Source of the DNA: Ectobacillus funiculus
GTDB lineage: Bacteria; Bacillota; Bacilli; Bacillales; Bacillaceae_G
DNA length: 64,000 bases
NCBI RefSeq assembly: GCF_004138295.1
Contig: NZ_SCFM01000004.1
Span: forward strand, 186,001 to 250,000
Reading direction: 5' to 3'
A model generated the notes under the pieces. It was not told where the DNA came from. It saw only the letters and a list, made by a program, of their open reading frames with translations, and searched no databases. Position 1 is the first letter of the stretch. Every line of letters begins with the position of its first letter. Positions 1 through 64,000 of this stretch are shown piece after piece. The position numbers and the translations under genes are program-made.

Positions 1-779
1 CTGATTATATCAATTCCTTATACGATGCTGAAATACGCTACTTAGATAATAAACTGAAGGAAATCGATCATTATCTAGAAGAACTTGGAATTAAAGACGA
101 AACTCTTCTTATTTTATTTGGTGACCACGGTGAGAGCCTAACAGAGCATGATGTCTACTGGGATCACTGTGGGTTATATGATGCAACAGTTCATGTCCCC
201 ATCATTATGAGATGGCCTGGACATATCCCGCAGGGCAGACGAGTAAAGGGGCTCATTCAACAGGTAGATTTATTTCCAACCATCTTAGAAGCTATTAATA
301 CAAACACCGAAATCGACATAGACTCTATTAAAATCCCTGAAAATATTGATGGTCAAAGCTTATGGCCATCAATTCTCGGCCAGGAGGATGGGACGCGCTC
401 AAAAGTTTATCTCAGTGAATGCGCCTGGCAGGCAGCAAGAGGGGTACGAACAGAAAAATATAAATATATCCAAACGTTTGACGGCGGACCTTTTACACGT
501 CCCCAAAGAGAACTATATGATTTATCCTCTGATCCCGAGGAAACGATTAATCTAGCAGAAACACATATCGAACTGGCAGACCAGTTTGAGCTGGATCTTC
601 ATAATTGGGTGGATACAGTCTTACAAGGCAAGGAGGATCCCATGTTCATTCAGTTAGAAAAGGAAGGCCTGCCATTTCGTAAAAGAATTGAAAAAATCCT
701 TTCTGAATCAGGCCTTTCATGGGATGAATGGAAAAGGAATCCAAGTCGTGAAAGACTAGATGTTATGACTCGTTCATAG
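1..779 (+). CDS. Sulfatase/alkaline-phosphatase-superfamily hydrolase, C-terminal part (5' end outside window)
   Basis: The reading frame is open from the window edge (frame 3) to the stop at 777-779, so about 258 C-terminal residues are visible. The metal-binding GDHGES motif of the alkaline-phosphatase/sulfatase superfamily is present, followed by an EHD-WDHCGLYD stretch and the typical RWPG, VDLFPTILE and ELYDLSSDPEE blocks. The N-terminal half with the nucleophile lies outside the window, so sulfatase versus phosphodiesterase activity cannot be decided. The GDHGE/EHD/DH-G-YD pattern matches the complete protein at 2532-3923, so the two are probably the same subfamily. It faces the opposite way to the sugar operon that follows. 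Confidence 0.85.
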   Translation, partial: DYINSLYDAEIRYLDNKLKEIDHYLEELGIKDETLLILFGDHGESLTEHDVYWDHCGLYDATVHVPIIMRWPGHIPQGRRVKGLIQQVDLFPTILEAINTNTEIDIDSIKIPENIDGQSLWPSILGQEDGTRSKVYLSECAWQAARGVRTEKYKYIQTFDGGPFTRPQRELYDLSSDPEETINLAETHIELADQFELDLHNWVDTVLQGKEDPMFIQLEKEGLPFRKRIEKILSESGLSWDEWKRNPSRERLDVMTRS

Positions 780-975
780 TACATATACAAAAACCCCTTC
801 AATATGCTTCAAAATATATAAAGCTAAAAATTTAGGGCTATCAACGTCTCAGACTGTTGAAAACAAACTCGTCAACTACAAAGAAGTAAATTAGGTAGGG
901 TTTAGCTGCTGCATATAAGGTCTTTTGTAACAAATTCATACCTCAATAGGACTAAATTCATTTGTAAAACCCAAA

Positions 976-1015
976 GTCAAAACCACCCGTTTTCTCACTC
1001 ACGGGTGGTTTTGAC
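976..1015. terminator. Bidirectional terminator-like hairpin
   Basis: A perfect 15-bp inverted repeat with a 10-nt loop lies between the convergent sulfatase (+) and rsgA (-). The stem ends are A/T-rich, which gives a short U run in either direction. Confidence 0.7.
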
Positions 1016-1055
1016 TTCATTAGGGCCTTTTGTAGTTGCGCTCCTAAACAACCTT

Positions 1056-2135
1056 TTATCTTCTTTTGTTTTGTTCTCTAAAGAATTTCCTTACATTTTT
1101 CATGCCACTCATGCTGCCGAAGATGTCAGTTATTTTTTCTTTTTCAATCATTCTAGAATTCAAGTTATCGTACTTCGCTTCTTTTTCTAGCTTCCAATAG
1201 CTTTCCAACCGTTCAACTGACAAATGACCATCCTCTATGGCTTTTTGCACGGCGCATTTCGGTTCACTTTTATGAGAACAGTCGTTAAAATGACATTGAG
1301 CCGCGAGATCATCAATGTCTGCAAACGATTTTGACAAATTCGCACTAATAATCCCAAGTTCCCGCATCCCGGGTGTATCAATGACAACACCTAAGCCAGG
1401 CAAAAAGATTAGCTCTCGTCTTGTCGTGGTGTGCCGCCCCTTATCATCATTTCGGATACCACCGGTATCTAATACGCTGTGACCGAGAAGACAATTAATC
1501 AAGGTTGACTTTCCAACACCAGAAGAGCCAATGAATGCTACAGTCTGACCACCTGATAGATACGTTTTCATGGCTGGTTGCCAATCGTCCGATAAACTAG
1601 TCGTTACAAGAACATCCACACCGATAGCAATCAATGATATATCGTAAAGCCTGCTCTCAAGATCTTTACAAAGATCCGATTTAGTCAGCATAATAACCGG
1701 AGTCGCTCCGCTATCCCAAGCGATAGAAAGATAACGCTCTAGTCTCCGAAGATTAAAATCATTATTCAATGACATACAGATCAAAATGGTATCAATGTTT
1801 GTAGCCACTACTTGGAGATCACTTGTAGTTCCTGCCACTTTTCGCGCAAACACGCTTTTCCGTGTAAGTATATGGTGAATAATTCCATTTCCTTGTACAT
1901 TATCAGTTCGATCGACCATGACAAAATCTCCGACAGACGGGTATTCAGACATTGCTCCTACGCTGTGGAGAAACTTTCCCGATATTTCAGCTGTTAATTC
2001 CCCTTTTTCTGTGATTACCTTATATACACTTTTAAATTGAGATGACACTCGCCCTATATAAAGATCTCTATATTTTTGAGACTCCTGAATAAATGTTTCA
2101 GTAAGTCCTAAATGCTTCATATCTATTGTATTCAA
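1056..2135 (-). CDS. rsgA: Ribosome small subunit-dependent GTPase A (RsgA family, long form)
   Basis: A circularly permuted GTPase that acts late in 30S subunit maturation. Visible in order: OB-fold (about residues 30-100), G4 TKSD, G1/P-loop GSSGVGKST, G3 DTPG, then a zinc knuckle CHFNDCSHKSEPKC. G4 before G1 is the circular permutation diagnostic of the family. At 359 residues it is longer than typical YloQ (about 295); such long forms often coexist with a second, housekeeping copy elsewhere in Bacillaceae, so it may be a paralogue. The start follows a strong GGAGG. That site lies in a hairpin downstream of a short leader ORF, which suggests translational control. Confidence 0.9.
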   Translation of the reverse strand: MNTIDMKHLGLTETFIQESQKYRDLYIGRVSSQFKSVYKVITEKGELTAEISGKFLHSVGAMSEYPSVGDFVMVDRTDNVQGNGIIHHILTRKSVFARKVAGTTSDLQVVATNIDTILICMSLNNDFNLRRLERYLSIAWDSGATPVIMLTKSDLCKDLESRLYDISLIAIGVDVLVTTSLSDDWQPAMKTYLSGGQTVAFIGSSGVGKSTLINCLLGHSVLDTGGIRNDDKGRHTTTRRELIFLPGLGVVIDTPGMRELGIISANLSKSFADIDDLAAQCHFNDCSHKSEPKCAVQKAIEDGHLSVERLESYWKLEKEAKYDNLNSRMIEKEKITDIFGSMSGMKNVRKFFREQNKRR

Positions 2136-2143
2136 AGTTATAG

Positions 2144-2176
2144 CCTCCTAAAGTTTCAATTGTAACCTTTGGGAGG
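2144..2176 (-). promoter_or_regulatory. Hairpin sequestering the rsgA ribosome-binding site
   Basis: On the minus strand CCTCC-AAAG pairs with CTTT-GGAGG, with two small interruptions. The GGAGG is the Shine-Dalgarno of rsgA. It follows the leader ORF at 2190-2246, the arrangement of a translation-attenuation leader. Confidence 0.45.
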
Positions 2177-2189
2177 TCTTATGCAGGTA

Positions 2190-2246
2190 TTATTTTGCAC
2201 ACCCCTCCCCGTTCGCTACAATCTCAGCAATATGCTTGTTAAACAT
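2190..2246 (-). CDS. Putative 18-residue leader peptide upstream of rsgA
   Basis: ATG with an AAGGAG site 10 nt upstream opens an ORF reading MFNKHIAEIVANGEGCAK and ending in TAA, 55 nt before the rsgA start and just before the hairpin that masks the rsgA ribosome site. Spacing, ribosome site and position resemble leader peptides that sense stalled ribosomes. Nothing proves translation, and the peptide matches no family I know. Confidence 0.4.
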   Translation of the reverse strand: MFNKHIAEIVANGEGCAK

Positions 2247-2433
2247 AAAACTTCAACTCCTTTTCATTTATTAAGATAACTATATCATAATACAACTTTT
2301 TTTGGGTTTTAGAGCAGAGAATTGGATGCATAAAAAAGGTTAATTTTATGCATCCCTATAATCAAAATTTCATAAATTATCACACTGAAGAGAGGATATT
2401 TTTTAAGAAAGCATTTTAATATTCTTGATAAAT

Positions 2434-2465
2434 GACAAAGGGATTGCGATAGCAATCCCTTTGTC
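2434..2465. terminator. 14-bp perfect hairpin downstream of sulfatase gene
   Basis: A perfect 14-bp inverted repeat with a 4-nt loop, 67 nt beyond the stop of the sulfatase at 2532. No clear U tract follows on either strand, so termination or mRNA 3'-end protection is inferred from position. Confidence 0.5.
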
Positions 2466-2531
2466 AGAGTGTGGAGTTAATCCAAAAGTCTGCTGAAAGC
2501 GGGCTTTTTATGTCAACTCCTTTTCTTTTCC

Positions 2532-3923
2532 TTACTTTACATCCTGTTTTTCTTTGGCTTGAATGGCTCTAGCACTTGTAATTGACCCAAGATATAGCTT
2601 CTCATATGCTTCCTCAGATGTCTTGATTGGTCCGTCACCTTGTCCATGGTAATTTGTATTTGTGAACATCGGATTGGTTCTGCCTGTTTGCTCCTCTCGC
2701 TTTGCAATATAATCCTTCATTCTCTTTTGAAGCATTGCTACGATATGAGGTTCATGCTGTGCTACGTTATTATTTTCATTAGGATCCTCAATTAAATTGT
2801 AGAGCTCAATCTCTGGCTTGAAATGAAAATCCGGTTCGAGAGCCTGAATCAATTTCCACTCAGGTGTCCGCCATCCATGCTTCCGCATCCAAGTACATTC
2901 TGTAATATAAAACTCCGTTACCGAAGGAACTTCTTCACCCTTTATTAGTTGAACAAGATTACGTCCATTAAATAGAATATTTGTTTCAATTCCAATAAGT
3001 TCAAGAATTGTCGGCATGATATCTTGGATTAAGCTTACATCAGAATACCTTTTTCCTTCAGGAATTTTACCAGGAAACTTCAAAATTAACGGAACCGTTA
3101 AACAATTATCATATATTCCATGATGATCGAAATAACAATCATGCTCGTAAAGTGTCTCACCATGGTCAGAGGTAATAACGATTAACGTTTCTTCTTCGAT
3201 GCCTAAGGCTTCAACAGTTGCAAAGATATTTTGGATGCACGCATCCATATAGGCAATAGCCCCTTCATATTGTGCCGAAACGTATTTTTCATCCGTCACA
3301 CCCTCAGGAATCCAGGATTTAAAAAAGTCCGCATGCGGCTTAAAGTTGTATACAGGCTCCATCGATTTGTTTTCAGGATCCTTCTCATTTCCATCGTAAA
3401 ATATTCTTTCAAACGGCCGAGGAGGAAGATATGGTGAATGTGGATCCATATGCCGAAGGAACAAGAAAAATGGCTCTTCCTCCCTGGCTAGTCGTTTTAA
3501 CTCTGGAATAGCTACTCCATTCAAATTTTCTGCTTTAGGGCACCGTCCGGTTTCATCGGCGACCCATGCCTCATAATCCAAATAATGGTCAAATCCTCTT
3601 GATGAAGGATTCCCGGTAAAGCCTACACAAGTTGTGTTATAGCCATTGTCCCCTAAAACCTCTGCTAATGTATGAACGTGATCACCTAAAGGACCTTCGT
3701 GCCGTAGTGCAACAACGTCTGTTCCAAAGCAATCCATACCAGTCAGCATAGAAGCATAAGCTGGAGTAGTTGGAATACTAGGGCTAAAATGCTTCTCGAA
3801 TAAAACTCCTTCCTTTGCAATTTTATCCATATGAGGGGTGGTCAAGCAGTGATATCCATAACTGCTCATATAATCTCGTCTCAAGCTATCAATACCGAAC
3901 AAAATCACATTTGGTTTTTTCAT
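2532..3923 (-). CDS. Sulfatase-like hydrolase with Thr in place of the formylglycine Cys
   Basis: A 463-residue alkaline-phosphatase-superfamily enzyme. Metal-ligand regions are intact (FGIDSLRRDY near residue 10, TSDHGE near 252, then EHD and DHHGIYD). The sulfatase nucleophile signature C-x-P-x-R reads TTPAY at residues 52-56, followed by ASMLTG, so both the modifiable Cys and the partner Arg are missing. It therefore cannot carry formylglycine in the usual position and is more likely a Thr-nucleophile phosphodiesterase, phosphonate hydrolase or similar esterase. No sulfatase-maturing enzyme is present. No signal peptide, so cytoplasmic. It is last of the minus-strand catabolic genes, 79 bp after the AraC regulator. 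Family is certain, substrate unknown. Confidence 0.85.
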   Translation of the reverse strand: MKKPNVILFGIDSLRRDYMSSYGYHCLTTPHMDKIAKEGVLFEKHFSPSIPTTPAYASMLTGMDCFGTDVVALRHEGPLGDHVHTLAEVLGDNGYNTTCVGFTGNPSSRGFDHYLDYEAWVADETGRCPKAENLNGVAIPELKRLAREEEPFFLFLRHMDPHSPYLPPRPFERIFYDGNEKDPENKSMEPVYNFKPHADFFKSWIPEGVTDEKYVSAQYEGAIAYMDACIQNIFATVEALGIEEETLIVITSDHGETLYEHDCYFDHHGIYDNCLTVPLILKFPGKIPEGKRYSDVSLIQDIMPTILELIGIETNILFNGRNLVQLIKGEEVPSVTEFYITECTWMRKHGWRTPEWKLIQALEPDFHFKPEIELYNLIEDPNENNNVAQHEPHIVAMLQKRMKDYIAKREEQTGRTNPMFTNTNYHGQGDGPIKTSEEAYEKLYLGSITSARAIQAKEKQDVK

Positions 3924-4001
3924 AGTTTCGATTTCCTCCTAAGAAAGTAAGAGTTCTTAAAACATTCCATCAAAAGTCTACTTCATTCAATTAAAGTCTA
4001 A

Positions 4002-4907
4002 TTACAGAGCTTTATCATTGATGAAAGAGTCACGAAACTTTCCAGGTGAACATCCAACCTGCCGGCTAAATAACCGAGTAAAAAATGCCGGGTCATCATA
4101 TCCAACTTCAATCGCAATCGAAAGAACTTTTTCATTTGATTCAAGAAGGAGACTTTTTGCCCTGTCGATACGAATTTGATGAACAGCCTCGATCACTGTT
4201 TTTCCAGTTTCTTCTTTAAACACCCGATTAAGATGCCTTGAGCTAATATTGAATAATTCTGATAGGGTTGCAAGCGAAATCTTCTGATCATAATGTCTTT
4301 CTAAATAACCACAAATTCTTTGAATGAGTGTATTTCTTTCCTGTGAACGCAAAGAAGCATGTTTCGTTGTGATTTGCTGCTCTCCATAAATTCTGGATAG
4401 CTGTATAAGCACCTGAACCAATTGAAGACGGATAAGGGTTGGGTATCCGGTTCTCTTTTCCTCAAATTCAGCAGCTATGCCGTCTAATAACGCAAGAACA
4501 TGTCCAGCATCTGTTCCCTTTACATGTAAGCAGTGATGAAACCGTTCATGCTTATCTAAAAATGGATGAATATAGTAGTAGTCCATTGATTCTGATATCC
4601 CCAAGTAATTCAACCAGATTTTATCAATAAGGGATGGCATAAACAGGCAGTTAATAATTTCTAAGCGTTTTCCTGGCTTAATATGATAGGTATGTATCTC
4701 TCCAGGATTAATAATAAAAACATTTCCGGCAAAAATATCGTAATGTTCTCCTTCAAACACATGTGTTGCTTCACCATCAACAACATAAACCAGTTCTACA
4801 AAATCATGGTCATGAATAGACGGCATGTTATGACTAGTATGAATATAGCGACGGATATAAAAAGGAAATTCCTTTTCATTCATGAACTGGCTGCTTACTA
4901 ATCTCAA
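4002..4907 (-). CDS. AraC-family transcriptional regulator (cupin + HTH)
   Basis: A 301-residue regulator. The N-terminal cupin sensor (about residues 20-140) carries the H-D-H-D-F-V-E-L block and a GE-HTYHI metal/ligand-pocket pattern. The C-terminal double HTH spans about 195-295, with ISSRHLNRVFKEETG as the first recognition region and GYDDPAFFTRLFSRQ as the conserved second. It lies between the sugar-operon genes and the sulfatase-like gene on the same strand, so it probably activates the ABC/dehydrogenase operon or the flanking hydrolases in response to the imported sugar. Confidence 0.9.
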   Translation of the reverse strand: MRLVSSQFMNEKEFPFYIRRYIHTSHNMPSIHDHDFVELVYVVDGEATHVFEGEHYDIFAGNVFIINPGEIHTYHIKPGKRLEIINCLFMPSLIDKIWLNYLGISESMDYYYIHPFLDKHERFHHCLHVKGTDAGHVLALLDGIAAEFEEKRTGYPTLIRLQLVQVLIQLSRIYGEQQITTKHASLRSQERNTLIQRICGYLERHYDQKISLATLSELFNISSRHLNRVFKEETGKTVIEAVHQIRIDRAKSLLLESNEKVLSIAIEVGYDDPAFFTRLFSRQVGCSPGKFRDSFINDKAL

Positions 4908-5015
4908 TAGTGTTCCGCCTCTCTTTCTTCACTAGATATGTTCGTTATCCTGTCAATTCAACATGTAGCATGTTATTTAAAGGAGCTGCTATTCCACTAA
5001 TCCCCGATAATAAAA

Positions 5016-5381
5016 CTACTCCGTAGGATATGCCATTGTCGTAAACAATGCTAATGCTTCCTGGGAAGTGTCCAACCTGCTATGCTGTACGACAATGGGT
5101 ACGGAGCTGTCTACTTTTATCGCATATGGGACATTTCTAGGTACTTGTTTACCATCTTGGTCCACAATTTTATCTAGACGAATATGATGGGTTCTCCTTG
5201 CACCACATTCAGTGATAAAGTTTTCCATCGGATCCATATCCTCGAAATAAAAGGTTAACCGAATGGATGCGTGTTCTTCTGTTAAATTCAAAACGCATAC
5301 TGCTTCATGACTAATCTGTTCCCCCAGGCTTTTAGGCTGTAAAAAACCATCTGGAATAATCCAGCTTTTTTTCCCGATCAT
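5016..5381 (-). CDS. Sensory-rhodopsin-transducer-like (ASRT family) protein
   Basis: A 121-residue single-domain protein that I recognise as the Anabaena sensory rhodopsin transducer family: WIIPDG near the start, SHEA-CVLN, LTFYFED, RRTHHIRLDK, PRNVPYAI, and PIVVQHSRLDT near the end. The family forms beta-sandwich tetramers; the Anabaena member binds the sensory rhodopsin and DNA. No rhodopsin gene is in view. Its start overlaps the stop of the Gfo/Idh gene by 4 bp (ATGA), so it belongs to the sugar operon and more likely has a carbohydrate-linked role here (binding or isomerisation). That role is inference. Confidence 0.8.
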   Translation of the reverse strand: MIGKKSWIIPDGFLQPKSLGEQISHEAVCVLNLTEEHASIRLTFYFEDMDPMENFITECGARRTHHIRLDKIVDQDGKQVPRNVPYAIKVDSSVPIVVQHSRLDTSQEALALFTTMAYPTE

Positions 5382-6397
5382 TGCAACATCGCCTTTCTAA
5401 CTTGGGGAACCTCAATGACGGCACCGTCTTCCATCTGGGAGCGAATAGCTGCTTCGATCACCTCTTGTCCTGCAAGCGCGTGTGCACCTGAAGCTTCTAT
5501 TTGATCAGGGGCAACCCCTTCTTTAATCTGTTTTATGAAATGATCAAGTCTATTTTTAAATGTTTCTTGAAAACTGCCGACCCCAGTCATAATGGAATTA
5601 CGTAGAACCAACAATTCGTCCCGCTCATGTGGATAAAAAGTGAAGTTTTCATAAACATTATCGATAACGAATCTTCCTTTATTACCTGCTACTTCGCAAT
5701 ATTCAATCGGGTGACGGCCGGCAGAATCATAGCTTCCTGTTAAGTGGCCAACTGCCCCAGATGCAAATTCAAGATTGATTGAAGCTGTAGACCAAATATT
5801 TCGTCCTGGTGCTTTCGTCATAAATGACTGCACTCGTCTAATATCACCTGCAAAATAACGCAACACATCAATTGAATGCGGGTGCAGCGCACGTAAATGG
5901 AACCATGGACTTGTCTCCTTTGGATTTTGAATCGTAAGCTTCATATTTAAATATAATAGAGTTCCTAACTCTCCCTTATCTATTAACTCTTTTCCTTTAT
6001 ACGCTGCAGGAACAAAACGGTGATTTAGGTTGCTAGCCAATCGGACATTTTTCTCTGCAGCTAAACGAACCATTTCCCTAGCCTCTTCAATATTATTGGA
6101 GATTGGCTTTTCTACTAGAACATCCTTACCAGCTTCTATCGCCATAATTGCGGGCTCAAAATGATCTCCACCATTTTCTTCACCCGAAGTAGCGATACTA
6201 ACAATATCTATTTCTTCATTTCTTAACATTTCTTTCATGTCCGTATAGACCTTACATCCATATAAATCAGCCATTGCTCTTGCACGTTCTTCGATTAAAT
6301 CGCAGGCTGCCACAAGCTTAACATCTGGATTTTGGCTATAGTAGCGACAGTGAGTTTCCCCAATATTATTAACCCCCACAACGGCAACTTTTAGCAT
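5378..6397 (-). CDS. Gfo/Idh/MocA-family NAD(P)-dependent sugar dehydrogenase
   Basis: A 339-residue oxidoreductase. The N-terminal Rossmann fold begins VAVVGVNNIGETHCRYY, the VEKPISNN motif provides the conserved EKP lysine, and the C-terminal alpha/beta substrate domain contains the HPHSIDVLRYF stretch with likely catalytic His/Asp. It overlaps the isomerase gene upstream (7 bp) and the ASRT gene downstream (4 bp), so they are translationally coupled. Expected to oxidise or epimerise a sugar or inositol delivered by the ABC importer. It is closely similar along its length to the protein at 11135-12154. Confidence 0.9.
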   Translation of the reverse strand: MLKVAVVGVNNIGETHCRYYSQNPDVKLVAACDLIEERARAMADLYGCKVYTDMKEMLRNEEIDIVSIATSGEENGGDHFEPAIMAIEAGKDVLVEKPISNNIEEAREMVRLAAEKNVRLASNLNHRFVPAAYKGKELIDKGELGTLLYLNMKLTIQNPKETSPWFHLRALHPHSIDVLRYFAGDIRRVQSFMTKAPGRNIWSTASINLEFASGAVGHLTGSYDSAGRHPIEYCEVAGNKGRFVIDNVYENFTFYPHERDELLVLRNSIMTGVGSFQETFKNRLDHFIKQIKEGVAPDQIEASGAHALAGQEVIEAAIRSQMEDGAVIEVPQVRKAMLQ

Positions 6398-7221
6398 ATT
6401 ACATTCTCCTTTCTTTCCCTAGCTTCTTGGAACAGACGACCTAAGTATCCACGGCTTTCTGCCGCGATAGCTACTACCTTTGGCAACTCATAATCTTTTG
6501 CTCCGATAATTTCTAATACAGTAGCACCCTCATATCCACTTTCCACCATCTTATTGACTACGTCCTTCAACGGCACAGTTCCTCTGCCAGCAATTTGATA
6601 TTCTGGCTCAGCAATTTTTAACTGTTCAATGAAAGTATCACGGATATGACTATGAATAATATAGTCCTTTAGTGCTTCAATAGCAGCAACTGGATCGTCT
6701 CCTACACGTCCCACGTGAGTGGCATCAAAATTCAGCCCGAGTGCTGGATGTTTGACTTCTTTCATAAGACGAAGAGCTGTTTTCGTATTGTAAATGCTTT
6801 GACCGTAATGCAGCTTAAGTGCAAATCGTATGCCCACATCCCCTGCTGCTTGAGCTAGTTTTTCTATTGCTAAAATAGAAGCTTCCGTTTTTTCTTCATT
6901 GTCGGATTCACCCGAGCTTCCTACTGTCACGATAGGAATCCCTAATTTTGCAGCTCTCGCAAATACCCTTTTTGTTCGTTCCAGATTTTCAGGAACTAAA
7001 ATATTGGTAGCTGCTTCAACACAATACAATTCAAGTCCCGTATCTTCTACCAGCTTTCGAATTTCATGCAGGTGAGCATCACTTGCCGTGTCGCCCAGGT
7101 GCTCCGCCATCCCAACTATAGAGGCTAGTTCAATCCCCTTGTACCCGCTAAATTTGATATACTCTACAGCTGTTTTTAGGTCATATCCGCCAAATAGAAC
7201 TGAATTGACGCCTAGTTTCAT
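6391..7221 (-). CDS. Sugar phosphate isomerase/epimerase (xylose-isomerase-like TIM barrel)
   Basis: A 276-residue protein of the AP-endonuclease-2/xylose-isomerase-like fold. It starts MKLGVNSVLFGGYDLKTAVEY and carries metal-ligand positions typical of the family: E in YCVEAATN, LNFDATHVGR (Asp/His), HSHIRD and a C-terminal LEIIG glutamate. It is the first gene of the enzyme block, with a cre-like site 43-56 nt upstream of its start, and overlaps the dehydrogenase downstream. Together they resemble inositol or keto-sugar pathways in which a dehydrogenase and an epimerase/isomerase act in sequence. Confidence 0.85.
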   Translation of the reverse strand: MKLGVNSVLFGGYDLKTAVEYIKFSGYKGIELASIVGMAEHLGDTASDAHLHEIRKLVEDTGLELYCVEAATNILVPENLERTKRVFARAAKLGIPIVTVGSSGESDNEEKTEASILAIEKLAQAAGDVGIRFALKLHYGQSIYNTKTALRLMKEVKHPALGLNFDATHVGRVGDDPVAAIEALKDYIIHSHIRDTFIEQLKIAEPEYQIAGRGTVPLKDVVNKMVESGYEGATVLEIIGAKDYELPKVVAIAAESRGYLGRLFQEARERKENVIC

Positions 7222-7263
7222 TCCGGTCTCCCCTTTATCAAAAATTTTCGTATAACCACTTAA

Positions 7264-7277
7264 TATAAGCGCTTACA
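7264..7277 (-). promoter_or_regulatory. cre (CcpA) site candidate
   Basis: On the minus strand TGTAAGCGCTTATA matches the cre consensus TGWAANCGNTNWCA at 13 of 14 positions. It lies 43-56 nt upstream of the isomerase start, so carbon-catabolite repression of the enzyme block is likely. Confidence 0.6.
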
Positions 7278-7402
7278 AATCCGATTATATTTCGGTAATC
7301 TCCTCCTCTGTTTCGCTTATCTAAATAGTAAAACCACAAAAATTTCCATTCATTGTTTATTGAGCCATCGACATGGTCTATACAGCCATCCCCTTTTGAT
7401 TT

Positions 7403-8311
7403 TTATCCTTTAACAGCTCCAGCCGTCATTCCTGCAACAATTTTCTTGTTAAAGAAAATAAATAGAACCAGTGGCGGAATAGAGATGAGCAGCACATCAG
7501 CAAATAGTAAATGCCAGGAAGTCCCGAACATGCCCATGAAGTTATAAAGCGTTAATTGCACAGTTGCATTCTCTGCACCTGGGAAAAAGTAAAGCATGTT
7601 TTCGAAATCGTTATAAATTTGAATTGACGATAGAACGATAATTGTTGATGTTACCGGCTTTAATAACGGCAGTATGATTTGGAAATAGAATCTAAAGCTG
7701 CTGCAGCCATCCATGAGGGCTGCCTCATCGAGCTCACGCGGTATGGTTGCCATAAAAGCTTTATATAGCATACATGCAAATGAGAAATGCAGTGCAGATT
7801 CGAGCAGAACAATCCCTGGTAACGTTTTAAACAAACCAATCGTTTGCATAACCCAAATCGTTGGAACGATGGCAGGCGGTATCATTAGCCCCATTAGAAT
7901 TAGATAGTTAGCCTTTTTTGAAATTTTTCCTTCTCTACGTTGTAACACAAATGCTGCCATAGAGCATACGAGAATTAAAATTGTTATCGATGAAATAGTG
8001 ATCAGCGTACTGTTAAAGAAAGCACGAAGAACAACACCGTTACTTACCGTAAGTACTTCTTTATAGTTTTCAATCATGTGAAGAGCGCTAGGCCAGGCTA
8101 AATTCATCTCGGCAGCTTCCTTACCACTTTTCATCGAATTAATAATAACAAAGTAAAACGGTATCCCAAATAGAATAATAGATACCAGAACAGCAAAACT
8201 TTCAATAGCAAGTAATCTATTCTTCTTTTTATTATTCACTGTCTCCGTTTTCGTTTCCGTTACGAAATTGTTTTGCAGGACAACATTACTATCCTCATGC
8301 TTAATGCTCAT
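7403..8311 (-). CDS. Carbohydrate ABC transporter permease (MalG type)
   Basis: A 302-residue inner-membrane permease with about six membrane segments after a polar N-terminal extension of about 35 residues. The ATPase-docking EAA loop reads EAALMDGCSSFRFYFQI with ILPLLKP following, placing it in the CUT1/MalG subfamily. The start overlaps the stop of the MalF-type gene (ATGA). No ATPase gene lies nearby, so a shared MsmX-type ATPase encoded elsewhere is expected. Confidence 0.9.
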   Translation of the reverse strand: MSIKHEDSNVVLQNNFVTETKTETVNNKKKNRLLAIESFAVLVSIILFGIPFYFVIINSMKSGKEAAEMNLAWPSALHMIENYKEVLTVSNGVVLRAFFNSTLITISSITILILVCSMAAFVLQRREGKISKKANYLILMGLMIPPAIVPTIWVMQTIGLFKTLPGIVLLESALHFSFACMLYKAFMATIPRELDEAALMDGCSSFRFYFQIILPLLKPVTSTIIVLSSIQIYNDFENMLYFFPGAENATVQLTLYNFMGMFGTSWHLLFADVLLISIPPLVLFIFFNKKIVAGMTAGAVKG

Positions 8312-9174
8312 AGATCCACCTCTTTTCGGTTAAGTAGTTTAAAGATCGGAAACGCAATAAGTCCTACAAATAGGAACAAGAGAACATTACCAGCTGTCGC
8401 AAGTCCGTAGAAGCCCCCGGCATATTGTTTATAAACAATGGAGGCAAGTAAATCGGTTGTAAATCCCGGTCCTCCTCCTGTCATTGCCCAAACAAGGTCA
8501 AATGTACGTAATCCACCAATAAGCGCTAGAATAATAACTGTATTCATAGCAGGTCTTGACAATGGGAGTACTAAATGGACAAATTCCTGAAATGAATTTC
8601 CTCCATCGATTTTAAGCGCCTCGTAATACTCAGACGGAATGGCCATGATACCCGCAATGAATATAACTGTAGCAATCCCCACACCTTTCCATACGTCTAC
8701 CAAAGCAACGGATAACAACGCAATGTGAGGATTACCCAGCCAGTCGATACCCGGGATGTTTAGTGCCTCTAGCGTTTTATTAATAAGCCCTAAAGTAGGA
8801 TGCATCATTGATTTAAATACAACACCAACTGCAATTGTACTTAGCAGAGCCGGAAAAAAAACAACGGATCTCAAATAATTTTTGTTTCTAATTTTAGAAC
8901 AAAGAAATAGTGCAAGTAAAAGTCCAATAATTACCTTTAGCCCCATCGTAGTAAAGGCATAAATAAGGGTGTTTTTAAAACCGATACGAAGTGAGGGCTC
9001 GGAGAAAAAGTTCAGGTAATTCTCAAATCCGATAAACTGCCAGTCAAAAAGTGTCCATCTGGTCAAGCTGAAAAATAATGACATAATTGTCGGCACTAAG
9101 AATAATATAGTGTAAATAATCGTTGCTGGTATGAGAAAGGCATAAGAATACATGTTTTTTGTCCCACTATTCAT
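8308..9174 (-). CDS. Carbohydrate ABC transporter permease (MalF type)
   Basis: A 288-residue permease with six predicted membrane segments. The first is residues 10-31, and an EAA loop reads YYEALKIDGGNSFQEFVHL-VLPLSRP. It partners with the MalG-type protein encoded directly downstream with overlapping codons. A GGAGGG site precedes the ATG. An intercistronic stem-loop and one dispersed repeat separate it from the binding-protein gene. Confidence 0.9.
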   Translation of the reverse strand: MNSGTKNMYSYAFLIPATIIYTILFLVPTIMSLFFSLTRWTLFDWQFIGFENYLNFFSEPSLRIGFKNTLIYAFTTMGLKVIIGLLLALFLCSKIRNKNYLRSVVFFPALLSTIAVGVVFKSMMHPTLGLINKTLEALNIPGIDWLGNPHIALLSVALVDVWKGVGIATVIFIAGIMAIPSEYYEALKIDGGNSFQEFVHLVLPLSRPAMNTVIILALIGGLRTFDLVWAMTGGGPGFTTDLLASIVYKQYAGGFYGLATAGNVLLFLFVGLIAFPIFKLLNRKEVDL

Positions 9175-9207
9175 TTGTCTATCCCTCCTATTTCCTTTAG
9201 AACGAGC

Positions 9208-9255
9208 AAGAGGCCGCCTCCAAATATGATGGTCACTATCTTGGAGGCACCTCTT
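9208..9255 (-). promoter_or_regulatory. Intercistronic stem-loop between binding protein and permeases
   Basis: AAGAGG-GCCTCCAA pairs imperfectly with TTGGAGGC-CCTCTT around a loop of about 17 nt, directly upstream of the permease ribosome site. Such structures often set the excess of binding-protein mRNA over permease mRNA; this function is inferred. A cre-like sequence (13 of 14, 9255-9268 read on the plus strand) abuts it. Confidence 0.5.
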
Positions 9256-9283
9256 GTAAGCGCTCTCTTTTTATTTATTTTTT

Positions 9284-9420
9284 AAAGAAAACTCGCCGAT
9301 TGGCGAGCCCTGCTCTTGGGCGAAGACAGAGGTGTAGTTGCACTTACACTTTATTCCTAAAATTCCCCGCTACGTCGAATTAACTTCTAGCTGGGAATTT
9401 ATACTTTCTTAAAGTGTAAA
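9284..9420 (+). repeat. Dispersed repeat family 1, copy A
   Basis: A full-length copy of the intergenic element. Landmarks in order: AAAGAAAAC, CGCCGATTGGCG stem, GCCC...GGGC stem, GAAGACAGAGG, TAGTTGCACTTA, TTTATTCCTAAAATT, TACGTCGAA, TAGCTGG-AATTTATACTTT and terminal CTTAAAGTGTAA. It lies between the permease and binding-protein genes of the sugar operon, so it is probably transcribed with it. Confidence 0.85.
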
Positions 9421-9429
9421 AGCATTGGT

Positions 9430-10749
9430 TTACCATCCCTCAAGGCCAAGCTGCTGCGCCTGTTTCTCAACATCTTTGTCATACATCTCTGCAGCTTTCT
9501 TCGCGGATGTAATATTACCGCCAACCTGTTGAGTAATTTGTGGTAAGTTAGCACCTTTTATCGGAGTAGAAAATTCAAGAGCAGGGGCTACTTTATCCTC
9601 TTCAAAGTATGGCATCATGTCCTTGACAGCCTCATATGCATCATCAGGAACAGAAGCACCTTCTATTACAAACGGTCCAATATTCTTAGATTGAGACGCA
9701 TAAGTTTCTAAACCTTCAGGAGAAATATAAAATTCTAACCATTTTTTTGCAGCCTCTAGATGCTCTGTTTTATTGTTAATGAGGACCGCATTAGGCATCC
9801 AGGTAGTAAATCCATTTTTATCAGCACTATCACCTGGTTGCGGGAAGACGCCAATATCATTTATCTTGTCAGGATAATTTTTAGCAATGATTGGAAGAGC
9901 TTGAGTCAGCATTGGATAATGGACACCTTTACCTTCAGCAAGCATTTGCATAGCTTGGTCATAGGTAGTTGCATTAAAGTCTTTATTCATATAGCCCTTT
10001 TGCCCAATCTCTTGCAATTTTTCAAACCCTCTAAGGGCAGCAGGAGTTGATGCATACTTTGCTTTCCCTTTCGTATAATCTTTTGCGAAATTTGGTTCTT
10101 CAGCTTGCAAGTTGTAGTAATCTGCAAGTAAAATGAGCTGTGATGTCCAGCTAGTAGCATATGAACCTATTACAGCAGTTTTGCCAGCCGCTTTTATCTT
10201 TTCGTTATTGGCCATCAGCTCATCCCATGTTTTCGGAACAGAAAGACCTAGCTCTGCATATACTTTTTTGTTATAAAGCCATGCGCCAACCTGGCTGGAG
10301 GAAGCAGGAATGCCAAAAACCTTTCCATTATCAGATACTACCTTTTTATACGAATCTGATACTTTATCCATAAATGGCTCATTCGTAAGATCCACGAAAT
10401 GCTGCTCAGGATTTAACGTTTTTAATAATGAACCCGAATTAAAGATTGTTAAATCGGCCATCTCTCCTGTAGCAAGACGTGTTTTCATGATATTCTCGCC
10501 TTCTGGTCCACCTGGATGTACTTCTACCTCTGTCTTAATATTGTACTTTTCCTCAATTTTTTTAACAACAGCTTGAAAACCCGGTGTGTTCTGCGTTTCC
10601 CCCAAAAGCATCGTAAGAGTAACCGGCTTATTTGAATTAGACTCACTACCGCTTGTTGACTCACTATTTCCGCTACACCCTGCCAATATAGTAGAAAGTG
10701 CGATCCCAACCGCTAACGATTTGGAAATTTTCGATTTCAATTTAAGCAT
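9430..10749 (-). CDS. Extracellular sugar-binding lipoprotein of ABC transporter
   Basis: The start is ATG at 10747-10749 after a GGGGGAG site; an upstream in-frame ATG lacks one. The protein has about 439 residues with a lipoprotein signal ending in the lipobox LAGC, then a Ser/Asn-rich linker and an SBP_bac_1-type domain (TLMLGETQNTPGF, ...GKVFGIPASSSQVGAWLYNKKVY, AAKKWLEFYISPEGLE). It captures a sugar outside the cell for the two permeases downstream. A perfect cre site lies 66 nt upstream of the start. Confidence 0.92.
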   Translation of the reverse strand: MLKLKSKISKSLAVGIALSTILAGCSGNSESTSGSESNSNKPVTLTMLLGETQNTPGFQAVVKKIEEKYNIKTEVEVHPGGPEGENIMKTRLATGEMADLTIFNSGSLLKTLNPEQHFVDLTNEPFMDKVSDSYKKVVSDNGKVFGIPASSSQVGAWLYNKKVYAELGLSVPKTWDELMANNEKIKAAGKTAVIGSYATSWTSQLILLADYYNLQAEEPNFAKDYTKGKAKYASTPAALRGFEKLQEIGQKGYMNKDFNATTYDQAMQMLAEGKGVHYPMLTQALPIIAKNYPDKINDIGVFPQPGDSADKNGFTTWMPNAVLINNKTEHLEAAKKWLEFYISPEGLETYASQSKNIGPFVIEGASVPDDAYEAVKDMMPYFEEDKVAPALEFSTPIKGANLPQITQQVGGNITSAKKAAEMYDKDVEKQAQQLGLEGW

Positions 10750-10814
10750 TTTTATCTCCCCCTCATTCAGCAATGAATTCACAAACAGATAAAATATAGA
10801 AACACACACACACT

Positions 10815-10828
10815 TGAAACCGTTTTCA
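10815..10828 (-). promoter_or_regulatory. Perfect cre-consensus operator
   Basis: TGAAACCGTTTTCA matches TGWAANCGNTNWCA at every defined position and extends to a 16-bp near-palindrome (10814-10829). It lies upstream of the sugar-binding lipoprotein, so CcpA repression, or a LacI-type regulator, is expected. Confidence 0.7.
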
Positions 10829-11134
10829 ATTCTTTGTAACCGATTAGAATTATCTATTATTGCTCATTTTAAGGCTGTCTGTTTTTCTAAGAAGCTTGTT
10901 ATTCCTTTAATTCATCATGCTAGCAAGAAGAGCCAAAAAACAAACACCCCCTTTACTAAGATTTAATTTATTAAATATTCAGAATAATGAAACCGGAAAT
11001 TATTATTAAAAAAATGAAATGATCAGTATTCAGTCTTTTTGAAATGTCATAGGAGTAACATATAAAAGTATTCTTTAATTAGATTTTTTGAGGATGAATT
11101 TCTGAGTTACTAATAGAAACCTAATTCTTATTAG
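10829..11134. other. Gene-free spacer
   Basis: An A/T-rich spacer between the lipoprotein operon and the second Gfo/Idh gene. Beyond the cre site at its left edge I see no ORF, tRNA or clear terminator. Confidence 0.5.
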
Positions 11135-12154
11135 TTATTTCACTACTGTTTTTTTCACTGGAGGAACCTCTATAACTGCTCCGTTTTCCCTATGAGAGCG
11201 AATTGCTGCTTCGATCACCTCTTGACATGCAAGTGCATCATATCCTGAAGCATCAACTTGGCTCGGGTCAACTCCTCCCTTCACTTGACTGATAAAATGA
11301 TCGAGCCTATTTTTAAATGTTTCATGGAAACTTCCAACACCTGTCATAATAGAATTACGAAGTACTACGAGCTCATCGCTTTCATGAGGATAAAATGTAA
11401 AATTCTCATATACATTATCAATGATAAATCTGCCTTTATCCCCTGCAACCTCACAATGCTCAATTGGATGGCGCATAGACATATCATAGCTTCCGGTCAA
11501 GTGACCGACTGCTCCTGAGGAAAATTCGAGGTTAATGGATGCCGTAGACCAGCTCGTTCTCCCCGGTGCCTGTGTTAAGAAAGCTTGTACCCTCTGAATG
11601 TCTCCTCCGAAATAACGCATAACATCAATAGAATGTGGATGCAATGCCCGAAGATGGAACCAAGGAGTCATTTCCTTTTGATTCTTAATAGCTAACTTCA
11701 TATTAATGAATAATAGCGTTCCTAAAGCTCCTTTATCGATGAGCTCTCTTCCCTTATAAGCAGATGGTACAAACCTATGGTTTAAATTACAAGCTAATCG
11801 GACATTTTTTTCCGCAGCAAGGCGAACCATTTCTCTTGCTTCTCCTATATGATTGGAGATAGGTTTTTCAACTAAGACATCCTTACCCGCTTCAATTGCC
11901 ATAATAGCTGGTGCATAATGATGTCCACCGTTCTCCTCTCCTGCGGTAGCAATGCTAACAATATCGATTTCTTCATTATGTAACATTGTCTGTATGTCCG
12001 TATAAGCCATTACCCCGTACTGATTCGCAACCGATCGTGCCCGTTCTTCATCCAAATCACATACACACACAAGTTCAGTATCCGGATTCATTACGTAGTT
12101 TTGGCAGTGTATCTTGCCAATATTATTAACTCCTACAACAGCAGCCTTAAGCAT
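11135..12154 (-). CDS. Gfo/Idh/MocA-family dehydrogenase, second copy
   Basis: 339 residues, same length and clearly paralogous to 5378-6397: VGVNNIGKIHCQNY, EDVLVEKPISNH-type EKP motif, HPHSIDVMRYFGGD, and a near-identical block around SIMTGVGSF. A strong GGAGGTGG site precedes the ATG. It is probably transcribed as its own unit just upstream of the importer operon. A pair of such dehydrogenases often performs an oxidation and a later re-reduction at different carbons of one sugar; that is inference. Confidence 0.9.
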   Translation of the reverse strand: MLKAAVVGVNNIGKIHCQNYVMNPDTELVCVCDLDEERARSVANQYGVMAYTDIQTMLHNEEIDIVSIATAGEENGGHHYAPAIMAIEAGKDVLVEKPISNHIGEAREMVRLAAEKNVRLACNLNHRFVPSAYKGRELIDKGALGTLLFINMKLAIKNQKEMTPWFHLRALHPHSIDVMRYFGGDIQRVQAFLTQAPGRTSWSTASINLEFSSGAVGHLTGSYDMSMRHPIEHCEVAGDKGRFIIDNVYENFTFYPHESDELVVLRNSIMTGVGSFHETFKNRLDHFISQVKGGVDPSQVDASGYDALACQEVIEAAIRSHRENGAVIEVPPVKKTVVK

Positions 12155-12584
12155 AATCCACCTCCTTTATCATATTTTCATTCTCCTTATCCCATTTAAG
12201 GAATCAGGTTATTACTTATCTTTTACTTTCCTTTATACTAATACATGCCTATTTAGCCCCTCAAGGTCTATCGCGCCATCTTTTTTGCGAAATGAATCTT
12301 CTTGTACATTTACATCCAGTTTTAAAACAACATGTTCGTTGATGGAAATTAGGGCTGTTGTTTCTATAACCACTAAGCTAAGAAAATGCTATAAAAAGAT
12401 GTTTTCCATATGTTAAAATTCTTTAAATTACGGTGAATGAAATTATATAAACATTTTCTTCAATCTCAAGTTATTCAGAAGAGATGAAGCAAAAAGTGGT
12501 ATCTATTAATAAGACCTCTGAGAAAGTTATTAATAGGCTTTGTAACAAGATGCAAAAATTAAATTCAACCTATATAGTCACTTA
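12155..12584. other. Gene-free region
   Basis: About 430 bp without a supported ORF, RNA gene or repeat. It is A/T-rich and contains the presumed promoter of the second dehydrogenase gene, which I cannot pinpoint. Confidence 0.4.
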
Positions 12585-12616
12585 GGAAAAATAAAAAACA
12601 TCCAATCAAGGATGTT
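12585..12616 (-). terminator. Intrinsic terminator of the 12631 gene
   Basis: On the minus strand AACATCC-TTGATT-GGATGTT is followed by a TTTTTATTTTT tract, 15 nt beyond the stop codon. Confidence 0.85.
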
Positions 12617-12630
12617 TCAGCTAATATCAT

Positions 12631-12831
12631 TCAAATATCCTCTTCTACTTTTTCAGTATTAATTGTAATTGTGTTGAACTCTCCGTCAACTGGAAACACT
12701 ACATCTTGCACTTTACTTAAGCTAACAATCACTTTATCCGATTTAGTAGCAACAAGCCAATGATTTACCAAAACTTCAGCTTCTTGGTTAGACACTTTTT
12801 GCAGTTGTTCGATGAGCTCCTTTATTTTCAT
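12631..12831 (-). CDS. Small protein of unknown function (66 aa)
   Basis: The start is ATG after GAGGGAGTG at an 8-nt gap; a longer frame from 12864 lacks a ribosome site. The protein begins MKIKELIEQLQKVS, an amphipathic helix, followed by an alternating hydrophobic stretch (VIVSLSKVQDVVFPV, TITINTEKVEEDI) that suggests a small alpha/beta fold. It has its own terminator. I recognise no family. Confidence 0.65.
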   Translation of the reverse strand: MKIKELIEQLQKVSNQEAEVLVNHWLVATKSDKVIVSLSKVQDVVFPVDGEFNTITINTEKVEEDI

Positions 12832-12971
12832 TTTTATCACTCCCTCTATTTTTACATTCAACAAGGGAGAGCAACATCCTTCTAGTCAATAAAAAAACCT
12901 CATGCACTTAATTTTGTGGGCACTAACGGAAAACCTTTTTATCCAATCGGATTATCCGCATAACAAATCAC

Positions 12972-13613
12972 TCACATAATCCTTTCTCGCCGACGAAAAG
13001 GAAGCCACAACAGAAAAAATATGACGATAGTCACCCCTTCTAAGGATAGAAGATACCATGGATATGGACCAAGTATATCCAGCAAGGATTGACTCCGTGG
13101 TTTATGCACCAAAAACATATAATTTCCACCCGTCAGCTTATTCACTATAAAAGCGACTCCTGCTGCCATATGCAAAAAAACATATGCTTTCCAAATAGAA
13201 CGGACATATACTGGATATTGCTTAACAAATACAAAAAAAGCGATACTCCAAATCACAATAGAGTGTACGAAAAAGAAATGAAAAAACCGAAAATGCGGAA
13301 ATGAAAAGGATAAAGCTGGAGTCAAAATGGCCTGCAGCTCTCCGCCTATGCCATTGAAGTATAGAATCTCAAATAATAAAAAACGTTTAGTGTATAAAAG
13401 CAGAATACATATGTACATATTGATATCACACAATTCAAGCGGCAAGGATGTACTAAGTTTCCATGAATGATCCCAAATCAGCCAACTATGATATCCTGCT
13501 TCAAATCCGATTAGCAACAAAAGTGCAGTACGAATAAAAGCATCCTCATGTCGCCGAAAAAATAGACGGTATACAAAGATTACTGCAAGACCAGCTAGTA
13601 ATACTCCTATCAT
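12972..13613 (-). CDS. YwaF/TIGR02206-family integral membrane protein (start uncertain)
   Basis: A polytopic protein with about seven membrane segments. Family features: SLPLELCDIN, FNGIGGELQAILTP, FPHFRFFHFFFVHS, GGNYMFLVHKP and SLLDILGPYPWY. Coordinates use the first ATG, but that start has no ribosome site and removes conserved-looking sequence: the frame is open upstream and reads FFSAHHNHHFKAYSFEHIF. A strong AAAGGAGGG (13681-13689) sits 7 nt before an in-frame ATC codon (13671-13673), and no ATG/GTG/TTG lies between it and the ATG at 13613. So the real start may be ATC, or the native start was lost by mutation. Function of the family is unknown. Confidence 0.8.
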   Translation of the reverse strand: MIGVLLAGLAVIFVYRLFFRRHEDAFIRTALLLLIGFEAGYHSWLIWDHSWKLSTSLPLELCDINMYICILLLYTKRFLLFEILYFNGIGGELQAILTPALSFSFPHFRFFHFFFVHSIVIWSIAFFVFVKQYPVYVRSIWKAYVFLHMAAGVAFIVNKLTGGNYMFLVHKPRSQSLLDILGPYPWYLLSLEGVTIVIFFLLWLPFRRRERIM

Positions 13614-13720
13614 GAAAATATGTTCAAAGGAATAGGCTTTAAAATGGTGATTATGATGAGCTGAAAAAAAGATTTCTCTCCCTCCTTTGTTTTATTACTT
13701 TATTACTAGACCTTATAGAA

Positions 13721-14566
13721 CTATTTGATAAAACTTTCTAATAAAGCAGTTGAGTCAATTCTCCACCGATCTGCTACATGATCACGCCGCATGATAAAAC
13801 GAACCGTTTTTTTGCTCTTCCCTTCCTCTCTCAAATATAAATCCGCTTTTAATGCAAATTCCATGCACAGCAGTTCACTTGTGTTCTTTTGAGACCGTGA
13901 AGGAAGATTTGCAAATCTGATGGACTCAATTCTTGAAACAGCACGATGCAGCTTGTTTGCCTTAGTTGGGTTTGTGATGACCATATCTAACATGCTCGCA
14001 TCCTGTTGATTCACGGCAACCGTAAACGTGTTCACTACTTGATAAGGATCAGCATACTGCAAATACTCTTCTAGCTTCCCCGCTGCCTTCAAAATCATCA
14101 TCTCATGAGATACATCAGCGCGACCCGATCTATGTGTCGTGCTTCCAGCAAAGTGAATACAAAAGTGCCCTGGGAAGCCATTTATAAGTGCCCCTGCACC
14201 ATGCGGCATTCCATGCATAGAAGCGGCAATCATTTGATCATGAGATAAAACAATGATTGCTCTTCGTTTCCAGCTCCATTTGCCATTATAAATTTTTTTC
14301 ATAATTTTTGTATCTTCCCTCGTTAAAGGCTGTACATCAGCATGTCTATTGCCAGCTCTTCTTTGCACCCTGAAATGCAAACCTGTCTCCACATCTATCA
14401 CGGTAAATTTCGATTTGTTCGGCAGCACTTCATTTACTTGCTTCCACGGAAGCATTTCAACTTTGAAGCTAATTGGTGTATGTTCATCCTCAAGTTTAGC
14501 AGCAGCTGCTGCAGATTGGATCATACAGAAACAAAGAAAAAATATGATGGCCTTTGTTGTCTTCAT
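13721..14566 (-). CDS. Secreted protein of unknown function with GHFCIHF...H motif
   Basis: The start is ATG with GAGAGGGG upstream (an upstream frame extension is weaker). A signal peptide of about 23 residues ends in an Ala-rich cleavage region (QSAAAAA). The mature protein carries a dense block near the middle, HGMPHGAGALINGF then GHFCIHFAGSTTH, SGRADVSHEMM, with several His and a Cys. I have seen such motifs in uncharacterised secreted Firmicutes proteins, possibly cell-wall related. The C-terminal ~100 residues resemble a small alpha+beta accessory domain. Function is not assigned. It is downstream of the exonuclease gene on the same strand. Confidence 0.75.
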   Translation of the reverse strand: MKTTKAIIFFLCFCMIQSAAAAAKLEDEHTPISFKVEMLPWKQVNEVLPNKSKFTVIDVETGLHFRVQRRAGNRHADVQPLTREDTKIMKKIYNGKWSWKRRAIIVLSHDQMIAASMHGMPHGAGALINGFPGHFCIHFAGSTTHRSGRADVSHEMMILKAAGKLEEYLQYADPYQVVNTFTVAVNQQDASMLDMVITNPTKANKLHRAVSRIESIRFANLPSRSQKNTSELLCMEFALKADLYLREEGKSKKTVRFIMRRDHVADRWRIDSTALLESFIK

Positions 14567-14679
14567 TGTCTTTCCCCTCTCTCCACCCATATTCTTTCTT
14601 ACGTTTCCCGAAAAGCATATATTTATGATAAGAATAAACTTATCTGTTTACATAATATTTTTATGGTTATCACTCAAAC

Positions 14680-15540
14680 CTAGATCGGCTTTTGATCCAT
14701 TCCGTCACTTTTCTTTTTCAACGCATTCAATGCATGCAACTGTTGTTTTGCTTTACGCAGAGCCGTTTTAAAATACCCTTGCAGCTGCTGTAAAGCTGTA
14801 TCGTCAAAGTCATGCTGATCGAGTGCATTTTCCCATGTACGGCTCTTTGTAAAAGCCCCCCATGTCAACGAAGAGTGCTGTCCCTTCTTCAACTCCTTAA
14901 ACACCCAGCGGGTCAGCTTCTTTCTTCCTTTATCTGTAAGTACTCCCTCCTCCAAAAGCAGCGGCTCGCTCTGTCTTCTATATGAACCATATAAATCCTT
15001 TTCCATAGCTACCTTTAGAAAAATACTTGTAGTATTTTTCGCATCATCGAACGCACGGTGCTGCTCACCCTCCCACTGTAAGGCAAGCTTCTCAACCGCC
15101 AGCTTCAAGCTTGGCTGATTAGGAAATAACTCCTCATAAGCGTGAAAAACAAATTTCTGCAGATCAAAGCGTCTATCCTTCTCTAAATTCGGACATTCTA
15201 CACCGTGCAACGCACAGTCCTCCTTCAAAAAAGAGTAATCCTCCTTTCCCCACGTTACTAGCATATACTCTTCTCCAACAAACTCCCGAAATCGTTCAAT
15301 CGCTTGAGGAAACCGTTCCGCTTCCCTTATATCCTGCTTTGTAATTCCTGTTAGTTTTGTTGTATGTCGAGAAAGAGAGGATTTTGGCTTTACAAGAGAG
15401 GAAAAGCTAGCCACTACGTTCATCGTACACGCTTCAATTTTAATTGCACCTATATCCACAATTTCTGCCGGAATATCCGACTGATACGGCCTAAAATTCC
15501 GTTCAATATCAAAAACAATATAATACTCAGGCTTATACAT
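14680..15540 (-). CDS. DEDDh 3'-5' exonuclease (KapD-like) with C-terminal extension
   Basis: The start is MYKPEYYIVFDIERN after AGAAGAGG; an N-terminal extension of 47 residues in the open frame lacks a ribosome site. The DEDDh core spans about residues 5-180: Exo I FDIE, Exo II with TWGKEDYSFL, and Exo III EQHRAFDDAKNT (H and D). It removes nucleotides from RNA or DNA 3' ends using two metal ions. A further ~100 Lys-rich residues (HSSLTWGAFTKSRTW...) form an unknown tail absent from the ~205-aa B. subtilis KapD, which is a sporulation-onset modulator. Membership is clear; the physiological role is not. Confidence 0.85.
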   Translation of the reverse strand: MYKPEYYIVFDIERNFRPYQSDIPAEIVDIGAIKIEACTMNVVASFSSLVKPKSSLSRHTTKLTGITKQDIREAERFPQAIERFREFVGEEYMLVTWGKEDYSFLKEDCALHGVECPNLEKDRRFDLQKFVFHAYEELFPNQPSLKLAVEKLALQWEGEQHRAFDDAKNTTSIFLKVAMEKDLYGSYRRQSEPLLLEEGVLTDKGRKKLTRWVFKELKKGQHSSLTWGAFTKSRTWENALDQHDFDDTALQQLQGYFKTALRKAKQQLHALNALKKKSDGMDQKPI

Positions 15541-15716
15541 ATGATGTACCTCTTCTTTATCTTTTTTTTCATTATATCGTTTATTTTTTTCATGTGCAGA
15601 ACGTTTATGAAGATTGAGGAGGTTTAGATGTTGAATATTTTTTATGTAAGTATCCTTTTGGGTTGTTTTTACAATGACCACAAAATGCCTAGGGCTGCTT
15701 TTTCCTTGCTTCTATT

Positions 15717-15836
15717 AAAGAAAATTCGCCGATTGGCGAAGACAGAGGCATAGTTGCAGTTATACTTTATTCCTCAAATTTTTCACTGCGTCGAATAGTC
15801 CTCCAGCTAGAAATTTAGCCTTTCTTAAAATGTAAG
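15717..15836 (+). repeat. Dispersed repeat family 1, copy B
   Basis: A copy with a shortened 5' half: CGCCGATTGGCG runs directly into GAAGACAGAGG, so the second GC stem is missing. The 3' half is complete to CTTAAAATGTAA. It lies upstream of the exonuclease gene. Confidence 0.85.
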
Positions 15837-15941
15837 AGCAGCAGACACAGCCCCCAAAAGTTATAGAAAAAACAGCCTCACACAAAAATATAGAGTAAAA
15901 TCTATACCAAAACACAGTTGAGCGTTGATATTACTGGTTTG

Positions 15942-15979
15942 AAGATTTCGTATATGTATCAAAACATATACGAAATCTT
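15942..15979. repeat. 16-bp perfect hairpin
   Basis: AAGATTTCGTATATGT and its exact complement flank a 6-nt loop in a gene-free stretch. No U tract follows, so this is not an obvious terminator. Confidence 0.7.
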
Positions 15980-15990
15980 ATTAATAAAAG

Positions 15991-16017
15991 GGCGAGATTT
16001 AAAGTATAAACCTCGCC
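15991..16017. repeat. GGCGAG/CTCGCC hairpin
   Basis: A 6-bp GC stem with a 15-nt A/T loop, 11 nt after the preceding long hairpin. Confidence 0.4.
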
Positions 16018-16143
16018 TTCTACAATGATTTTACTACTACAAATCCCCTTTCATTTTTACTTTATATGGTGATATAGAAATTTTTTGGTAGAACCTGTGA
16101 AAGCTGACCAATGCATTATGTGTTAAAATAAATTGAAATTATC

Positions 16144-16198
16144 AACAAGCCGAAAATATGCAAATTTTTATTTATTTCTTGTATATTTTCGGCTTGTT
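16144..16198. repeat. 16-bp perfect hairpin
   Basis: AACAAGCCGAAAATAT and its exact complement flank a 23-nt A/T-rich loop. It is the third stem in this ~520-bp gene-free stretch (15837-16365). Confidence 0.7.
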
Positions 16199-16365
16199 TA
16201 CATTCAAAAAACATACTGCCATAACCAACATTTTTTAATTGGTAAATACAATATTTCCCAGAAGTGAATGGGCATTAATTTAGACTGCGAATGAGCTTCA
16301 TAAAAGAACAGTACAACATACTAATACTTTAGAGATTTATTTTAGATAAGGTGGTGATCTTTTAA

Positions 16366-16779
16366 ATGTATGATCAGACAGTATACTCCTATATAAATTA
16401 TGATCAGCAATTAGAGCGTCAATTTCCAAGTCTACCAGCGCCCCCGTTTCCGGGACCACCAGGTTTACCGGGGTTACCAGGACCTGAGTTTCCGGGACCA
16501 TCGGGTTTACCAGGTCTACCCGGATCACAACCCCCAACTGCTCCTCCTCCATCATTTATTCCTCAACAAGCAGTTGCTTCACCATTTGCTGTTGATCCAG
16601 GAGCAATTAGGTTGTGCCTGTTTCGTAATACTTTTATATGGCTCAACAATGGTGAAGGGTTTTGGTTTTATCCCATTTTCGTAGGTCCAAGATCTGTTGC
16701 TGGTTTCAGATGGAATGGCAGGTTTTGGATGATGTTTGGTATTGATACAAGGAGAATTCTTTCGTTTACGTGTTTTTAA
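16366..16779 (+). CDS. Collagen-like (Gly-X-Pro) protein, probably spore-surface
   Basis: 137 residues. A polar N-terminus leads to about ten Gly-X-Y triplets (residues 26-54, patterns GPPGLPGLPGPE and GPSGLPGLPG), then a Pro-rich linker and a ~65-residue aromatic C-terminal domain (LFRNTFIWLNNGEGFWFYP, FRWNGRFWMMFGID). There is no signal peptide, as for exosporium and coat proteins assembled inside the mother cell. GGTGGTGAT precedes the ATG and a terminator follows the stop. The C-terminal domain may be the assembly or trimerisation module. Spore location is inferred from composition, not shown. Confidence 0.8.
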   Translation: MYDQTVYSYINYDQQLERQFPSLPAPPFPGPPGLPGLPGPEFPGPSGLPGLPGSQPPTAPPPSFIPQQAVASPFAVDPGAIRLCLFRNTFIWLNNGEGFWFYPIFVGPRSVAGFRWNGRFWMMFGIDTRRILSFTCF

Positions 16780-16796
16780 AAACTATCATTTTCGAG

Positions 16797-16826
16797 GGCG
16801 GTGCCTGAATAAGGGCATCGCCTTTT
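16797..16826 (+). terminator. Intrinsic terminator of the collagen-like gene
   Basis: GGCGGTGCC and GGCATCGCC form an imperfect stem followed by TTTT, 18 nt after the stop. Confidence 0.75.
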
Positions 16827-17078
16827 GCTTGTTTGATTTACTAAACGGATTGTGAAGAATTACACTTAAAGTAACGGGTTAATATTAGTAATCATATAAC
16901 AAATAGTAATCGTATTTGGTATGTATTTTGCTATATATTTCATATACTCATGGAATAGAAAAACAGCTCCTTTCATTCCAAAAGAAGCTGTTTTAGTTAA
17001 ATATCAGTAAGTTTTAGTATATTTACACAAGTGACTGTTTTTTGAACCTAATTAAATAGATAACAAACCAGCTTTGAA

Positions 17079-17981
17079 TTAATCATGCTCCGCTCTGCCC
17101 ATCCGGACGATTCTCTTATGTTTTACAAGCCATAACCCAATAAAAATGATACTGCCTCCGATAATCTGTTGAAAATAAACATGTTCATGTGCCCAGATAG
17201 CTGCAAATAAAACCGCAGCTAAAGGCGTTACATACATATATACCATGGTATTCGTCGCACCAATTTTTTGGACTCCTACATACCATGCAACAAGACCGAA
17301 GATTGTAACAAAGAGAATAGAATACAATAATGCTAACCAGGTTGTAAGCTTTAAGTGAAAAGAGAGAGAAAGCAAATTTGAGCTGCTTAACAAGAATAAT
17401 GGCACAGCTCCTATCATAGCTGACCACGCTGTCACTCTTAAAGCAGAATACTTGTTTATTAATGGATTTGCCAAAATAGGATACACTCCCCAGCTCACAG
17501 ATGCAAGAATCCCAATCATCGTACCCATTACTACATTTTTTTGATGATTTGCTGGATCTTGCACAAGCAATACAAGCGCAGCTCCTATAAATGCTGTAAG
17601 AGAGCCGAGCAGTTTTTGAATTGAAAATCTCTCCTGTCTCATTAACAAGGAGAAGATCGTTGTAAAAATAGGGGATAGCGAAATTAAAAGGGAAGCATTC
17701 GTCGCAGAAATATATTTAATGGTTTCCATAAATAGCGTCTGATAAAGAGTAATTCCCACTATACTCACAATCACTAAGCGCCCTAGATCTTCCCGTCTAA
17801 TAAGAATAGAACGCTCTATCCCTAATGTAATAAATAATAATAAAGGAGCAGCTATCAGCATCCGAATTGCAGTAAAATCAATAGCAGTTAATTCAACGAC
17901 CCCATACTTTCCAATCGTATAATTAATACCCCAAATTACAACAACAGCAAGTAACAGACATTCAATTGTCCAACGTTTCAT
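17079..17981 (-). CDS. EamA/DMT-family transporter
   Basis: A 300-residue membrane protein with ten predicted helices arranged as two EamA repeats (about 8-140 and 155-285). Features: AVVVIWGINYTIGKYG in helix 1, ATNASLLISLSPIFTTIFS around helix 4 and VTPLAAVLFAAIWAHE in the second repeat. Members export amino acids or other metabolites; this substrate is unknown. Monocistronic, with a partial family-1 repeat beginning 17 bp upstream of its start codon. Confidence 0.9.
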   Translation of the reverse strand: MKRWTIECLLLAVVVIWGINYTIGKYGVVELTAIDFTAIRMLIAAPLLLFITLGIERSILIRREDLGRLVIVSIVGITLYQTLFMETIKYISATNASLLISLSPIFTTIFSLLMRQERFSIQKLLGSLTAFIGAALVLLVQDPANHQKNVVMGTMIGILASVSWGVYPILANPLINKYSALRVTAWSAMIGAVPLFLLSSSNLLSLSFHLKLTTWLALLYSILFVTIFGLVAWYVGVQKIGATNTMVYMYVTPLAAVLFAAIWAHEHVYFQQIIGGSIIFIGLWLVKHKRIVRMGRAEHD

Positions 17982-17997
17982 TTATAACCTCTCCGTA

Positions 17998-18070
17998 TTA
18001 TACTTTATTCCTAAAATTTCTCACTACGTCGAATGGTCTGCCAGCTAGAAATTTATACTTAAAGTATAAA
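17998..18070 (+). repeat. Dispersed repeat family 1, copy C (3' half only)
   Basis: It begins at TTATACTTTATTCCTAAAATTTCTC and runs to the terminal TTAAAGTATAAAA; the GC-rich 5' half is absent. It forms the immediate 5' region of the DMT transporter gene. Confidence 0.8.
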
Positions 18071-18136
18071 ATCAAAAACACCTTTTGTACTCATCCAATT
18101 GAGTGATTATAGCATCATCCAATTCTATATCGTAAT

Positions 18137-18256
18137 TTAAAGAAGACTCACCGATTGGTTAAGACAGAGGAGCAGTAGCACTTCTACTGTATTCCTCAAA
18201 TTTCCGACCGCATCGAATGGCTGCCAGCTGGAAATTCCTACTTTCCTACATTGTAA
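18137..18256 (+). repeat. Dispersed repeat family 1, copy D
   Basis: A diverged full-length copy: AAAGAAGAC, CACCGATTGG, AAGACAGAGG, TTCCTCAAATTTCCGACCGCATCGAATGG (in two blocks) and terminal CTACATTGTAA. It is only ~66 bp from copy C, in the same orientation. Confidence 0.8.
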
Positions 18257-18300
18257 AAAAGCAGGATACTCCTACCCTAAGGCAGAGAAACCTGCTTTTT
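18252..18300. terminator. Terminator for yitT-like gene
   Basis: AAAGCAGG and CCTGCTTT flank a 25-nt loop with A and T runs outside the stem, giving U tracts both ways. It follows the YitT-like stop at 18303. Confidence 0.65.
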
Positions 18301-18302
18301 CA

Positions 18303-18935
18303 TTAACTGGCTTTAATCGTTGTCTGAGCTGAGTATTGCTTTACATAGCCATGATGTTGAGTAGACTGATTGCTAGCCGCAATCTTGCTTTTAAAATAGC
18401 TAATGACGCTGGAGGTAATTGCAATGGATAAAATAGAGAGTAAACCCTGTACTACCCCTACAGAATAAAATCCGAAACACACAACAAGAAAATCAAATGT
18501 GAAATTAAGTTTTCCCGGATTCCAATTCAGCTTTTTTTGCAAGATAAGCGCAAGAATATTCGTACCTCCAAGCGAAGTACGGTTCATAAACAACATTGAT
18601 ATTCCAAAGCCAATAATTGCGCCACCTAGCACAGCCCCAACAGGCATAGGAATAGAAAAACCAGGAAGCAATCGATCGAGTCCTGTCATAAAAGACACCA
18701 AGGTAACAGAAACAAGGGTCGCTACTGTAAAGCTCCAGCCCATTACTCTAGCCGCTAACACATAAAATGGAATATTGATAAGAAAAAACACCACACCAAA
18801 AGGAATATCTAACCTATAGCTTAAAATCAATGAAAGTCCGGCGGTTCCCCCTGTCATAACATGAGCATGTTGTAAAATAATTGTTCCGATACTCGTAAGT
18901 AAGCATCCTAATACTATGTAGAATGATCTCTTCAT
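18303..18935 (-). CDS. YitT-family membrane protein
   Basis: About 210 residues with five to six membrane helices. The start MKRSFYIVLG follows a strong GAGGAGAAGG; the longer frame has none. DUF161/YitT features: HVMTGGTAGLSLILSY, INIPFYVLAARVMGW, GAVLGGAIIGFGISMLF and RTSLGGTNILALIL. The usual cytosolic C-terminal DUF2179 domain is absent, so this is the short form. It diverges from an Lrp-type regulator 159 bp away, so it is the likely target of that regulator and may export an amino acid. Confidence 0.85.
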   Translation of the reverse strand: MKRSFYIVLGCLLTSIGTIILQHAHVMTGGTAGLSLILSYRLDIPFGVVFFLINIPFYVLAARVMGWSFTVATLVSVTLVSFMTGLDRLLPGFSIPMPVGAVLGGAIIGFGISMLFMNRTSLGGTNILALILQKKLNWNPGKLNFTFDFLVVCFGFYSVGVVQGLLSILSIAITSSVISYFKSKIAASNQSTQHHGYVKQYSAQTTIKAS

Positions 18936-19094
18936 AACCTTCTCCTCACCAAACAGTTTCAGTATATGTACATTTACCATTTACATGATATAATCTAAAG
19001 CGGAGGTTTTATATACAAAAATAAACATTTTATCCCTATTTCAGTTTACATATTGAATACGTTTCGTTAAAATATTCTTCGTTATGAAAGGTGC

Positions 19095-19544
19095 ATGAAT
19101 ATGGATCAAATTGATATTGATTTACTTCATCTTTTACAAGAAAATGCTCGTATGACTGTTAGCGAACTTTCTAAGAAATTGTCCTTAAGCCGGCCAAGCA
19201 TTACCGAACGGCTGCTCCGGCTTCAAGAGCGGGGAGTCATCGAAGGCTTCTCTGCGAGAATCTCTCCGGCTAAGATAGGAAAAGATACCCTCTTAATTAT
19301 CCAAGTCAGCGATCTTAAAGTATCTATAAATGAGTTTGAGAAAATGATTGCTGAAGACTCGGATATTATTGAATGTCATCGTGTAACAGGTCATATTGGG
19401 TATTTTATGAAAGCAGCTGTAGCAGGGATGGATGGCTTACGTTTACTTGTAGATCGCTTGATGCCTTACGGTAACTTATATACCTCAGTTGTCTTAACAT
19501 CTCCTGTAACATTTCGTCCGATCTTACCTGATTCAGAAGCCTAG
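19095..19544 (+). CDS. Lrp/AsnC-family transcriptional regulator
   Basis: About 149 residues. The N-terminal HTH (residues 5-55) contains IDIDLLHLLQENARMTVSEL and LSRPSITERLLRLQERGVI. The C-terminal RAM ligand-binding domain contains DIIECHRVTGHIGYFMKA. The ATG at 19101 has better spacing from AAAGGTG than the first ATG at 19095, so the protein may be two residues shorter. Divergent from the YitT-like gene and probably controls it with an amino acid as effector (inferred). Confidence 0.9.
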   Translation: MNMDQIDIDLLHLLQENARMTVSELSKKLSLSRPSITERLLRLQERGVIEGFSARISPAKIGKDTLLIIQVSDLKVSINEFEKMIAEDSDIIECHRVTGHIGYFMKAAVAGMDGLRLLVDRLMPYGNLYTSVVLTSPVTFRPILPDSEA

Positions 19545-19559
19545 AAGACAAAACATAAA

Positions 19560-19587
19560 TAAAGAAAACTCATCTACAGTGTAAAAA
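19560..19587 (+). repeat. Dispersed repeat family 1, ends-only remnant
   Basis: TAAAGAAAACTCA, the 5' end of the element, is joined directly to TCTACAGTGTAAA, its 3' end, with the whole interior missing. It looks like a deletion product that kept both termini. Confidence 0.5.
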
Positions 19588-19624
19588 AACAGCACAGAGG
19601 CTAATGTCCTCTGTGCTGTTTTTT
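19588..19624. terminator. Bidirectional intrinsic terminator
   Basis: A perfect 13-bp stem AACAGCACAGAGG with a 7-nt loop, an A run on the left and a T run on the right. It serves the lrp gene (+) and the converging small gene at 19623-19844 (-). Confidence 0.9.
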
Positions 19625-19844
19625 ATTCCAGCATTACCCCTTCTTTATAGTCCGCCATAAAAGCTTCTACTGCTTCTTCTAATTCTCCGTTTGCTTCAGG
19701 AACTTGGATAATGAGTTCTTTTTTCTCATTAACAGGCACTACCATCACATTCCTAAAGCGGTTGATTTCTAATTGAACCTTTAGATCCTCTGCTAATTGT
19801 TCTGCTTCCATTTTATCATTCAGAAAATAAATTAAATTTCTCAT
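19623..19844 (-). CDS. Small protein of unknown function (73 aa)
   Basis: Begins MRNLIYFLNDKMEAEQLAEDL after a GGGGTGG site. It is acidic and mixed alpha/beta in pattern, with an EEAVEAFMADYKEG C-terminal helix. The layout (beta strand, helix, strand, helix) suggests a small ferredoxin-like fold. No family recognised. Its stop abuts the shared terminator. Confidence 0.65.
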   Translation of the reverse strand: MRNLIYFLNDKMEAEQLAEDLKVQLEINRFRNVMVVPVNEKKELIIQVPEANGELEEAVEAFMADYKEGVMLE

Positions 19845-20012
19845 CAGGCTTCCACCCCTTCCATATTCTACAAAATTTAGTTTTCCTCATAATCCTTAAT
19901 GATATAAGTAATAGTCAAAATTTCGAGCAGGTTGAGGAGATTTAAACGTTAATTGGCATATATTTTAAATTAAAATTAATACGTTACATGAAATTTTAAA
20001 GTGCCCTATTTA

Positions 20013-20130
20013 TCATTGGCGAGCCGTTAGGCAAAGAACGAAGTGTAGTTGCACTTACGCTGTCTTCTTAAACTTTCCGACTATGTCGAATGGCTGCTAG
20101 CTGGAAATTGCTACTTTTCTACAGTATAAA
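20013..20130 (+). repeat. Dispersed repeat family 1, copy E
   Basis: ATTGGCGAGCC, AGGTGTAGTTGCACTTA-like (AAGTGTAGTTGCACTTA), TATGTCGAATGGCTG, TAGCTGGAAATT and terminal CTACAGTATAAAA. The interior is diverged (TCTTCTTAAACTTTCC). It lies just downstream of the dedA terminator. Confidence 0.8.
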
Positions 20131-20154
20131 AAGCTATAGGGACTCCCCTATAGC
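20127..20154 (-). terminator. Terminator of the dedA-like gene
   Basis: On the minus strand GCTATAGGG and CCCTATAGC form a perfect 9-bp stem with a 4-nt loop, followed by TTTTTAT. It begins 6 nt after the stop codon. Confidence 0.9.
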
Positions 20155-20159
20155 CTTGC

Positions 20160-20777
20160 TTATTTCATCTCCACTGCTTTCCTTTTCCTTATAGCCATCA
20201 CTACAAATAGCAGAAAAAGAATTCCTAAACCTACATAAATAATATTTGAATATATATCCATATAGCCTACAATACTCTCCCAGGAACCGCCTACTGCAGC
20301 ACCTAAATTTACAAGAATCACATTCCAGATAAGTGTGCCAAGCGTTGTCAACAAGAGAAACACAACGAAGTTCATACGTGACATACCGGCTGGGATCGAG
20401 ATTAAGCTTCTTACTAACGGGATAAGCCGGCAAAAAAACACAGTCCATACCCCGTATTTTGCAAACCAAGCATTTGCCTTATAAATATCCTTTCTCGTCA
20501 AGCGCAGAATAAAGCCCCATTTATCGACTATTTTCTCTAGCCTATTTACATCCATAAGAAGGCCAATACCATATAACATAACAGCTCCACCTACAGACCC
20601 CACCGTAGCAAACAGCACAACTCCCATTACACTTAAATTTGTCGTCGTGGTCATAAACCCGCCAAACGTCAAAATAACCTCTGAAGGGATCGGCGGAAAT
20701 ATATTCTCCAAGGCAATTAATAACAAAATCCCCATATATCCGAATTGTTCTATTATATTTGTAATCCAGTTCTCCAC
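20160..20777 (-). CDS. DedA-family membrane protein
   Basis: A 205-residue protein with DedA/SNARE-associated features: ALENIFPPIPSEVILTFGG (membrane-embedded acidic and Pro residues), the GSVGGAVMLYGIG turn, and FCRLIPLVRSLISIPAGMSRM with the essential arginines. Members act as undecaprenyl-phosphate or phospholipid flippases at the cytoplasmic membrane and respond to membrane stress. It follows the FbpB-type gene by ~200 bp on the same strand with no clear terminator between, so it could share the upstream manganese-riboswitch transcript; this is uncertain. Confidence 0.9.
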   Translation of the reverse strand: MENWITNIIEQFGYMGILLLIALENIFPPIPSEVILTFGGFMTTTTNLSVMGVVLFATVGSVGGAVMLYGIGLLMDVNRLEKIVDKWGFILRLTRKDIYKANAWFAKYGVWTVFFCRLIPLVRSLISIPAGMSRMNFVVFLLLTTLGTLIWNVILVNLGAAVGGSWESIVGYMDIYSNIIYVGLGILFLLFVVMAIRKRKAVEMK

Positions 20778-20976
20778 TCGTATACACTCCTCATTTCCAC
20801 GCTGAAAAAACGCTCTATGTTATTGATTAGGGCGATTCATCTAAGCAAAAGCCAACTAACATTCCTTTGCATGCTATTTAGAAGCCATAGCACCCAACGA
20901 AAAATGTCTACGTAATATCAAGCTTCTTCTTAGGAAGCATCCTGTCATTTGGTATTACATTTTTTATCCAATAATG

Positions 20977-21102
20977 TTATTTAGCATTTACATATTTTTC
21001 ATCGATACGTTTTTCAATTCTCTCAAGTTGTTTCTTATCTTTTAAAAGTTCCTCCTTATTTTTTCTGATTAACTCTGATAAAGATACTTTAACTTTTTTC
21101 AT
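20977..21102 (-). CDS. FbpB-family small basic protein (41 aa)
   Basis: The start ATG at 21102 has GGAG upstream; a longer frame has no site. Protein: MKKVKVSLSELIRKNKEELL, then KDKKQLERIEKRIDEKY and a short tail, a Lys-rich single helix. This matches the Fur-regulated basic protein B family; in B. subtilis FbpB assists the FsrA small RNA in iron-sparing regulation. Here it lies downstream of a manganese riboswitch terminator instead of an obvious Fur box. Confidence 0.75.
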   Translation of the reverse strand: MKKVKVSLSELIRKNKEELLKDKKQLERIEKRIDEKYVNAK

Positions 21103-21141
21103 AGCTCCATCTACCTCTCTTTTCATTGTAAATACTGTATA

Positions 21142-21191
21142 ACCAGCTAGCAGACCACAGCTTAGCTGGGCACGCAAAGCGCAAAAAAAAA
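21142..21191 (-). repeat. Element shared with 41590-41636
   Basis: GCTAGCAGACCACAGCTT is identical at both sites, and flanking bases plus an 8-nt CGCAAAGC and an A run also match. In both places, on the minus strand, it lies immediately after an intrinsic terminator. Confidence 0.55.
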
Positions 21192-21350
21192 CCTTTACCA
21201 TCGTTGGTAAAGGTTTTTTACGTACATATAAAGGACCTTTACCATAGAAAAAGTAAAGGTCTTGCTAACAACATTATGTTGCCAACAAAGCCGGAAGCAA
21301 TACAGCTCCGAAATGACGACTTTGTTGTAAAAGCTACTCCCCTTTAGGAG
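21188..21350 (-). ncRNA. yybP-ykoY manganese riboswitch with terminator
   Basis: On the minus strand the aptamer opens with AAAGGGGAGTAGC and closes with GCAAGACCTTTAC, the two most conserved parts of the yybP-ykoY Mn2+ riboswitch, separated by a GC-rich variable arm. The expression platform is visible: AACCTTTACCA and TGGTAAAGGTT form a strong terminator (21190-21215) with eight U. The closing strand GACCTTTAC can compete for the same complement, which explains switching. The next gene is the FbpB-type protein, then DedA, rather than a classic Mn exporter. Confidence 0.85.
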
Positions 21351-21453
21351 ATTTATTCGACTATTTGAAATAATCATATTATAGTTACGATTCTTCTGTC
21401 AATGATTTTTTGCATATAGCCCCATAACATTTTAACACATCAAGAGTCTCTGA

Positions 21454-21894
21454 TTACGATTGAAGCTGCTTTAGGAATATGTTCAAATCCGCTTGTACCT
21501 TTTTAACCAACTCCTGAATTTTGGCTATATCTAGCTGTTGCTTTCCTGTCTCGGCAATGAGAGGATATAAATTCGCCTCAATTTTGGTATATTGATCTGG
21601 ATATGCTTTCTCTACATCCTCTTCAAATGAGTCCCATTTTTTAGCGATCTCTTTTCCAAACTTGTTAATCGTTTCTTGCTGAGATGAGGTTTTTAAATAA
21701 TTTTCTAGCTTTTGCACCTCCTGCAGCACACTGTTCACTCCCGTTTTGAGATCAGGCTGCAGCTGAGTTACAGATTGGGCTTCCTCTTTTGGCGCTTGTT
21801 GTGCGCCCTCTCCAGTTCCGGAAGCACCGCAGCCTGTAACAGACAAAGCTCCAGCAAGAACAATAAATGACAGCCATTTACGAGTATATTTCAT
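21454..21894 (-). CDS. Predicted lipoprotein, helical, unknown function
   Basis: The start MKYTRKWLSF follows AAGGAGG; a 7-residue upstream extension does not. The lipobox VTGC is at about residue 22, then a Gly/Gln/Glu-rich linker. The mature part (~115 residues) is all-helical with a repeated-heptad look (LQEVQKLENYLK, ANLYPLIAETGKQQLDIAKIQ). It loosely resembles the helical EfeO/imelysin-type periplasmic proteins, but I see no HxxE metal motif. Single-gene unit. Confidence 0.75.
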   Translation of the reverse strand: MKYTRKWLSFIVLAGALSVTGCGASGTGEGAQQAPKEEAQSVTQLQPDLKTGVNSVLQEVQKLENYLKTSSQQETINKFGKEIAKKWDSFEEDVEKAYPDQYTKIEANLYPLIAETGKQQLDIAKIQELVKKVQADLNIFLKQLQS

Positions 21895-22073
21895 GGACAA
21901 GACCTCCTTTTTCAATGTCAGTCTTGTCCAAATTATCCCGCTCTTATACTTTGTCTATCATAGATTCTGTAAGCTATTTTTCAACAAGGCAATCTGAATC
22001 ATAGAGTAGCTAATGCTTAGCAGTTTTTTCGTTCCTGGCAAGGTTACTGATAACTACCTCTACGTATCAAGGG

Positions 22074-23615
22074 TTATTCTAATTCTATTCTTTTCAAAGG
22101 CTTTTCTGCTGGTCCTTCTATTACATCGCCATCTACAGAAAATCTTGAACCATGACAAGGACAATCCCATGTCCGCTCTCCATTATTCCATTCAAGTTCA
22201 CATCCCATGTGAGTACAATTGGAATCGACGAGATGTAAGCATCCTTTCTCATCTCTGTATGCACAAGCCCTTGCTCCGTTTACATTGACAACAGCACCTT
22301 CATCAATATCGACATCCTCCGGGGTTCTATAAATAATTCCTATTTTCCCACCAATGAGATGCTTCGCCACATCAGCATTTGTTTTGATAAAGTTCTTAAT
22401 ACTTGGATCAGCATGAAATCTTGAGGGACTATATAATTCCGTATAAGGATTTTCCTTCCCTATAATTAAATCCCTCAGCAATAAGGCAGCTGCGGTTCCA
22501 TTTGTCATCCCCCATTTTCGATATCCCGTCGCGACAAAGATGTTGGATTGATTGTCTGAGATACGGCCAATGTAAGGGATTTTGTCCAAGGTGATTAAAT
22601 CTTGGGCAGACCATCTGTAAGGGATTTCTTTTATACCAAAAACTTCCTCTCCGAAAGCTTCCAATGCTTCATAATGCTGAATTGTAGGTATCCCTTGACC
22701 CGTTTTATGACTTTCTCCCCCGACTAAGATGAGTTTCTCTCCGTTAAAGGTTGTATAACGAAGGGAACGTGTTGGGGAATCTGCACTTATATACATTCCA
22801 CCAGGGTAGTCTTTTTCTGCCTTTATTCCGAGTACATAGGATCTTTCTGCATACATCCGTGTAAAATACAAGTTAGGCATGTCATAAAAAGGAAAATGCG
22901 AGCAGGATACAACGTTTTTGCATGTAACACTATACCCATCCCTTGTGATAACTTTCGGGCGATCTCCTTTCTCAATAGTTACTGCTGTTGTATTTTCATA
23001 AATCATACCTTCGTTTTTGACAAAAGCTTGAAGCAGATGAAGCAAAAACTTTAATGGATGGAATTGTGCCTGTTGTTTCATGACAATAGCCGCTTTTACT
23101 TGTAAAGGGAGAGGAATACTTTCTACATATTGACTGGCAATTCCCAGCTTCTTGTAGGCTTCATATTCCTGATTTATCTTACTAACAGAAGAATCGGTAT
23201 TTCCATAGATATAAGCATCTTCTTCCGTAAAGTCACATTCGATGTTATGCTCCTGAACCATATTTTTAATAAAAAGCAACGCTTCGTTGTTGGCCTCATA
23301 GTAAAGTTTAGCTTTTTCTTCCCCTAAATGATTAATAAATTCATCATAAATCAAGTCATGTTGTGCAGTGATTTTTGCAGTGGTGTGGCCAGTGGTGCCA
23401 TTTAAAATGGTACTAGCATCTAAAAGGGCTACTTGTAATCCTTCTTGTACAAGCAAGTAGGCAGTGATAATTCCAGAAATGCCTCCTCCTACTATTGCTA
23501 CATCTGCTTCAATATCTCTATCAAGCTTTGGAAAGGACGGAAATTCTAACAAATCTCTCCAATAGGGTTCTGGGAATTGCGGCATTTTACTAGCTTCTAT
23601 TTTATGTTCCGTCAT
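22074..23615 (-). CDS. yhfW: FAD-dependent oxidoreductase with C-terminal Rieske domain (YhfW-like)
   Basis: About 513 residues, starting MTEHKIEASKMPQFP after GGAGGT (a 6-residue upstream frame is discarded). A DAO-type FAD domain begins VAIVGGGISGIITAYLL and includes GTTGHTTAKITAQH. The C-terminal Rieske domain shows CTHMGCELEW and CPCHGSRFSVDG, providing the Cys-His pairs for a [2Fe-2S] cluster. The architecture equals B. subtilis YhfW, a Rieske oxidoreductase of unknown substrate. Monocistronic. Confidence 0.88.
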   Translation of the reverse strand: MTEHKIEASKMPQFPEPYWRDLLEFPSFPKLDRDIEADVAIVGGGISGIITAYLLVQEGLQVALLDASTILNGTTGHTTAKITAQHDLIYDEFINHLGEEKAKLYYEANNEALLFIKNMVQEHNIECDFTEEDAYIYGNTDSSVSKINQEYEAYKKLGIASQYVESIPLPLQVKAAIVMKQQAQFHPLKFLLHLLQAFVKNEGMIYENTTAVTIEKGDRPKVITRDGYSVTCKNVVSCSHFPFYDMPNLYFTRMYAERSYVLGIKAEKDYPGGMYISADSPTRSLRYTTFNGEKLILVGGESHKTGQGIPTIQHYEALEAFGEEVFGIKEIPYRWSAQDLITLDKIPYIGRISDNQSNIFVATGYRKWGMTNGTAAALLLRDLIIGKENPYTELYSPSRFHADPSIKNFIKTNADVAKHLIGGKIGIIYRTPEDVDIDEGAVVNVNGARACAYRDEKGCLHLVDSNCTHMGCELEWNNGERTWDCPCHGSRFSVDGDVIEGPAEKPLKRIELE

Positions 23616-23768
23616 AAAATGTACCTCCATCAATCGCTCTATTTAATATATAATTTATCCAATATGTGAAATATAATAACTTTATGTAATTTTTTACCTT
23701 CATCTCCATTATGCGTAATTCTCGTCAATCCAATACGTTGTTCCTCTTCTCATTTAGCCATTCCACCT

Positions 23769-23900
23769 TCTACTGCGTTTTAGCAGGTATGTCAGCTTTG
23801 AACTTATTCCTCATTCATTTTCAGGAAAGCAAAAAAGCATCTCTACCGAAGCAGAAACGCTAAAAACGCTGAGATAACGAACATTCTCGTTTTTCATTAG
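23769..23900 (+). repeat. Dispersed repeat family 2, copy 1
   Basis: About 130 bp aligned end to end with 58377-58505: TCTACTGC...TTTTAGCAGG, CTTATTC, ATTTTCAGG, an AGCATCTCT/CAGAAACGCT arm pair, CTAAAAA-GTTGAGAT-ACGA-CA-TCTC and TTTTTC. It lies in the 640-bp gene-free stretch upstream of yhfW. Confidence 0.8.
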
Positions 23901-24141
23901 GGTAGTGATGGACACCGAATGCTCTGACAAAAGGCTGATTACATTGAATGAAACACACTTTTGTTAGGCAATTTTAACAAAAGGGTTTATTTCATTTTGG
24001 AGGGTTTTATGAGATGATTTCGCAAATCTAGACAGGTCAGACTTACTTATCAAAAAGCTTTACTTATCCATTATTTCTTAGGCTAGAAGTGAAAAATAAG
24101 TCTGTCTTCGATGGTAAGGTTTTACGGTAAGACAAACAAAA

Positions 24142-24164
24142 AACCAGCCCTTTGGTGACTGGTT
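24142..24164 (-). terminator. Terminator of the 24260 gene
   Basis: On the minus strand AACCAG and CTGGTT form a stem followed by TTTTTTG, about 95 nt beyond the stop. Confidence 0.65.
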
Positions 24165-24259
24165 GATATAAGATAGCTTATCAGAAATAAGGTTACTAAC
24201 CTACCTGTTTATAATCCCCTAGTAAGAAGAGACTTTACTCTGCCTCCTTTTATTTCACC

Positions 24260-24499
24260 TTATGAACAGCCTCCACCATCTCCTCCACCAAATCCTCCAG
24301 AATCTGTTGATCCACAATCTGAGTAGGAAGAATCAGAGGTTGTCAAAGCTGAGCCATTATGAATATACATAGGGCTATCAATATGATTTTTTTTTAAACT
24401 ATTTGTACTATATCTATGTCTGTTTACATCCATTCTTAATAAAGAACTGCCTAAAAACAGGACAAAGCAGATTACAGCAAGTATTATAAATAATGTCAT
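24260..24499 (-). CDS. Small membrane protein with Gly-rich tail (79 aa)
   Basis: An N-terminal membrane helix (TLFIILAVICFVLFLGSSLL) is followed by a polar segment and a Ser/Asp/Gly tail (GGFGGGDGGGCS) ending in Cys. A GAGGAGG site lies 8-9 nt before the ATG. The topology and tail recall small Bacillus proteins of unknown function; a spore or surface role is possible but unsupported. Confidence 0.7.
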   Translation of the reverse strand: MTLFIILAVICFVLFLGSSLLRMDVNRHRYSTNSLKKNHIDSPMYIHNGSALTTSDSSYSDCGSTDSGGFGGGDGGGCS

Positions 24500-24593
24500 A
24501 AAAACAACCTCCTCTTTACATAATATTCTAATAAAATGGCTTATTTCCCTGCAATTAAAGAGCTATTTTAAAATTACTAAAAACCAAAATAAA

Positions 24594-24618
24594 AAGAGGC
24601 ATCATTAGACGGCCTCTT
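24594..24618 (-). terminator. Terminator of the TPP-controlled operon
   Basis: On the minus strand AAGAGGC and GCCTCTT pair around a short loop followed by TTTATTTTGG, 68 nt after the SDR gene. It marks the end of the luxE-to-SDR operon. Confidence 0.75.
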
Positions 24619-24685
24619 AAAAGCATTAATATTCACATTATATAAACCTAGCATATCAAACGCAGCAGTACATTAATTGTACAGT

Positions 24686-25453
24686 CTACATCACAAAACC
24701 ACCATCGACAATCAAGGTTTGTCCTGTTACAAACTGACTCCAATCTGAAGCTAAAAATAAAACAGGACCCGCTATATCCTCAGGAAGAGCAATTCTGCGG
24801 AGCGGAGTTTGAGCAATAATCATTTCCTTCATATCTTCCTTTGTAAACCTGCTTGCATCTGTTGGGTAAACAAGCCCCGGTGCTACACAGTTGACTCGAA
24901 TACCAAAAGGTCCCAGTTCAGCTGCTAGATTGCGACTATATCCCATTAAGGCTGTTTTCGCCGTATTATATTCATGATAAGGGACAATCGGTCTTTCAAC
25001 TAAATTACTAATGATATTGATAATACTTCCCTGACTTTGCTTTTTCATAGCAGGAAGAACTGCTTGACACATATAATGAGTAGAACGAAGCGCTCCATCG
25101 AGCTGGCTTTGGTAATCTTCCCATTTTAACTCCCAAAACATTTTACGATCATCAGGATTGAAAATATACGGTTTGAAAGCATTGTTTACCACAACATCAA
25201 TTCTTCCCATTTCTAAGAGGACTTGCTCAATCATCCCTTGAACAGCCTGCTCAGATGTGACATCTGTCTGAAAAGCCCAAGCATCCCCTCCAAGCTCTAT
25301 ACAGGAGGAGACTACCTGTTCAGCAGCCTCCTTGTTTTGGAGATAATTCACAATGACAAAAGCCTTTTCCTTTGCAAAGGCTCGCGCAATAGCCGCGCCA
25401 ATCCCTCGGCTAGCCCCTGTGATTAGGACCACTTTTCCTTGAAATTTCCCCAT
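24686..25453 (-). CDS. Short-chain dehydrogenase/reductase (FabG-like), last gene of TPP-regulated operon
   Basis: 255 residues. Rossmann TGASRGIG (residues 12-19), an NNAF variant of NNAG, and the catalytic Ser-Tyr-Lys set as IISN, then YNTAK 13 residues later. The annotation would normally be 3-oxoacyl-ACP reductase, but the genes around it argue otherwise: it follows the ABC binding protein by 12 bp in an operon behind a TPP riboswitch with LuxE- and LuxC-like enzymes. I infer that it reduces the aldehyde made by the LuxC-like enzyme to an alcohol, completing a carboxylate-to-alcohol reduction. Confidence 0.9.
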   Translation of the reverse strand: MGKFQGKVVLITGASRGIGAAIARAFAKEKAFVIVNYLQNKEAAEQVVSSCIELGGDAWAFQTDVTSEQAVQGMIEQVLLEMGRIDVVVNNAFKPYIFNPDDRKMFWELKWEDYQSQLDGALRSTHYMCQAVLPAMKKQSQGSIINIISNLVERPIVPYHEYNTAKTALMGYSRNLAAELGPFGIRVNCVAPGLVYPTDASRFTKEDMKEMIIAQTPLRRIALPEDIAGPVLFLASDWSQFVTGQTLIVDGGFVM

Positions 25454-25465
25454 AGGATTCCTCCA

Positions 25466-26479
25466 TTACTTTTTAGGAAGCAGCTCTTTCGTTACAACCT
25501 CTTCCATATTTAGCTTCTGTGTGATTAAGCCTAATGTTTGATACGTATCTGCACCTTGCTGAAGAATAGTTGTATCAAGTGCTCCTAATCCGTTTTTCTC
25601 TGTTAACTCCGATATAGTTGAAGCGTTACGAAGTTTAATCATTTCTAAGTTTTGTTTTTCATCTTTTCCATCAATTGCATACGTTTTCGCTAAAGAAGCA
25701 GCTTCTTCTGGATTTTTAATCATCCACTCTGCACTATTTTTATAGGATTCTAAAAACTTCTTTAACACGTCTTTCTTTTCTTCATAGGTTTTTTCTGTCA
25801 CAACAAATACATCGCTCGGAATATTCAAGTGATTTTTTACATCAATCACATTTACTTCTCCTAAGCCCTTTTGTTTTGCAACTGCCAAACCTGTATCAGT
25901 TGCAGCTGTCGCATCTACTTGTCCTTGCATCAATGGTGCAAAGTTAGCAATACCTGTTTCGACAATCTTGACATCCTTTTCAGAAAGACCTACTTGATTT
26001 AGCAATACAAGCAAGTTTTGGCGAGTACCACTTGATAAACTATATACGCCAATCGTTTTTCCCTTTAAATCTTCAGGCTTTGTAATATTACTTGTTTTCA
26101 GCGACACAATATTAAATACATTTTGGGGATAGATGTTGTAAATAACCTTTAATTTTTCCCCCTTATCCAAAGAAGAATATACAGAACCTGGGTCTGTAAA
26201 TGCAATGTCAGCCTGTCCGGAAAGAATATTCTTGATTGCATCTCCACCGCCGGCACCAGGAATCACTGTTACGTCTAAACCATTATCTGCAAAAAATCCT
26301 TTCTTCTTATCCACCAATAGATTCGTTTGCTCTGTTATTGGCTTACTCCAAATGGCTACCTTAAGGCTTTCTTTTTCAACTGTTTTTTTTGCTGCGTCTT
26401 TTTTCTCTTCTGCGCTGCAAGCTGAAATCAGCACGGTTACAAATAGTAGTACTACCGCTAATACATGTTTCATCTTCAT
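25466..26479 (-). CDS. NMT1/THI5-type ABC substrate-binding lipoprotein
   Basis: The start MKMKHVLAVVLL follows AAGGGAG; the ATG overlaps the permease stop (ATGA). The lipobox ISAC is near residue 21, then an NMT1/THI5-like domain (KVAIWSKPITEQTNLLVDKKKGFF, VIPGAGGGDAIKNILSGQADIAFTDPG split here for length, GVYSLSSGTRQNLL). The family includes ThiY, which binds formyl-aminopyrimidine thiamine precursors, as well as aliphatic sulfonate binders. The TPP riboswitch upstream makes a pyrimidine or other thiamine-related ligand much more likely. Confidence 0.9.
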   Translation of the reverse strand: MKMKHVLAVVLLFVTVLISACSAEEKKDAAKKTVEKESLKVAIWSKPITEQTNLLVDKKKGFFADNGLDVTVIPGAGGGDAIKNILSGQADIAFTDPGSVYSSLDKGEKLKVIYNIYPQNVFNIVSLKTSNITKPEDLKGKTIGVYSLSSGTRQNLLVLLNQVGLSEKDVKIVETGIANFAPLMQGQVDATAATDTGLAVAKQKGLGEVNVIDVKNHLNIPSDVFVVTEKTYEEKKDVLKKFLESYKNSAEWMIKNPEEAASLAKTYAIDGKDEKQNLEMIKLRNASTISELTEKNGLGALDTTILQQGADTYQTLGLITQKLNMEEVVTKELLPKK

Positions 26480-27231
26480 TTTCTTTTCTCCCTTGTATAT
26501 GGCTTTAGCCATCTTTTTTCCAATATAGCAACCAATTGGTATAAAAACATACCTATGATGGTTAACAAAAGTAACGATACAAACATTAAAGGAGTGTCCA
26601 TCATTCCTTGTGATGCGATAATTAACGCTCCTAGCCCTTCACTGCCGCCAATGAATTCCCCGACAACCGCCCCCACTACTGCCAGTACTACTGCCACCCG
26701 AAGTCCTGCCAGGATACCGGGCATGCCAGCTGGGATTTTCAAATGAATTAAAGTTTGCCAACGGCTCGCTTTCAGCATTCGAAATAGCTCTTCTTTCTGC
26801 TTATCTACATATTGAATCGCTGTTACTGTATTCTCCAATAAAGGGAAAAAACAAATAAGAGCTGTAATGACAACTTTTGAAGTCATCCCAAATCCAAACC
26901 AAAGGATAAACAACGGAGCCAACGCAAGCTTTGGCACAGCTTGGCTAGCGATCACATATGGAAAAAGCAGTTTTCGTAAAAACTCTACTTCGCCCATTAA
27001 AATTCCAAAGAACAACCCAAACAAGCCCCCACAAAATAGACCTAGTACAACCTCTAATGTCGTCCGAATAATATGAGGGAACAAATAGCCGCTCCGCATT
27101 CCATCTAGCATAGTAAAGAAGATAACAGAGGGTGCAGGTAATACCAGCTCGGACATATTTTTCGCTAACATTTCCCAAAGAGCAAGTAACACAAACAACA
27201 GGAGGAGGGAATATAGTCTTACATTTCTCAT
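26476..27231 (-). CDS. ABC transporter permease (ThiX/SsuC type)
   Basis: 251 residues. The start MRNVRLYSLL follows GGAGGGC and overlaps the ATPase stop (ATGA); a 13-residue upstream extension is discarded. About six membrane helices, with the docking loop LFRMLKASRWQTLIHLKIPAGMPG. It forms the import complex with the ATPase before it and the binding protein after it. All three genes overlap by 4 bp or less, so stoichiometric translation is expected. Confidence 0.9.
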   Translation of the reverse strand: MRNVRLYSLLLLFVLLALWEMLAKNMSELVLPAPSVIFFTMLDGMRSGYLFPHIIRTTLEVVLGLFCGGLFGLFFGILMGEVEFLRKLLFPYVIASQAVPKLALAPLFILWFGFGMTSKVVITALICFFPLLENTVTAIQYVDKQKEELFRMLKASRWQTLIHLKIPAGMPGILAGLRVAVVLAVVGAVVGEFIGGSEGLGALIIASQGMMDTPLMFVSLLLLTIIGMFLYQLVAILEKRWLKPYTREKRK

Positions 27232-27974
27232 GGCTGCCCTCCACTCATCACTTGGCGTATCTGTAAGCATAATTCGTTAAAGCCAGCATCATATCTTGTT
27301 TTGAATGTACGTGGCTTTGTAAGCTTTACATCTGATGCATAGATAATCTTCCCTTTCTCCATAACTGCAACACGGTCAGAAAGGTAGACTGCTTCTGAAA
27401 TATCATGTGTAATAAAGAGAACCGTTGTATTTTGAAGATTGCAAATTCGCAAAACATCATCCTGCAGCTCTTCTCGAGTGATGGCATCTAATGCCGCAAA
27501 CGGTTCATCCAAAAATAGCATGGATGGTTTTTGAATCAAGGCTCTAGCTAATGCAACCCGGCTCTGTTGTCCACCAGATAACTGTAGCGGATAGCGTTCG
27601 AACTGTGAGGAAAGCCCTACTAGTTCCAGTAATTGAGCAGCATGCTCCCGGTCCGATAAAGTCACCTTTCGTCTAAGGGAGATTGGCAGCAATACATTAT
27701 CTATTACCGTTTTCCACTCTAATAAGGTAGGAGATTGAAAAACAAATCCACATTCATGAGAAGGTTCTGTTACCTGCTTTCCTTGCAGCTGTATATTTCC
27801 TGTATCAGACTGGAGTAAGCCGGAAGCGAGCTTTAATAAAGTCGTCTTTCCACAGCCGCTTTTCCCTAGCAAACAATGAAACTCTCCTTTTTTCATTTCC
27901 CAATTTACCCTATCGATGATTACATTCTGTCCCTGATAGCTATAGGTTACATTATTGATTGTTAAAAAACTCAT
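27228..27974 (-). CDS. ABC transporter ATPase (ThiZ/SsuB type)
   Basis: 248 residues. Walker A GKSGCGKTT, Q-loop FVFQSPTLLEW, signature LSGGQQSR, Walker B MLFLDEP, and the H-loop in FITHDISEA are all intact. The Q-loop context (VFQSP-LLEWKTV-NV) is typical of the nitrate/sulfonate/taurine and thiamine-precursor importers. It lies 11 bp after the LuxC-like gene. Confidence 0.92.
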   Translation of the reverse strand: MSFLTINNVTYSYQGQNVIIDRVNWEMKKGEFHCLLGKSGCGKTTLLKLASGLLQSDTGNIQLQGKQVTEPSHECGFVFQSPTLLEWKTVIDNVLLPISLRRKVTLSDREHAAQLLELVGLSSQFERYPLQLSGGQQSRVALARALIQKPSMLFLDEPFAALDAITREELQDDVLRICNLQNTTVLFITHDISEAVYLSDRVAVMEKGKIIYASDVKLTKPRTFKTRYDAGFNELCLQIRQVMSGGQP

Positions 27975-27985
27975 GTTGCTACCTC

Positions 27986-29434
27986 CTAATCAACATAAGG
28001 GGCAAATTGTTCACTATAATCCTCCGCAGAAGACTCAATGTCCACTATGTTCACTAAATCTAATAGATTAAATCGGCCATCATGGTGCCAAGCAGCCTCA
28101 GGTGAGGTCATGCTTCCCAAAGCAGTGATACGTGTAACTCCGCTTTTTCCTAACAATTCTGCCCATTGAAATAATTCCTTTGGGCTTGCAGCTACACCAA
28201 CTGTCTGAAGAAAAGATCGATAAGGTGCAAGCAAAGGCAGAATGTCATCTATACTTTCAAATGAAATCACTTTAATGACTCGGTTCAGACAACTTGGTGC
28301 AAAGTCCAGTTCCTTTTCATAGACAACAGTCCAGTCATTTGTCTCATTCCCGAGTACTTCTTTATCAGGCTGGTTAAACATACTCATCTCTTCTTTTTGT
28401 CTCCATGAAGATAAGGACACTGATTCCTCCATAGAAAGATCCCGACGCGGATAACGCTTCTGGAAATTCTCCAATTCATTCGCCATATATCTAGTAAATT
28501 CCCTTGGAGAAACATTTCCTCCCTCTTGTACATAGAAAATATGAGGTGAATAGCAGCCTTGCTGATCATACCGGATAACATCAAGAGCCGCTTGATGTAC
28601 GGATTGCCATGCTTTTCTGGAATCAAGACTTAGTTTTGAAACGATCCCAAAGCTTATTTTGTGGCCAAAGGGCAAAAAACGAGTTGTTATCGGCATTCGC
28701 TGCTGTAAAGATTGCAACGAATCATTTCCGCCATACCCAACCACAACATCGGCTTGTTGGAATAAAGCCTCCTCACGTTCCTCATCTCCGCCTTTCCACC
28801 AAACAACGGCAAAACAGTCAGCTAATTTCGGTTCAACTTCAACGATTAAGTGAGCAAACCATCCTGCAAACAGCGGCTCTGCACTAGGTACCTTTCCGAT
28901 ATTTCCAGCTTTGACTAACAAACCTGAAATAAAGCTCCATAAAGGCAAAGCAGGAACATTTCCAGACCAAATATGAGTAATAAGATCAGGCCCGAAAGCT
29001 TTCGAAAACCCTCCTTTTACACGAGGCTGAAAATTATCAAGTAATAAAGGATTTCCTAAATCCTCTACTAAAAATCGTTGAAGTTCATGCTTTCGAAATG
29101 TTTTTAAGTAAGACGTGAGACCAAGACGAATAATTTCTTTGTCATAACCAGTTACGATTGGTAAAAATCGTTCAGCCATTTGGCGATACACGGTACCTCG
29201 ATCAAGCAATCGTTCGATTACTTGATCAATAATGTTCACAATTTCCGTACTTGAATAGCATTTTAAAGTTTCAGCACTAGCCTGTTTCACTTTTTGAATG
29301 ACTTTATTCATCTGTTCCGTCGTTAAAAGTGGAATTTCCACCGCTATTTCTTCATCCTTATTGCGATACTTTAAAACTTTATATTTAAACTCGTTTTCTC
29401 CGATATTCGGAAGGTAACCTGCCTGTACTCTCAT
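27986..29434 (-). CDS. LuxC-like acyl-CoA/acyl-enzyme reductase
   Basis: 482 residues of the LuxC/acyl-CoA reductase family (ALDH fold). Recognisable: HIWSGNVPALPLWS for substrate/cofactor binding, a GYGGNDSLQSL stretch, FGHKISFG, and the catalytic cysteine in YDQQGCYSP, equivalent to the QQ-C-SP active site of bioluminescence LuxC. The enzyme reduces a thioester or acyl-enzyme to an aldehyde with NADPH. No luciferase (luxAB) is present, so the aldehyde is not for light. The start overlaps the luxE-like stop (ATGA). Context suggests reduction of a thiamine-related carboxylate. Confidence 0.9.
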   Translation of the reverse strand: MRVQAGYLPNIGENEFKYKVLKYRNKDEEIAVEIPLLTTEQMNKVIQKVKQASAETLKCYSSTEIVNIIDQVIERLLDRGTVYRQMAERFLPIVTGYDKEIIRLGLTSYLKTFRKHELQRFLVEDLGNPLLLDNFQPRVKGGFSKAFGPDLITHIWSGNVPALPLWSFISGLLVKAGNIGKVPSAEPLFAGWFAHLIVEVEPKLADCFAVVWWKGGDEEREEALFQQADVVVGYGGNDSLQSLQQRMPITTRFLPFGHKISFGIVSKLSLDSRKAWQSVHQAALDVIRYDQQGCYSPHIFYVQEGGNVSPREFTRYMANELENFQKRYPRRDLSMEESVSLSSWRQKEEMSMFNQPDKEVLGNETNDWTVVYEKELDFAPSCLNRVIKVISFESIDDILPLLAPYRSFLQTVGVAASPKELFQWAELLGKSGVTRITALGSMTSPEAAWHHDGRFNLLDLVNIVDIESSAEDYSEQFAPYVD

Positions 29435-30519
29435 TTTGAGTGCCCCTTAGCTGCATGCAAAAATTCCTCCACTGCAATAGAACAGCCCTTTGCCGCAGTT
29501 CCTTGCACCCTTCCTAACAGAAGAAAACCATTATCTACCTCTATTCCTACATCCTCAGTTAAGATGGTCGTCACAGAATTAAAATTGGCTAAATCACAAT
29601 GTACAAGTACTCCGCGTTCTCCTTTTTGGACTGCCTCACCGCTCAATGGGTTAATCACCCTTGTTCGTATCCAATTAGGTCCGGACTTGACTGAGGGCAC
29701 TATCTCATTTCCATCATCATAAAACTGTGTACTCAGTTCAGTCATGCCGTACATATTGATGCAATCCGCACGGTCTACTCCTAAAGCATCAGAAAGCAGC
29801 TTGTAAAAATCGTCTAGCTCCATTTCCTTAGATTGCTTTTTAAAACCACCCGTATCAAGAATTCTACTTCCTTTAGGCAAGGAAAATGTTTTACCAATAC
29901 GTCCTAATTGCTCAAGCATATGAACAAAACTAAAGCTCGCTCCAATAAGAGCATATGGTTCTCCTGTTTCCTCGGCATGTCTGCATTCTTGTATGAAACG
30001 CTCAATATCCACTCCGTCATTGTTAATTAAATAATGGCTATCCTCTGTACCGAAGTGTTGTACAGCTAAGGATAAATAATGAGCCAAAGAGGAGTTAGGC
30101 ATCTCTGTTGCTGTTGGAAAAAGAACACCGATACGAATTTTATTGAGCCCCTTCATGAATCTTTGCTGAAAGTTCTGAATCATCGACTGATCGTACACAT
30201 GCAAAGTAGGATGATAGTGTTTTCCCCTTATCCCTTTCGTAGTACCACTTGTCATGAAGATAGCTTCGGCCTGCTCCGAATCTGTACAACTTAATGTCAC
30301 ATCTTTAAAGGCATTGATTGGAACTGCAGGAATATCTCGCCACGATTTGACCATTCTCGGTGTCTTACCCTTTTGCATACAGAACGAACGATAGGGTAAA
30401 TTATATTGATACTGATATAAAAATAGCTGTAATGCTTGTTCATTAAAGTCATTCTCATCAGAGCTATCCCTTTGTATAAAACGCAGAACATGTTCCATGA
30501 TTTCTTGTTGCTGTTCCAT
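29431..30519 (-). CDS. LuxE-like acyl-protein synthetase
   Basis: About 362 residues of the LuxE/acyl-protein synthetase family (ANL adenylate-forming fold). The Ser/Thr-rich nucleotide loop FMTSGTTKGIRGKH and NMYGMTELSTQFY are visible. The C-terminal GRVQGTAAKGCSIAVEEFL contains the Cys that receives the acyl group in LuxE. The chosen start MEQQQEIMEHV lies after the riboswitch terminator; the open frame reaches into the terminator (to 30570) and cannot all be translated. A TTG at 30528 after AGGAAGAAGG is an alternative start. It activates a carboxylate and passes it to the LuxC partner. Confidence 0.88.
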   Translation of the reverse strand: MEQQQEIMEHVLRFIQRDSSDENDFNEQALQLFLYQYQYNLPYRSFCMQKGKTPRMVKSWRDIPAVPINAFKDVTLSCTDSEQAEAIFMTSGTTKGIRGKHYHPTLHVYDQSMIQNFQQRFMKGLNKIRIGVLFPTATEMPNSSLAHYLSLAVQHFGTEDSHYLINNDGVDIERFIQECRHAEETGEPYALIGASFSFVHMLEQLGRIGKTFSLPKGSRILDTGGFKKQSKEMELDDFYKLLSDALGVDRADCINMYGMTELSTQFYDDGNEIVPSVKSGPNWIRTRVINPLSGEAVQKGERGVLVHCDLANFNSVTTILTEDVGIEVDNGFLLLGRVQGTAAKGCSIAVEEFLHAAKGHSK

Positions 30520-30543
30520 TGTCTCCAAACCCTTCTTCCTAAT

Positions 30544-30680
30544 ATAAAAAAATGCACTTTGCGTAAGCAAAGTGCATAAATATCCTCTTCATCACTTTTC
30601 CTACGCTGGCATTACCCAACAGGTTCAACGGTCTACGACAGATTAGCCGTACTCTCAGCCTGATACCACAGACTCCCGAT
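30544..30680 (-). ncRNA. TPP riboswitch (THI element) with intrinsic terminator
   Basis: On the minus strand the aptamer contains CTGAGAGTACGG, then ACCGTTGAACCTGTTGGGTA and AATGCCAGCGTAGGAAA, the conserved pyrimidine- and pyrophosphate-binding arms. It is followed by a perfect 10-bp terminator (TGCACTTTGC, 30553-30576) and seven U. High TPP should end transcription before luxE. It controls the operon luxE-luxC-ATPase-permease-binding protein-SDR. Confidence 0.95.
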
Positions 30681-30888
30681 ATACAAATATAAGCTAAGGT
30701 TTATGTAAGCCTATTCAATCCAATACAAGATGTAATAAGGCACTAAGAAGCTGCCAACTCGACATATGAGAATTCTACTCTTTCTTTAACGAAAACGCAA
30801 TAGATTAAGTTCTCTTCTTCAACTGAACTGCTCTGTTAACCGCCTATGAAGCAACGCTGCACCACAGAGAATGGAACTTCAAACCAAA

Positions 30889-30995
30889 GTCGCCTTTACC
30901 AATACAGCTTTAATCATAAAATAGCTGATATCAGATGGCAGCTCGTCTTTAATAGTCCTTAGTTTCTCCGTACCTACACGCAATACTGTAAACAG
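30889..30995 (-). pseudogene. Remnant of a recQ C-terminus
   Basis: The minus-strand frame reads LRVGTEKLRTIKDELPSDIS followed by YFMIKAVLVKA, nearly the same as the last ~35 residues of the intact RecQ encoded at 41708-43831. The nucleotide match starts and stops abruptly and no helicase domain lies upstream. It is a stump of a second RecQ-type gene or a duplicated fragment. Confidence 0.75.
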
Positions 30996-31152
30996 CGGCA
31001 TTATCGTCTTCGTTAAGAAAAAATTCGGACAAAGCTTTCTATAATTTCACATCCATAAAAATGTCATCCTTATCAGTTATTTAATCAAAAAAAGGATAGC
31101 GTTTTTTGTTACATGGGATATGTATTTGAATGAGCTTGGCAGGCATGGAGTA

Positions 31153-31197
31153 CTGACGGCAAAACGCAGATCTCGTATATATGCGTTTTGCTGTCAG
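31153..31197. terminator. Long terminator-like hairpin in decayed DNA
   Basis: CTGACGGCAAAACGCA pairs with TGCGTTTTGCTGTCAG, 16 bp with one G:T, around a 13-nt loop. No gene is adjacent; apart from the RecQ stump and this hairpin, 30681-31299 holds nothing I can identify. Confidence 0.55.
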
Positions 31198-31299
31198 AAT
31201 TCTTTAATAACCTGAGGTTCATACTCACCATTACAATTTCTAATAACTTGTAAATCTGTGTTACTACGTTACACTACATACTCATGCTTATTTAGCATT

Positions 31300-31965
31300 C
31301 TATTCCTCAAAATGATATTTAAGTGTCTCAAAGTCCATAACAAGTTGCTTAAATAACTCTGCATTTCCGTTCGGCATATCTGGATGGTACTTTTGGGCTA
31401 ATTTTAAATATCTTCTTTTGACAACTTTTATATCCGTTGTATCAAGGGGTAATTCAAATTTCTTCAAAATTAGAGTTATTTTATTCTCACCATCATTTGA
31501 ATTACTCAATCTCTCCTTAAAATAATCCCGATGTTCTTCTGCGCTCTCATCACTAAACGCCTTGGTCTCGGATTCATCTTCATTAAATATTTCTCGAAAA
31601 CTCTCAATCATTTTTTTGAAATGCTCTTTAAGCTCTTCCTTCGCTATTTCCCATTTTTCACGTCTGATTCTTCTATAAATAGGTCGACCTAATGTGTATT
31701 GTAAGAAGTAGTGTAGCATGGCTACTATAATGGATGTACTAAAAGAACCTTGCATAAATGAGTAAAGTTCCGCGCCGTCTTGTATGAATAAGTTGCCAAT
31801 TATTAAAAGAATAAAGAAAAGAAGTACACCAAATATTAAATTAGACTCTGCTAACCTTGAATATGCATTAAATATTCTATGGTCCCTCTCATAGCTTTCC
31901 TCTTCGTTCAAATACTTCCAGAAGTAAATACAGGTAAAAATTTTCTTAAAAAAGGGCTGTTCCAT
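31300..31965 (-). CDS. Membrane protein with C-terminal J domain
   Basis: 221 residues. Two membrane helices (about 42-61 and 74-90) are followed by a charged cytoplasmic stretch, and then a J domain at the extreme C-terminus (about 168-221): TTDIKVVKRRYLKLAQKYHPD with the HPD tripeptide, then a final helix. J domains stimulate Hsp70 ATPase, so this protein probably recruits DnaK to the membrane. Type III architecture (no Gly/Phe or zinc-finger regions). The partner process is unknown. Confidence 0.8.
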   Translation of the reverse strand: MEQPFFKKIFTCIYFWKYLNEEESYERDHRIFNAYSRLAESNLIFGVLLFFILLIIGNLFIQDGAELYSFMQGSFSTSIIVAMLHYFLQYTLGRPIYRRIRREKWEIAKEELKEHFKKMIESFREIFNEDESETKAFSDESAEEHRDYFKERLSNSNDGENKITLILKKFELPLDTTDIKVVKRRYLKLAQKYHPDMPNGNAELFKQLVMDFETLKYHFEE

Positions 31966-32123
31966 TTCTCTTCCCCCAAAATGCAGATTCCCTCCCTCTA
32001 TAAATCTTGATGTCTCTACCTAACGATATTAACGGGATAGGTCAATTTTGGCTATAATATTTCTCTTTCCGACGTGTTTTAAATTAAAGAGGTTGGTAGA
32101 GGCGGCACCCCCCTACACTGTCT

Positions 32124-32618
32124 TTACTTATAATATTTACTCATGATTTTATTTTGCTTTTCTATATTCTCAGACAAAGCGTTAATCTCTTCCGGCAACT
32201 GCTGGACAAATAAATCAAATCCATCCATATTCCCGAACAACTCAACATTTCTATAAATTTCTTCCATTAAAGCAAGGCTGTTTATAGCATTTTGCTTTAA
32301 CTCTAATGTGTCTTGATATTTTAAATCAGTATTATTGATTTCTTCACGGATCTCTTTTACTTCCTTTTGTAATTTAAGACGCGTATCGATTCCTTCTTTT
32401 ACATTCCAATCCATTAATGAAAGACCATTATTATGTTTTGTCAAATCATCAAAATATTGTTGATTCTCTTTCAACAAGGGGAAGAATCGCTCGTCTAGTT
32501 GTTCCCGAAATGTATAAAACTCTGCTTTTTGTTGATTCGTTTGGTGAACCTTTACTCCTATAAATGCTCCAAAAATTACAACAACAACTAATGCTCCAAT
32601 TAAAAACCACTTCTTCAT
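32124..32618 (-). CDS. Membrane-anchored helical protein of unknown function (164 aa)
   Basis: A single N-terminal membrane anchor (WFLIGALVVVVIFGAFIGV) is followed by ~135 extracytoplasmic residues predicted as coiled helices (LKLQKEVKEIREEINNTDLK, ALSENIEKQNKIMSK). There is no Cys lipobox. No family recognised. Probably monocistronic. Confidence 0.7.
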   Translation of the reverse strand: MKKWFLIGALVVVVIFGAFIGVKVHQTNQQKAEFYTFREQLDERFFPLLKENQQYFDDLTKHNNGLSLMDWNVKEGIDTRLKLQKEVKEIREEINNTDLKYQDTLELKQNAINSLALMEEIYRNVELFGNMDGFDLFVQQLPEEINALSENIEKQNKIMSKYYK

Positions 32619-32854
32619 AACTCTTTCCCCTCTTACATTAATATATTAATCTATACTTTATTATCATAAAGTATAGATTACATAGGTTGATATATATCCC
32701 CAGCCCTATTTTTAGAAACATAACAAGCTCAGCCAGTCTGTGTAACTATTCTTGCTCTGTCCTGCAGTATCCCACTACAATATATCTATATATTAATATG
32801 AATTAAAAATAAAAACATTTTTATATACATACTCAGGCTGATTTAATTGTAACT

Positions 32855-33150
32855 CTAACCACCCTGTATGTGTGTTTTAAGGGACTGAGTTAACCTATCC
32901 AACACTTTATTTGCCATAAATTCAACTTCATCTTGGGCCTTTAGGAAGCTCTCACTGCTATCTGATTGTTCCTTAATCATATCAATATTTTCATTTACAA
33001 TAGAAACTAACTTCTTTAATTTTTGAACACTTGCTTACCCTGTTCTGTAGTCTTCGTATGGGAAGTGGACCCTACTTCCTCTTTATTACATACCGTAAGA
33101 ATGCCTCCTGCTAATTGTGTAAGTCCTAAAACAGTAACTAAACCTTTCTC
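32855..33150 (-). pseudogene. Frameshifted remnant of an unknown gene
   Basis: One minus-strand frame reads GLVTVLGLTQLAGGILTVCN then EEVGSTSHTKTTEQGKQVFK before a stop; the adjacent frame continues at once with LVSIVNENIDMIKEQSDSSE and ends KTHIQGG. The continuity across a one-base shift indicates a broken gene. The order (Gly-rich hydrophobic segment, then coiled coil) does not match a family I can name. Confidence 0.45.
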
Positions 33151-33551
33151 ATAAAAATAAGGCTCTTAAGATCAGGATTCTTTATCTTTGCCGCTTTAAG
33201 CTGCTCAAAATTCTGTTCATCAATCTCTGGATACCCTAGAACTACCTTTCCATCTCTTATATTCGCAAATGCATAATTAATATGAGTTAGTCTTGAAACA
33301 TCAATATCTGTTACATTATATCCAGAATAGCTGGCCCATGCTGGATAGTATCCAATAATTCTTTTTGATAATGGCTGTTTCGCGGGGACAGGATAGTTGT
33401 CGGAATTCTGATAAGCCCTGTATTGCATGTCATTGTAGCCTACATACGGTGAGGGTAACATACTCGGAAAATAAGGATAGTAGTAAGAGGGTCTTCGAAA
33501 ATAGGCTGTATTCGAAGCAGGGTGTGGCCAATAGGAATTTCCTGTGTACAT
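33138..33551 (-). pseudogene. Truncated GH18 (spore-associated chitinase-like) protein
   Basis: A Tyr/Pro-rich N-terminus (AYFRRPSYYYPYFPSMLPSP) leads into the start of a glycosyl hydrolase 18 barrel: KRIIGYYPAWASYSGYNVTD, RLTHINYAFANI. It ends within ~65 residues of the barrel; the DxxDxDxE catalytic strand is absent. The tail FMRKV runs into the remnant next door, so a deletion probably joined the two. The Pro/Tyr-rich leader without signal peptide is like spore-coat proteins. The ribosome site and ATG are intact, so a short product could still be made. Confidence 0.7.
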
Positions 33552-33715
33552 TATAGAACACCTCCTAAATTCTTCAAAGGTCCTTGTAACAAAATATGTG
33601 AGTACTTAAGTTTTATACGTATATATTAATCGGTTCTGATGCAAATATAATTCTTTAGAAACGTAGAACCCCACTATCCTTTTCAACTGTGAAGCCTGGC
33701 TGGACTATTACATAT

Positions 33716-33775
33716 AAAAAAACCCATCATAAAAACGATTCCATACACATATGTCATGAACCGTTTTATGATGGG
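33716..33775 (-). terminator. Minus-strand terminator without adjacent gene
   Basis: CCCATCAT-AAAACG arms flank a ~23-nt loop; on the minus strand they are followed by TTTTTTTATATG. No minus-strand gene lies immediately upstream, so it may be left from a deleted gene. Confidence 0.6.
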
Positions 33776-33843
33776 GTAAGATCTAAGGTTTAACCATACT
33801 AGATATCCTTCCCGCCATAGAGAATGAAACGAACAGGATCAAT

Positions 33844-33862
33844 ATGTAACAATATGTTACAT
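33844..33862. promoter_or_regulatory. Operator-like palindrome ATGTAACA-ATA-TGTTACAT
   Basis: A perfect 8-bp dyad with a 3-nt centre in the spacer (33552-34123) upstream of the small gene at 34124. Such dyads are typical of dimeric repressor sites. No regulator gene is adjacent. Confidence 0.4.
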
Positions 33863-34123
33863 TTCATCAATGAATGTTTTGTTTCTATTAACTTTTTAAA
33901 TACACCATACCTTCTTATTTTTTGTGAATATTTATATGACATATTTCTCGTATTGTTTGTAACAATCTACATTATTTTTTAAGTTCCTAAACAGAACAGC
34001 AACCCAAGGTTACTTAATTCTACATATTACCTTTAAAGTTTCTTCATCCAGCCCAATCAATTAATCGAATTTTGTATATATTGGATATACATCATGAAAA
34101 ACTTTTAATTCAGGAGTGATGAT

Positions 34124-34399
34124 ATGGCTTCTAAAAGTAAGTTTGATGATTTTTTCTTTGGTCCTAAACATAAGAACAATGACATTCATAATAAGAATGA
34201 ATACTCTAATGAACACATTCTGGAGTTACTTAATGGTCAAGGTAATCAACAAGATCGAAAAAGTAATAAGATTGGTCCTTCTCTTCTTCCTCCTATTCCA
34301 GTCGTATTGAACCCTGCTCCAAAACAGATTACTCCGATAGGAACTATTCCCATTTACCCAAGGAAATTTCCAACAATCTCACATGGTCCTGTGTTTTAA
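34124..34399 (+). CDS. Small Pro-rich protein of unknown function (91 aa)
   Basis: An AGGAGTGATGAT site precedes the ATG. The N-terminal half is polar and Asn/Lys-rich (KHKNNDIHNKNEYSNEHILE); the C-terminal half is Pro-rich with a repeated PIP/PIG pattern (LLPPIPVVLNPAPKQITPIG). Composition resembles Bacillus spore-coat or germination accessory proteins, but I recognise no domain. A terminator follows. Confidence 0.65.
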   Translation: MASKSKFDDFFFGPKHKNNDIHNKNEYSNEHILELLNGQGNQQDRKSNKIGPSLLPPIPVVLNPAPKQITPIGTIPIYPRKFPTISHGPVF

Positions 34400-34499
34400 A
34401 GGAACATCTGCTTAAGGGCATCTAAAGACCTTCGAATGTCCCAAGTGCCCCCATTCTTTTGTACTTTTTGCTGTCACATAGCACTAAACAACTTACACC

Positions 34500-34531
34500 G
34501 CTTACGTCTTCATATTGACGTAGGCATTTTT
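34500..34531 (+). terminator. Intrinsic terminator of the 34124 gene
   Basis: GCTTACGTC and GACGTAGGC (one G:T-type pair) around an 8-nt loop, followed by ATTTTTGTTT. Confidence 0.7.
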
Positions 34532-34634
34532 GTTTATATACGTGTCATATTGCATGAACAATTGGCATGCTCAGAGAAGATATGTCCCTCACCTAAAGCT
34601 TATCTTGACAAGCGCAGGACAGAATGGAAACCAT

Positions 34635-35711
34635 TTATTTGAAAAAAACATTGGTTTTCATCGAATTTTGCTTTCTAACCTGTATCAACTGTGCCATGAT
34701 ACTTATGCTAATTTCCTCTGGTCCTTCTGCACCTATATTTAGACCCACTGGGGAATATATTTTATTAAGCAGTTGTTTCGGAGGGAGTAAACGGTCTGTT
34801 CTCATCCTAGGGCCTAAGATTCCAATATAGCAGGGAGAAGGTTGTTCTGAAAGTAACTCTAGTATTTGTTTATCTCGAGAAAAATTATGGGTCATTATTA
34901 AGACATAACTATTTTCACGAATCTTGTTTTTATTAAAAAACACTTCGGGATGCTCATTAATTATGGAGTCGGCTGATGGAAAGAAAGTTCGATTACACCT
35001 GCTGCTTCTTGGGTCAATTACTGTTGTCGAAAAATCAAAAGCTGAGGTTAGTTTAACAACAGGTTCCACATCTGGACCCGTACCAAAAATATATAGTGCA
35101 TCCTTTGGTTCAAGTCGTTCGAAGATAAATTTACTTTCCATATCATGCATGAAGGTACACTGAAAATGTGTACCGGAAGATGCAAACTCTTCTAAATGGT
35201 CTACCATTCTTTGCAGGATGTCTGTATTTTCTGTCTGACCGATTTCCATTTGATCATCGGAACAAAAAAATGTAGTCCCTGGTTCTACTTTTCCTTCTAT
35301 GCTTCTTGCTACAAAAACTGTTTTTCCATCGTCTAGAAGCCGCTCTATTCTGGGCAATACTGGTTGGCTGTGGTTAGGAGGTATATGGTTCCAGCCAAAT
35401 GGTTCTAAGAGAATTTTAATTTGTCCATTACAGCCTGCTCCAGTGCCCCAAAGTATATCATTATCAGTGGACAAGTCATACTCAACAATCTTAGACTGTA
35501 AAGTGCCCATCACTTCTGCTGCATGATAGGATAAATCCTCTTCTAAACAGCCTGCACTTAAAGTACCGAAAAGACTGCCATCTTTTCCAAAGAACATCAT
35601 GGCACCTTCATGCCGATAGGCTGATCCCAGCACTTGAATAACGGTTCCCCTAACGAAGTGATCATTATTTTGCGTGGTTAATATTTTTATATATCGGTAG
35701 AATTCTCTCAT
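34635..35711 (-). CDS. XdhC/CoxI-family molybdenum cofactor insertion factor
   Basis: 358 residues. The N-terminal XdhC_CoxI segment has GTVIQVLGSAYRHEGAMMFF and FGTLSAGCLEEDL (conserved Cys). The C-terminal Rossmann domain reads ALYIFGTGPDVEPVVKL and ILGPRMRTDRLL. XdhC proteins bind, sulfurate and insert Mo cofactor into xanthine-dehydrogenase-type enzymes. It is the last of four minus-strand genes in the cluster, as pucA is in B. subtilis, and lies 74 bp after the [2Fe-2S] subunit. Confidence 0.88.
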   Translation of the reverse strand: MREFYRYIKILTTQNNDHFVRGTVIQVLGSAYRHEGAMMFFGKDGSLFGTLSAGCLEEDLSYHAAEVMGTLQSKIVEYDLSTDNDILWGTGAGCNGQIKILLEPFGWNHIPPNHSQPVLPRIERLLDDGKTVFVARSIEGKVEPGTTFFCSDDQMEIGQTENTDILQRMVDHLEEFASSGTHFQCTFMHDMESKFIFERLEPKDALYIFGTGPDVEPVVKLTSAFDFSTTVIDPRSSRCNRTFFPSADSIINEHPEVFFNKNKIRENSYVLIMTHNFSRDKQILELLSEQPSPCYIGILGPRMRTDRLLPPKQLLNKIYSPVGLNIGAEGPEEISISIMAQLIQVRKQNSMKTNVFFK

Positions 35712-35785
35712 ATAATCACCCGACGCCCCATACTTTTATCATAAAACATATTCTCATCTCAACATCCAGAAATTAACACAAATAT

Positions 35786-36259
35786 TTAGAAGAAGAAATT
35801 CTGCTCACGTGCCTTATTTAAAACTGATTTTACAGCTTCTTTAATCTCTTGGTAACTAGTACAACGGCAAATATTAGAGCTTAGCCATTCTTCTATGACC
35901 GCATCATTTGCATCAGGATGGTTATTCACGAGCGAATGTGCATTCATAATAAAGCCAGAAGTGCAATACCCGCACTGAAATGCCCATTTCTCCACAAAAG
36001 CATGCTGTATAGGAGCGTCGTGTAATCCTTCAATTGTAGTGAGTTTTTTCCCGCACGCATCCACTGCCAACATCATGCACGACTTGATAGGCAAACCATC
36101 TGCAAGCACTGTACAGGCACCGCAATCCCCGTTCTCACAGCCTCGCTTGGCGCCTGTTAAGTCAAGATTGCCTCTTAATGTATCTAACAACGTATCTGCC
36201 GCTCTAACAACCGTTTCCTGTTTTTCACCATTAATATGAAGAGTAAGTTTTATATCCAC
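35786..36259 (-). CDS. Molybdenum hydroxylase [2Fe-2S] small subunit
   Basis: 157 residues with a GTG start after AAGGGGTGAG; the longer frame enters the FAD-subunit gene. The N-terminal plant-type ferredoxin cluster reads GCENGDCGACTVLADG, and the C-terminal CoxS-type cluster has CGYCTSGFIM and ICRCTSYQEI. It passes electrons from the Mo site to FAD. The gene overlaps the FAD subunit end by 10 bp. Confidence 0.92.
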   Translation of the reverse strand: MDIKLTLHINGEKQETVVRAADTLLDTLRGNLDLTGAKRGCENGDCGACTVLADGLPIKSCMMLAVDACGKKLTTIEGLHDAPIQHAFVEKWAFQCGYCTSGFIMNAHSLVNNHPDANDAVIEEWLSSNICRCTSYQEIKEAVKSVLNKAREQNFFF

Positions 36260-37095
36260 GTTCTCACCCCTTCTAAATAAGTCAACCCATCGAATAGCGT
36301 ATTCCGAAGCACAAATAGACGATATTCCGAGGAACCACGTATATCGTCTATTACAGGGGCCGGGATACAACATAATGCTCTTTCAATCCGTTCTTCTAGG
36401 GGTAAATCAGTGTTATTTATCTCCTTCTCCATGGCAATAGAGCGAAATGGAAACTCACATAATCCACTCACCGCTAACCTAATAGAAGTGTTAGTTTTTA
36501 ATAATGCTAGTGTAAGAAGTGGATAATCCACCCTTTCACTCTTTCTTTTTTTCACAATAAAAAATGGCAATGTCGTATATTGCACATCCGTTTTTACCTG
36601 GACAAGAAATTCACCTTTGTTTAAGTGCAGCCTTCCTTTAAAAATTTGTTGGACAGGTACATGACGAACCCCTTCATTACCCGCAATAACAAATGTACTA
36701 TCAGTTAGTAATAATGGGAGTACAGCTTCGCGGTAGATGATGTCACTAGCAAGATTTCCTCCGAATGTAATTTGATTCCTGGATGTACGGTCTCCTATCA
36801 CTGCAGCTGTTTCACCAAGAAAAGGAAATACCTTCGATTCCGCAAGGTCTGTCAAGGTAAGGGCTGCTCCAACAACTACAGAATTCCGCTTAACATCCAG
36901 GACATTACATTCAGGAATCCTCTTAACATCGATTACTGCCTTCGTAAAAATCTGATTGAGTCTCCCAAGAGTAAGGAGTTCCGTTCCACCCCCGTAATAT
37001 AACGGATTTTTCCTTTCCTCCTCTAGCTTAACAAACAGCTGAACTGCCTCGGTTATAGTTGAAGGATCATAATAGTCAAAATTAAAGTGTAGCAT
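36250..37095 (-). CDS. Molybdenum hydroxylase FAD-binding subunit
   Basis: 281 residues. The start MLHFNFDYYDPST follows a G-rich ribosome site; an upstream extension of 73 residues lies inside the large-subunit gene and is not used. CoxM/FAD_binding_5 features: YYGGGTELL (family usually has GG-T-L) and TFGGNLASDI in place of the usual TIGGN-A. The C-terminal CO_deh_flav_C part is present but short. It transfers electrons to NAD or another acceptor. Confidence 0.88.
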   Translation of the reverse strand: MLHFNFDYYDPSTITEAVQLFVKLEEERKNPLYYGGGTELLTLGRLNQIFTKAVIDVKRIPECNVLDVKRNSVVVGAALTLTDLAESKVFPFLGETAAVIGDRTSRNQITFGGNLASDIIYREAVLPLLLTDSTFVIAGNEGVRHVPVQQIFKGRLHLNKGEFLVQVKTDVQYTTLPFFIVKKRKSERVDYPLLTLALLKTNTSIRLAVSGLCEFPFRSIAMEKEINNTDLPLEERIERALCCIPAPVIDDIRGSSEYRLFVLRNTLFDGLTYLEGVRTWI

Positions 37096-39466
37096 TAGGT
37101 CCCCCCCATTCTTTTTCCTGTAATCTTGTTCTCCAAATATACTCTGGAGTAAGAGGGAGCTGACGGAGGGAAACATTTGCTGCCTTAGATAAACTATTCG
37201 CAACCGCTGCAGGCATACCCATAATACCGTGTTCACCAAGACCCCGTGAACCATACGGGGAACCTTTATGGGGATTTTCAATGAAATGTACAATATATTC
37301 GGGTTGCTCTCCAAAATGCATCACTTTGTACGATCGAAATTGGGTTGTTAATACTTTTCCTAGGTCGTCATACAGAAATCCTTCTCTCGTTGCAAAGCTT
37401 AATCCCATATTCATCGCACCCGTCACCTGCGTCTCGGCACCTTTGTAGTTCAAGATCTTTCCGGCATCAGCAACACTAATTGCACGTATTAACGTAAAGG
37501 TATTGTCCCTTGTGTCAAATTCAACTTCCACCGCTTGTGCCACCACTCCCCATTCAGGTCCCTGAATGCCCTTTCCCGTTTTAGGGTTCACCTCTGTCAG
37601 TCCAGGAATGATATAAGACCCTCTTCCAATAACTTGCGTCCCTGCAACAGTACCATCCGGAAATATATAGCCATACACAATCTCAGAAAAATCAATTGAA
37701 ATATCTGGTTCTGTCCTTACAAATACTTTTTTGTTAGCGACCTCCAACTTATCTGGTGAACATTCCAATACAACTGATGCAGTTTCCTTTAATTGCCTTA
37801 TTGCATCTTCTGCCGCTCGTAGCACTGCATTTCCAGCTAGATACGTAGTGCGGCTCGCTGCTGTCTCCCAACTTTCAGGATTCAACTGTGTATCTATTTC
37901 CATTTGAATAAACACATCATCAACGTTCATATTCAGTTTTTCTGCAACCATTTGCGTTAAAACTGTTTTTGTCCCTTGCCCTATTTCTACTGCTGCACTA
38001 TTAATATTGACACTGCCGTCTGAGTTAAAGGTTATTATCGCACCCGCTCCAACGCCTGGTGGTGGATCTCCATTCTTCCATGCACAACTAATTCCTTTTG
38101 CCCGTATCTTTCGATCCGAAATTTTAATTCTTTGTCCCTCATCCCAGGCAATAAGCTCCCTAAGCTTCAATAGACACTCTTTGATATTACCAAGATTACT
38201 TCTTGTCAAAAGAACTTGGGTAGGAGATGTATCACCTGGTTGAACCGCATTTTTCAAACGAAATTCCAATGGACACATTCCCAATTTATCGGCTAATATA
38301 TCAATTGCTCGTTCTACTGCAAATGCAGCCTCCGTACGTCCGAATCCCCGAAAATCCGTTACATAAGGATGATTTGTATACATACATAGTGAATCACACC
38401 ATACATTCTCTATGGAGTAAGGCCCCGTACAATCAAAAGCTGCTGCCTTTGTAACAGGAACTGCCCTTTCTGCATAGGCACCTCCGTCAAATAAGAAAAA
38501 GAGCTTTATTGCTTGTAATTTCCCTTCCTTTGTACACCCTATTTTAACCTTTGCATGTAAACCAATATGGACAGCTGATGTAACAATGTCTTCTTCTCGG
38601 CTATTACGGATCTTTACCCTTCTTCCACCTACAGCCTTAGAAGCAACATAAGCAAATAGTTCTAATTGCACACTTGTTTTAGCACCAAAAGACCCGCCGA
38701 CTAACGGAATATGAACGTGCACCTTTCCTTCATCTATATTAAACGTCTCACTTATTAGCTCTCTCATTTCGAACGGTTCTTGTGAGGCAGAGTGTATAAT
38801 AACATCACCGGACTTCTTGATTTCTGCCTCGGCACATCTTGTCTCGATAGCTGTATGATCAGATTGTGGAAAAGAAAATACTTCTTCAACAAATACGTCA
38901 GAACGACCAAACCCTAATTCAATATTGCCCTTGCGAATCCCTTGTCGATTTGCGATATTAGTGCCAGGTATTGGTTGTATACCACCGGATGTCCCTGTGG
39001 TTTCCTGCTCCGGGTCAATTAGATATTGTTCTATATCTTCATGAACCAATGGCGCATCCTTCTGATACGCCTCCAAAGGTGAATTCACTACAGGAAGCAT
39101 TTTATAAGTAACATGTATCAATGTGACGGCTTCAATGGCTATTGCTTCGGTATCTGCTATGACCATGGCGATTGGCTCTCCATAATATCGGACCTTTTCA
39201 AAGGCAAGCAACGGGCGATCCTTAATCGTAGTGCCAACCAATATCGGATAGTCTTCACCCGTCACAATCGCACGCACACCCGGTACCTTCCAAGCCTCCT
39301 CTGTTTCAATACTCTCTATACAGGCATGTGCATACACACTCGTTAACAGTTTTACATGCAATGTACCAATTTCCTGTTTATCATCAATATACTTTACTCT
39401 CCCGGAGACCTTATCCCAGCTTTCTTTCTTGGGAACACTTTTTCCAATAACACGATAGTGCTTCAT
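37082..39466 (-). CDS. Molybdenum-binding large subunit of xanthine-dehydrogenase-family enzyme
   Basis: 794 residues, starting MKHYRVIGKSVPKKESW after GAGGAGGG. An Ald_Xan_dh_C domain (about 20-125) is followed by the Mo-cofactor domains: VPLVGGSFGAKTSVQLE, FRGFGRTEAAFAVE, VEIGQGTKTVLTQM, and the catalytic glutamate region GSRGLGEHGIMGMP. The complex hydroxylates purines, N-heterocycles or aldehydes. Substrate residues cannot be fixed from sequence, and no purine-uptake or urate genes are adjacent, so xanthine is not assured. First gene of a four-gene operon with subunits in L-M-S-XdhC order. Confidence 0.9.
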   Translation of the reverse strand: MKHYRVIGKSVPKKESWDKVSGRVKYIDDKQEIGTLHVKLLTSVYAHACIESIETEEAWKVPGVRAIVTGEDYPILVGTTIKDRPLLAFEKVRYYGEPIAMVIADTEAIAIEAVTLIHVTYKMLPVVNSPLEAYQKDAPLVHEDIEQYLIDPEQETTGTSGGIQPIPGTNIANRQGIRKGNIELGFGRSDVFVEEVFSFPQSDHTAIETRCAEAEIKKSGDVIIHSASQEPFEMRELISETFNIDEGKVHVHIPLVGGSFGAKTSVQLELFAYVASKAVGGRRVKIRNSREEDIVTSAVHIGLHAKVKIGCTKEGKLQAIKLFFLFDGGAYAERAVPVTKAAAFDCTGPYSIENVWCDSLCMYTNHPYVTDFRGFGRTEAAFAVERAIDILADKLGMCPLEFRLKNAVQPGDTSPTQVLLTRSNLGNIKECLLKLRELIAWDEGQRIKISDRKIRAKGISCAWKNGDPPPGVGAGAIITFNSDGSVNINSAAVEIGQGTKTVLTQMVAEKLNMNVDDVFIQMEIDTQLNPESWETAASRTTYLAGNAVLRAAEDAIRQLKETASVVLECSPDKLEVANKKVFVRTEPDISIDFSEIVYGYIFPDGTVAGTQVIGRGSYIIPGLTEVNPKTGKGIQGPEWGVVAQAVEVEFDTRDNTFTLIRAISVADAGKILNYKGAETQVTGAMNMGLSFATREGFLYDDLGKVLTTQFRSYKVMHFGEQPEYIVHFIENPHKGSPYGSRGLGEHGIMGMPAAVANSLSKAANVSLRQLPLTPEYIWRTRLQEKEWGGPNATL

Positions 39467-39816
39467 ACGTTCCCTCCTCTTCACACATCTATAAAATCGT
39501 ATTAATTGAAGTATCTTTTTAGAACTGTGAACCCGTGATATGTAATGAAGTGAGAGAGAAGAGAAAAGGGCTGCTCACTCCAGATGCTTGTAGAGAAAAA
39601 ATCCATCGATGCTTGAGTCAAAAGGAACATCCTTTTGTTAATGAAATAAATTAGCATATCATTTGCTGCACTGCTTAATTCTTTTCTCGTAACCCAACAG
39701 GAAAAAGGGAAAGTAGAAAAGGAAGACCCATCTCATTTGATGGGCATTATTTTCAAACTTGAATAAGGTATAAATTTCTATGTGAAATCGAATTTTACAT
39801 ATCAGGAAATTTTAGA

Positions 39817-39943
39817 GGTAAAGTGTAATTTCTAGCTGGCAGACAATTCGTCGTAGCGAGAAATTTTAGGCGTAAAGTATAAAGGCAACTACGCCTCTGT
39901 CTTCGCCCAAGGGAATGGCTCGCCAATCGATGAGTTTTCTTTA
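39817..39943 (-). repeat. Dispersed repeat family 1, copy F (inverted)
   Basis: A reverse-complement copy: GTAATTTCTAGCTGG, TTCG-TCGTAGCGAGAAATTTTAGG (in two blocks), AAGTATAA, GCAACTACGCCTCTGTCTTC, GCCC..GGG, GGCTCGCCAATCGA and TTTTCTTTA. It lies between the BBE oxidase gene and the Mo-hydroxylase operon. Confidence 0.85.
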
Positions 39944-39966
39944 TCCGCCAATTTTAAGGCTGGTCT

Positions 39967-41316
39967 TTAAATCCATTTCATAAAAGGAGGGATGCTTTGA
40001 GGGAATTCAAATAGATTAAATGGGTCATATGCTGTTTTCACTGCTCGAAGCCGTTTAAAATTTTCTCCATAGTATGCTGTTGGCCAATCTCTGATGAACC
40101 GATCTGGCCAATTCACATAGTCTCCAGTTGCATATCGCGATAAAGCACTCCTTAATTCTTCTATCCAGCAGATGTTTCGTCGTTTTTCTGCAAAATTGCT
40201 CCATGTAGCAAGGTACTCTTGGGCGATGATCGCATCCCTATAATAGAAAGCAGTTTCATTTGGAGCAAACCTCCCTACTTCTCCTCTAAGAGATTGGTGC
40301 CAAATGCTAGATTTTTCATTTGGAGCGTTTTCTAAAAATTGCTTCATCGTCAGGATCGCTTTCATCGGAAAAGGCTTATTAAGAAAAGAACCTGATTTCT
40401 TTCGATAGGCTGGCTGATTTCCGCTTGGATCGTCAAAGAACCGAACAGCTTCAATATATGGTACTTCCTGTACTAATACTTCTGTAGGGGAACCTGCGTC
40501 TATTAAAGGCTGGACAAGTTCCTTTAACATGGAAGACGGACCGACAAATTCACCTTGGGTGATAATTTGATTAGCTTCCTTTGACTTTAATTCAATTTCC
40601 GAAGTTAGGCGTCCATCCGTGTTAGGTGCCCAATTCTGCCATGCGTCAAATGCAACTTCGAAATCCTCCCACTCCCATATAATTGAGAATATGGATACCA
40701 TAGAAATGGGGTGCACCTTGAATATAAGAGACGTTACAATTCCAAAATTCCCACCGCCACCGCCGCAGCAGGCCCAAAATAAATCACTGTTGTGATGCCT
40801 GTTTGTTCTAATCAGTTTAGCATCTCTATGTCCACTTGCTATTACCATTTCAACTTCAAGAAGATTATCACAAGTGAGTCCGAACAATCGCGATAACATC
40901 CCAATGCCCCCGCCGAGCGTAAGACCGACAAGCCCCACACTGCTTTCAGTTCCTGCAGGGATAGTCGTTCCGTATTCCCATAATCTATTATATACTTGCC
41001 CTAAATTAGCTCCAGCTTCTATTTTTGCTGTCATGTCTTCACAATTGATCATAACTTCATCCATTTCGCTGACATCAATTATAAGACCACCATTTACTAA
41101 CGAAAAATTTTCATAGCTATGTCGACCGCTCCTCACTCGAAATGGTACATGATTTTCTCTCACCCACTTCAATGCGTTTAATACATCCCCTGTATCCTGA
41201 CAAAATACAATGATTCTTGGGAATTTAGAGACGCTTAAATTATTATTTATTCTGGCCTGCTCATATTCAGCATCATCAGGTGTAACGATTCGCCCGGTAA
41301 GCTTTGTCTTTTCCAA
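39967..41316 (-). CDS. FAD-binding (BBE-like) oxidoreductase
   Basis: 449 residues with a TTG start after GAAAGGGG. A PCMH-type FAD domain carries the histidine in VRSGRHSYENF and the cysteine in LFGLTCDNLLEVE, the two residues that bind FAD bicovalently in berberine-bridge-like enzymes. The GGGGGNFGIVTSL loop and a C-terminal BBE segment (WPTAYYGENFKRLRAVKTAYDP, here in two parts) follow. Such enzymes oxidise oligosaccharides or secondary metabolites. There is no signal peptide. Its ribosome site sits in a 14-bp hairpin. Confidence 0.88.
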   Translation of the reverse strand: MEKTKLTGRIVTPDDAEYEQARINNNLSVSKFPRIIVFCQDTGDVLNALKWVRENHVPFRVRSGRHSYENFSLVNGGLIIDVSEMDEVMINCEDMTAKIEAGANLGQVYNRLWEYGTTIPAGTESSVGLVGLTLGGGIGMLSRLFGLTCDNLLEVEMVIASGHRDAKLIRTNRHHNSDLFWACCGGGGGNFGIVTSLIFKVHPISMVSIFSIIWEWEDFEVAFDAWQNWAPNTDGRLTSEIELKSKEANQIITQGEFVGPSSMLKELVQPLIDAGSPTEVLVQEVPYIEAVRFFDDPSGNQPAYRKKSGSFLNKPFPMKAILTMKQFLENAPNEKSSIWHQSLRGEVGRFAPNETAFYYRDAIIAQEYLATWSNFAEKRRNICWIEELRSALSRYATGDYVNWPDRFIRDWPTAYYGENFKRLRAVKTAYDPFNLFEFPQSIPPFMKWI

Positions 41317-41317
41317 A

Positions 41318-41357
41318 ATATAACCCCTTTCTCAGATGATGTAGAAAGGGGTTATAT
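41318..41357 (-). promoter_or_regulatory. Hairpin masking the BBE oxidase ribosome site
   Basis: ATATAACCCCTTTC and GAAAGGGGTTATAT form a perfect 14-bp stem with a 12-nt loop. The 3' arm contains the AAAGGGG ribosome site, 1 nt before the TTG start codon begins. Confidence 0.65.
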
Positions 41358-41465
41358 GCTATGAAAAGTCTTTAGAAAAAGACACATTTTTATAGGAAAG
41401 GAATAAGGGTTGCAAAATTTCCTCAGGGCTCTTTTAACGAAGCGGCAGGATTCACTTTATATTAC

Positions 41466-41636
41466 AACCTGTTGAGTTGCTTACCCTTCTTATCGAAGCT
41501 ACGTTGTCATCGAGCTTCAACCTTAAGATTGCTTCACCAGTTGCCAATCGTGCTACCGAGCGTCTTGCACTTACTCGGGCTGGACTTTCACCGGCTAGCA
41601 GACCACAGCTTCGCTGGTCTCGCAAAGCAAAAAAAA
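41466..41636 (-). ncRNA. Structured sequence, possible group II intron remnant
   Basis: Read on the minus strand this ORF-free stretch has CTAGCCGGTGAAAGTCC, a form common in bacterial group II intron RNA, then AGCACGATTGGCAACTGGTG and a GCTCGATG block. No reverse transcriptase is near. Its first ~47 nt (41590-41636) recur at 21142-21191. The assignment rests on my memory of intron domain I motifs and is weak. Confidence 0.3.
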
Positions 41637-41653
41637 CCGCTCCTTTTGAGCGG
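41629..41653 (-). terminator. recQ terminator
   Basis: On the minus strand CCGCTC-AAAAG-GAGCGG is followed by TTTTTTTT, ~55 nt beyond the recQ stop. Confidence 0.9.
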
Positions 41654-41707
41654 CTTTATAGTTCACGTAAAACTCTTTATTGGAAGTAAATCTTCTATGA
41701 ACTGCCT

Positions 41708-43831
41708 TTAGATCGTTGACGCTGTCTTTACCAATGCAGCTTTAATCATAAAATAGCTAATGTCAGACGGCAGCTCATCTTTAATGGGCTTTAGCTTTTC
41801 CATCCCTACACGCAATGCCGCCTCTCGAATGAGTGCCTCCTGCTCCGGTGTCAAAATATTCTCCCATGACACCGCCATCCCTTCTTCCAAACATTGTACA
41901 ATATGATTCTCAATCGTAGTACGGGATAACTGACGCTCAGCGGCAATCTCCTGAAGGCTTTTGCCCTGCTGATACATCTCATACGTTGCCAAATGCGATG
42001 GCTGTTTCGCCACCTGCTCTTTCGGTCGTTCCTGCACTTCCACAGCCGGAGCATAGGCTGGATTGCTTTCCAAATACTCCATGATGACCTGCAAAAAGCG
42101 TTCTCCATATCGTTCCTGCTTCGTCGCTCCAATTCCTTTTATGCCAAGCAACGCTTCTTTGGTTCGCGGCAGCTTTGCACACAAATCACGCAGCGTCTCG
42201 TCCGACACAATAACAAACGGCGGCACTCTCTCCTCAGCAGCAATTTCTTTACGTACTTGCCGCAGTGCTATAAACAGTGCATCATCGGATACGACACGCG
42301 TCACCGCCATTGCCTCTTTGCGCATCACGCGTTCCTTCCCAACAAGCACCTCTCGCCCCCGATTTGTCACATACAGCACCGGATACTGCCCGCCGGCCGT
42401 TCCTGCGTATTGCTCCGAAACAAGAAAGTCAATAAAATCCGTAATATCCTTTGCACTTTTATGCTTCAACAGTCCGTAGGTAGACAGCTTATTGAGCCGC
42501 AGTTCCTGCAGCTTTTTATTCAATGATCCGCCCAGTACCTGACTGATCATTGTCTTACCGAAACGCTCCCCCGCGCGGATAATGCACGACAGTACCATTT
42601 GCGCCTCCGTTGTCACATCGACTGCTGTCCGCTGGTCGGTGCAATTGCCGCAGCGACCGCACGGGCCGGTCGGCTCCTCGCCGAAATACTGCAGGATAAA
42701 TGACTGCAGGCAGCCCTCCGTATAGCAATAATCCTTTACCTGAAGCAGCTTATGCAGCTCCTGATTTTTCAAAGTCTCTTCTGCATGCGACTGCTCCACC
42801 AAATAACGCTGCAATTGAACGTCCTGCGCCGCGTAAAACAGCACACACTCGCTGTCTAGTCCATCACGCCCGGCACGGCCGGCTTCCTGATAGTAGCTTT
42901 CCATATTCTTGGGTAATTGATAATGTATTACAAAACGCACATTACTTTTATTGATACCCATTCCGAAGGCATTCGTCGCTACCATTACGGTTACGTCATC
43001 CTGCAAAAAGAGATCCTGCTGCCTCTCCCGCTCGCTGTCGCTCATGCCTGCATGGTATTTGGCTGCAGCAATACCCTGCTTTTGCAGATGCTCCTGCAAT
43101 TGATCCACATCTTTTCGGGTAGCCGCATATACAATACCGGCCTCTCCCCTGTTCTGTTTGACGTACTGCATGACATAAGTCAGCCTGTCCTGCCCCTTTA
43201 CAACCTTAAAGGCCAAGTTCGGCCGTCCGAATCCCGTTACAATCGTGTTGTAAATTGGAATATCAAGTAAAAAGCAAATATCTTCTTTTACCTGGGGTGT
43301 CGCCGTCGCAGTCAGCGCCAGCATGACCGGGCTGCCTGGAATATACTCCATCATTTCTTTAATGCGTAAATAGCTCGGCCGGAAATCATGGCCCCACTGC
43401 GAAATACAGTGTGCTTCATCCACCGCTACCAAGGAAACCGGCAGATCCTGCAGCAGGTCCAAAAACTGCGGTGCATCCATCCGCTCCGGTGCTATATACA
43501 AGATTTTGTATGCCCCCTGGCGCAAGCCCCTTAATCGTTCACGTACCTCAACTGCACTGAGTGTACTGTTGAGGAAGGTCGCTGGAATGCCGACTCTCTC
43601 CAAACTGTCCACTTGGTCTTTCATTAAAGAGATCAGCGGTGAAATGACGATGGTAATGCCAGTAAGAAGAAGCGCGGGGATTTGATAACAGATGGATTTT
43701 CCGCCGCCTGTCGGCATAATACCGGCAGTGTTATTGCCTGCGAGCACGCTTTGGATGATTTGCTCCTGACCTGGACGGAAATTGTCGTAGCCGAAGTATT
43801 GTTTTAGGTATTGTTTTGCTTGAGTGAGCAT
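41708..43831 (-). CDS. recQ: ATP-dependent DNA helicase RecQ
   Basis: 707 residues, TTG- or ATG-type start at MLTQAKQYLKQYFGYDNFRPG. Helicase core: MPTGGGKSICYQ (motif I), VDEAHCISQWGHDFRP (II), LTATATP (III), GMGINKSNVRFVIHY and QEAGRAGRDG (V/VI). RecQ-Ct zinc site: CYTEGC plus CGRCGNC. HRDC domain (~515-590) with LRDLCAKLPRTKEALLGIKG, and a C-terminal HTH (~620-700) ending DELPSDISYFMIKAALV. It unwinds recombination and stalled-fork intermediates. Full length for the long Bacillus form. Confidence 0.95.
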   Translation of the reverse strand: MLTQAKQYLKQYFGYDNFRPGQEQIIQSVLAGNNTAGIMPTGGGKSICYQIPALLLTGITIVISPLISLMKDQVDSLERVGIPATFLNSTLSAVEVRERLRGLRQGAYKILYIAPERMDAPQFLDLLQDLPVSLVAVDEAHCISQWGHDFRPSYLRIKEMMEYIPGSPVMLALTATATPQVKEDICFLLDIPIYNTIVTGFGRPNLAFKVVKGQDRLTYVMQYVKQNRGEAGIVYAATRKDVDQLQEHLQKQGIAAAKYHAGMSDSERERQQDLFLQDDVTVMVATNAFGMGINKSNVRFVIHYQLPKNMESYYQEAGRAGRDGLDSECVLFYAAQDVQLQRYLVEQSHAEETLKNQELHKLLQVKDYCYTEGCLQSFILQYFGEEPTGPCGRCGNCTDQRTAVDVTTEAQMVLSCIIRAGERFGKTMISQVLGGSLNKKLQELRLNKLSTYGLLKHKSAKDITDFIDFLVSEQYAGTAGGQYPVLYVTNRGREVLVGKERVMRKEAMAVTRVVSDDALFIALRQVRKEIAAEERVPPFVIVSDETLRDLCAKLPRTKEALLGIKGIGATKQERYGERFLQVIMEYLESNPAYAPAVEVQERPKEQVAKQPSHLATYEMYQQGKSLQEIAAERQLSRTTIENHIVQCLEEGMAVSWENILTPEQEALIREAALRVGMEKLKPIKDELPSDISYFMIKAALVKTASTI

Positions 43832-44428
43832 AGGATGCCTCCTTTCGTTTTTACAGATTCTATTATAGCATTTTGGGAGAATTTGTAGCTTCGTGCGAGT
43901 CCTCTTTTCATAGAAACTTCGTGTAATGCACTAAAAGTATAAGCAACCATCACTAGCACAGCTGAGAAGTTGATAGGCCGGATGAATAATTAGAAATAAT
44001 GAACTACAAGCAACACGGCGAGGTTCTATAGCTCATTACAAAAAGCTGCCCATTATGAGACATGAAACAATCTTCTCTCTTAGCTGGAGGAAATAAGACG
44101 TCAAGGTATTTGTGGATACATGTAAGCAGATAAAGGCGCCTTGCAGTATAGAACGCTCTCGCTCAGGGGAGGGTGCTCATGTCTGGATTTTCTTTTCAGA
44201 GAATATATCAGTTACAATCGCCAGGAAACTAGGGATGACGATCAAGATTTTACTACAGAATGATTTTAATATCTGTAGAAAAGCTAAATATGGCGGCCTT
44301 ATACAAGACCGCCGATACTTACAACTCCCATACGAATTCTTTTAACCTATCTAAGTATTATTGATTGGCACTCCTATGATTTTTAAATTTAGCAGCTTGG
44401 GTATTGAAGTAAAAAGTATGCTTCTCAT
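43832..44428. other. Gene-free region upstream of recQ
   Basis: About 600 bp with no supported ORF or repeat; a 77-codon plus-strand frame (44112-44345) lacks a ribosome site and family resemblance. Confidence 0.35.
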
Positions 44429-44670
44429 TTACTTGTAGACCGTAGCCTTTAGCTTCTCGTTTGAATCTTTTAATGTCCAATAATCCAATTCAATAGCACT
44501 TTTCCCATTGATTGTTTCGATAAATAGATAATTTTGATCCTCATTTGGAAATATTCGACTGGAAGCAACACGTTTTCTCCATCATTAATGAAGACTTCTA
44601 TCGAGCTTTGATCCACAAAAATTTGTAGCTTTATTTCATCACCAATATTTTCTGCAACTCTATTAGTTTA
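44429..44670 (-). pseudogene. C-terminal remnant of a GH32 (levanase/invertase) gene
   Basis: The minus frame reads NRVAENIGDEIKLQIFVDQS, SSIEVFINDGE, then after a single-base deletion RVASSRIFPNEDQNYLFIET and ends in TAA. It matches the C-terminal beta-sandwich of GH32 enzymes (compare LHVFVDWSSVEVFGNDGE in the intact fusion at 60507). The catalytic propeller is missing. It is next to the LysM-GH97 gene. Confidence 0.8.
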
Positions 44671-44842
44671 ATGATAAAAATGATCAAGAGAAAAGCTCTT
44701 ATGATAGAATAAGCGAGCTAAGTATACTTTGAAATGAACAAAAAGAAAAAAATGAATTACATCCTAAGTACGTGTTCATCAAAGGCAGTATGTGTGCAAA
44801 GTTCAGAGTTTGGTCCATTATAAGATTATAGTTGAGTCTATA

Positions 44843-47104
44843 TTAAGATGGAAATTGGGAGGCAAGATTTACTTCATGCTCATAAGCTGGCCGGATACGC
44901 ATCGCTTGCCCGCCTCCATTAGCCAGCCTCAATTGTAGTATCGTGTTATGATCAACAAGTACCCTATCGATCGCAAGAGACAATGGATGATATACCCAAT
45001 CCGCACCGACGCCATCTGCATAGATTTCAGCTACGTATTTCTTGTACGGGTCAAGGAAAGAGAAAGAGATATCAAACATGCGTCCATTTTCATTCGTGAT
45101 GCTTCCTAAGTACCAATCATCACTATTTCTATCCTTCCTGACAATCGTAATATATTCCCCAATTTCACCGTTTAAAACCTTCGTGTCTTGCCAGTCAACC
45201 GGTACATCTAAAAGGAATTGCAGGGCTGGAAGGTTTTTCTCATAATTTTCAGGCAAATCAGCCAGCATTTGCAGCGGGCTGTACAAAACAACATATAGGG
45301 CAAGCTCTTTAGCTAAGGTACTTTTCACCCTGTTTTTCGGCCCATATTCCTCGAATAATAAATCTACAATTCCTGGTGTGTAATCAAAGGGGCCTGCGAG
45401 CATCCGGGTATACGGGAGGATGGTCGTGTGCTCTGGCGGGTTTCCCCCCTCCTGACTCCATGCATTATATTCCTGTCCCCGTGCCCCTTCACGAGTCATC
45501 ATGTTCGGATAAGTACGTCTTTCTCCAGTATCTTTAATAGGCTCATGTACATCTAACATAATCTGATATCGAGCTGCTGTCTCCACCACTTTCCTGTAAT
45601 GATTCACCATGTACTGTCCATGATGCCATTCTAAACCTATCACATTGCCTTGAGCATCATAACGTTTGATGGCTGGGTCATGACCTACATAGCCTGTTTT
45701 CACTGCATGAATCCCTAATTTTTTATAAAACGCAAAAGCCGCTTCCATTTGCTCTTCATAATTTTTAATCGCAGAAGAAGTCTCATGATGACCAATGATT
45801 TTTACTCCTTTTTTTGCCGCATAAGAAGCCACTTCTTGTATGTCAAAGTCTTCGTACGGAATTGTAAACTTAAATTGTTCTCCATGTTCTCCCCAATCCC
45901 CGTCCCAGCCTTGATTCCACCCCTCAAACAATACCATTGGAATTCCATATTTAGCAGCAAAATCAATATATCTCTTAGCATTTTCGGTAGTTGCCCCATG
46001 TTTAGGTCCAGAACCCCAAGTATACTTTCCAAGATGCATTCCCCACCAAATACCAATATACTTGCCAGGCTTTATCCATGAAACATCGCCTAATTGATTC
46101 GGTTCATTAAGATTTAAAATTAAATAGTTTGTAATGAAGTCCCCTGGATTTTCTGCAATTTGGATCGTGCGCCAAGGTGTTTGAAAAGGGGTAGATCCTT
46201 TCACTTTAACACCGTCTGACCAAGGAAAAAGATCCGCCTTAAGCTTATTAGAATGTAAGGGCATTAATGCCATGGAAGAATAATCTTTTAGGTTCGCCTC
46301 GTGAATACTTAAGTAAACTCCGTTAGTTGCTTTCATAGTAAGTGGTGTATGCACAGCATGAAAAGACTTGGCAATAGAACTGAGAGGCGTTTTATGATAA
46401 AGATATTCATAACGTTCTTTTTGATATGCCGGAATCCACCAAGCAGTATGATCACCTGTTAGTGAAAACTCAGTTTCCTCATCCATGATTTCAAAATCAG
46501 ATATATGCTCTTGTTTTGGCAACTCATAACGAAAGCCGAGTCCATCATTGTATACACGGAAAACGATTGTCATTTTACGATGGGCTGCGGCAGCTTCCTC
46601 AAGATCAATTCTCAATTCGTTATACTGATTACGAATCTCTTTTACTTCCCCCCAAGGCTGGGTCCAAGTTTGGTCAAAACTATCATACTTGCTGCTGGCG
46701 ATAAAAAGGTTCTGATTAAGCGGTGCCCCCTCTTTGAAAATAAAACCAAGTTTTGAGGCAGCCAAGATGTCTTTATCAGAATATCTAACAGCATAATAAG
46801 GTACTCCGTTCTTTAACATAAAGATGACATGAACTCTGCCATCTGGTGAAGAAATATAAAAGTTCCTATCCATAATTGCGTTCTTCCCTATTTTCGGAAC
46901 TGTAGATCGTTTTGAACTGTAATTATCCCCTTGATATCTTGAAAAAGGAACTGGTATTTTAAGTGGTTGACCAGGGAATACAATTGGAGATATCAACCCA
47001 TTTATCACCATAATGTTATTAATAGAGCAATTAAAATTCCTGGCTATTGAATCTAAAGTATCTCTGGGCGTAACACAATACATTATTATATAAAAGTTCT
47101 CCAT
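44843..47104 (-). CDS. LysM-GH97 fusion protein (predicted alpha-glucosidase/galactosidase type)
   Basis: 753 residues. The start MENFYIIMYCV follows GAGGTGGG; a GTG four codons earlier lacks one. An N-terminal LysM (residues 4-52: YCVTPRDTLDSIARNFNCSI, NIMVINGLISPIVFPGQ) binds peptidoglycan or chitin-type glycans. GH97 follows: N-terminal beta-sandwich, barrel with LFEGWNQGWDGDWGE and IIGHHETSS, VKTGYVGHDP, and LDVHEPIKDTGERRTYPNMMTREGARG (two blocks) with the catalytic glutamates. Gly instead of Asp in VKTGYVG points to the inverting SusB-like type. There is no signal peptide, as in LysM spore-coat proteins such as SafA. Confidence 0.88.
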   Translation of the reverse strand: MENFYIIMYCVTPRDTLDSIARNFNCSINNIMVINGLISPIVFPGQPLKIPVPFSRYQGDNYSSKRSTVPKIGKNAIMDRNFYISSPDGRVHVIFMLKNGVPYYAVRYSDKDILAASKLGFIFKEGAPLNQNLFIASSKYDSFDQTWTQPWGEVKEIRNQYNELRIDLEEAAAAHRKMTIVFRVYNDGLGFRYELPKQEHISDFEIMDEETEFSLTGDHTAWWIPAYQKERYEYLYHKTPLSSIAKSFHAVHTPLTMKATNGVYLSIHEANLKDYSSMALMPLHSNKLKADLFPWSDGVKVKGSTPFQTPWRTIQIAENPGDFITNYLILNLNEPNQLGDVSWIKPGKYIGIWWGMHLGKYTWGSGPKHGATTENAKRYIDFAAKYGIPMVLFEGWNQGWDGDWGEHGEQFKFTIPYEDFDIQEVASYAAKKGVKIIGHHETSSAIKNYEEQMEAAFAFYKKLGIHAVKTGYVGHDPAIKRYDAQGNVIGLEWHHGQYMVNHYRKVVETAARYQIMLDVHEPIKDTGERRTYPNMMTREGARGQEYNAWSQEGGNPPEHTTILPYTRMLAGPFDYTPGIVDLLFEEYGPKNRVKSTLAKELALYVVLYSPLQMLADLPENYEKNLPALQFLLDVPVDWQDTKVLNGEIGEYITIVRKDRNSDDWYLGSITNENGRMFDISFSFLDPYKKYVAEIYADGVGADWVYHPLSLAIDRVLVDHNTILQLRLANGGGQAMRIRPAYEHEVNLASQFPS

Positions 47105-47229
47105 ATCCCACCTCACACTAACACTTTAACCACTTTACTAATATATGCATGGAACTTGAATCCATTGTTACATCAAGGAAAGCTACCATCTCAATAACCA
47201 AGTAGAGAAAAATATCATCATCTGTTAGA

Positions 47230-47345
47230 GTGATAAGTAAAAAGCAACCTGGAAAATCCGACTTTCGACCACGACAAAAGCCCATACGGCGTAAGAACTT
47301 GCCGTATGGACTGCTCAGTTTCTATAGTTACTTCCTACAAATATT
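47230..47345 (-). pseudogene. C-terminal remnant paralogous to the 51000-51596 protein
   Basis: The minus frame reads FVGSNYRN, stop, AVHTASSYAVWAFVVVESRI then FQVAFYL. This aligns with FVVSNYTNGVVHVAGAWAAW...FQVAFYLLPK at the end of the 51000 protein, and the DNA segment AAAAAGCAACCTGGAAAAT is identical. Only the C-terminus survives. Confidence 0.75.
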
Positions 47346-47362
47346 GCATCTATAATTATCAT

Positions 47363-48214
47363 TTATCGAAGAAAATTCTCGATGATGGAGATCTGTTCCT
47401 CCGTATTTAAAGCTGGGGCATGGCCTAATTTCGGAATTGTCACCATTTGGCAGTTTGGTTTCTTTTCCATTTTCACTGCTACATCTAGGGGCAATACGTC
47501 TGATACTTCTCCTCGAATGAGTAAGACTTTAGATTGAATAGTTTCCCAGTAGTTCCATAAGTTTAAGTCCTCTGTATGCTGAAATTGCAAAGCAATGTTC
47601 GGGTCATAATCAGGACTAACCCCACCTCCATCTCTCCGTCTACAAGAATATTGGGTAAAGTCAATCCATTCTTGCTCATTAGAAAGACCAAACGCGGCAT
47701 AAATGGTCTTATAATAATTTTTTAGTTCGGTAAAGGTGTTGAATTGTGGAGGAGTCCCTACATAACTTATAATTCGTTTAATTCCTTCAATATCTAGAAC
47801 AGTATTATCGGAAGCACCTGCTCCAATGTCATTTAAAGCCAAGTGGGTAATGCGATGTTGATGCAAAGGTGTTCCAGCAATACGCATCCCAATGGCGCCC
47901 CCCATCGAGGTTCCAATCCAACGGACTTGTTCAATTCCTAAACAGTCTAATAGTTCAATAGCCAGCTTACTATAATTTTCAAAACAATAGTCTTTTTCAG
48001 GAGAAGAGCTCCATTGGCTCCATCCTCGCCCAATCGTATCTGGACAAAGGAGATGATAATCTCGGGCTAAATGGCGGGCCAAAATATCAAAGTCCCGCCC
48101 GTTCCGGGTTAGACCGTGCCAACAAACCACTGTCGGCTTCTGTGGATTTCCCCATTCAGTAAAATGAACCTCCATGCCATTAATTCTTTCAAATCTAGAT
48201 TTAGGAGATAACAT
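47363..48214 (-). CDS. Alpha/beta hydrolase
   Basis: 283 residues. Oxyanion-hole HGLTRNGRDFD, nucleophile elbow GTSMGG (Ser about 107), acidic residue near RGEVSDVLPLD and catalytic His in KLGHAPALN. The cap contains a YSCRRRDGGG segment. Related to esterases and haloalkane-type hydrolases; the substrate is unknown. Monocistronic, with no signal peptide. Confidence 0.88.
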   Translation of the reverse strand: MLSPKSRFERINGMEVHFTEWGNPQKPTVVCWHGLTRNGRDFDILARHLARDYHLLCPDTIGRGWSQWSSSPEKDYCFENYSKLAIELLDCLGIEQVRWIGTSMGGAIGMRIAGTPLHQHRITHLALNDIGAGASDNTVLDIEGIKRIISYVGTPPQFNTFTELKNYYKTIYAAFGLSNEQEWIDFTQYSCRRRDGGGVSPDYDPNIALQFQHTEDLNLWNYWETIQSKVLLIRGEVSDVLPLDVAVKMEKKPNCQMVTIPKLGHAPALNTEEQISIIENFLR

Positions 48215-48266
48215 AAAATAGCCCCTTTCATTTATTCTATAAATTACATATTCACTATAAGGGAAA

Positions 48267-48407
48267 TTATCCCTTCTTCAATGTTACTTTGCCTGCATTA
48301 AGATTTGCTCGGACACCGCCGCCATTCATTAAGGCAAAGTCAGAATCCATTTTTGCCTTCATTTGAGCTTTTCGATAAATCCTTGCAGCCTGTTGTTTGT
48401 GATTCAT
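48267..48407 (-). pseudogene. 5'-nucleotidase C-terminal remnant
   Basis: A 46-codon ORF ending DFALMNGGGVRANLNAGKVT, the substrate-binding-domain signature (NGGG-RA-L-AG-VT) of UshA-type 5'-nucleotidases. The metallophosphatase domain is missing and the frame starts inside the domain, so it is a stump. Confidence 0.65.
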
Positions 48408-48440
48408 TTTTCTAAGTACAATTCTTCATTTGTTCTCCCT

Positions 48441-48725
48441 CTAAAAAACTCCTTTTAAGATCTTAGTTGTCTGATAGCAAGCCTCGACACCAAGAAGCTC
48501 TTCATCTGTATGCTCATTCAAATAACTAGTCGATTGATTCACACTTTGAATGCCATGTCCGGTCCAAATTCTCGTGTCGCTGCTTCCCCCCATCGTCATA
48601 GCCCAGCCTCTTAGTCCCTCTTCAACCGCCACTTCCTCAAAAAAGGCACCGTAGTCTTTATGGCAAAATGGTAGAAAACTACCACAAGAAGTCACAATAT
48701 CGCCATTTCCGCTAAAAACGTCCAA
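48441..48725 (-). pseudogene. C-terminal fragment of a metallopeptidase (M28/M20-like)
   Basis: 94 codons: DIVTSCGSFLPFCHKDYGAF, EEGLRGWAMTMGGSSDTRIW, GIQSVNQSTSYLNEHTDEEL, ending TKILKGVF. The GGSSD, GI-SVN and NEHT(D)E blocks are metal-ligand regions of co-catalytic zinc aminopeptidases. The frame is open upstream without ATG and the N-terminal domain is gone, so this is a truncated gene. Confidence 0.6.
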
Positions 48726-48779
48726 AGGATGATTACCGCTCTGGACCCTTTTTGTGGAAAATTAACAGAACCTTTCCAC

Positions 48780-48815
48780 AAAAAAATACCGAAGTTCCAA
48801 CGACGGAACCTTCGG
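48780..48815 (-). terminator. Terminator of the HExxH-protein gene
   Basis: On the minus strand CCGAAGGTTCC-GTCGTT-GGAACTTCGG is followed by TATTTTTTTG, a few nt after the stop at 48821. Confidence 0.9.
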
Positions 48816-48820
48816 ATAGT

Positions 48821-49351
48821 TTATGTCTCCCCCTTTAGTAGGTGTTTGCGCATGTTATATACACGTATGGCAAAACGATCTGCGTACTCTTCCATTGGCA
48901 GTAATCGGTACCACATGCCAACCTCCTCTCTGCTCCAGCTGTTTTCTTGGCTTCGCAGCCACGCAACAAGTGCGCCGTGCGCGTCAATCATCTCCCTCAT
49001 TCTCACTTCACCGTGTAAAAAATAGACTTCGTTCATTTCCACAAGATGCGCATACTCATGGTACAAAATGAAGGCGTATAAGTGTTGAGAAGGGATATTA
49101 TACATCTTGGCCCATTGCAGTTGTTGTTCATCCCATGATGGTGTGTCGGGAATGCTGATTCCAATCATATATCCGCCATCCATCATTTCCAATACCTCTC
49201 CCTCTGCTCGCGGCAGGGAATCAGAGGATGTAAAAATCCAAGAGTCAGACGGGAGCACAAGCAGGGGTTTCACCGGAATGGATAATGGGTAATGTTGTTG
49301 CAGCCATGTATACTCGCGTTGCAACATCTTTCTCCACACTTGATAGCTCAC
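48821..49351 (-). CDS. Predicted zinc metallopeptidase-like protein (HEYAH)
   Basis: 176 residues with a GTG start after GGGGGGAG. YAFILYHEYAHLVEMNEVYF contains an HExxH zinc motif, and 54 residues on MEEYADRFAIRVYNM provides a downstream Glu/Asp in the position of a third ligand, as in gluzincin-like or M48/DUF families. No signal peptide or membrane anchor. The catalytic role is predicted only. Coupled to the small ORF upstream (stop overlaps start). Confidence 0.7.
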   Translation of the reverse strand: MSYQVWRKMLQREYTWLQQHYPLSIPVKPLLVLPSDSWIFTSSDSLPRAEGEVLEMMDGGYMIGISIPDTPSWDEQQLQWAKMYNIPSQHLYAFILYHEYAHLVEMNEVYFLHGEVRMREMIDAHGALVAWLRSQENSWSREEVGMWYRLLPMEEYADRFAIRVYNMRKHLLKGET

Positions 49352-49548
49352 ATTCTCCCCCCTTTTTTTCCTTGTTTGAATATTCCCTGTTGTGTCACTC
49401 TATGTGTGCTGCTCCTCTTATATGCGCATAGAACCCAGGTTTGCTTTGCGCTGGCTTCGCTTGAAATGTGGCGGATGAGTTCAAGCACACATTGCCCGTC
49501 TTTGCTGTGAAATACATCCGGAAACTCCAATTGCACCCGTTTTTCCAA
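49348..49548 (-). CDS. Small ORF coupled to the HExxH protein (66 aa)
   Basis: It starts at TTG with a weak CGGAG and ends ATGTGA across the GTG start of the next gene, suggesting translational coupling. Sequence includes LELIRHISSEASAKQTWVLC. No family recognised; no ATG or GTG is available, so the start and even reality are uncertain. Confidence 0.35.
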   Translation of the reverse strand: MEKRVQLEFPDVFHSKDGQCVLELIRHISSEASAKQTWVLCAYKRSSTHRVTQQGIFKQGKKGGRM

Positions 49549-49876
49549 CTCCGAAAAATGCGCGTGAAGAGTTAACAGAGCCTTTTAAAATGTTTTGGGA
49601 ATCTTAAATTCAATTGTTCCCTGCTATACTGATCCCATAAGAAGTTGGACAACCGTACATTACAATGAAAATTAGAAGAAAGGGATTATCTTTAGAGTTG
49701 CTTTTTCACCCGCTAATATTAAAAATTAATTGTAGCTATCCAAAAGCTTTTACAGCATATAACCCCAGCTTCCCTGAAAAGTTGGTCTTTTGAAATATCG
49801 TGAAAAAAGGTAATATTGACAAAAATCTGCGGGAAAGATAAGAATTGCCATAAACTATTTTCAAAAGGAGAAAGAA
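49549..49876. other. Intergenic spacer upstream of the HAD gene
   Basis: About 330 bp between divergent genes; presumably holds both promoters. No repeat or RNA seen. Confidence 0.4.
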
Positions 49877-50686
49877 ATGCAGAAACAAAACATTTTATTT
49901 AACCTTGACGATACACTGGCCTATTGTAATAGATATTTTAACCAAGTTATCGGGGAGTTTGCTGACCAAATGACCATATGGTTTGACTCGATCACAAAAG
50001 AGGAAATCGAACAAAAGCAGCTTGAAATCGATTTGGAGTCAATTAATGAACACGGTTTAACATCAGAGCGTTTTCCGGAGTCCTTCGTTGGTACTTATCA
50101 CTACTTTTGTGGGTTGACGGGAAAAGAAAAGAATACGTCCGATATCGAATTTCTAAGAGAGCTGGGATTTAAAGTTTTTAAAATCCCCGTAGAACCAATC
50201 CCTTTTATGAATGAAACCCTGCAGCAATTAAAAGAAGCGGGCCATCAATTGTATTTGCACACAGGCGGAGATGAAGCTAATCAGCGCAGGAAAATCACTC
50301 AGTTAGAACTTACTACATATTTTGAACATCGTATTTTCATTTCAGAACATAAAGATACCACTGCTTTATCGAATATATTAAAAACAATTGATGCCGATCC
50401 TGAAAGAACCTGGATGGTTGGAAATTCATTAAAAACTGATATAGTGCCGGCACTGGAAATGAGCATCAATGCCATTTACATTCCTGCTGAACAAGAATGG
50501 GAATATAACATGGTTGAAGTGAAGGTAAAGCCTCAAAGAGCTTTTCTTACATTACATTCACTGCAGGAGGTACCCGATGCCATTCACAAACACATTATGG
50601 AGGAAGATCAATTTAAGAATAACTTCTCTTCAAATAGCTTTAATGTCTATAACCAAAAAGAAGATGGAGATAATTTTTTCATCTGA
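49877..50686 (+). CDS. HAD-superfamily hydrolase-like protein with Asn at the nucleophile position
   Basis: 269 residues. Motif I reads FNLDDTLAY where active enzymes have FDLDDTL: the first Asp, the phosphorylated nucleophile, is Asn (codon AAC). Motif II LYLHTGGD, Lys region RRKITQLELTTYF and motif IV WMVGNSLKTDIVPALE are intact. The C1 cap is helical (residues 15-95). Similar Bacillus proteins carry Asp here, so this copy may be catalytically dead or altered. AAAAGGAG precedes the ATG; a stem-loop follows. Confidence 0.85.
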   Translation: MQKQNILFNLDDTLAYCNRYFNQVIGEFADQMTIWFDSITKEEIEQKQLEIDLESINEHGLTSERFPESFVGTYHYFCGLTGKEKNTSDIEFLRELGFKVFKIPVEPIPFMNETLQQLKEAGHQLYLHTGGDEANQRRKITQLELTTYFEHRIFISEHKDTTALSNILKTIDADPERTWMVGNSLKTDIVPALEMSINAIYIPAEQEWEYNMVEVKVKPQRAFLTLHSLQEVPDAIHKHIMEEDQFKNNFSSNSFNVYNQKEDGDNFFI

Positions 50687-50702
50687 AGAGTTAAGTCTTA
50701 AG

Positions 50703-50742
50703 AGCTTTTAAAGCAGTTGCTCCAGCAGCTGCTTTAAAAGCT
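50703..50742 (+). terminator. Stem-loop after the HAD gene
   Basis: AGCTTTTAAAGCAG-TGC pairs with GCA-CTGCTTTAAAAGCT around TCCA. The stem is long but no U tract follows. Confidence 0.55.
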
Positions 50743-50999
50743 TATCCTGGCTTTGTAGTTCTTTTAGTATTATTTTCTATTGAAAAGCTATGAGGGTAGA
50801 CTCATGTAAAACAACAGCACACTTTCATAAGCCCATGCTTGTTTATATTTCCCCTGCCTATATCCTAAAATTGCATCTGAGAATTAACTTGTATAGCGTA
50901 TTCATTTTTAGTTAACATAAATTATTATTATGAGCCCCTACTCTCATATACAAATAAAACAGCCTCCTAATCTTCCTATATTTGTTACTCGTTCAACAT

Positions 51000-51596
51000 T
51001 TATTTGGGTAATAGGTAAAAAGCAACCTGGAAAATCTGACTTTCTGCCATATAAAAAGCCCATGCGGCCCAAGCACCTGCCACATGGACTACGCCGTTTG
51101 TATAGTTGCTCACTACAAAGTAACTGTCTTTTGACTTGCTATAGCCAAATACAGCGCCCTTATCAAAAGATACCCATTCATATTCATTGTCTACAATATG
51201 ATTAAGGTTAGATAACCCTTGTTGCGTCCCTGGAATTTTCCCCTTATACTCTCGAACCTTAAGTTCCCCTTTATAAAACTCAGTCCCATTTAGTCCTTTC
51301 CAATCTCTAATTGCATTGAAATAGGCTTTCTGGTCCTTATCCCATTTATTCTCTTCTAATCTAATAATCTCTTCAGTTTTATTGGTTAACCAATCATAAA
51401 TTTCTTTGTTTTTGTTGGTATTATTAGATATTTTAATATAAATATCATCCGGTTCCAACCATGACATTGCACCCTTTGCGCTATATACTTTTTTTGTTAT
51501 TGTATCGTAAACCTTGATATCAATTGAATAATATCTACTGCACCCATACCGGTGAACAGAATAAATGTACATATGTCTGTTTTTGGGTTCAGTCAA
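51000..51596 (-). pseudogene. Unknown protein, probably truncated at the 5' end
   Basis: The open frame extends upstream to about 51696 without any ATG or GTG and begins directly after two stops, reading IGDDYGKPSLNNFFGLIEPK then RNLGNLFGLTEPKNRH, with FFGLIEPK and LFGLTEPK forming a short tandem repeat. The listed start is TTG without a ribosome site. The C-terminus (VAGAWAAWAFYMAESQIFQV) recurs as a stump at 47230. No family recognised. The missing N-terminus suggests a decayed gene. Confidence 0.55.
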
Positions 51597-51699
51597 TCCA
51601 AATAAATTACCTAAATTTCTTTTTTTAGGCTCAATTAATCCGAAGAAATTGTTTAAAGAAGGCTTTCCATAATCGTCACCGATTTTTAAACCTAACGTG

Positions 51700-51992
51700 G
51701 TTTATTACTCTGTTCTTGCTTAACTATATAAGTTGAATTTAATTCTTACACCTTCTTATTCAGTGACTAAATCATCATTCAAATTGCCTTTATAAGGCAC
51801 TGTATTCTGTATGAATTTGTGCTGCAATGGGATTGTGAGAAAATATTTAGTTCAACTTATATAGATTTTATCCCTATTCATTTTATCAAGCCTTCAATTT
51901 TCTAAATGTTCTGTATTTTATGCTAGAATGAAATAAGACTCCCCCTCAGCAAGAAATTCGTACAGGCCAAAAACTAAAACGTAGGTGATATT
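51700..51992. other. A/T-rich spacer
   Basis: No ORF or RNA; presumably contains the promoter of the downstream hydroxyacid dehydrogenase gene. Confidence 0.35.
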
Positions 51993-52955
51993 GTGAAAAA
52001 AAGAAAGCTTGTAATTACCCAAACTGTTAGTCAGGCTCATTATCAAAGCATTCAAGAAATTATACCCGATTGGGATATTATTACGGGCAAAGACAGCTCT
52101 ATTTGGGAGAACCATATACTGGATGCTGAAATTATTGCTGGTTGGAGAAAAAGTATGGCACAGCAATGCCTTTTGGAGGAATCAAAGCTACGCTGGGTGC
52201 AAAGCTGGAGTGCTGGTGTGAACAGCTTACCCCTAGAGGAACTGGCAGTAAGGGCGATTGTATTAACAAGTGCCAATGGTGTGCACGCGTATCCCATCTC
52301 GGAAACCATTTTTGCCTTAATGCTAGCATTAACGAGAAAAATTCATACATACGTTCGAAACCAAATGACACACACATGGCATCATTCTAATTTATCACTG
52401 GAAATGCATAAAAAAACGATTGGTATCATTGGTGTCGGCGCCATCGGTAAGGAAACTGCTAAAATCGCCAAAGCCTTTGGCATGAGGGTCATTGGATTGC
52501 GCCATTCTGGCAAACCGGAGGATTATGTTGATGAGATGTACAAATCTGAGCAATTGAATACAATCCTTCCCCAATGTGATTACGTGGTTGTGACCTTACC
52601 GCTTACAAAAGAAACCTATCATCTATTCGGTCCGCAGCAATTTCACCTTATGAAACCTTCCGCATTCCTGATCAACATCGGCCGCGGCGAAGTGATTTCG
52701 GAAAAGCATTTAATCCAAGCACTGCAGGAACAGAAAATTGCTGGTGCTGGGCTAGATGTATTTGAAACAGAACCATTGTCTAAAGCAAGCCCATTATGGA
52801 CGTTGGAAAATGTCATCATTACTCCTCATACGGCCGGTTCAACAGAGCATTATGACAAACGTGTAATAGAGGATATTTTCATTCCAAATTTACGTGACTA
52901 CGTCAAGGGAGCAATACCTAGGATTAACTTGGTTGACTATGTAAAGGGGTATTAA
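51993..52955 (+). CDS. D-2-hydroxyacid dehydrogenase family protein
   Basis: 320 residues with a GTG start after GTAGGTGAT. NAD-binding GVGAIGKETAKIAKAFG, the TLPLTKETYHLF block, NIGRGEVISE (catalytic Arg region in the preceding fold), GLDVFETEPL (Glu) and ITPHTAGST (catalytic His) are all present. It reduces 2-ketoacids to D-2-hydroxyacids or acts on glyoxylate/phosphoglycerate-type substrates. Monocistronic. Confidence 0.92.
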   Translation: MKKRKLVITQTVSQAHYQSIQEIIPDWDIITGKDSSIWENHILDAEIIAGWRKSMAQQCLLEESKLRWVQSWSAGVNSLPLEELAVRAIVLTSANGVHAYPISETIFALMLALTRKIHTYVRNQMTHTWHHSNLSLEMHKKTIGIIGVGAIGKETAKIAKAFGMRVIGLRHSGKPEDYVDEMYKSEQLNTILPQCDYVVVTLPLTKETYHLFGPQQFHLMKPSAFLINIGRGEVISEKHLIQALQEQKIAGAGLDVFETEPLSKASPLWTLENVIITPHTAGSTEHYDKRVIEDIFIPNLRDYVKGAIPRINLVDYVKGY

Positions 52956-52974
52956 TATTTCTGTTATGAACTGC

Positions 52975-53080
52975 ACCCACGCCGTAAGGGCACACTAAGA
53001 GCCTTTCTAAACGGGGCTGATGACTCCTACTAGAGATGTGACCTGAAATGGACTTTCCTAGTAGGAATCCATTTTTTTAT
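52975..53080 (+). ncRNA. Probable (partly decayed) fluoride riboswitch with terminator
   Basis: GGGCTGATGACTCCTAC matches the conserved 3' part of the crcB fluoride aptamer. It is followed by a terminator, TGGACTTTCC-TAGTA-GGAATCCA plus seven T, whose arm CTAGTAGGA is complementary to TCCTACTAG of the aptamer: a clear switch. The 5' arm (expected GATGG-GTTC) is not recognisable, so the aptamer may be eroded. Downstream is a ClC-channel remnant, a usual target of this riboswitch. Confidence 0.6.
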
Positions 53081-53089
53081 CGAAAACGA

Positions 53090-53413
53090 GCAACATTAAG
53101 TAAAAAAGGAGAGCGAACATTAAAAGAAATCAAACAACATATTTCTGCAGGCTTTTCCAATAAAACGTACCACACCTTGTTATTTTATCGGCGTATTTTG
53201 CGGAGCAACGAATACACCGATTGCATGTTTTATTATGGAAATTGAGCTCTTTGGTTCGGAAGCAAGTGTAATTTATTCATTGCCTGTATTGTTAGTTACT
53301 TATTCTCAGGACATACAGGGATTTATACATCTCAACAAATTGAGGCTTCCAAAAATAGCTGGATTGAAATTCCCAAACAGGCAACGTTAGCTTCGGTGAA
53401 AAAAAGTAAATGA
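53090..53413 (+). pseudogene. Remnant of a ClC-type (fluoride/chloride) channel gene
   Basis: Two frames: one reads IGVFCGATNTPIACFIMEIE then LFGSEASVIYSLP, the next continues IACIVSYLFSGHTGIYTSQQ then IEASKNSWIEIPKQATLASV and ends KKSK. The TNTP-A-IM-IELFG block and SYLFSGHTGIY are conserved helices of ClC channels. Most of the gene and its N-terminus are missing and a frameshift separates the parts. Confidence 0.75.
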
Positions 53414-53622
53414 AGTAATTTACAAGAGAGATGGAGGGAAAAAATTTGATAAAAATCTCTCCCTTATCTTTTTTTATCACCCTTTACAGAAAAAAGCCTA
53501 GCTGTATAATCCTCCCAACAGCTTATGGTTATTTATCCTAACAAGAAGTATCTCTGTTTGCAAGCTTTACTCCTCTTTTCTTAAGCCTGTATCAACGTAC
53601 TTATCTCCCATGATCAAAGAAA

Positions 53623-53636
53623 AGAAAACGGTTTCA
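53623..53636. promoter_or_regulatory. cre-like site upstream of proH
   Basis: AGAAAACGGTTTCA matches the cre consensus at 13 of 14 positions (first T replaced by A). It lies ~280 bp upstream of the proC-type gene, far for direct repression. Confidence 0.35.
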
Positions 53637-53776
53637 AAATAAATCGAATTAAAAATATTCAGACAATTATGTCATACCCATCTCATAAAATATCACGATA
53701 TTTTTGACATATAAACAGCTAGTGCTGCACCAATCAATATCATTACATTTATATAATCCGTTATCCCCTCCCTCCC

Positions 53777-53805
53777 TTGACAACAAATGTGAGAATGTTA
53801 AGATA
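53777..53805 (+). promoter_or_regulatory. Candidate SigA promoter of proHJ
   Basis: TTGACA, a 16-nt spacer, then TAAGAT, about 110 nt before the proH start. No T-box leader is visible, in contrast to biosynthetic proBA/proI leaders. Confidence 0.5.
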
Positions 53806-53916
53806 AATTACAGCGCAGATGCAATTAGAAAAAAATGGAAAATTAACCTTTCTTTGATTTTTCTAAGCATAATTGTTCTCTTCAAAACATACGAATCACA
53901 AAACAGGAGTGATGAG

Positions 53917-54759
53917 ATGGCCAAGAATCCAACGATTGCTTTTTTAGGAGCTGGTTCCATGGCAGAAGCGATGATTGCTGGTATCGTTGCCACAGAACAA
54001 ACTCCTCCCAATCATATCATTGTAACGAACCGAAGCAATACAGAACGATTAGTGGAACTTCACAACAAATACGGAATACAAGGTATAAAACAAGAGCACC
54101 TATCATTTGATAAGATAGATGTGCTTATTTTGGCAATGAAGCCAAAACACGCGCAAACAGTCCTGCAATCCCTCAAGCACCACATACGGCCTAATCAGTT
54201 GATCCTATCTGTATTAGCAGGAATTTCCACAGCTTACATCGAGAACTATCTTCATGAAGATCAACAAGTTATTCGCGTAATGCCCAATACCTCTGCGATG
54301 ATCCAAGAATCGGCCACCGCTATCTCGGCAGGAATATATACGACTGCAAACAATGTCGCGTATGCGCAAACATTATTGCAATGTTTAGGTGAAGTATACA
54401 TCATTGATGAAAATCATATGGATATTTTTACAGGCATTGCTGGAAGCGGCCCTGCTTATTTTTATTATTTGATGGAGCATATTGAAGCAGTCGGAAAGGA
54501 AGCCGGATTAGACAGCGAAGTGGTGCGTAACATCGGAGCACAAACAATTCTCGGTGCTGCTAAAATGATCATGCAGCAAAACGACACACCCGCTGAGCTC
54601 AGGGAAAAAGTTACATCTCCGAATGGTACGACTGCTGCTGGATTAGCAGCCCTCAAAAAACACGGAGGCGGAAGAGCGATTGCTCAAGCTGTCAAAGGTG
54701 CTGCAAAGCGGTCACAAGAAATTAGTGCACAGCTTAGGAAAGAAACAAAGACTGTATAA
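53917..54759 (+). CDS. proH: Pyrroline-5-carboxylate reductase (ProH/ProC)
   Basis: 280 residues; the start follows AGGAGTGATGAG, and the 71-residue open extension upstream has no ribosome site. The Rossmann motif is FLGAGSMAEAMIAG, then LAMKPKHAQTVL, VIRVMPNTSA, and the C-terminal dimer region AGSGPAYFYYLMEH with TSPNGTTAAGL. It catalyses the last step of proline synthesis with NAD(P)H. It is followed 19 bp later by a glutamate 5-kinase gene, the order of the osmotically controlled proHJ operon of B. subtilis, so I use that name; proC would be equally valid. Confidence 0.9.
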   Translation: MAKNPTIAFLGAGSMAEAMIAGIVATEQTPPNHIIVTNRSNTERLVELHNKYGIQGIKQEHLSFDKIDVLILAMKPKHAQTVLQSLKHHIRPNQLILSVLAGISTAYIENYLHEDQQVIRVMPNTSAMIQESATAISAGIYTTANNVAYAQTLLQCLGEVYIIDENHMDIFTGIAGSGPAYFYYLMEHIEAVGKEAGLDSEVVRNIGAQTILGAAKMIMQQNDTPAELREKVTSPNGTTAAGLAALKKHGGGRAIAQAVKGAAKRSQEISAQLRKETKTV

Positions 54760-54778
54760 AAACGATAGGAGTGATTAC

Positions 54779-55912
54779 ATGATATCCGACACGACGAATA
54801 AGCGAGTGGTTGTGAAAATTGGCAGCACCTCGCTCACGAGCCAACACGGTCAAATTAGTCGTAGGAAGCTAGAAAAATTAGTAGATGAAGTGGTACGTTT
54901 AAAAGATAATGGACATGAAGTTCTCCTCGTTTCATCAGGTGCAGTTGCAGCTGGCTATCGAAAGCTCGGGTTCCTGCAACGTCCAACTGCTCTGATAGAA
55001 AAACAAGCTGCTGCCTCTATTGGACAGGGGCTTTTAATGGAGGCTTATTCAGAGCTTTTCTTATCCCATGGCTATGTTGCCTCCCAAATCCTAATAACTA
55101 GAGATGATTTTTCTGCCGAAGATCGTTACAACAATGTCCGAAATACGATTAACATTTTGCTAGAGCGCGGGATTGTTCCCATTATCAATGAAAATGATAC
55201 TGTAGCCATAAATCAGCTAAAATTTGGCGATAATGATACCTTGTCCGCAAAAGTCGCTGGGCTTGTGGATGCTGATATGTTAATTATTTTATCAGACATC
55301 GATGGCCTATATGATGCTGATCCAAGAAAGCATCCACACGCAAAGCGATTCGAAAGGATCTATAACATCACCCCAGACATAGAACAGGCTGCTGGTGCAG
55401 CGGGGAGTGCTATCGGAACCGGCGGAATGAAATCAAAAATCGATGCTTTTAAAATTGCAATAGCATCCGGCATTCCCTCCTTCCTGGGAAAAGCAAGCAC
55501 TCCGGATATTTTATATGATGCAGTTTACCAAAAAGCAATAGGAACCTACTTTGAAGTAACGACCAGTGCTATGAATCTAAACTTGAAAAAGCAATGGATT
55601 GCCTTTAATTCTGGCCCGCGTGGGGAAGTGATTGTGGATATGAGGGCTAAAAATGCTATTATGAAAAAGAAAGGAAGCCTCTTTCTTCCGCATATCCAGA
55701 AGGTAAAAGGCCGTTTCAATCACGGTGAAGTTGTTAAGATTACAGATAGCAATGATGAAACAATTGGTCTTGGTGTCGTAAATTATTCTTCGGAGAAATT
55801 ACTGGAGTTACAAAATCTTCCGCAAGCGAAACTGGCAGCGCATCAAAAGCCGATCGTGGATAGTGAGCAGCTTGTATGTCAGTTGCATATTTCCGTTCCA
55901 ATTAATTTATAA
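54779..55912 (+). CDS. proJ: Glutamate 5-kinase (ProJ/ProB)
   Basis: 377 residues; start at ATG after AGGAGTG. The amino-acid kinase domain (VVVKIGSTSLT, LVSSGAVAAGY, PIINENDTVAI, FGDNDTLSAKVA, GTGGMKSKIDA) is complete, with a C-terminal PUA domain from about residue 280 (GSLFLPHIQKVKGRFNHGEV). It phosphorylates glutamate, the committed step of proline synthesis. No proA (glutamyl-phosphate reductase) is adjacent, as in proHJ of B. subtilis, where the enzyme is shared. Confidence 0.9.
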   Translation: MISDTTNKRVVVKIGSTSLTSQHGQISRRKLEKLVDEVVRLKDNGHEVLLVSSGAVAAGYRKLGFLQRPTALIEKQAAASIGQGLLMEAYSELFLSHGYVASQILITRDDFSAEDRYNNVRNTINILLERGIVPIINENDTVAINQLKFGDNDTLSAKVAGLVDADMLIILSDIDGLYDADPRKHPHAKRFERIYNITPDIEQAAGAAGSAIGTGGMKSKIDAFKIAIASGIPSFLGKASTPDILYDAVYQKAIGTYFEVTTSAMNLNLKKQWIAFNSGPRGEVIVDMRAKNAIMKKKGSLFLPHIQKVKGRFNHGEVVKITDSNDETIGLGVVNYSSEKLLELQNLPQAKLAAHQKPIVDSEQLVCQLHISVPINL

Positions 55913-56056
55913 GAGCTCTATTTGTCAAAAAAATAGGCGATTTCATCATTTGCCCACGAAATGTAACAAGATACAGCAGCGGGGAATATAGTGAAATAAC
56001 CCATAGGAAATACTGTAGTTGAACCTCCTTCCTTAATCTCAAGGAGGGAAATATGT

Positions 56057-56227
56057 ATGAGTAATGTTGGAACAGAGTGTGGAATTGGTTATGGACATGG
56101 ACATGGATTTGGTCATGGATTTGCATTAATCATTGTTCTCTTTATCCTACTTATCATTATCGGTGCAGTTTGTTTTTGTGGCGGCCACGGCGGTTACGGT
56201 GGCTATGGCGGCTACGGCTTCTGCTAA
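56057..56227 (+). CDS. YjcZ-family small sporulation protein (56 aa)
   Basis: Too short for many gene callers. AAGGAGGG lies 8 nt before the second ATG (the first, at 56053, opens a 3-codon frame). MSNVGTECGIGYGHGHGFGH is followed by FALIIVLFILLIIIGAVCF, the single membrane helix, and a Gly/Tyr tail GYGGYGGYGFC. This is the YjcZ/YuaB-type sporulation-protein signature. Spore localisation is inferred from the family. Confidence 0.85.
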   Translation: MSNVGTECGIGYGHGHGFGHGFALIIVLFILLIIIGAVCFCGGHGGYGGYGGYGFC

Positions 56228-56236
56228 AAACTATGC

Positions 56237-56269
56237 AAAAACCTCGCATCATTCTTTTGCGAGGTTTTT
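56237..56269 (+). terminator. Terminator of yjcZ-like gene
   Basis: AAAACCTCGC and GCGAGGTTTT form a 10-bp stem with a 12-nt loop and a following T run. Confidence 0.9.
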
Positions 56270-56278
56270 CACATTGTT

Positions 56279-56314
56279 GAAAAATTCGATTGTCAACTGA
56301 CGATCGAATTTTTC
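56279..56314. repeat. 12-bp hairpin next to the terminator
   Basis: GAAAAATTCGAT and ATCGAATTTTTC flank a 12-nt loop, 10 nt after the yjcZ terminator; possibly a second terminator or one for the opposite strand. Confidence 0.5.
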
Positions 56315-56385
56315 TTTGGATGTTACAGATGGATTCTAATTTATTTCGTATTCCATTGACTTTACTGGTTTTCTGACTATGTTGA

Positions 56386-56463
56386 TACCGGTGGTCGGGG
56401 TCGAACCGACACTCCAGAGGAACACGATTTTGAGTCGTAACTCTCTACCTACCCCACACCGAC
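56386..56463 (-). pseudogene. tRNA-Leu(CAA) pseudogene
   Basis: The first 53 bp (56386-56438: T arm, variable arm and anticodon 3' half) are identical to the intact tRNA-Leu at 58518-58597. The rest (D arm and acceptor 5' strand) is badly altered, though CACACCG is still recognisable. It cannot fold as a functional tRNA. Confidence 0.8.
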
Positions 56464-56547
56464 TATTGGCAAATCAACATTTGTTCAATTTTCCTAAAAA
56501 ACGACGCGTAAGATTATGGATAATTATGCACCTGCCCCCTGTTTTTG

Positions 56548-56697
56548 TCAACAATGTTTGTTGAATTTTGCTTGACCTAACTTTTTATATTGCTTAATAA
56601 GTTTTGCTTCCAACTGTCTTGCATCACCCTCAACCTCAAATTCTTTAACAAACTTATATTTTAACTTACCATCCTTCATAAGCTGTTGATGCTTCAA
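56548..56697 (-). CDS. Small protein or remnant with GIY-YIG-like tail (49 aa)
   Basis: TTG start behind a strong GGGAGGGAG. LKHQQLMKDGKLKYKFVKEF then EVEGDARQLEAKLIKQYKKL ending AKFNKHC. The Glu-containing helix plus YK-LG-A-FN is like the end of GIY-YIG nuclease domains, but the GIY and YIG strands are not present. Could be a stump. Confidence 0.4.
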   Translation of the reverse strand: MKHQQLMKDGKLKYKFVKEFEVEGDARQLEAKLIKQYKKLGQAKFNKHC

Positions 56698-56699
56698 TT

Positions 56700-57121
56700 T
56701 TCTCCCTCCCCACTTTCGTTATGATGGAGTAACCTCTTTTTCATCCATTCCCATTGCATGTATATTCGTGTGCTATGAAGATAACCGCTGCTCGGAGGTA
56801 AACCATACATGTTCCACGCTTGCATGGACAGGATCTCGATTTCTCCTTGGAGATGTTTCAGACTTGCCTGAATCTACTATTCTCTTTAGTATCAATACAT
56901 TCTGAGCGTATTGATTTGTAATTAGCTTAAGTAAAAATTACAGCCTGCACTGTAGAAGCCTGTATAGGCCCCATCTTCAAAAAACTTTTCATAGGCAGAT
57001 CTTATAACTACTATGCGCTGGACTCATCAATACGGACCTGTTATCGGAACGGTATTTTACCAGAAGCAGGAGCTTTTATCAGTCTATCTGTTGGCTGCTG
57101 GAAACAGTAATGGATGTCATT
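56700..57121. other. Gene-free region
   Basis: About 420 bp between the small ORF and the FUSC-type gene. No ORF, RNA or repeat I can support. Confidence 0.35.
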
Positions 57122-58207
57122 TTAACCGTTGTTTTTTGTCAAAGCTAAAGCTGCTTCTTCTAATTCTCTCAATATACGGCTTAAGTCAGTAAGAATTCCC
57201 CCTAAATCTCGCAGTATGGGCAGAGATTCTACATTCCGTATATCTGAGAGGCACCGCGACTGAATAGAACGCGCCCCTTCAATGTTAGTCATAAGCGTAG
57301 ACAAAGATTCTTTCGAAGATTCAATAATTACCTTTCCAAAATAAGCAATACAAGAAGCTGTTGATTCTATAGCAGGCTTCACTCCTTCTATATGTGCATA
57401 CTCATTTTGAAACTCCTTTGCGGAACGTAAGTCGAACAAGCCTCTATATACGTCACGGACTTGTATTGTAACATCTTCTAATTGATTCATTCCTAAGGTA
57501 ATATGCGTTAATCGTATTCTTACCTTCATGAGAAACGGACTATATTTTAGACTTTGCTGCGTTAATTGTACGGTTTGAATACATCGTTCTGTTTCCTTCA
57601 CCAAATCCCTGATGTTATTTCGTTCTGTATGGGTTTTTTCAGTAGTTGCTTTCAATAAGGTTACTGAACTCTTGAGAACGCTTGAAGAGAGTTGACTAAG
57701 TACCAGGATGCTTTGCTCGGCGGCTGGCATCGTATTAGCAGGGAACAAAAATGCATTAATGATAATGGCTATTCCTGATCCGATAATGGTTTCAATGATT
57801 CTTCCTGCTGCATATCCTTGATGTTGGCCAAAAGCAAATACTAATAATGCGCTAACCCCAACCTGTGATATAATCTGTGGGTTTAAATGCATAGCTGTTG
57901 GAATCGTCATTGCAATAAGTACGAGCATAAAGATCGTGCCAACACTGATTTCAAAGGTATGCCAATGACTGATTAATACAGTAACTACCACACCTAAGAT
58001 AATTCCTGTTATTCGATACGAGGCTTTTTTCAAGGAGTCAGCAACAGTTACTTGTAAAGTTAAAATGGCAGCTAGCGGGGCGAAATATGGGTATTGGTTT
58101 TGGGATAATAGTGTGGCAACCCACCAGGATACTGCTGCTGCAAGAGCGGTTTTCGTTACCTGTAAGGTAAAGCCTAATCTAATCAAAATGTCTAAATATT
58201 TTTTCAT
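57122..58207 (-). CDS. Aromatic acid exporter/FUSC-family membrane protein
   Basis: 361 residues. About six membrane helices (18-160) with the ArAE_1-type pattern YPYFAPLAAILTLQVTVADS, YRITGIILGVVVTVLIS, HLNPQIISQVGVSALLVFAF and GRIIETIIGSGIAIIINAFL (separate blocks), followed by a ~200-residue helical cytoplasmic domain. Members export aromatic acids or metabolites under stress. Monocistronic; stop codon close to a featureless spacer. Confidence 0.85.
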   Translation of the reverse strand: MKKYLDILIRLGFTLQVTKTALAAAVSWWVATLLSQNQYPYFAPLAAILTLQVTVADSLKKASYRITGIILGVVVTVLISHWHTFEISVGTIFMLVLIAMTIPTAMHLNPQIISQVGVSALLVFAFGQHQGYAAGRIIETIIGSGIAIIINAFLFPANTMPAAEQSILVLSQLSSSVLKSSVTLLKATTEKTHTERNNIRDLVKETERCIQTVQLTQQSLKYSPFLMKVRIRLTHITLGMNQLEDVTIQVRDVYRGLFDLRSAKEFQNEYAHIEGVKPAIESTASCIAYFGKVIIESSKESLSTLMTNIEGARSIQSRCLSDIRNVESLPILRDLGGILTDLSRILRELEEAALALTKNNG

Positions 58208-58376
58208 GATTATATACCTTCTGCATATTTAATTGTTAACGCTGTTGTAAGTGGTAAAAAGAAATGTTTCAATCCTATATTAAGCATGAATGGCAAGGAA
58301 CCCCTTTATAATACTAGAAGGTCTGCTTATCTTACATCAATATAATCCACCTTTTGAATTTTGTTTATACAAGCAT

Positions 58377-58505
58377 CTACTGCACTTTAGCAGGTGCGCC
58401 AGATTTGACCTTATTCGTTATTAATTTTCAGGGAAATAAAAAAAGCGTCCCTGCCCAAAGCAGGAACGCTAAAAATGTTGAGATGACGAGCACTCTCATT
58501 TTTCT
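58377..58505 (+). repeat. Dispersed repeat family 2, copy 2
   Basis: The second copy, ~130 bp: TCTACTGCACTTTAGCAGG, TTATTAATTTTCAGG, a strong stem AGCGTCCCTGC / GCAGGAACGCT, then TAAAAATGTTGAGATGACGA and CTCTCATTTTTC. The stem is better paired here than in copy 1. Confidence 0.8.
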
Positions 58506-58517
58506 TTCGTAAATAAT

Positions 58518-58597
58518 ACCGGTGGTCGGGGTCGAACCGACACTCCAGAGGAACACGATTTTGAGTCGTGCGCGTCTGCCAATTCCGCCACACCGGC
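58518..58597 (-). tRNA. tRNA-Leu (CAA)
   Basis: Complete class II cloverleaf with acceptor GCCGGTG/CACCGGT (terminal G:U), anticodon loop CTCAAAA, long variable arm, and T loop GTTCGAC. First gene (3'-most) of the minus-strand tRNA cluster. CCA is not encoded. Confidence 0.92.
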
Positions 58598-58602
58598 ATA
58601 AA

Positions 58603-58674
58603 AGCGGAAGACGGGATTCGAACCCGCGACCCCAACCTTGGCAAGGTTGTATTCTACCACTGAACTACTTCCGC
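58603..58674 (-). tRNA. tRNA-Gly (GCC)
   Basis: Acceptor GCGGAAG/CTTCCGC, anticodon GCC in TTGCCAA, T loop GTTCGAATCC. CCA not encoded. Confidence 0.93.
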
Positions 58675-58709
58675 ATGACAAACACTATATCATATACAAT
58701 TATAAATGG

Positions 58710-58790
58710 TGCGGGTGAAGGGACTCGAACCCCCACGCCAAAGGCGCCAGATCCTAAGTCTGGTGCGTCTGCCAATTCCGCCACACCCGC
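58710..58790 (-). tRNA. tRNA-Leu (TAG)
   Basis: Acceptor GCGGGTG/CACCCGC, anticodon TAG in CTTAGGA, long variable arm, T loop GTTCGAGTCC. Confidence 0.93.
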
Positions 58791-58818
58791 AAGCTTCAAA
58801 CATCTTATTCAAATCCGA

Positions 58819-58903
58819 TGGTGGAGGGGGACGGATTCGAACCGCCGAACCCTGAGGGAGCGGATTTACAGTCCGCCGCGTTTAGCCACTTCGCTACCCC
58901 TCC
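58819..58903 (-). tRNA. tRNA-Tyr (GTA)
   Basis: Acceptor GGAGGGG/CCCCTCC, anticodon GTA in CTGTAAA, class II variable arm, encoded CCA (58819-58821). Confidence 0.93.
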
Positions 58904-59151
58904 AGAAAATGTTTAAAAAAATTGAATTCATCAAAACACATAAACTAAATGTATAGATTTTAAATTTATTTCTTTTTCTTTCCAACCATCATTTCGTATG
59001 AACCCTCATTGGCGGAAGAACAATATAACATGTCTTTTTCTTTCATGCAATCCCTTTTTAATAAAGGAAACCTTAGAAAAAACATCACTCTTATCATATG
59101 ATGATTGCTGTGATCCTCATATCTTATAGCTAAAAATCATCATATGTATGG

Positions 59152-59239
59152 CAGAGAAGAAGGGATTCGAACCCTCGCACCGGTTACCCGATCTACTCCC
59201 TTAGCAGGGGAGCCCCTTGAGCCACTTGGGTACTTCTCT
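59152..59239 (-). tRNA. tRNA-Ser (GCT)
   Basis: Acceptor AGAGAAG/CTTCTCT, anticodon GCT in CTGCTAA, long variable arm. No encoded CCA. Confidence 0.92.
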
Positions 59240-59242
59240 ATT

Positions 59243-59317
59243 TGGCTCCGCAAGTAGGATTCGAACCTACGACCTATCGGTTAACAGCCGATTGCTCTAC
59301 CGCTGAGCTATTGCGGA
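59243..59317 (-). tRNA. tRNA-Asn (GTT)
   Basis: Acceptor TCCGCAA/TTGCGGA, anticodon GTT in CTGTTAA, T loop GTTCGAATCC, encoded CCA. Confidence 0.93.
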
Positions 59318-59324
59318 ATACTTA

Positions 59325-59400
59325 TGGTGGAGCCTAGCGGGATCGAACCGCTGACCTCCTGCGTGCAAAGCAGGCGCTCTCCCAGCTGAGCTAAGGCCCC
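59325..59400 (-). tRNA. tRNA-Ala (TGC)
   Basis: Acceptor GGGGCCT/AGGCTCC, anticodon TGC in TTTGCAC, D loop AGCTGGGA, encoded CCA. Confidence 0.93.
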
Positions 59401-59439
59401 AAATGAGTGAAACACCGTGAACCTTTCATTGATATGATG

Positions 59440-59700
59440 ACATAAGTGTTACTTATACAGCCAGCTCGTTCAGAGCGACCCTGCGACACACAGAACATTC
59501 CACTTATGGCTGCTTCCTTCCGGACCTGACCAAATTCATGGGGTTCTGTTGCGAGGACTCCAAAGGTCAACACCGCTTATATAAGGCAAGCCTTACATCC
59601 ATCATACCGCTGAAAGGAATTCAGCCTCGCTAGAGCGGATTGCGAGTTACAGGGCACCGCTATCTCCCCGCCTATCACGGTATGTATTTAATATAGAATA
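59440..59700 (-). ncRNA. ffs: Signal recognition particle RNA (large, Bacillus type)
   Basis: Read on the minus strand: 5' domain with GATAGCGGTGCCCTGTAAC, Alu-type arm, and the universally conserved S-domain hairpin GTCAGGTCCGGAAGGAAGCAGC (in two blocks: GGTCAGGTCCGGAAGGAAGC then AGCC), closing with GCAGGGTCGCTC...GAGCTGGCTG. It scaffolds Ffh for cotranslational membrane targeting. The ~260-nt size with an Alu domain is typical of Bacillus; ends are approximate. It is embedded among tRNA genes. Confidence 0.93.
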
Positions 59701-59901
59701 AACTATGTCTTTTTTAAAGGCATTCCCACCATATGCCGTGTTCCCAGATGTTTTATAAACCCGCTCTCACAGGTGGGTTTCCGCATATTGACCTTCCTGC
59801 GATCCTAAACGAGTAGGCGTGGCATCAGTCAAATACATTAGGAATCCCGAATCAATCTTACGGTTTAAAACATGTAGGGATCACGAACATTGCAGGACAT
59901 A

Positions 59902-59984
59902 TGCGATCGAGAGGACTTGAACCTCCACGAGATTGCTCTCACTAGGCCCTCAACCTAGCGCGTCTGCCGTTCCGCCACGGTCGC
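59902..59984 (-). tRNA. tRNA-Leu (GAG)
   Basis: Acceptor GCGACCG/CGATCGC (one mismatch), anticodon GAG in TTGAGGG, long variable arm, T loop GTTCAAGTCC. Upstream-most tRNA of the cluster. Confidence 0.9.
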
Positions 59985-60311
59985 ATGATAACAATGGTGC
60001 GAGCTAGAGGCCTTGCCCCCAACCACTTACTAATTTTCTCATCGTCCTCATCTCAAAAAGGCTATTTCAAACAGCAGCTCGATGAGTACGCTGAAGCAGT
60101 TACTTCGATGTTTATTCAATCATGCCTTACCGATTTAAGCGGCATGTATTTAAAGCATTTCGTTCACTGCTTAGTCAGTATACAACAAACATTTAAGTTT
60201 TTAAATACGTTTTTGCAATGTATTTATTGCCAGCTTTACCAACGCAAAGATCCATTATTTTTTGTTTATCTACATACCATTAACATTACACAACAACCAG
60301 AAATCATACCG

Positions 60312-60451
60312 TAAAGAACAGTCGCCGATTGGCGAGCCCTGCTCCCCGGGCGAAGACAGAGGTGTAGTTGCCCTTATACTTTATTCCTAAAATTTCTCGC
60401 TACGTCGAACTGGCCATCCAGCTAGAAATTTATACTTTCTTAAAGTGTAAA
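60312..60451 (+). repeat. Dispersed repeat family 1, copy G (most complete)
   Basis: Best-preserved copy: TAAAGAAC, CGCCGATTGGCG stem, GCCCTGCTCCCCGGGC stem, GAAGACAGAGGTGTAGTTGC, TTATACTTTATTCCTAAAAT, TTCTCGCTACGTCGAA, CTGGCCATCCAG stem, AGAAATTTATACTTTC and terminal TTAAAGTGTAA. It is just downstream of the mutarotase-GH32 gene. Confidence 0.88.
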
Positions 60452-60453
60452 CC

Positions 60454-60474
60454 AAAAAGAGAGGGTAACTCTCT
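60454..60474 (-). terminator. Terminator of the mutarotase-GH32 gene
   Basis: On the minus strand GAGAG-TTACC-CTCTC is followed by TTTTTGG, ~33 nt after the stop; it abuts repeat copy G. Confidence 0.6.
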
Positions 60475-60506
60475 CCCCTCTCCTATCCAATCTGCGTCCG
60501 ATTTTC

Positions 60507-63035
60507 TTACTGCCAGATGGACTCTAATTCATTCACTATTAAAGAACTCAACTTAACATATCCATTTTTGCTATACAGTTCTATCCGATCACTTGATGGA
60601 TTCGGGAAAATCAAGTCGGTAAAAACAATTTCTCCATCATTTCCAAATACCTCAACAGAGGACCAATCTACAAAAACGTGAAGCTTTATTCCATCTTGAA
60701 TCGGATTCAAAATAGCCTCATGTCTCCCTGCAAAAGCAGGAGAAAAAATAAATTCTCCTGAACAAGTACGATCTACAAACAAGATGCGCCGTTCTGTATC
60801 ATATCCTATAACAGTTTCTTCAGCGGCTGATTTTCTTACTTTAAACCCAAACTCAGAAGCAGATCCCAACTCAAATTCAGCTACAATTTCAACTGTTTTA
60901 CCATTAATATTAGAAAGAATGTTTTTCCCAGGCATTACCTTTTCATTTTTCCATTGATATTGACTTTTTCGAATTCCTTTCAGTTCTTTAACCGGCATTT
61001 GAATCAGCTTAACTCCTTCTCCCCGAAATGTTTTTAATGCTAATTCCCTTGGAAGAGACATTGCACCCCTCCACGGATTAGTGGGGGTGACATCGGCATA
61101 TTGCCAATTGTTCATCCAACCAATCCAAATTTTTCGGCTACCCGTATTAAACCATGTTTGAGCAGCATAAAAATCCTTTCCATAATCTACCCAGCGAATC
61201 TCATTCGGAGGATTTTCATTGATAAACCTCATACCGTCAAATGCCCCGATAAAATACTGTCCTCCAGAACCTCCAGCAACAGATCCGGGATTTATATCGA
61301 CCTTCAATAACCATTTGGTATTGTTCGGATCATTATCAACAGGGAGTTCAATCAATTCTGGAACTTCCCAAACACCTCCATGAGATCCTTCATTTTCTCC
61401 GAACCTACTCATGTATTTCCAATCCGTTAAGTTTTTAGAAGAATAAAACTGTATATGATCTCCTGCAGCTAAAGCCATAATCCACTTGTATTCTTTCTCA
61501 TACCACATAACTTTTGGATCTCTAAAGTCCTTTATTCCTGGGTTTGGAATAACTGGATTACCTTTGTATTTAGTCCATGTTATTCCCTCATCCGTGCTAT
61601 AAGCTAGACTTTGCTGTTGCATTTCTCCTGCACTAGTATATATTGCGACTAAACCTTCAGAGCTTTCTTTAAATAACCCACTTGTATTATGTCTATCCAC
61701 TACAATACTTCCTGAAAATATCAGTCCGAGTCCATCAGGTGTTAAGGCAACCCGAAGCTGTTCCCAGTGTACAAGATCTTTGCTTACCGCATGCCCCCAG
61801 CTTATATTCCCCCACTTGTCACCATAAGGGTTGTATTGATAAAACATATGGTATTTTCCTTTATAATAAACCAAACCATTGGGATCATTTATCCAATTTC
61901 TTTCTGGAGAAAAGTGGAGCTGGGAACGGTATTTTTCATTGTAATAACTATAAGGGGAGTCTTTCCTTTGATTTTGGTTATGGTTTTGTTGGTCAATGTC
62001 CTTGTGGAGTATTACATGGTTATCTTGACTATTGCATAATGCTAAAAATTGAGGTTTACAGAATTGACTATTACAATGGCTATTATCACTTTGATGCGTA
62101 ATATCTATTGTAGTTGTAAGTTTTATTGTTTCACCGTACCGAAGAGCTATTATTCCGGTTAACTCAGGGGGCAAAGAGAGATTTGGCGCATTTGTTACCC
62201 AAGTATAAGGTTCAATACTTATAATTTTATCAGTCTCTCCCATTGTATATATAAGCCAGTACTTATATAATTCAGAAGTTTGGATTCGAATTTCATAATC
62301 TTTTCTGGAAAGCACGGCCATATGGGGGTGACTGCCGATTGAAAACAACTTCTCCATTTCCACATACTTTACATTCATCCCTTGAGTTAATAATTCATAA
62401 GAACCCAGGTTCATCAATTTACCTGTTGGCATTAATTCAGAATCTAACTCCCACTCATAGGACACAGGAAGTGTAAACATCCATTTTTCCGGTTCATAAC
62501 CAATATGAAACCATGGATGCAATCCGAAGCCAACAGGCGCGGTTACTGTTCCTCGGTTTGTAATGCTTACTTTTTGTGTTAACGTACTTCCACTTAAGTC
62601 ATATGTCATGCTAAAAAACAAATCATGAGGATACTGTCGCAAAACATCTGGGAAATCCACCGTAGCAAATGTCGAAGTGACAGACTGACTGTTACCAATT
62701 TGCATAGTGGCTGCTACTTTCCATGGATGCCACGCGAGAAATCCATGGTTATTATGCTTGTTTTCCCAGTTAATATCCAATTGATAGACTCTTCCTTGGA
62801 ACTCAAAACGGCCAAAACGCGTTCGATTTGGCGGAAACAAAACAGGTATACCGTAGTAAATGGCTTTCTCTTTTAACACATTAAGACTTTTTGGTGTCCT
62901 TAGCACTTCACTTTGTGTAACCTGATCCCATAATCTATACAAATTGTTGCCCAGTGCCGGACACAAATATGCAGTCATCTTCTCGTTTTGTAATGTGTAT
63001 ATTTCAAAGCCATCCAGTATTTCTTTCGAAACCAT
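60507..63035 (-). CDS. Aldose-1-epimerase-GH32 fusion (mutarotase + levanase/invertase)
   Basis: 842 residues; start MVSKEILDGFEIYTL after GGAGG. The N-terminal mutarotase domain (~1-310) has NNHGFLAWHPWKV, GFGLHPWF and SIEPYTW, the catalytic His/His/Glu regions. A His/Asn/Gln/Cys-rich linker (~315-370) leads into GH32: RNWINDPNGLVYY (nucleophile Asp), FRDPKVMWY and WEVPELIEL (acid/base Glu, with Val where ECP has Cys), then the C-terminal beta-sandwich (LHVFVDWSSVEVF). It should hydrolyse fructosides and epimerise the released aldose. No signal peptide. Such a fusion is unusual. Confidence 0.9.
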   Translation of the reverse strand: MVSKEILDGFEIYTLQNEKMTAYLCPALGNNLYRLWDQVTQSEVLRTPKSLNVLKEKAIYYGIPVLFPPNRTRFGRFEFQGRVYQLDINWENKHNNHGFLAWHPWKVAATMQIGNSQSVTSTFATVDFPDVLRQYPHDLFFSMTYDLSGSTLTQKVSITNRGTVTAPVGFGLHPWFHIGYEPEKWMFTLPVSYEWELDSELMPTGKLMNLGSYELLTQGMNVKYVEMEKLFSIGSHPHMAVLSRKDYEIRIQTSELYKYWLIYTMGETDKIISIEPYTWVTNAPNLSLPPELTGIIALRYGETIKLTTTIDITHQSDNSHCNSQFCKPQFLALCNSQDNHVILHKDIDQQNHNQNQRKDSPYSYYNEKYRSQLHFSPERNWINDPNGLVYYKGKYHMFYQYNPYGDKWGNISWGHAVSKDLVHWEQLRVALTPDGLGLIFSGSIVVDRHNTSGLFKESSEGLVAIYTSAGEMQQQSLAYSTDEGITWTKYKGNPVIPNPGIKDFRDPKVMWYEKEYKWIMALAAGDHIQFYSSKNLTDWKYMSRFGENEGSHGGVWEVPELIELPVDNDPNNTKWLLKVDINPGSVAGGSGGQYFIGAFDGMRFINENPPNEIRWVDYGKDFYAAQTWFNTGSRKIWIGWMNNWQYADVTPTNPWRGAMSLPRELALKTFRGEGVKLIQMPVKELKGIRKSQYQWKNEKVMPGKNILSNINGKTVEIVAEFELGSASEFGFKVRKSAAEETVIGYDTERRILFVDRTCSGEFIFSPAFAGRHEAILNPIQDGIKLHVFVDWSSVEVFGNDGEIVFTDLIFPNPSSDRIELYSKNGYVKLSSLIVNELESIWQ

Positions 63036-63186
63036 TGGAATGACCTCCTTCACATTCACATTAATTCATATATAAGTATTTATGGTGGTATTCCTCATAG
63101 CATTCCCACATTCACCCATTTATTTGTTCAGAATATACCAACCTGAAAAAGAGGCTGGGAGGGAATTTGGTATGAATCCGAAATAC

Positions 63187-63226
63187 CCTTCTGGAAATTT
63201 ACACCTTCCTACAGTGTGAGAAAAAA
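63187..63226 (+). repeat. Dispersed repeat family 1, 3'-end remnant
   Basis: CTGGAAATTTACACCTTCCT followed by ACAGTGTGAGAAAAAA resembles the last ~35 bp of copies D and E. It abuts the selO terminator. Confidence 0.4.
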
Positions 63227-63249
63227 CGCTCCCCATACAGCGGGCAGCG
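63219..63249 (-). terminator. Terminator of selO
   Basis: On the minus strand CGCT-CCC and GGG-AGCG arms followed by TTTTTTCTC, about 70 nt after the stop. Confidence 0.7.
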
Positions 63250-63316
63250 CCTCTTTTTCAAAACAATTAGCATTTTTAATCTGCAAATATCCTTCTATAT
63301 ACTCAATGCTTTTATA

Positions 63317-64000
63317 TTAGGTACCGCAAAAAGTTCGGTAAGGACGATTTGATGGCGCAGGCAGTGTAGAATACTCAGCCTGTTCACATGAGTGTGCATA
63401 AGGGCTTGAAAGAACATGGAGCAGCCGCTGCATAACGCTATAGTCTCCTTGTTCCACCGCAGCTTCCAGCGCCTCTTCTACCCTATGGTTCCGAGGGATT
63501 ATTGCAGGATTGCTGTTTCGCATCAGCTCATGCGAGGAGTCTTTTGATTCCGGCTGCCTGCTTAGCCTTGCTTGCCATCGCTCATACCACTGATTAAATT
63601 CCGGGATTCCGAACAGGGCGGTATCTTCTAGTGTATGAAAGGTTAATGCACGGAAGGTATTTGTATAGTCTGCACGATGCTCCTGCATCATACTGAGGAG
63701 ACCCTCAATCAAGGACTCATCCTCTTTTTCTTCATTAAATATTCCCAGCTTTGCTCTCATTCCTCTAAGCCAGGTATTATGATACAACTCGATAAATTTC
63801 GAAAGCTCATTCTGAGCCAGTTCAACAGCCTGATCTTCATTATCATGTAACAGCGGTAATAGTGCTTCTGCAAATCGGGCAAGATTCCAACCGGCAATAT
63901 ATGGCTGATTGCCATAAGCATAGCGACCTTGCACATCAATGGAGCTGAACACCGTTGCTGGATCATACGTATCCATGAAGGCACAAGGACCATAATCAAT
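63317..64000 (-). CDS. selO: Protein adenylyltransferase SelO (YdiU family), C-terminal part
   Basis: 228 visible residues, the frame continuing past the window edge as [20 protein letters not shown]. The [12 protein letters not shown] block and the [20 protein letters not shown] segment are hallmark SelO features (pseudokinase fold that AMPylates proteins). The C-terminal helical domain ends YRTFCGT with a Cys three residues from the end, the position of selenocysteine in eukaryotic SelO. The N-terminal nucleotide-binding half is outside the window. Confidence 0.92.

Follow-up and report, generated by a model that had tools for sequence, protein, structure and literature searches.

What does a TPP riboswitch control when the genes behind it encode enzymes of the LuxE and LuxC families, together with an importer of the thiamin-precursor type? 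This question is raised by an operon in the window, i.e., the whole 64,000-nucleotide stretch of Ectobacillus funiculus DNA analysed here. Using gene content, conservation, the layout of aptamer and terminator, predicted folds and genome profiles, we arrived at the view that this is likely a TPP-repressed vitamin B1 salvage operon, in which an oxidised product of thiamin breakdown, with 4-amino-2-methylpyrimidine-5-carboxylate as the most likely candidate, would be reduced to the thiamin pyrimidine HMP. A 1964 paper by Neal and Pearson, cited in PMC7780320, records in its title the isolation of this pyrimidine carboxylate, a metabolite of thiamin, from rat urine.

Layout of the Operon and Its Leader

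Domain matches to the six proteins confirmed the gene set and order given in the earlier note, from LuxE and LuxC through ATPase, permease and NMT1/THI5-like lipoprotein to SDR (Table 1); as it had stated, the cysteine motifs AKGCS (LuxE) and QQGC (LuxC) are intact, and the domain search found no luciferase family among the six. The 4-bp overlaps said to prevail hold at three junctions (LuxE/LuxC, ATPase/permease and permease/binding protein, taking starts with ribosome-binding-site-like stretches), but not at LuxC/ATPase and binding protein/SDR, where the genes are 11 and 12 bases apart. The single terminator claimed for the end of the operon can be read from the sequence as a stem-loop with a T-run; its loop has 11 bases and is omitted by a terminator scanner with an 8-base loop limit.

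Table 1. Features of the operon in the window.
Feature	Position	Strand	Evidence
Operon, aptamer to end terminator	30688-24594	minus	
TPP riboswitch aptamer (THI element)	30581..30688	(-)	cmscan RF00059 48.9 bits, E 1.2e-8
Predicted antiterminator	30561..30606	(-)	aptamer 3' end (GCGTA...AAAGTG) pairs with terminator 5' arm; ViennaRNA -17.3 kcal/mol
Intrinsic terminator of the riboswitch	30552..30577	(-)	11 pairs, then T-run; -16.1 kcal/mol
LuxE-like acyl-protein synthetase	29431..30519	(-)	PF04443 E 3.6e-26
LuxC-like acyl-thioester reductase, aldehyde-forming by family	27986..29434	(-)	PF05893 E 3.3e-94
ABC importer ATPase	27228..27974	(-)	PF00005 (ABC_tran)
ABC importer permease	26476..27231	(-)	PF00528 (BPD_transp_1); start by ribosome-binding-site-like stretch
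Substrate-binding lipoprotein, NMT1/THI5-like	25466..26479	(-)	PF09084 (NMT1) E 1.5e-52
SDR, proposed aldehyde-to-alcohol step	24686..25453	(-)	PF13561 E 5.5e-61
Operon-end terminator-like stem-loop and T-run	24594..24618	(-)	7-bp stem, read from sequence

Both the aptamer and the terminator described for the leader were found. The term "canonical" is slightly generous, because the aptamer scores below the curated RF00059 cut-off of 54.3 bits and is therefore missing from the whole-window run; it looks like a slightly divergent member of that family. The predicted antiterminator overlaps both aptamer and terminator, which is the arrangement of an aptamer-exclusive expression platform. A response of the leader to TPP is predicted, i.e., when TPP is scarce, the antiterminator would form and the operon would be transcribed. 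This aptamer is one of six TPP aptamers in the genome. At 19 related loci of the order, the aptamers scored 49.5-84.0 bits, 13 of the 19 being above the RF00059 cut-off.

Recurrence of the Operon

The earlier note had proposed a search of genomes for luxC-luxE beside thiXYZ-like genes under THI elements, and the arrangement turned out to recur in many genera; since gene order and aptamer recur together, it is not due to chance. Among 397 genomes of the order, 19 near-full-length LuxC relatives were found, all 19 with a TPP aptamer upstream. From a wider genome scan, we took the best 80 relatives, 7 of which are common to the 19 loci of the order; gene content of high-GC loci was determined by tblastn. 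The six genes are complete and in order at 67 of the 80 loci, nine loci have LuxE-LuxC-SDR alone, and the remaining four run off short contigs. A TPP aptamer is present at 78 of the 80 (at L121 and L128 about 1 kb away), and at L087 and L100 an unfiltered search of 1 kb found none. The RF00059 model, run on 13 of the 80 loci, passed its cut-off in 10 and failed to do so in L097, L098 and L102. An additional aptamer model, R1, with 18 pairs modelled, was built from 26 aptamers, among which were that of the window, those of close relatives, and seven that belong to other genes; its scores are thus partly by construction on close relatives, and they are low in Polaromonas.

The operon is also plasmid-borne, including two small plasmids of food lactobacilli, and so may move between hosts. 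Nine plasmid loci were opened: all eight in-clade loci have a TPP aptamer, which is absent from the ninth, a LuxE locus of the outgroup. None of the viral contigs searched encodes a relative, and no further copy was detected in three genomes of the same genus and 15 of the same family.

LuxE, LuxC and SDR Enzymes

The LuxE and LuxC proteins score above the cut-offs of their respective families, with 92.4 bits against PF04443 (cut-off 24.9) and 316.4 bits against PF05893 (cut-off 21). Their cysteines are invariant in all 16 aligned sequences, within AKGCS in LuxE and within QQ[GS]C in LuxC; among the 80 relatives, the motif A[KR]GCS was found in 78 LuxE proteins and DQQGC in 79 LuxC proteins. 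The SDR motif Y-x-x-x-K is present in 76 of the 76 relatives read. The SDR family is generic, and this counts against the explanation that we prefer.

By family, LuxE would carry out ATP-dependent activation of a carboxylate onto a cysteine, and we infer the activities and cofactors of all three enzymes in a similar way from sequence. The proposed route consists of four steps: (i) LuxE would adenylate the carboxylate with ATP and then move it to its C-terminal cysteine; (ii) LuxC would accept the acyl group on its own cysteine and reduce it, at the expense of NAD(P)H, to the pyrimidine aldehyde; (iii) the SDR would convert the aldehyde to HMP; and (iv) ThiD and ThiE would take HMP to thiamin phosphate. 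Degradation, rather than salvage, was dropped because TPP repression and ATP use point to salvage. Reduction of thiazole-2-carboxylate was also dropped, as its product would not be hydroxyethylthiazole (HET).

A reductase of the usual kind, for long-chain fatty acids or acyl-CoA, placed behind a TPP riboswitch by chance, would agree with the LuxC/LuxE homology and with the nearest solved structure, 7xc6 (the LuxE relative in PDB has E 5.6e-30; the top fold match of LuxC is 7xc6_A LuxC, with aldehyde dehydrogenases next). Plasmid records likewise name these genes long-chain fatty acid-CoA ligase, acyl-CoA reductase and 3-oxoacyl-ACP reductase. However, the proteins fall far below the equivalog cut-offs of the long-chain fatty acid reductase of luminous bacteria, with 109.1 versus 750 bits for LuxC (NF052251) and 88.5 versus 550 bits for LuxE (NF052244, NCBIfam). 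Together with the aptamer found at nearly all of the 80 loci, the thiamin-type binding protein, and the thiM, thiD and thiE genes that adjoin the operon in some loci, this makes such a chance association extremely improbable.

Importers and Binding Protein

The top fold match of the binding-protein model is 3ix1, an FAMP-binding protein (E 9.7e-23), followed by the thiamin-bound 4nmy, 3qsl and THI5; the alignment from which this model was made included three ThiY-type proteins, so called by gene context. The NMT1/THI5 fold of the predicted model, along with the TPP aptamer, corresponds to the ThiXYZ importer of formylaminopyrimidine. Identity to the three ThiY-type proteins is 20-22%, and their W-x-P-N-x-x-H motif does not occur in the binding proteins of the operon, 13 aligned members of which read W-S-x-x-I-x-E; the ligand is thus probably not FAMP itself.

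At 5 of the 19 loci of the order, an NCS2 nucleobase permease (PF00860) takes the place of the ABC importer. In a tree of 97 LuxC rows, the eight NCS2-type rows form one clade and the three transporter states need four changes; this tree was made under a quick model with long branches flagged, and its deeper branches carry no argument here. Since the importer is replaced in one clade and some loci consist of LuxE-LuxC-SDR only, the operon appears to be built around a core that would lead from a carboxylate via an aldehyde to an alcohol, whereas the importer can be exchanged. The ABC importer, or the NCS2 permease in some relatives, would take up the acid, most likely 4-amino-2-methylpyrimidine-5-carboxylate.

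The loci without an importer also bear on metabolite repair, in which LuxE-LuxC-SDR would rescue pyrimidine carboxylate that arises when thiamin or HMP of the cell itself is oxidised, import being secondary. Neither an ABC nor an NCS2 importer is adjacent in the nine three-gene loci and in two Pantoea plasmid loci, which also have LuxE-LuxC-SDR; however, the importer lies within the operon in most loci, and we regard repair as quite unlikely.

Thiamin Genes in Operon-Bearing Genomes

The choice between pyrimidine and thiazole, left open in the earlier note, was approached through a profile of the thiamin genes in 64 genomes, all of which bear the operon. Both ThiM and thiamin pyrophosphokinase (TPK) are missing in 19 of the 64, so that neither the thiazole alcohol nor thiamin would be usable there by these routes. 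All 19 have ThiD, five also lack TenA, and none reaches the ThiK cut-off.

These counts matter for the uptake of thiamin acetic acid and its reduction to thiamin. Bacteria are known to oxidise thiamin to thiamin acetic acid, and the thiamin-bound 4nmy is among the fold matches of the binding-protein model. However, TPK has no match in 23 of the 64 genomes; among the 22 proteobacterial genomes without TPK, none reaches the ThiK cut-off (10 have weak matches of <=36 bits) and five lack TenA as well, so that thiamin would be of no use to these by known routes. NCS2 permeases, moreover, carry nucleobases. Thiamin acetic acid is therefore a very improbable substrate.

The same enzymes could reduce 4-methylthiazole-5-acetate to HET for phosphorylation by ThiM, and the carboxylate-to-alcohol logic fits this acid equally exactly. 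ThiW, a predicted thiazole-precursor transporter, lies inside the operon at 6 of the 80 loci and at L037 and L155, some loci have thiM close by, and a real ThiM match exists in 44 of the 64 genomes. Conversely, the other 20 have no real ThiM match (although another kinase could stand in), real ThiG is found in 60 of the 64, HET already has an importer where ThiW sits in the operon, and the NCS2 permease is better suited to a pyrimidine. We consider the thiazole acid unlikely, if less so than the other alternatives.

ThiC is present in 54 of the 64 genomes, so the operon usually supplements synthesis. The other ten lack ThiC; seven of them have real ThiG and seven have TenA. One genome, G416, shows the opposite pattern, i.e., ThiC and no real ThiG. 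In G412 and G419, genes of the TenA/ThiXYZ type and YlmB-like genes are TPP-controlled, and the operon is hence not the sole pyrimidine route in these two. Among the seven genomes with ThiG but no ThiC, the TPP regulons of two were read, and in one of them no pyrimidine source besides the operon turned up. Bacillus sp. OK048 has neither ThiC nor TenA, and the four TPP aptamers found in it head thiazole synthesis, ThiT, thiM-thiD-thiE and a ThiW-LuxE operon; with ThiT and TPK also present, it could live on thiamin. The genome of the window itself has ThiC, ThiG, TenA, ThiM, ThiD and TPK.

The earlier proposal that an oxidised thiamin-related acid is imported under TPP control and reduced to an alcohol by LuxE, LuxC and SDR thus fits the conserved genes, the exchange of the permease, the presence of thiM, thiD and thiE next to some loci, and the folds. 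As to the acid, the pyrimidine is now favoured by the 19 genomes without ThiM and TPK, the retention of ThiG in ThiC-lacking genomes, the NCS2 permease and the ThiY-like binding protein.

Discussion

Carboxylic acid reductases (CAR) also convert a carboxylate to an aldehyde with ATP and NADPH. A CAR is a single multidomain enzyme with a phosphopantetheine carrier, whereas the operon, judged by family, uses two small proteins with cysteine carriers. The LuxCE proteins of luminous bacteria (7xc6) belong to the LuxE and LuxC families as well, and they share the AKGCS and QQGC cysteines and the adjacency of the genes; the operon differs in having no luciferase, in scoring below the equivalog cut-offs, in the added SDR and TPP aptamer, and in its proposed small-heterocycle substrate. 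Recruitment of nucleobase-type transporters to the thiamin pyrimidine is known from CytX, which carries HMP, and the NCS2 permease of some relatives would be a similar case. PLUTO is another such case (PMC5874261); however, it is an NCS1 transporter, whereas the relatives of the operon have NCS2 permeases linked to carboxylate-reducing genes.

The ThiXYZ-YlmB-TenA system, in which formylaminopyrimidine from base-degraded thiamin is converted to HMP (PMC5627462), is alike in its TPP control, its NMT1/THI5-type ABC importer and, as proposed here, its formation of HMP from a damaged thiamin pyrimidine. It relies on amide hydrolysis and TenA, whereas the LuxE, LuxC and SDR of the operon would, by family, consume ATP and NAD(P)H to reduce a carboxylate. 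Neither an amidohydrolase nor TenA is among the six operon proteins, TenA being encoded elsewhere in the genome.

The gene cluster is widespread and apparently undescribed. Titles and abstracts of open-licence literature on lux or acyl-CoA reductases with thiamin or riboswitches, thiamin regulons and transporters, pyrimidine salvage and the acids do not describe it, although this coverage leaves room for a paper behind a subscription or an entry in RegPrecise; the main text of two riboswitch-regulon surveys (PMC3766115, PMC2211319), as far as available, has no word starting with "lux". The B1 vitamers named in the available part of a recent study (PMC10881298) are HMP, its aminomethyl and formylaminomethyl forms, HET and cHET, without a pyrimidine-5-carboxylate. 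On balance, it seems probable that the operon encodes a B1 salvage pathway that is shared widely and has not been described before; in it, LuxE-LuxC would act on 4-amino-2-methylpyrimidine-5-carboxylate and the SDR would finish the reduction to HMP.

If this is true, genes that plasmid records currently assign to fatty-acid metabolism would find their explanation in the carboxylate route, and it would be wrong to call clade members "long-chain fatty acid" enzymes. LuxC and LuxE, known as partners in work on fatty acids, would acquire a function with small molecules beyond light emission. Vitamin B1 could then be drawn from a product of thiamin breakdown that is regarded as waste, and with this extra source of pyrimidine, auxotrophy predictions for ThiC-less genomes could change.

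Conservation and Predicted Regulation of the Operon

The carboxylate-reduction operon headed by a TPP aptamer is real and conserved. Using its LuxC protein as a query against 397 genomes of the same order, we found matches in 21 of them, i.e., the window's own, a weak match in G027 (26% identity) and 19 relatives with 39-79% identity spanning most of the protein length. The order LuxE-LuxC-ATPase-permease-SBP-SDR (SBP, NMT1/THI5-like substrate-binding lipoprotein) is found at 14 of these 19 loci, and NCS2 permease-LuxE-LuxC-SDR at five; at one locus (L045), thiM and thiD (by family) and thiE (by likeness) lie between the aptamer and the NCS2 gene. We also scanned a genome collection with a 16-sequence LuxC alignment and examined the best 80 of at least 455 relatives. 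These loci were retrieved via LuxC only, with the riboswitch unused in the search, and at least seven are genomes also present among the 19. Hosts of these best 80 are Bacillaceae, other Bacillota such as Desulfosporosinus, as well as Polaromonas, Variovorax, Acidovorax, Achromobacter, Azospirillum, Roseomonas, marine alphaproteobacterial bins and one bin labelled Flavobacteriales. According to tblastn, the six genes keep their order at 67 of the 80 loci (six of the 67 with ThiW in front), LuxE-LuxC-SDR stands alone at nine, and four are truncated by short contigs.

The earlier note had proposed looking for LuxC-LuxE beside thiXYZ-like genes under THI elements. Such loci recur: a TPP aptamer lies upstream at 19 of 19 order loci, and a covariance model derived from 26 aptamers locates one in the 1.2 kb preceding the operon at 78 of the best 80 of at least 455. 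Thirteen of the order-locus aptamers (7 + 6) exceed the Rfam cut-off and the other six are slightly under it (49.5-53.9 bits). Among the 78 matches, 77 have E < 0.01, and the remaining one (L098, E 0.034) lies at the edge of its contig; in L121 and L128 about 1 kb separates aptamer and operon. At L087 and L100, a search of 1 kb without filters found no aptamer. Rfam's own model passed at 10 of the 13 loci, out of the 80, on which it was run.

The window aptamer, one of six in its genome, scores 48.9 bits, slightly under the Rfam threshold of 54.3. Base pairing between its 3' end GCGTAGGAAAAGTG and the terminator's 5' arm CACTTTGCTTACGC would form an antiterminator of -17.3 kcal/mol, versus -16.1 kcal/mol for the terminator. 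This arrangement is the usual TPP-off switch layout; the TPP response itself we infer. LuxE/LuxC, ATPase/permease and permease/SBP overlap by 4 bases, the gene starts behind the overlaps having been picked by ribosome-binding-site-like stretches.

Features of the window and of related loci
Feature	Location	Strand	Remarks
TPP aptamer, terminator, six genes, end terminator	window 30688-24594	minus	the operon
Group II intron match	window 41597-41457	minus	D1-D4-4 family, 98.9 bits
Eight tRNA matches	window 58517-59984	minus	clustered with large SRP RNA and 6S RNA
FAD-dependent oxidoreductase (DAO)	window 22074-23633	minus	one frame, with C-terminal Rieske domain
Tandem TPP aptamers, window's own genome	G000:C117:22694-22793 and 22849-22957		precede tenA, ThiXYZ-like and thiazole genes
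Different LuxE-family protein, Priestia plasmid	L154 5836-7005		beside fatty acyl-AMP ligase and carrier protein; cluster also holds cysteine desulfurase and Fe-S scaffold protein; TPP aptamer absent
Tandem aptamers, Niallia taxi plasmid	L155 4697-4805 and 4884-4993		
LuxE, LuxC, SDR, Pseudomonas silvicola plasmid	L156 7001-10267		seemingly in pieces, downstream of aptamer match
TPP aptamer, G302 (no ThiC or real ThiG)	L137 644-750		followed by cystine-type amino acid ABC transporter

Constant Enzymes and Variable Importers

LuxE, LuxC and SDR are constant across loci, while the importer varies or is missing. Among the best 80 of at least 455 relatives, the acyl-accepting cysteine of LuxE lies in A[KR]GCS in 78 and the cysteine of LuxC in DQQGC in 79; Y-x-x-x-K is present in 76 of 76 SDR relatives. 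The predicted LuxC model (pLDDT 80) best matches the fold of LuxC 7xc6 (E 5.7e-24), followed by aldehyde dehydrogenases. Assignment to the luminous fatty-acid equivalogs was rejected: the window LuxC scores 109.1 bits versus an NCBIfam cut-off of 750 and LuxE 88.5 versus 550; therefore, they are not such equivalogs. By family, LuxE, LuxC and SDR would together take a carboxylate to a primary alcohol, through ATP-driven activation, reduction of the thioester and reduction of the aldehyde. No title or abstract tying LuxC/LuxE to thiamin salvage was found in searches of the open-licence literature.

The predicted SBP model (pLDDT 86), whose alignment included three ThiY-type proteins as rows, has as its top fold match the formylaminopyrimidine-binding protein 3ix1 (E 9.7e-23), then 4nmy (thiamin-bound), 3qsl and THI5, with taurine and sulfonate binders ranking lower. 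The SBP is 20-22% identical to those ThiY-type proteins and misses their W-x-P-N-x-x-H; its ligand may therefore be another pyrimidine. Where the ABC importer is replaced, an NCS2 nucleobase symporter takes its place. PLUTO, a nucleobase transporter implicated in HMP transport in PMC5874261, belongs to a separate family, NCS1.

Plasmid searches gave 55 records by LuxC and 43 by LuxE, of which nine were examined; the aptamer is present at all eight in-clade loci. The ninth, an unrelated Priestia cluster (LuxE 27% identical), has none (12 bits, E 0.5). Two small lactobacillus plasmids share an aptamer-NCS2-LuxE-LuxC-SDR cassette, two Pantoea plasmids carry aptamer-LuxE-LuxC-SDR, Priestia and Azospirillum plasmids the six-gene set, and a Niallia taxi plasmid two tandem aptamers followed by ThiW, NCS2, LuxE, LuxC and SDR. 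The lactobacillus plasmids, of 10 and 21 kb (L153, Lactiplantibacillus; L157, Levilactobacillus), have identical LuxC.

Which Half of Thiamin May Be Supplied

Both halves of thiamin, HMP (pyrimidine) and HET (hydroxyethylthiazole), have a terminal primary alcohol. We consider reduction of pyrimidine-5-carboxylate to HMP the most likely reaction, and a fairly probable one; this acid is missing from the vitamers listed in passages of PMC10881298. The main rival is that the substrate is thiazole acetate, and ThiW inside some operons maintains a thiazole link. We profiled 64 operon-bearing genomes: 20 of the order, including the window's own, and 44 others. With 27 bins and seven duplicates set aside, the 80 loci yield 46 additional isolates, of which L061 and L116 were dropped for no particular reason. 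Real ThiM matches (E < 1e-70) occur in 44 genomes and are lacking in 20; a 45th genome over the cut-off, G422, has a partial match of 24-27 bits that is read as another kinase and was not counted. A TPK match is missing in 23, and two of the 41 positives (G210, G392) have short fragments only. Nineteen proteobacterial genomes have neither ThiM nor TPK, TenA is also missing in five of the 19 (G424, G428, G430, G431, G434), and ThiD is present in all 30 genomes tested, including these 19. The ThiK cut-off was reached in none of 22 proteobacterial genomes, with weak matches in 10. Genomes of this kind, without ThiM and TPK, would by these routes have no use for HET or thiamin, whereas HMP would enter via ThiD.

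ThiC is absent in 10 of the 64 genomes. All 64 pass for ThiG, which was counted in 60, the partial matches of about 32 bits or less in G107, G302, G412 and G416 being discounted. G416, with ThiC and without a real ThiG, counts against the pyrimidine substrate. Conversely, seven genomes lack ThiC and keep ThiG. TPP-controlled loci were read in two of these (G413, G419) and in G107, G302 and G412, which lack both. TPP-controlled TenA/ThiXYZ-type and YlmB-like genes are a second possible pyrimidine route in G419 and G412, and a YkoEDC-like transporter (by likeness) is likewise TPP-controlled in G107.

Bacillus sp. OK048 (G413) lacks TenA too, and its four aptamers precede thiazole synthesis, ThiT, thiM-thiD-thiE and a ThiW-LuxE operon. 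ThiT and TPK would allow it to use thiamin, and a pyrimidine importer not under TPP control may exist, or the draft genome may have a gap. Without a source of pyrimidine, its thiazole synthesis would serve no purpose; the LuxE operon is the only candidate for such a source found in its TPP-controlled loci.
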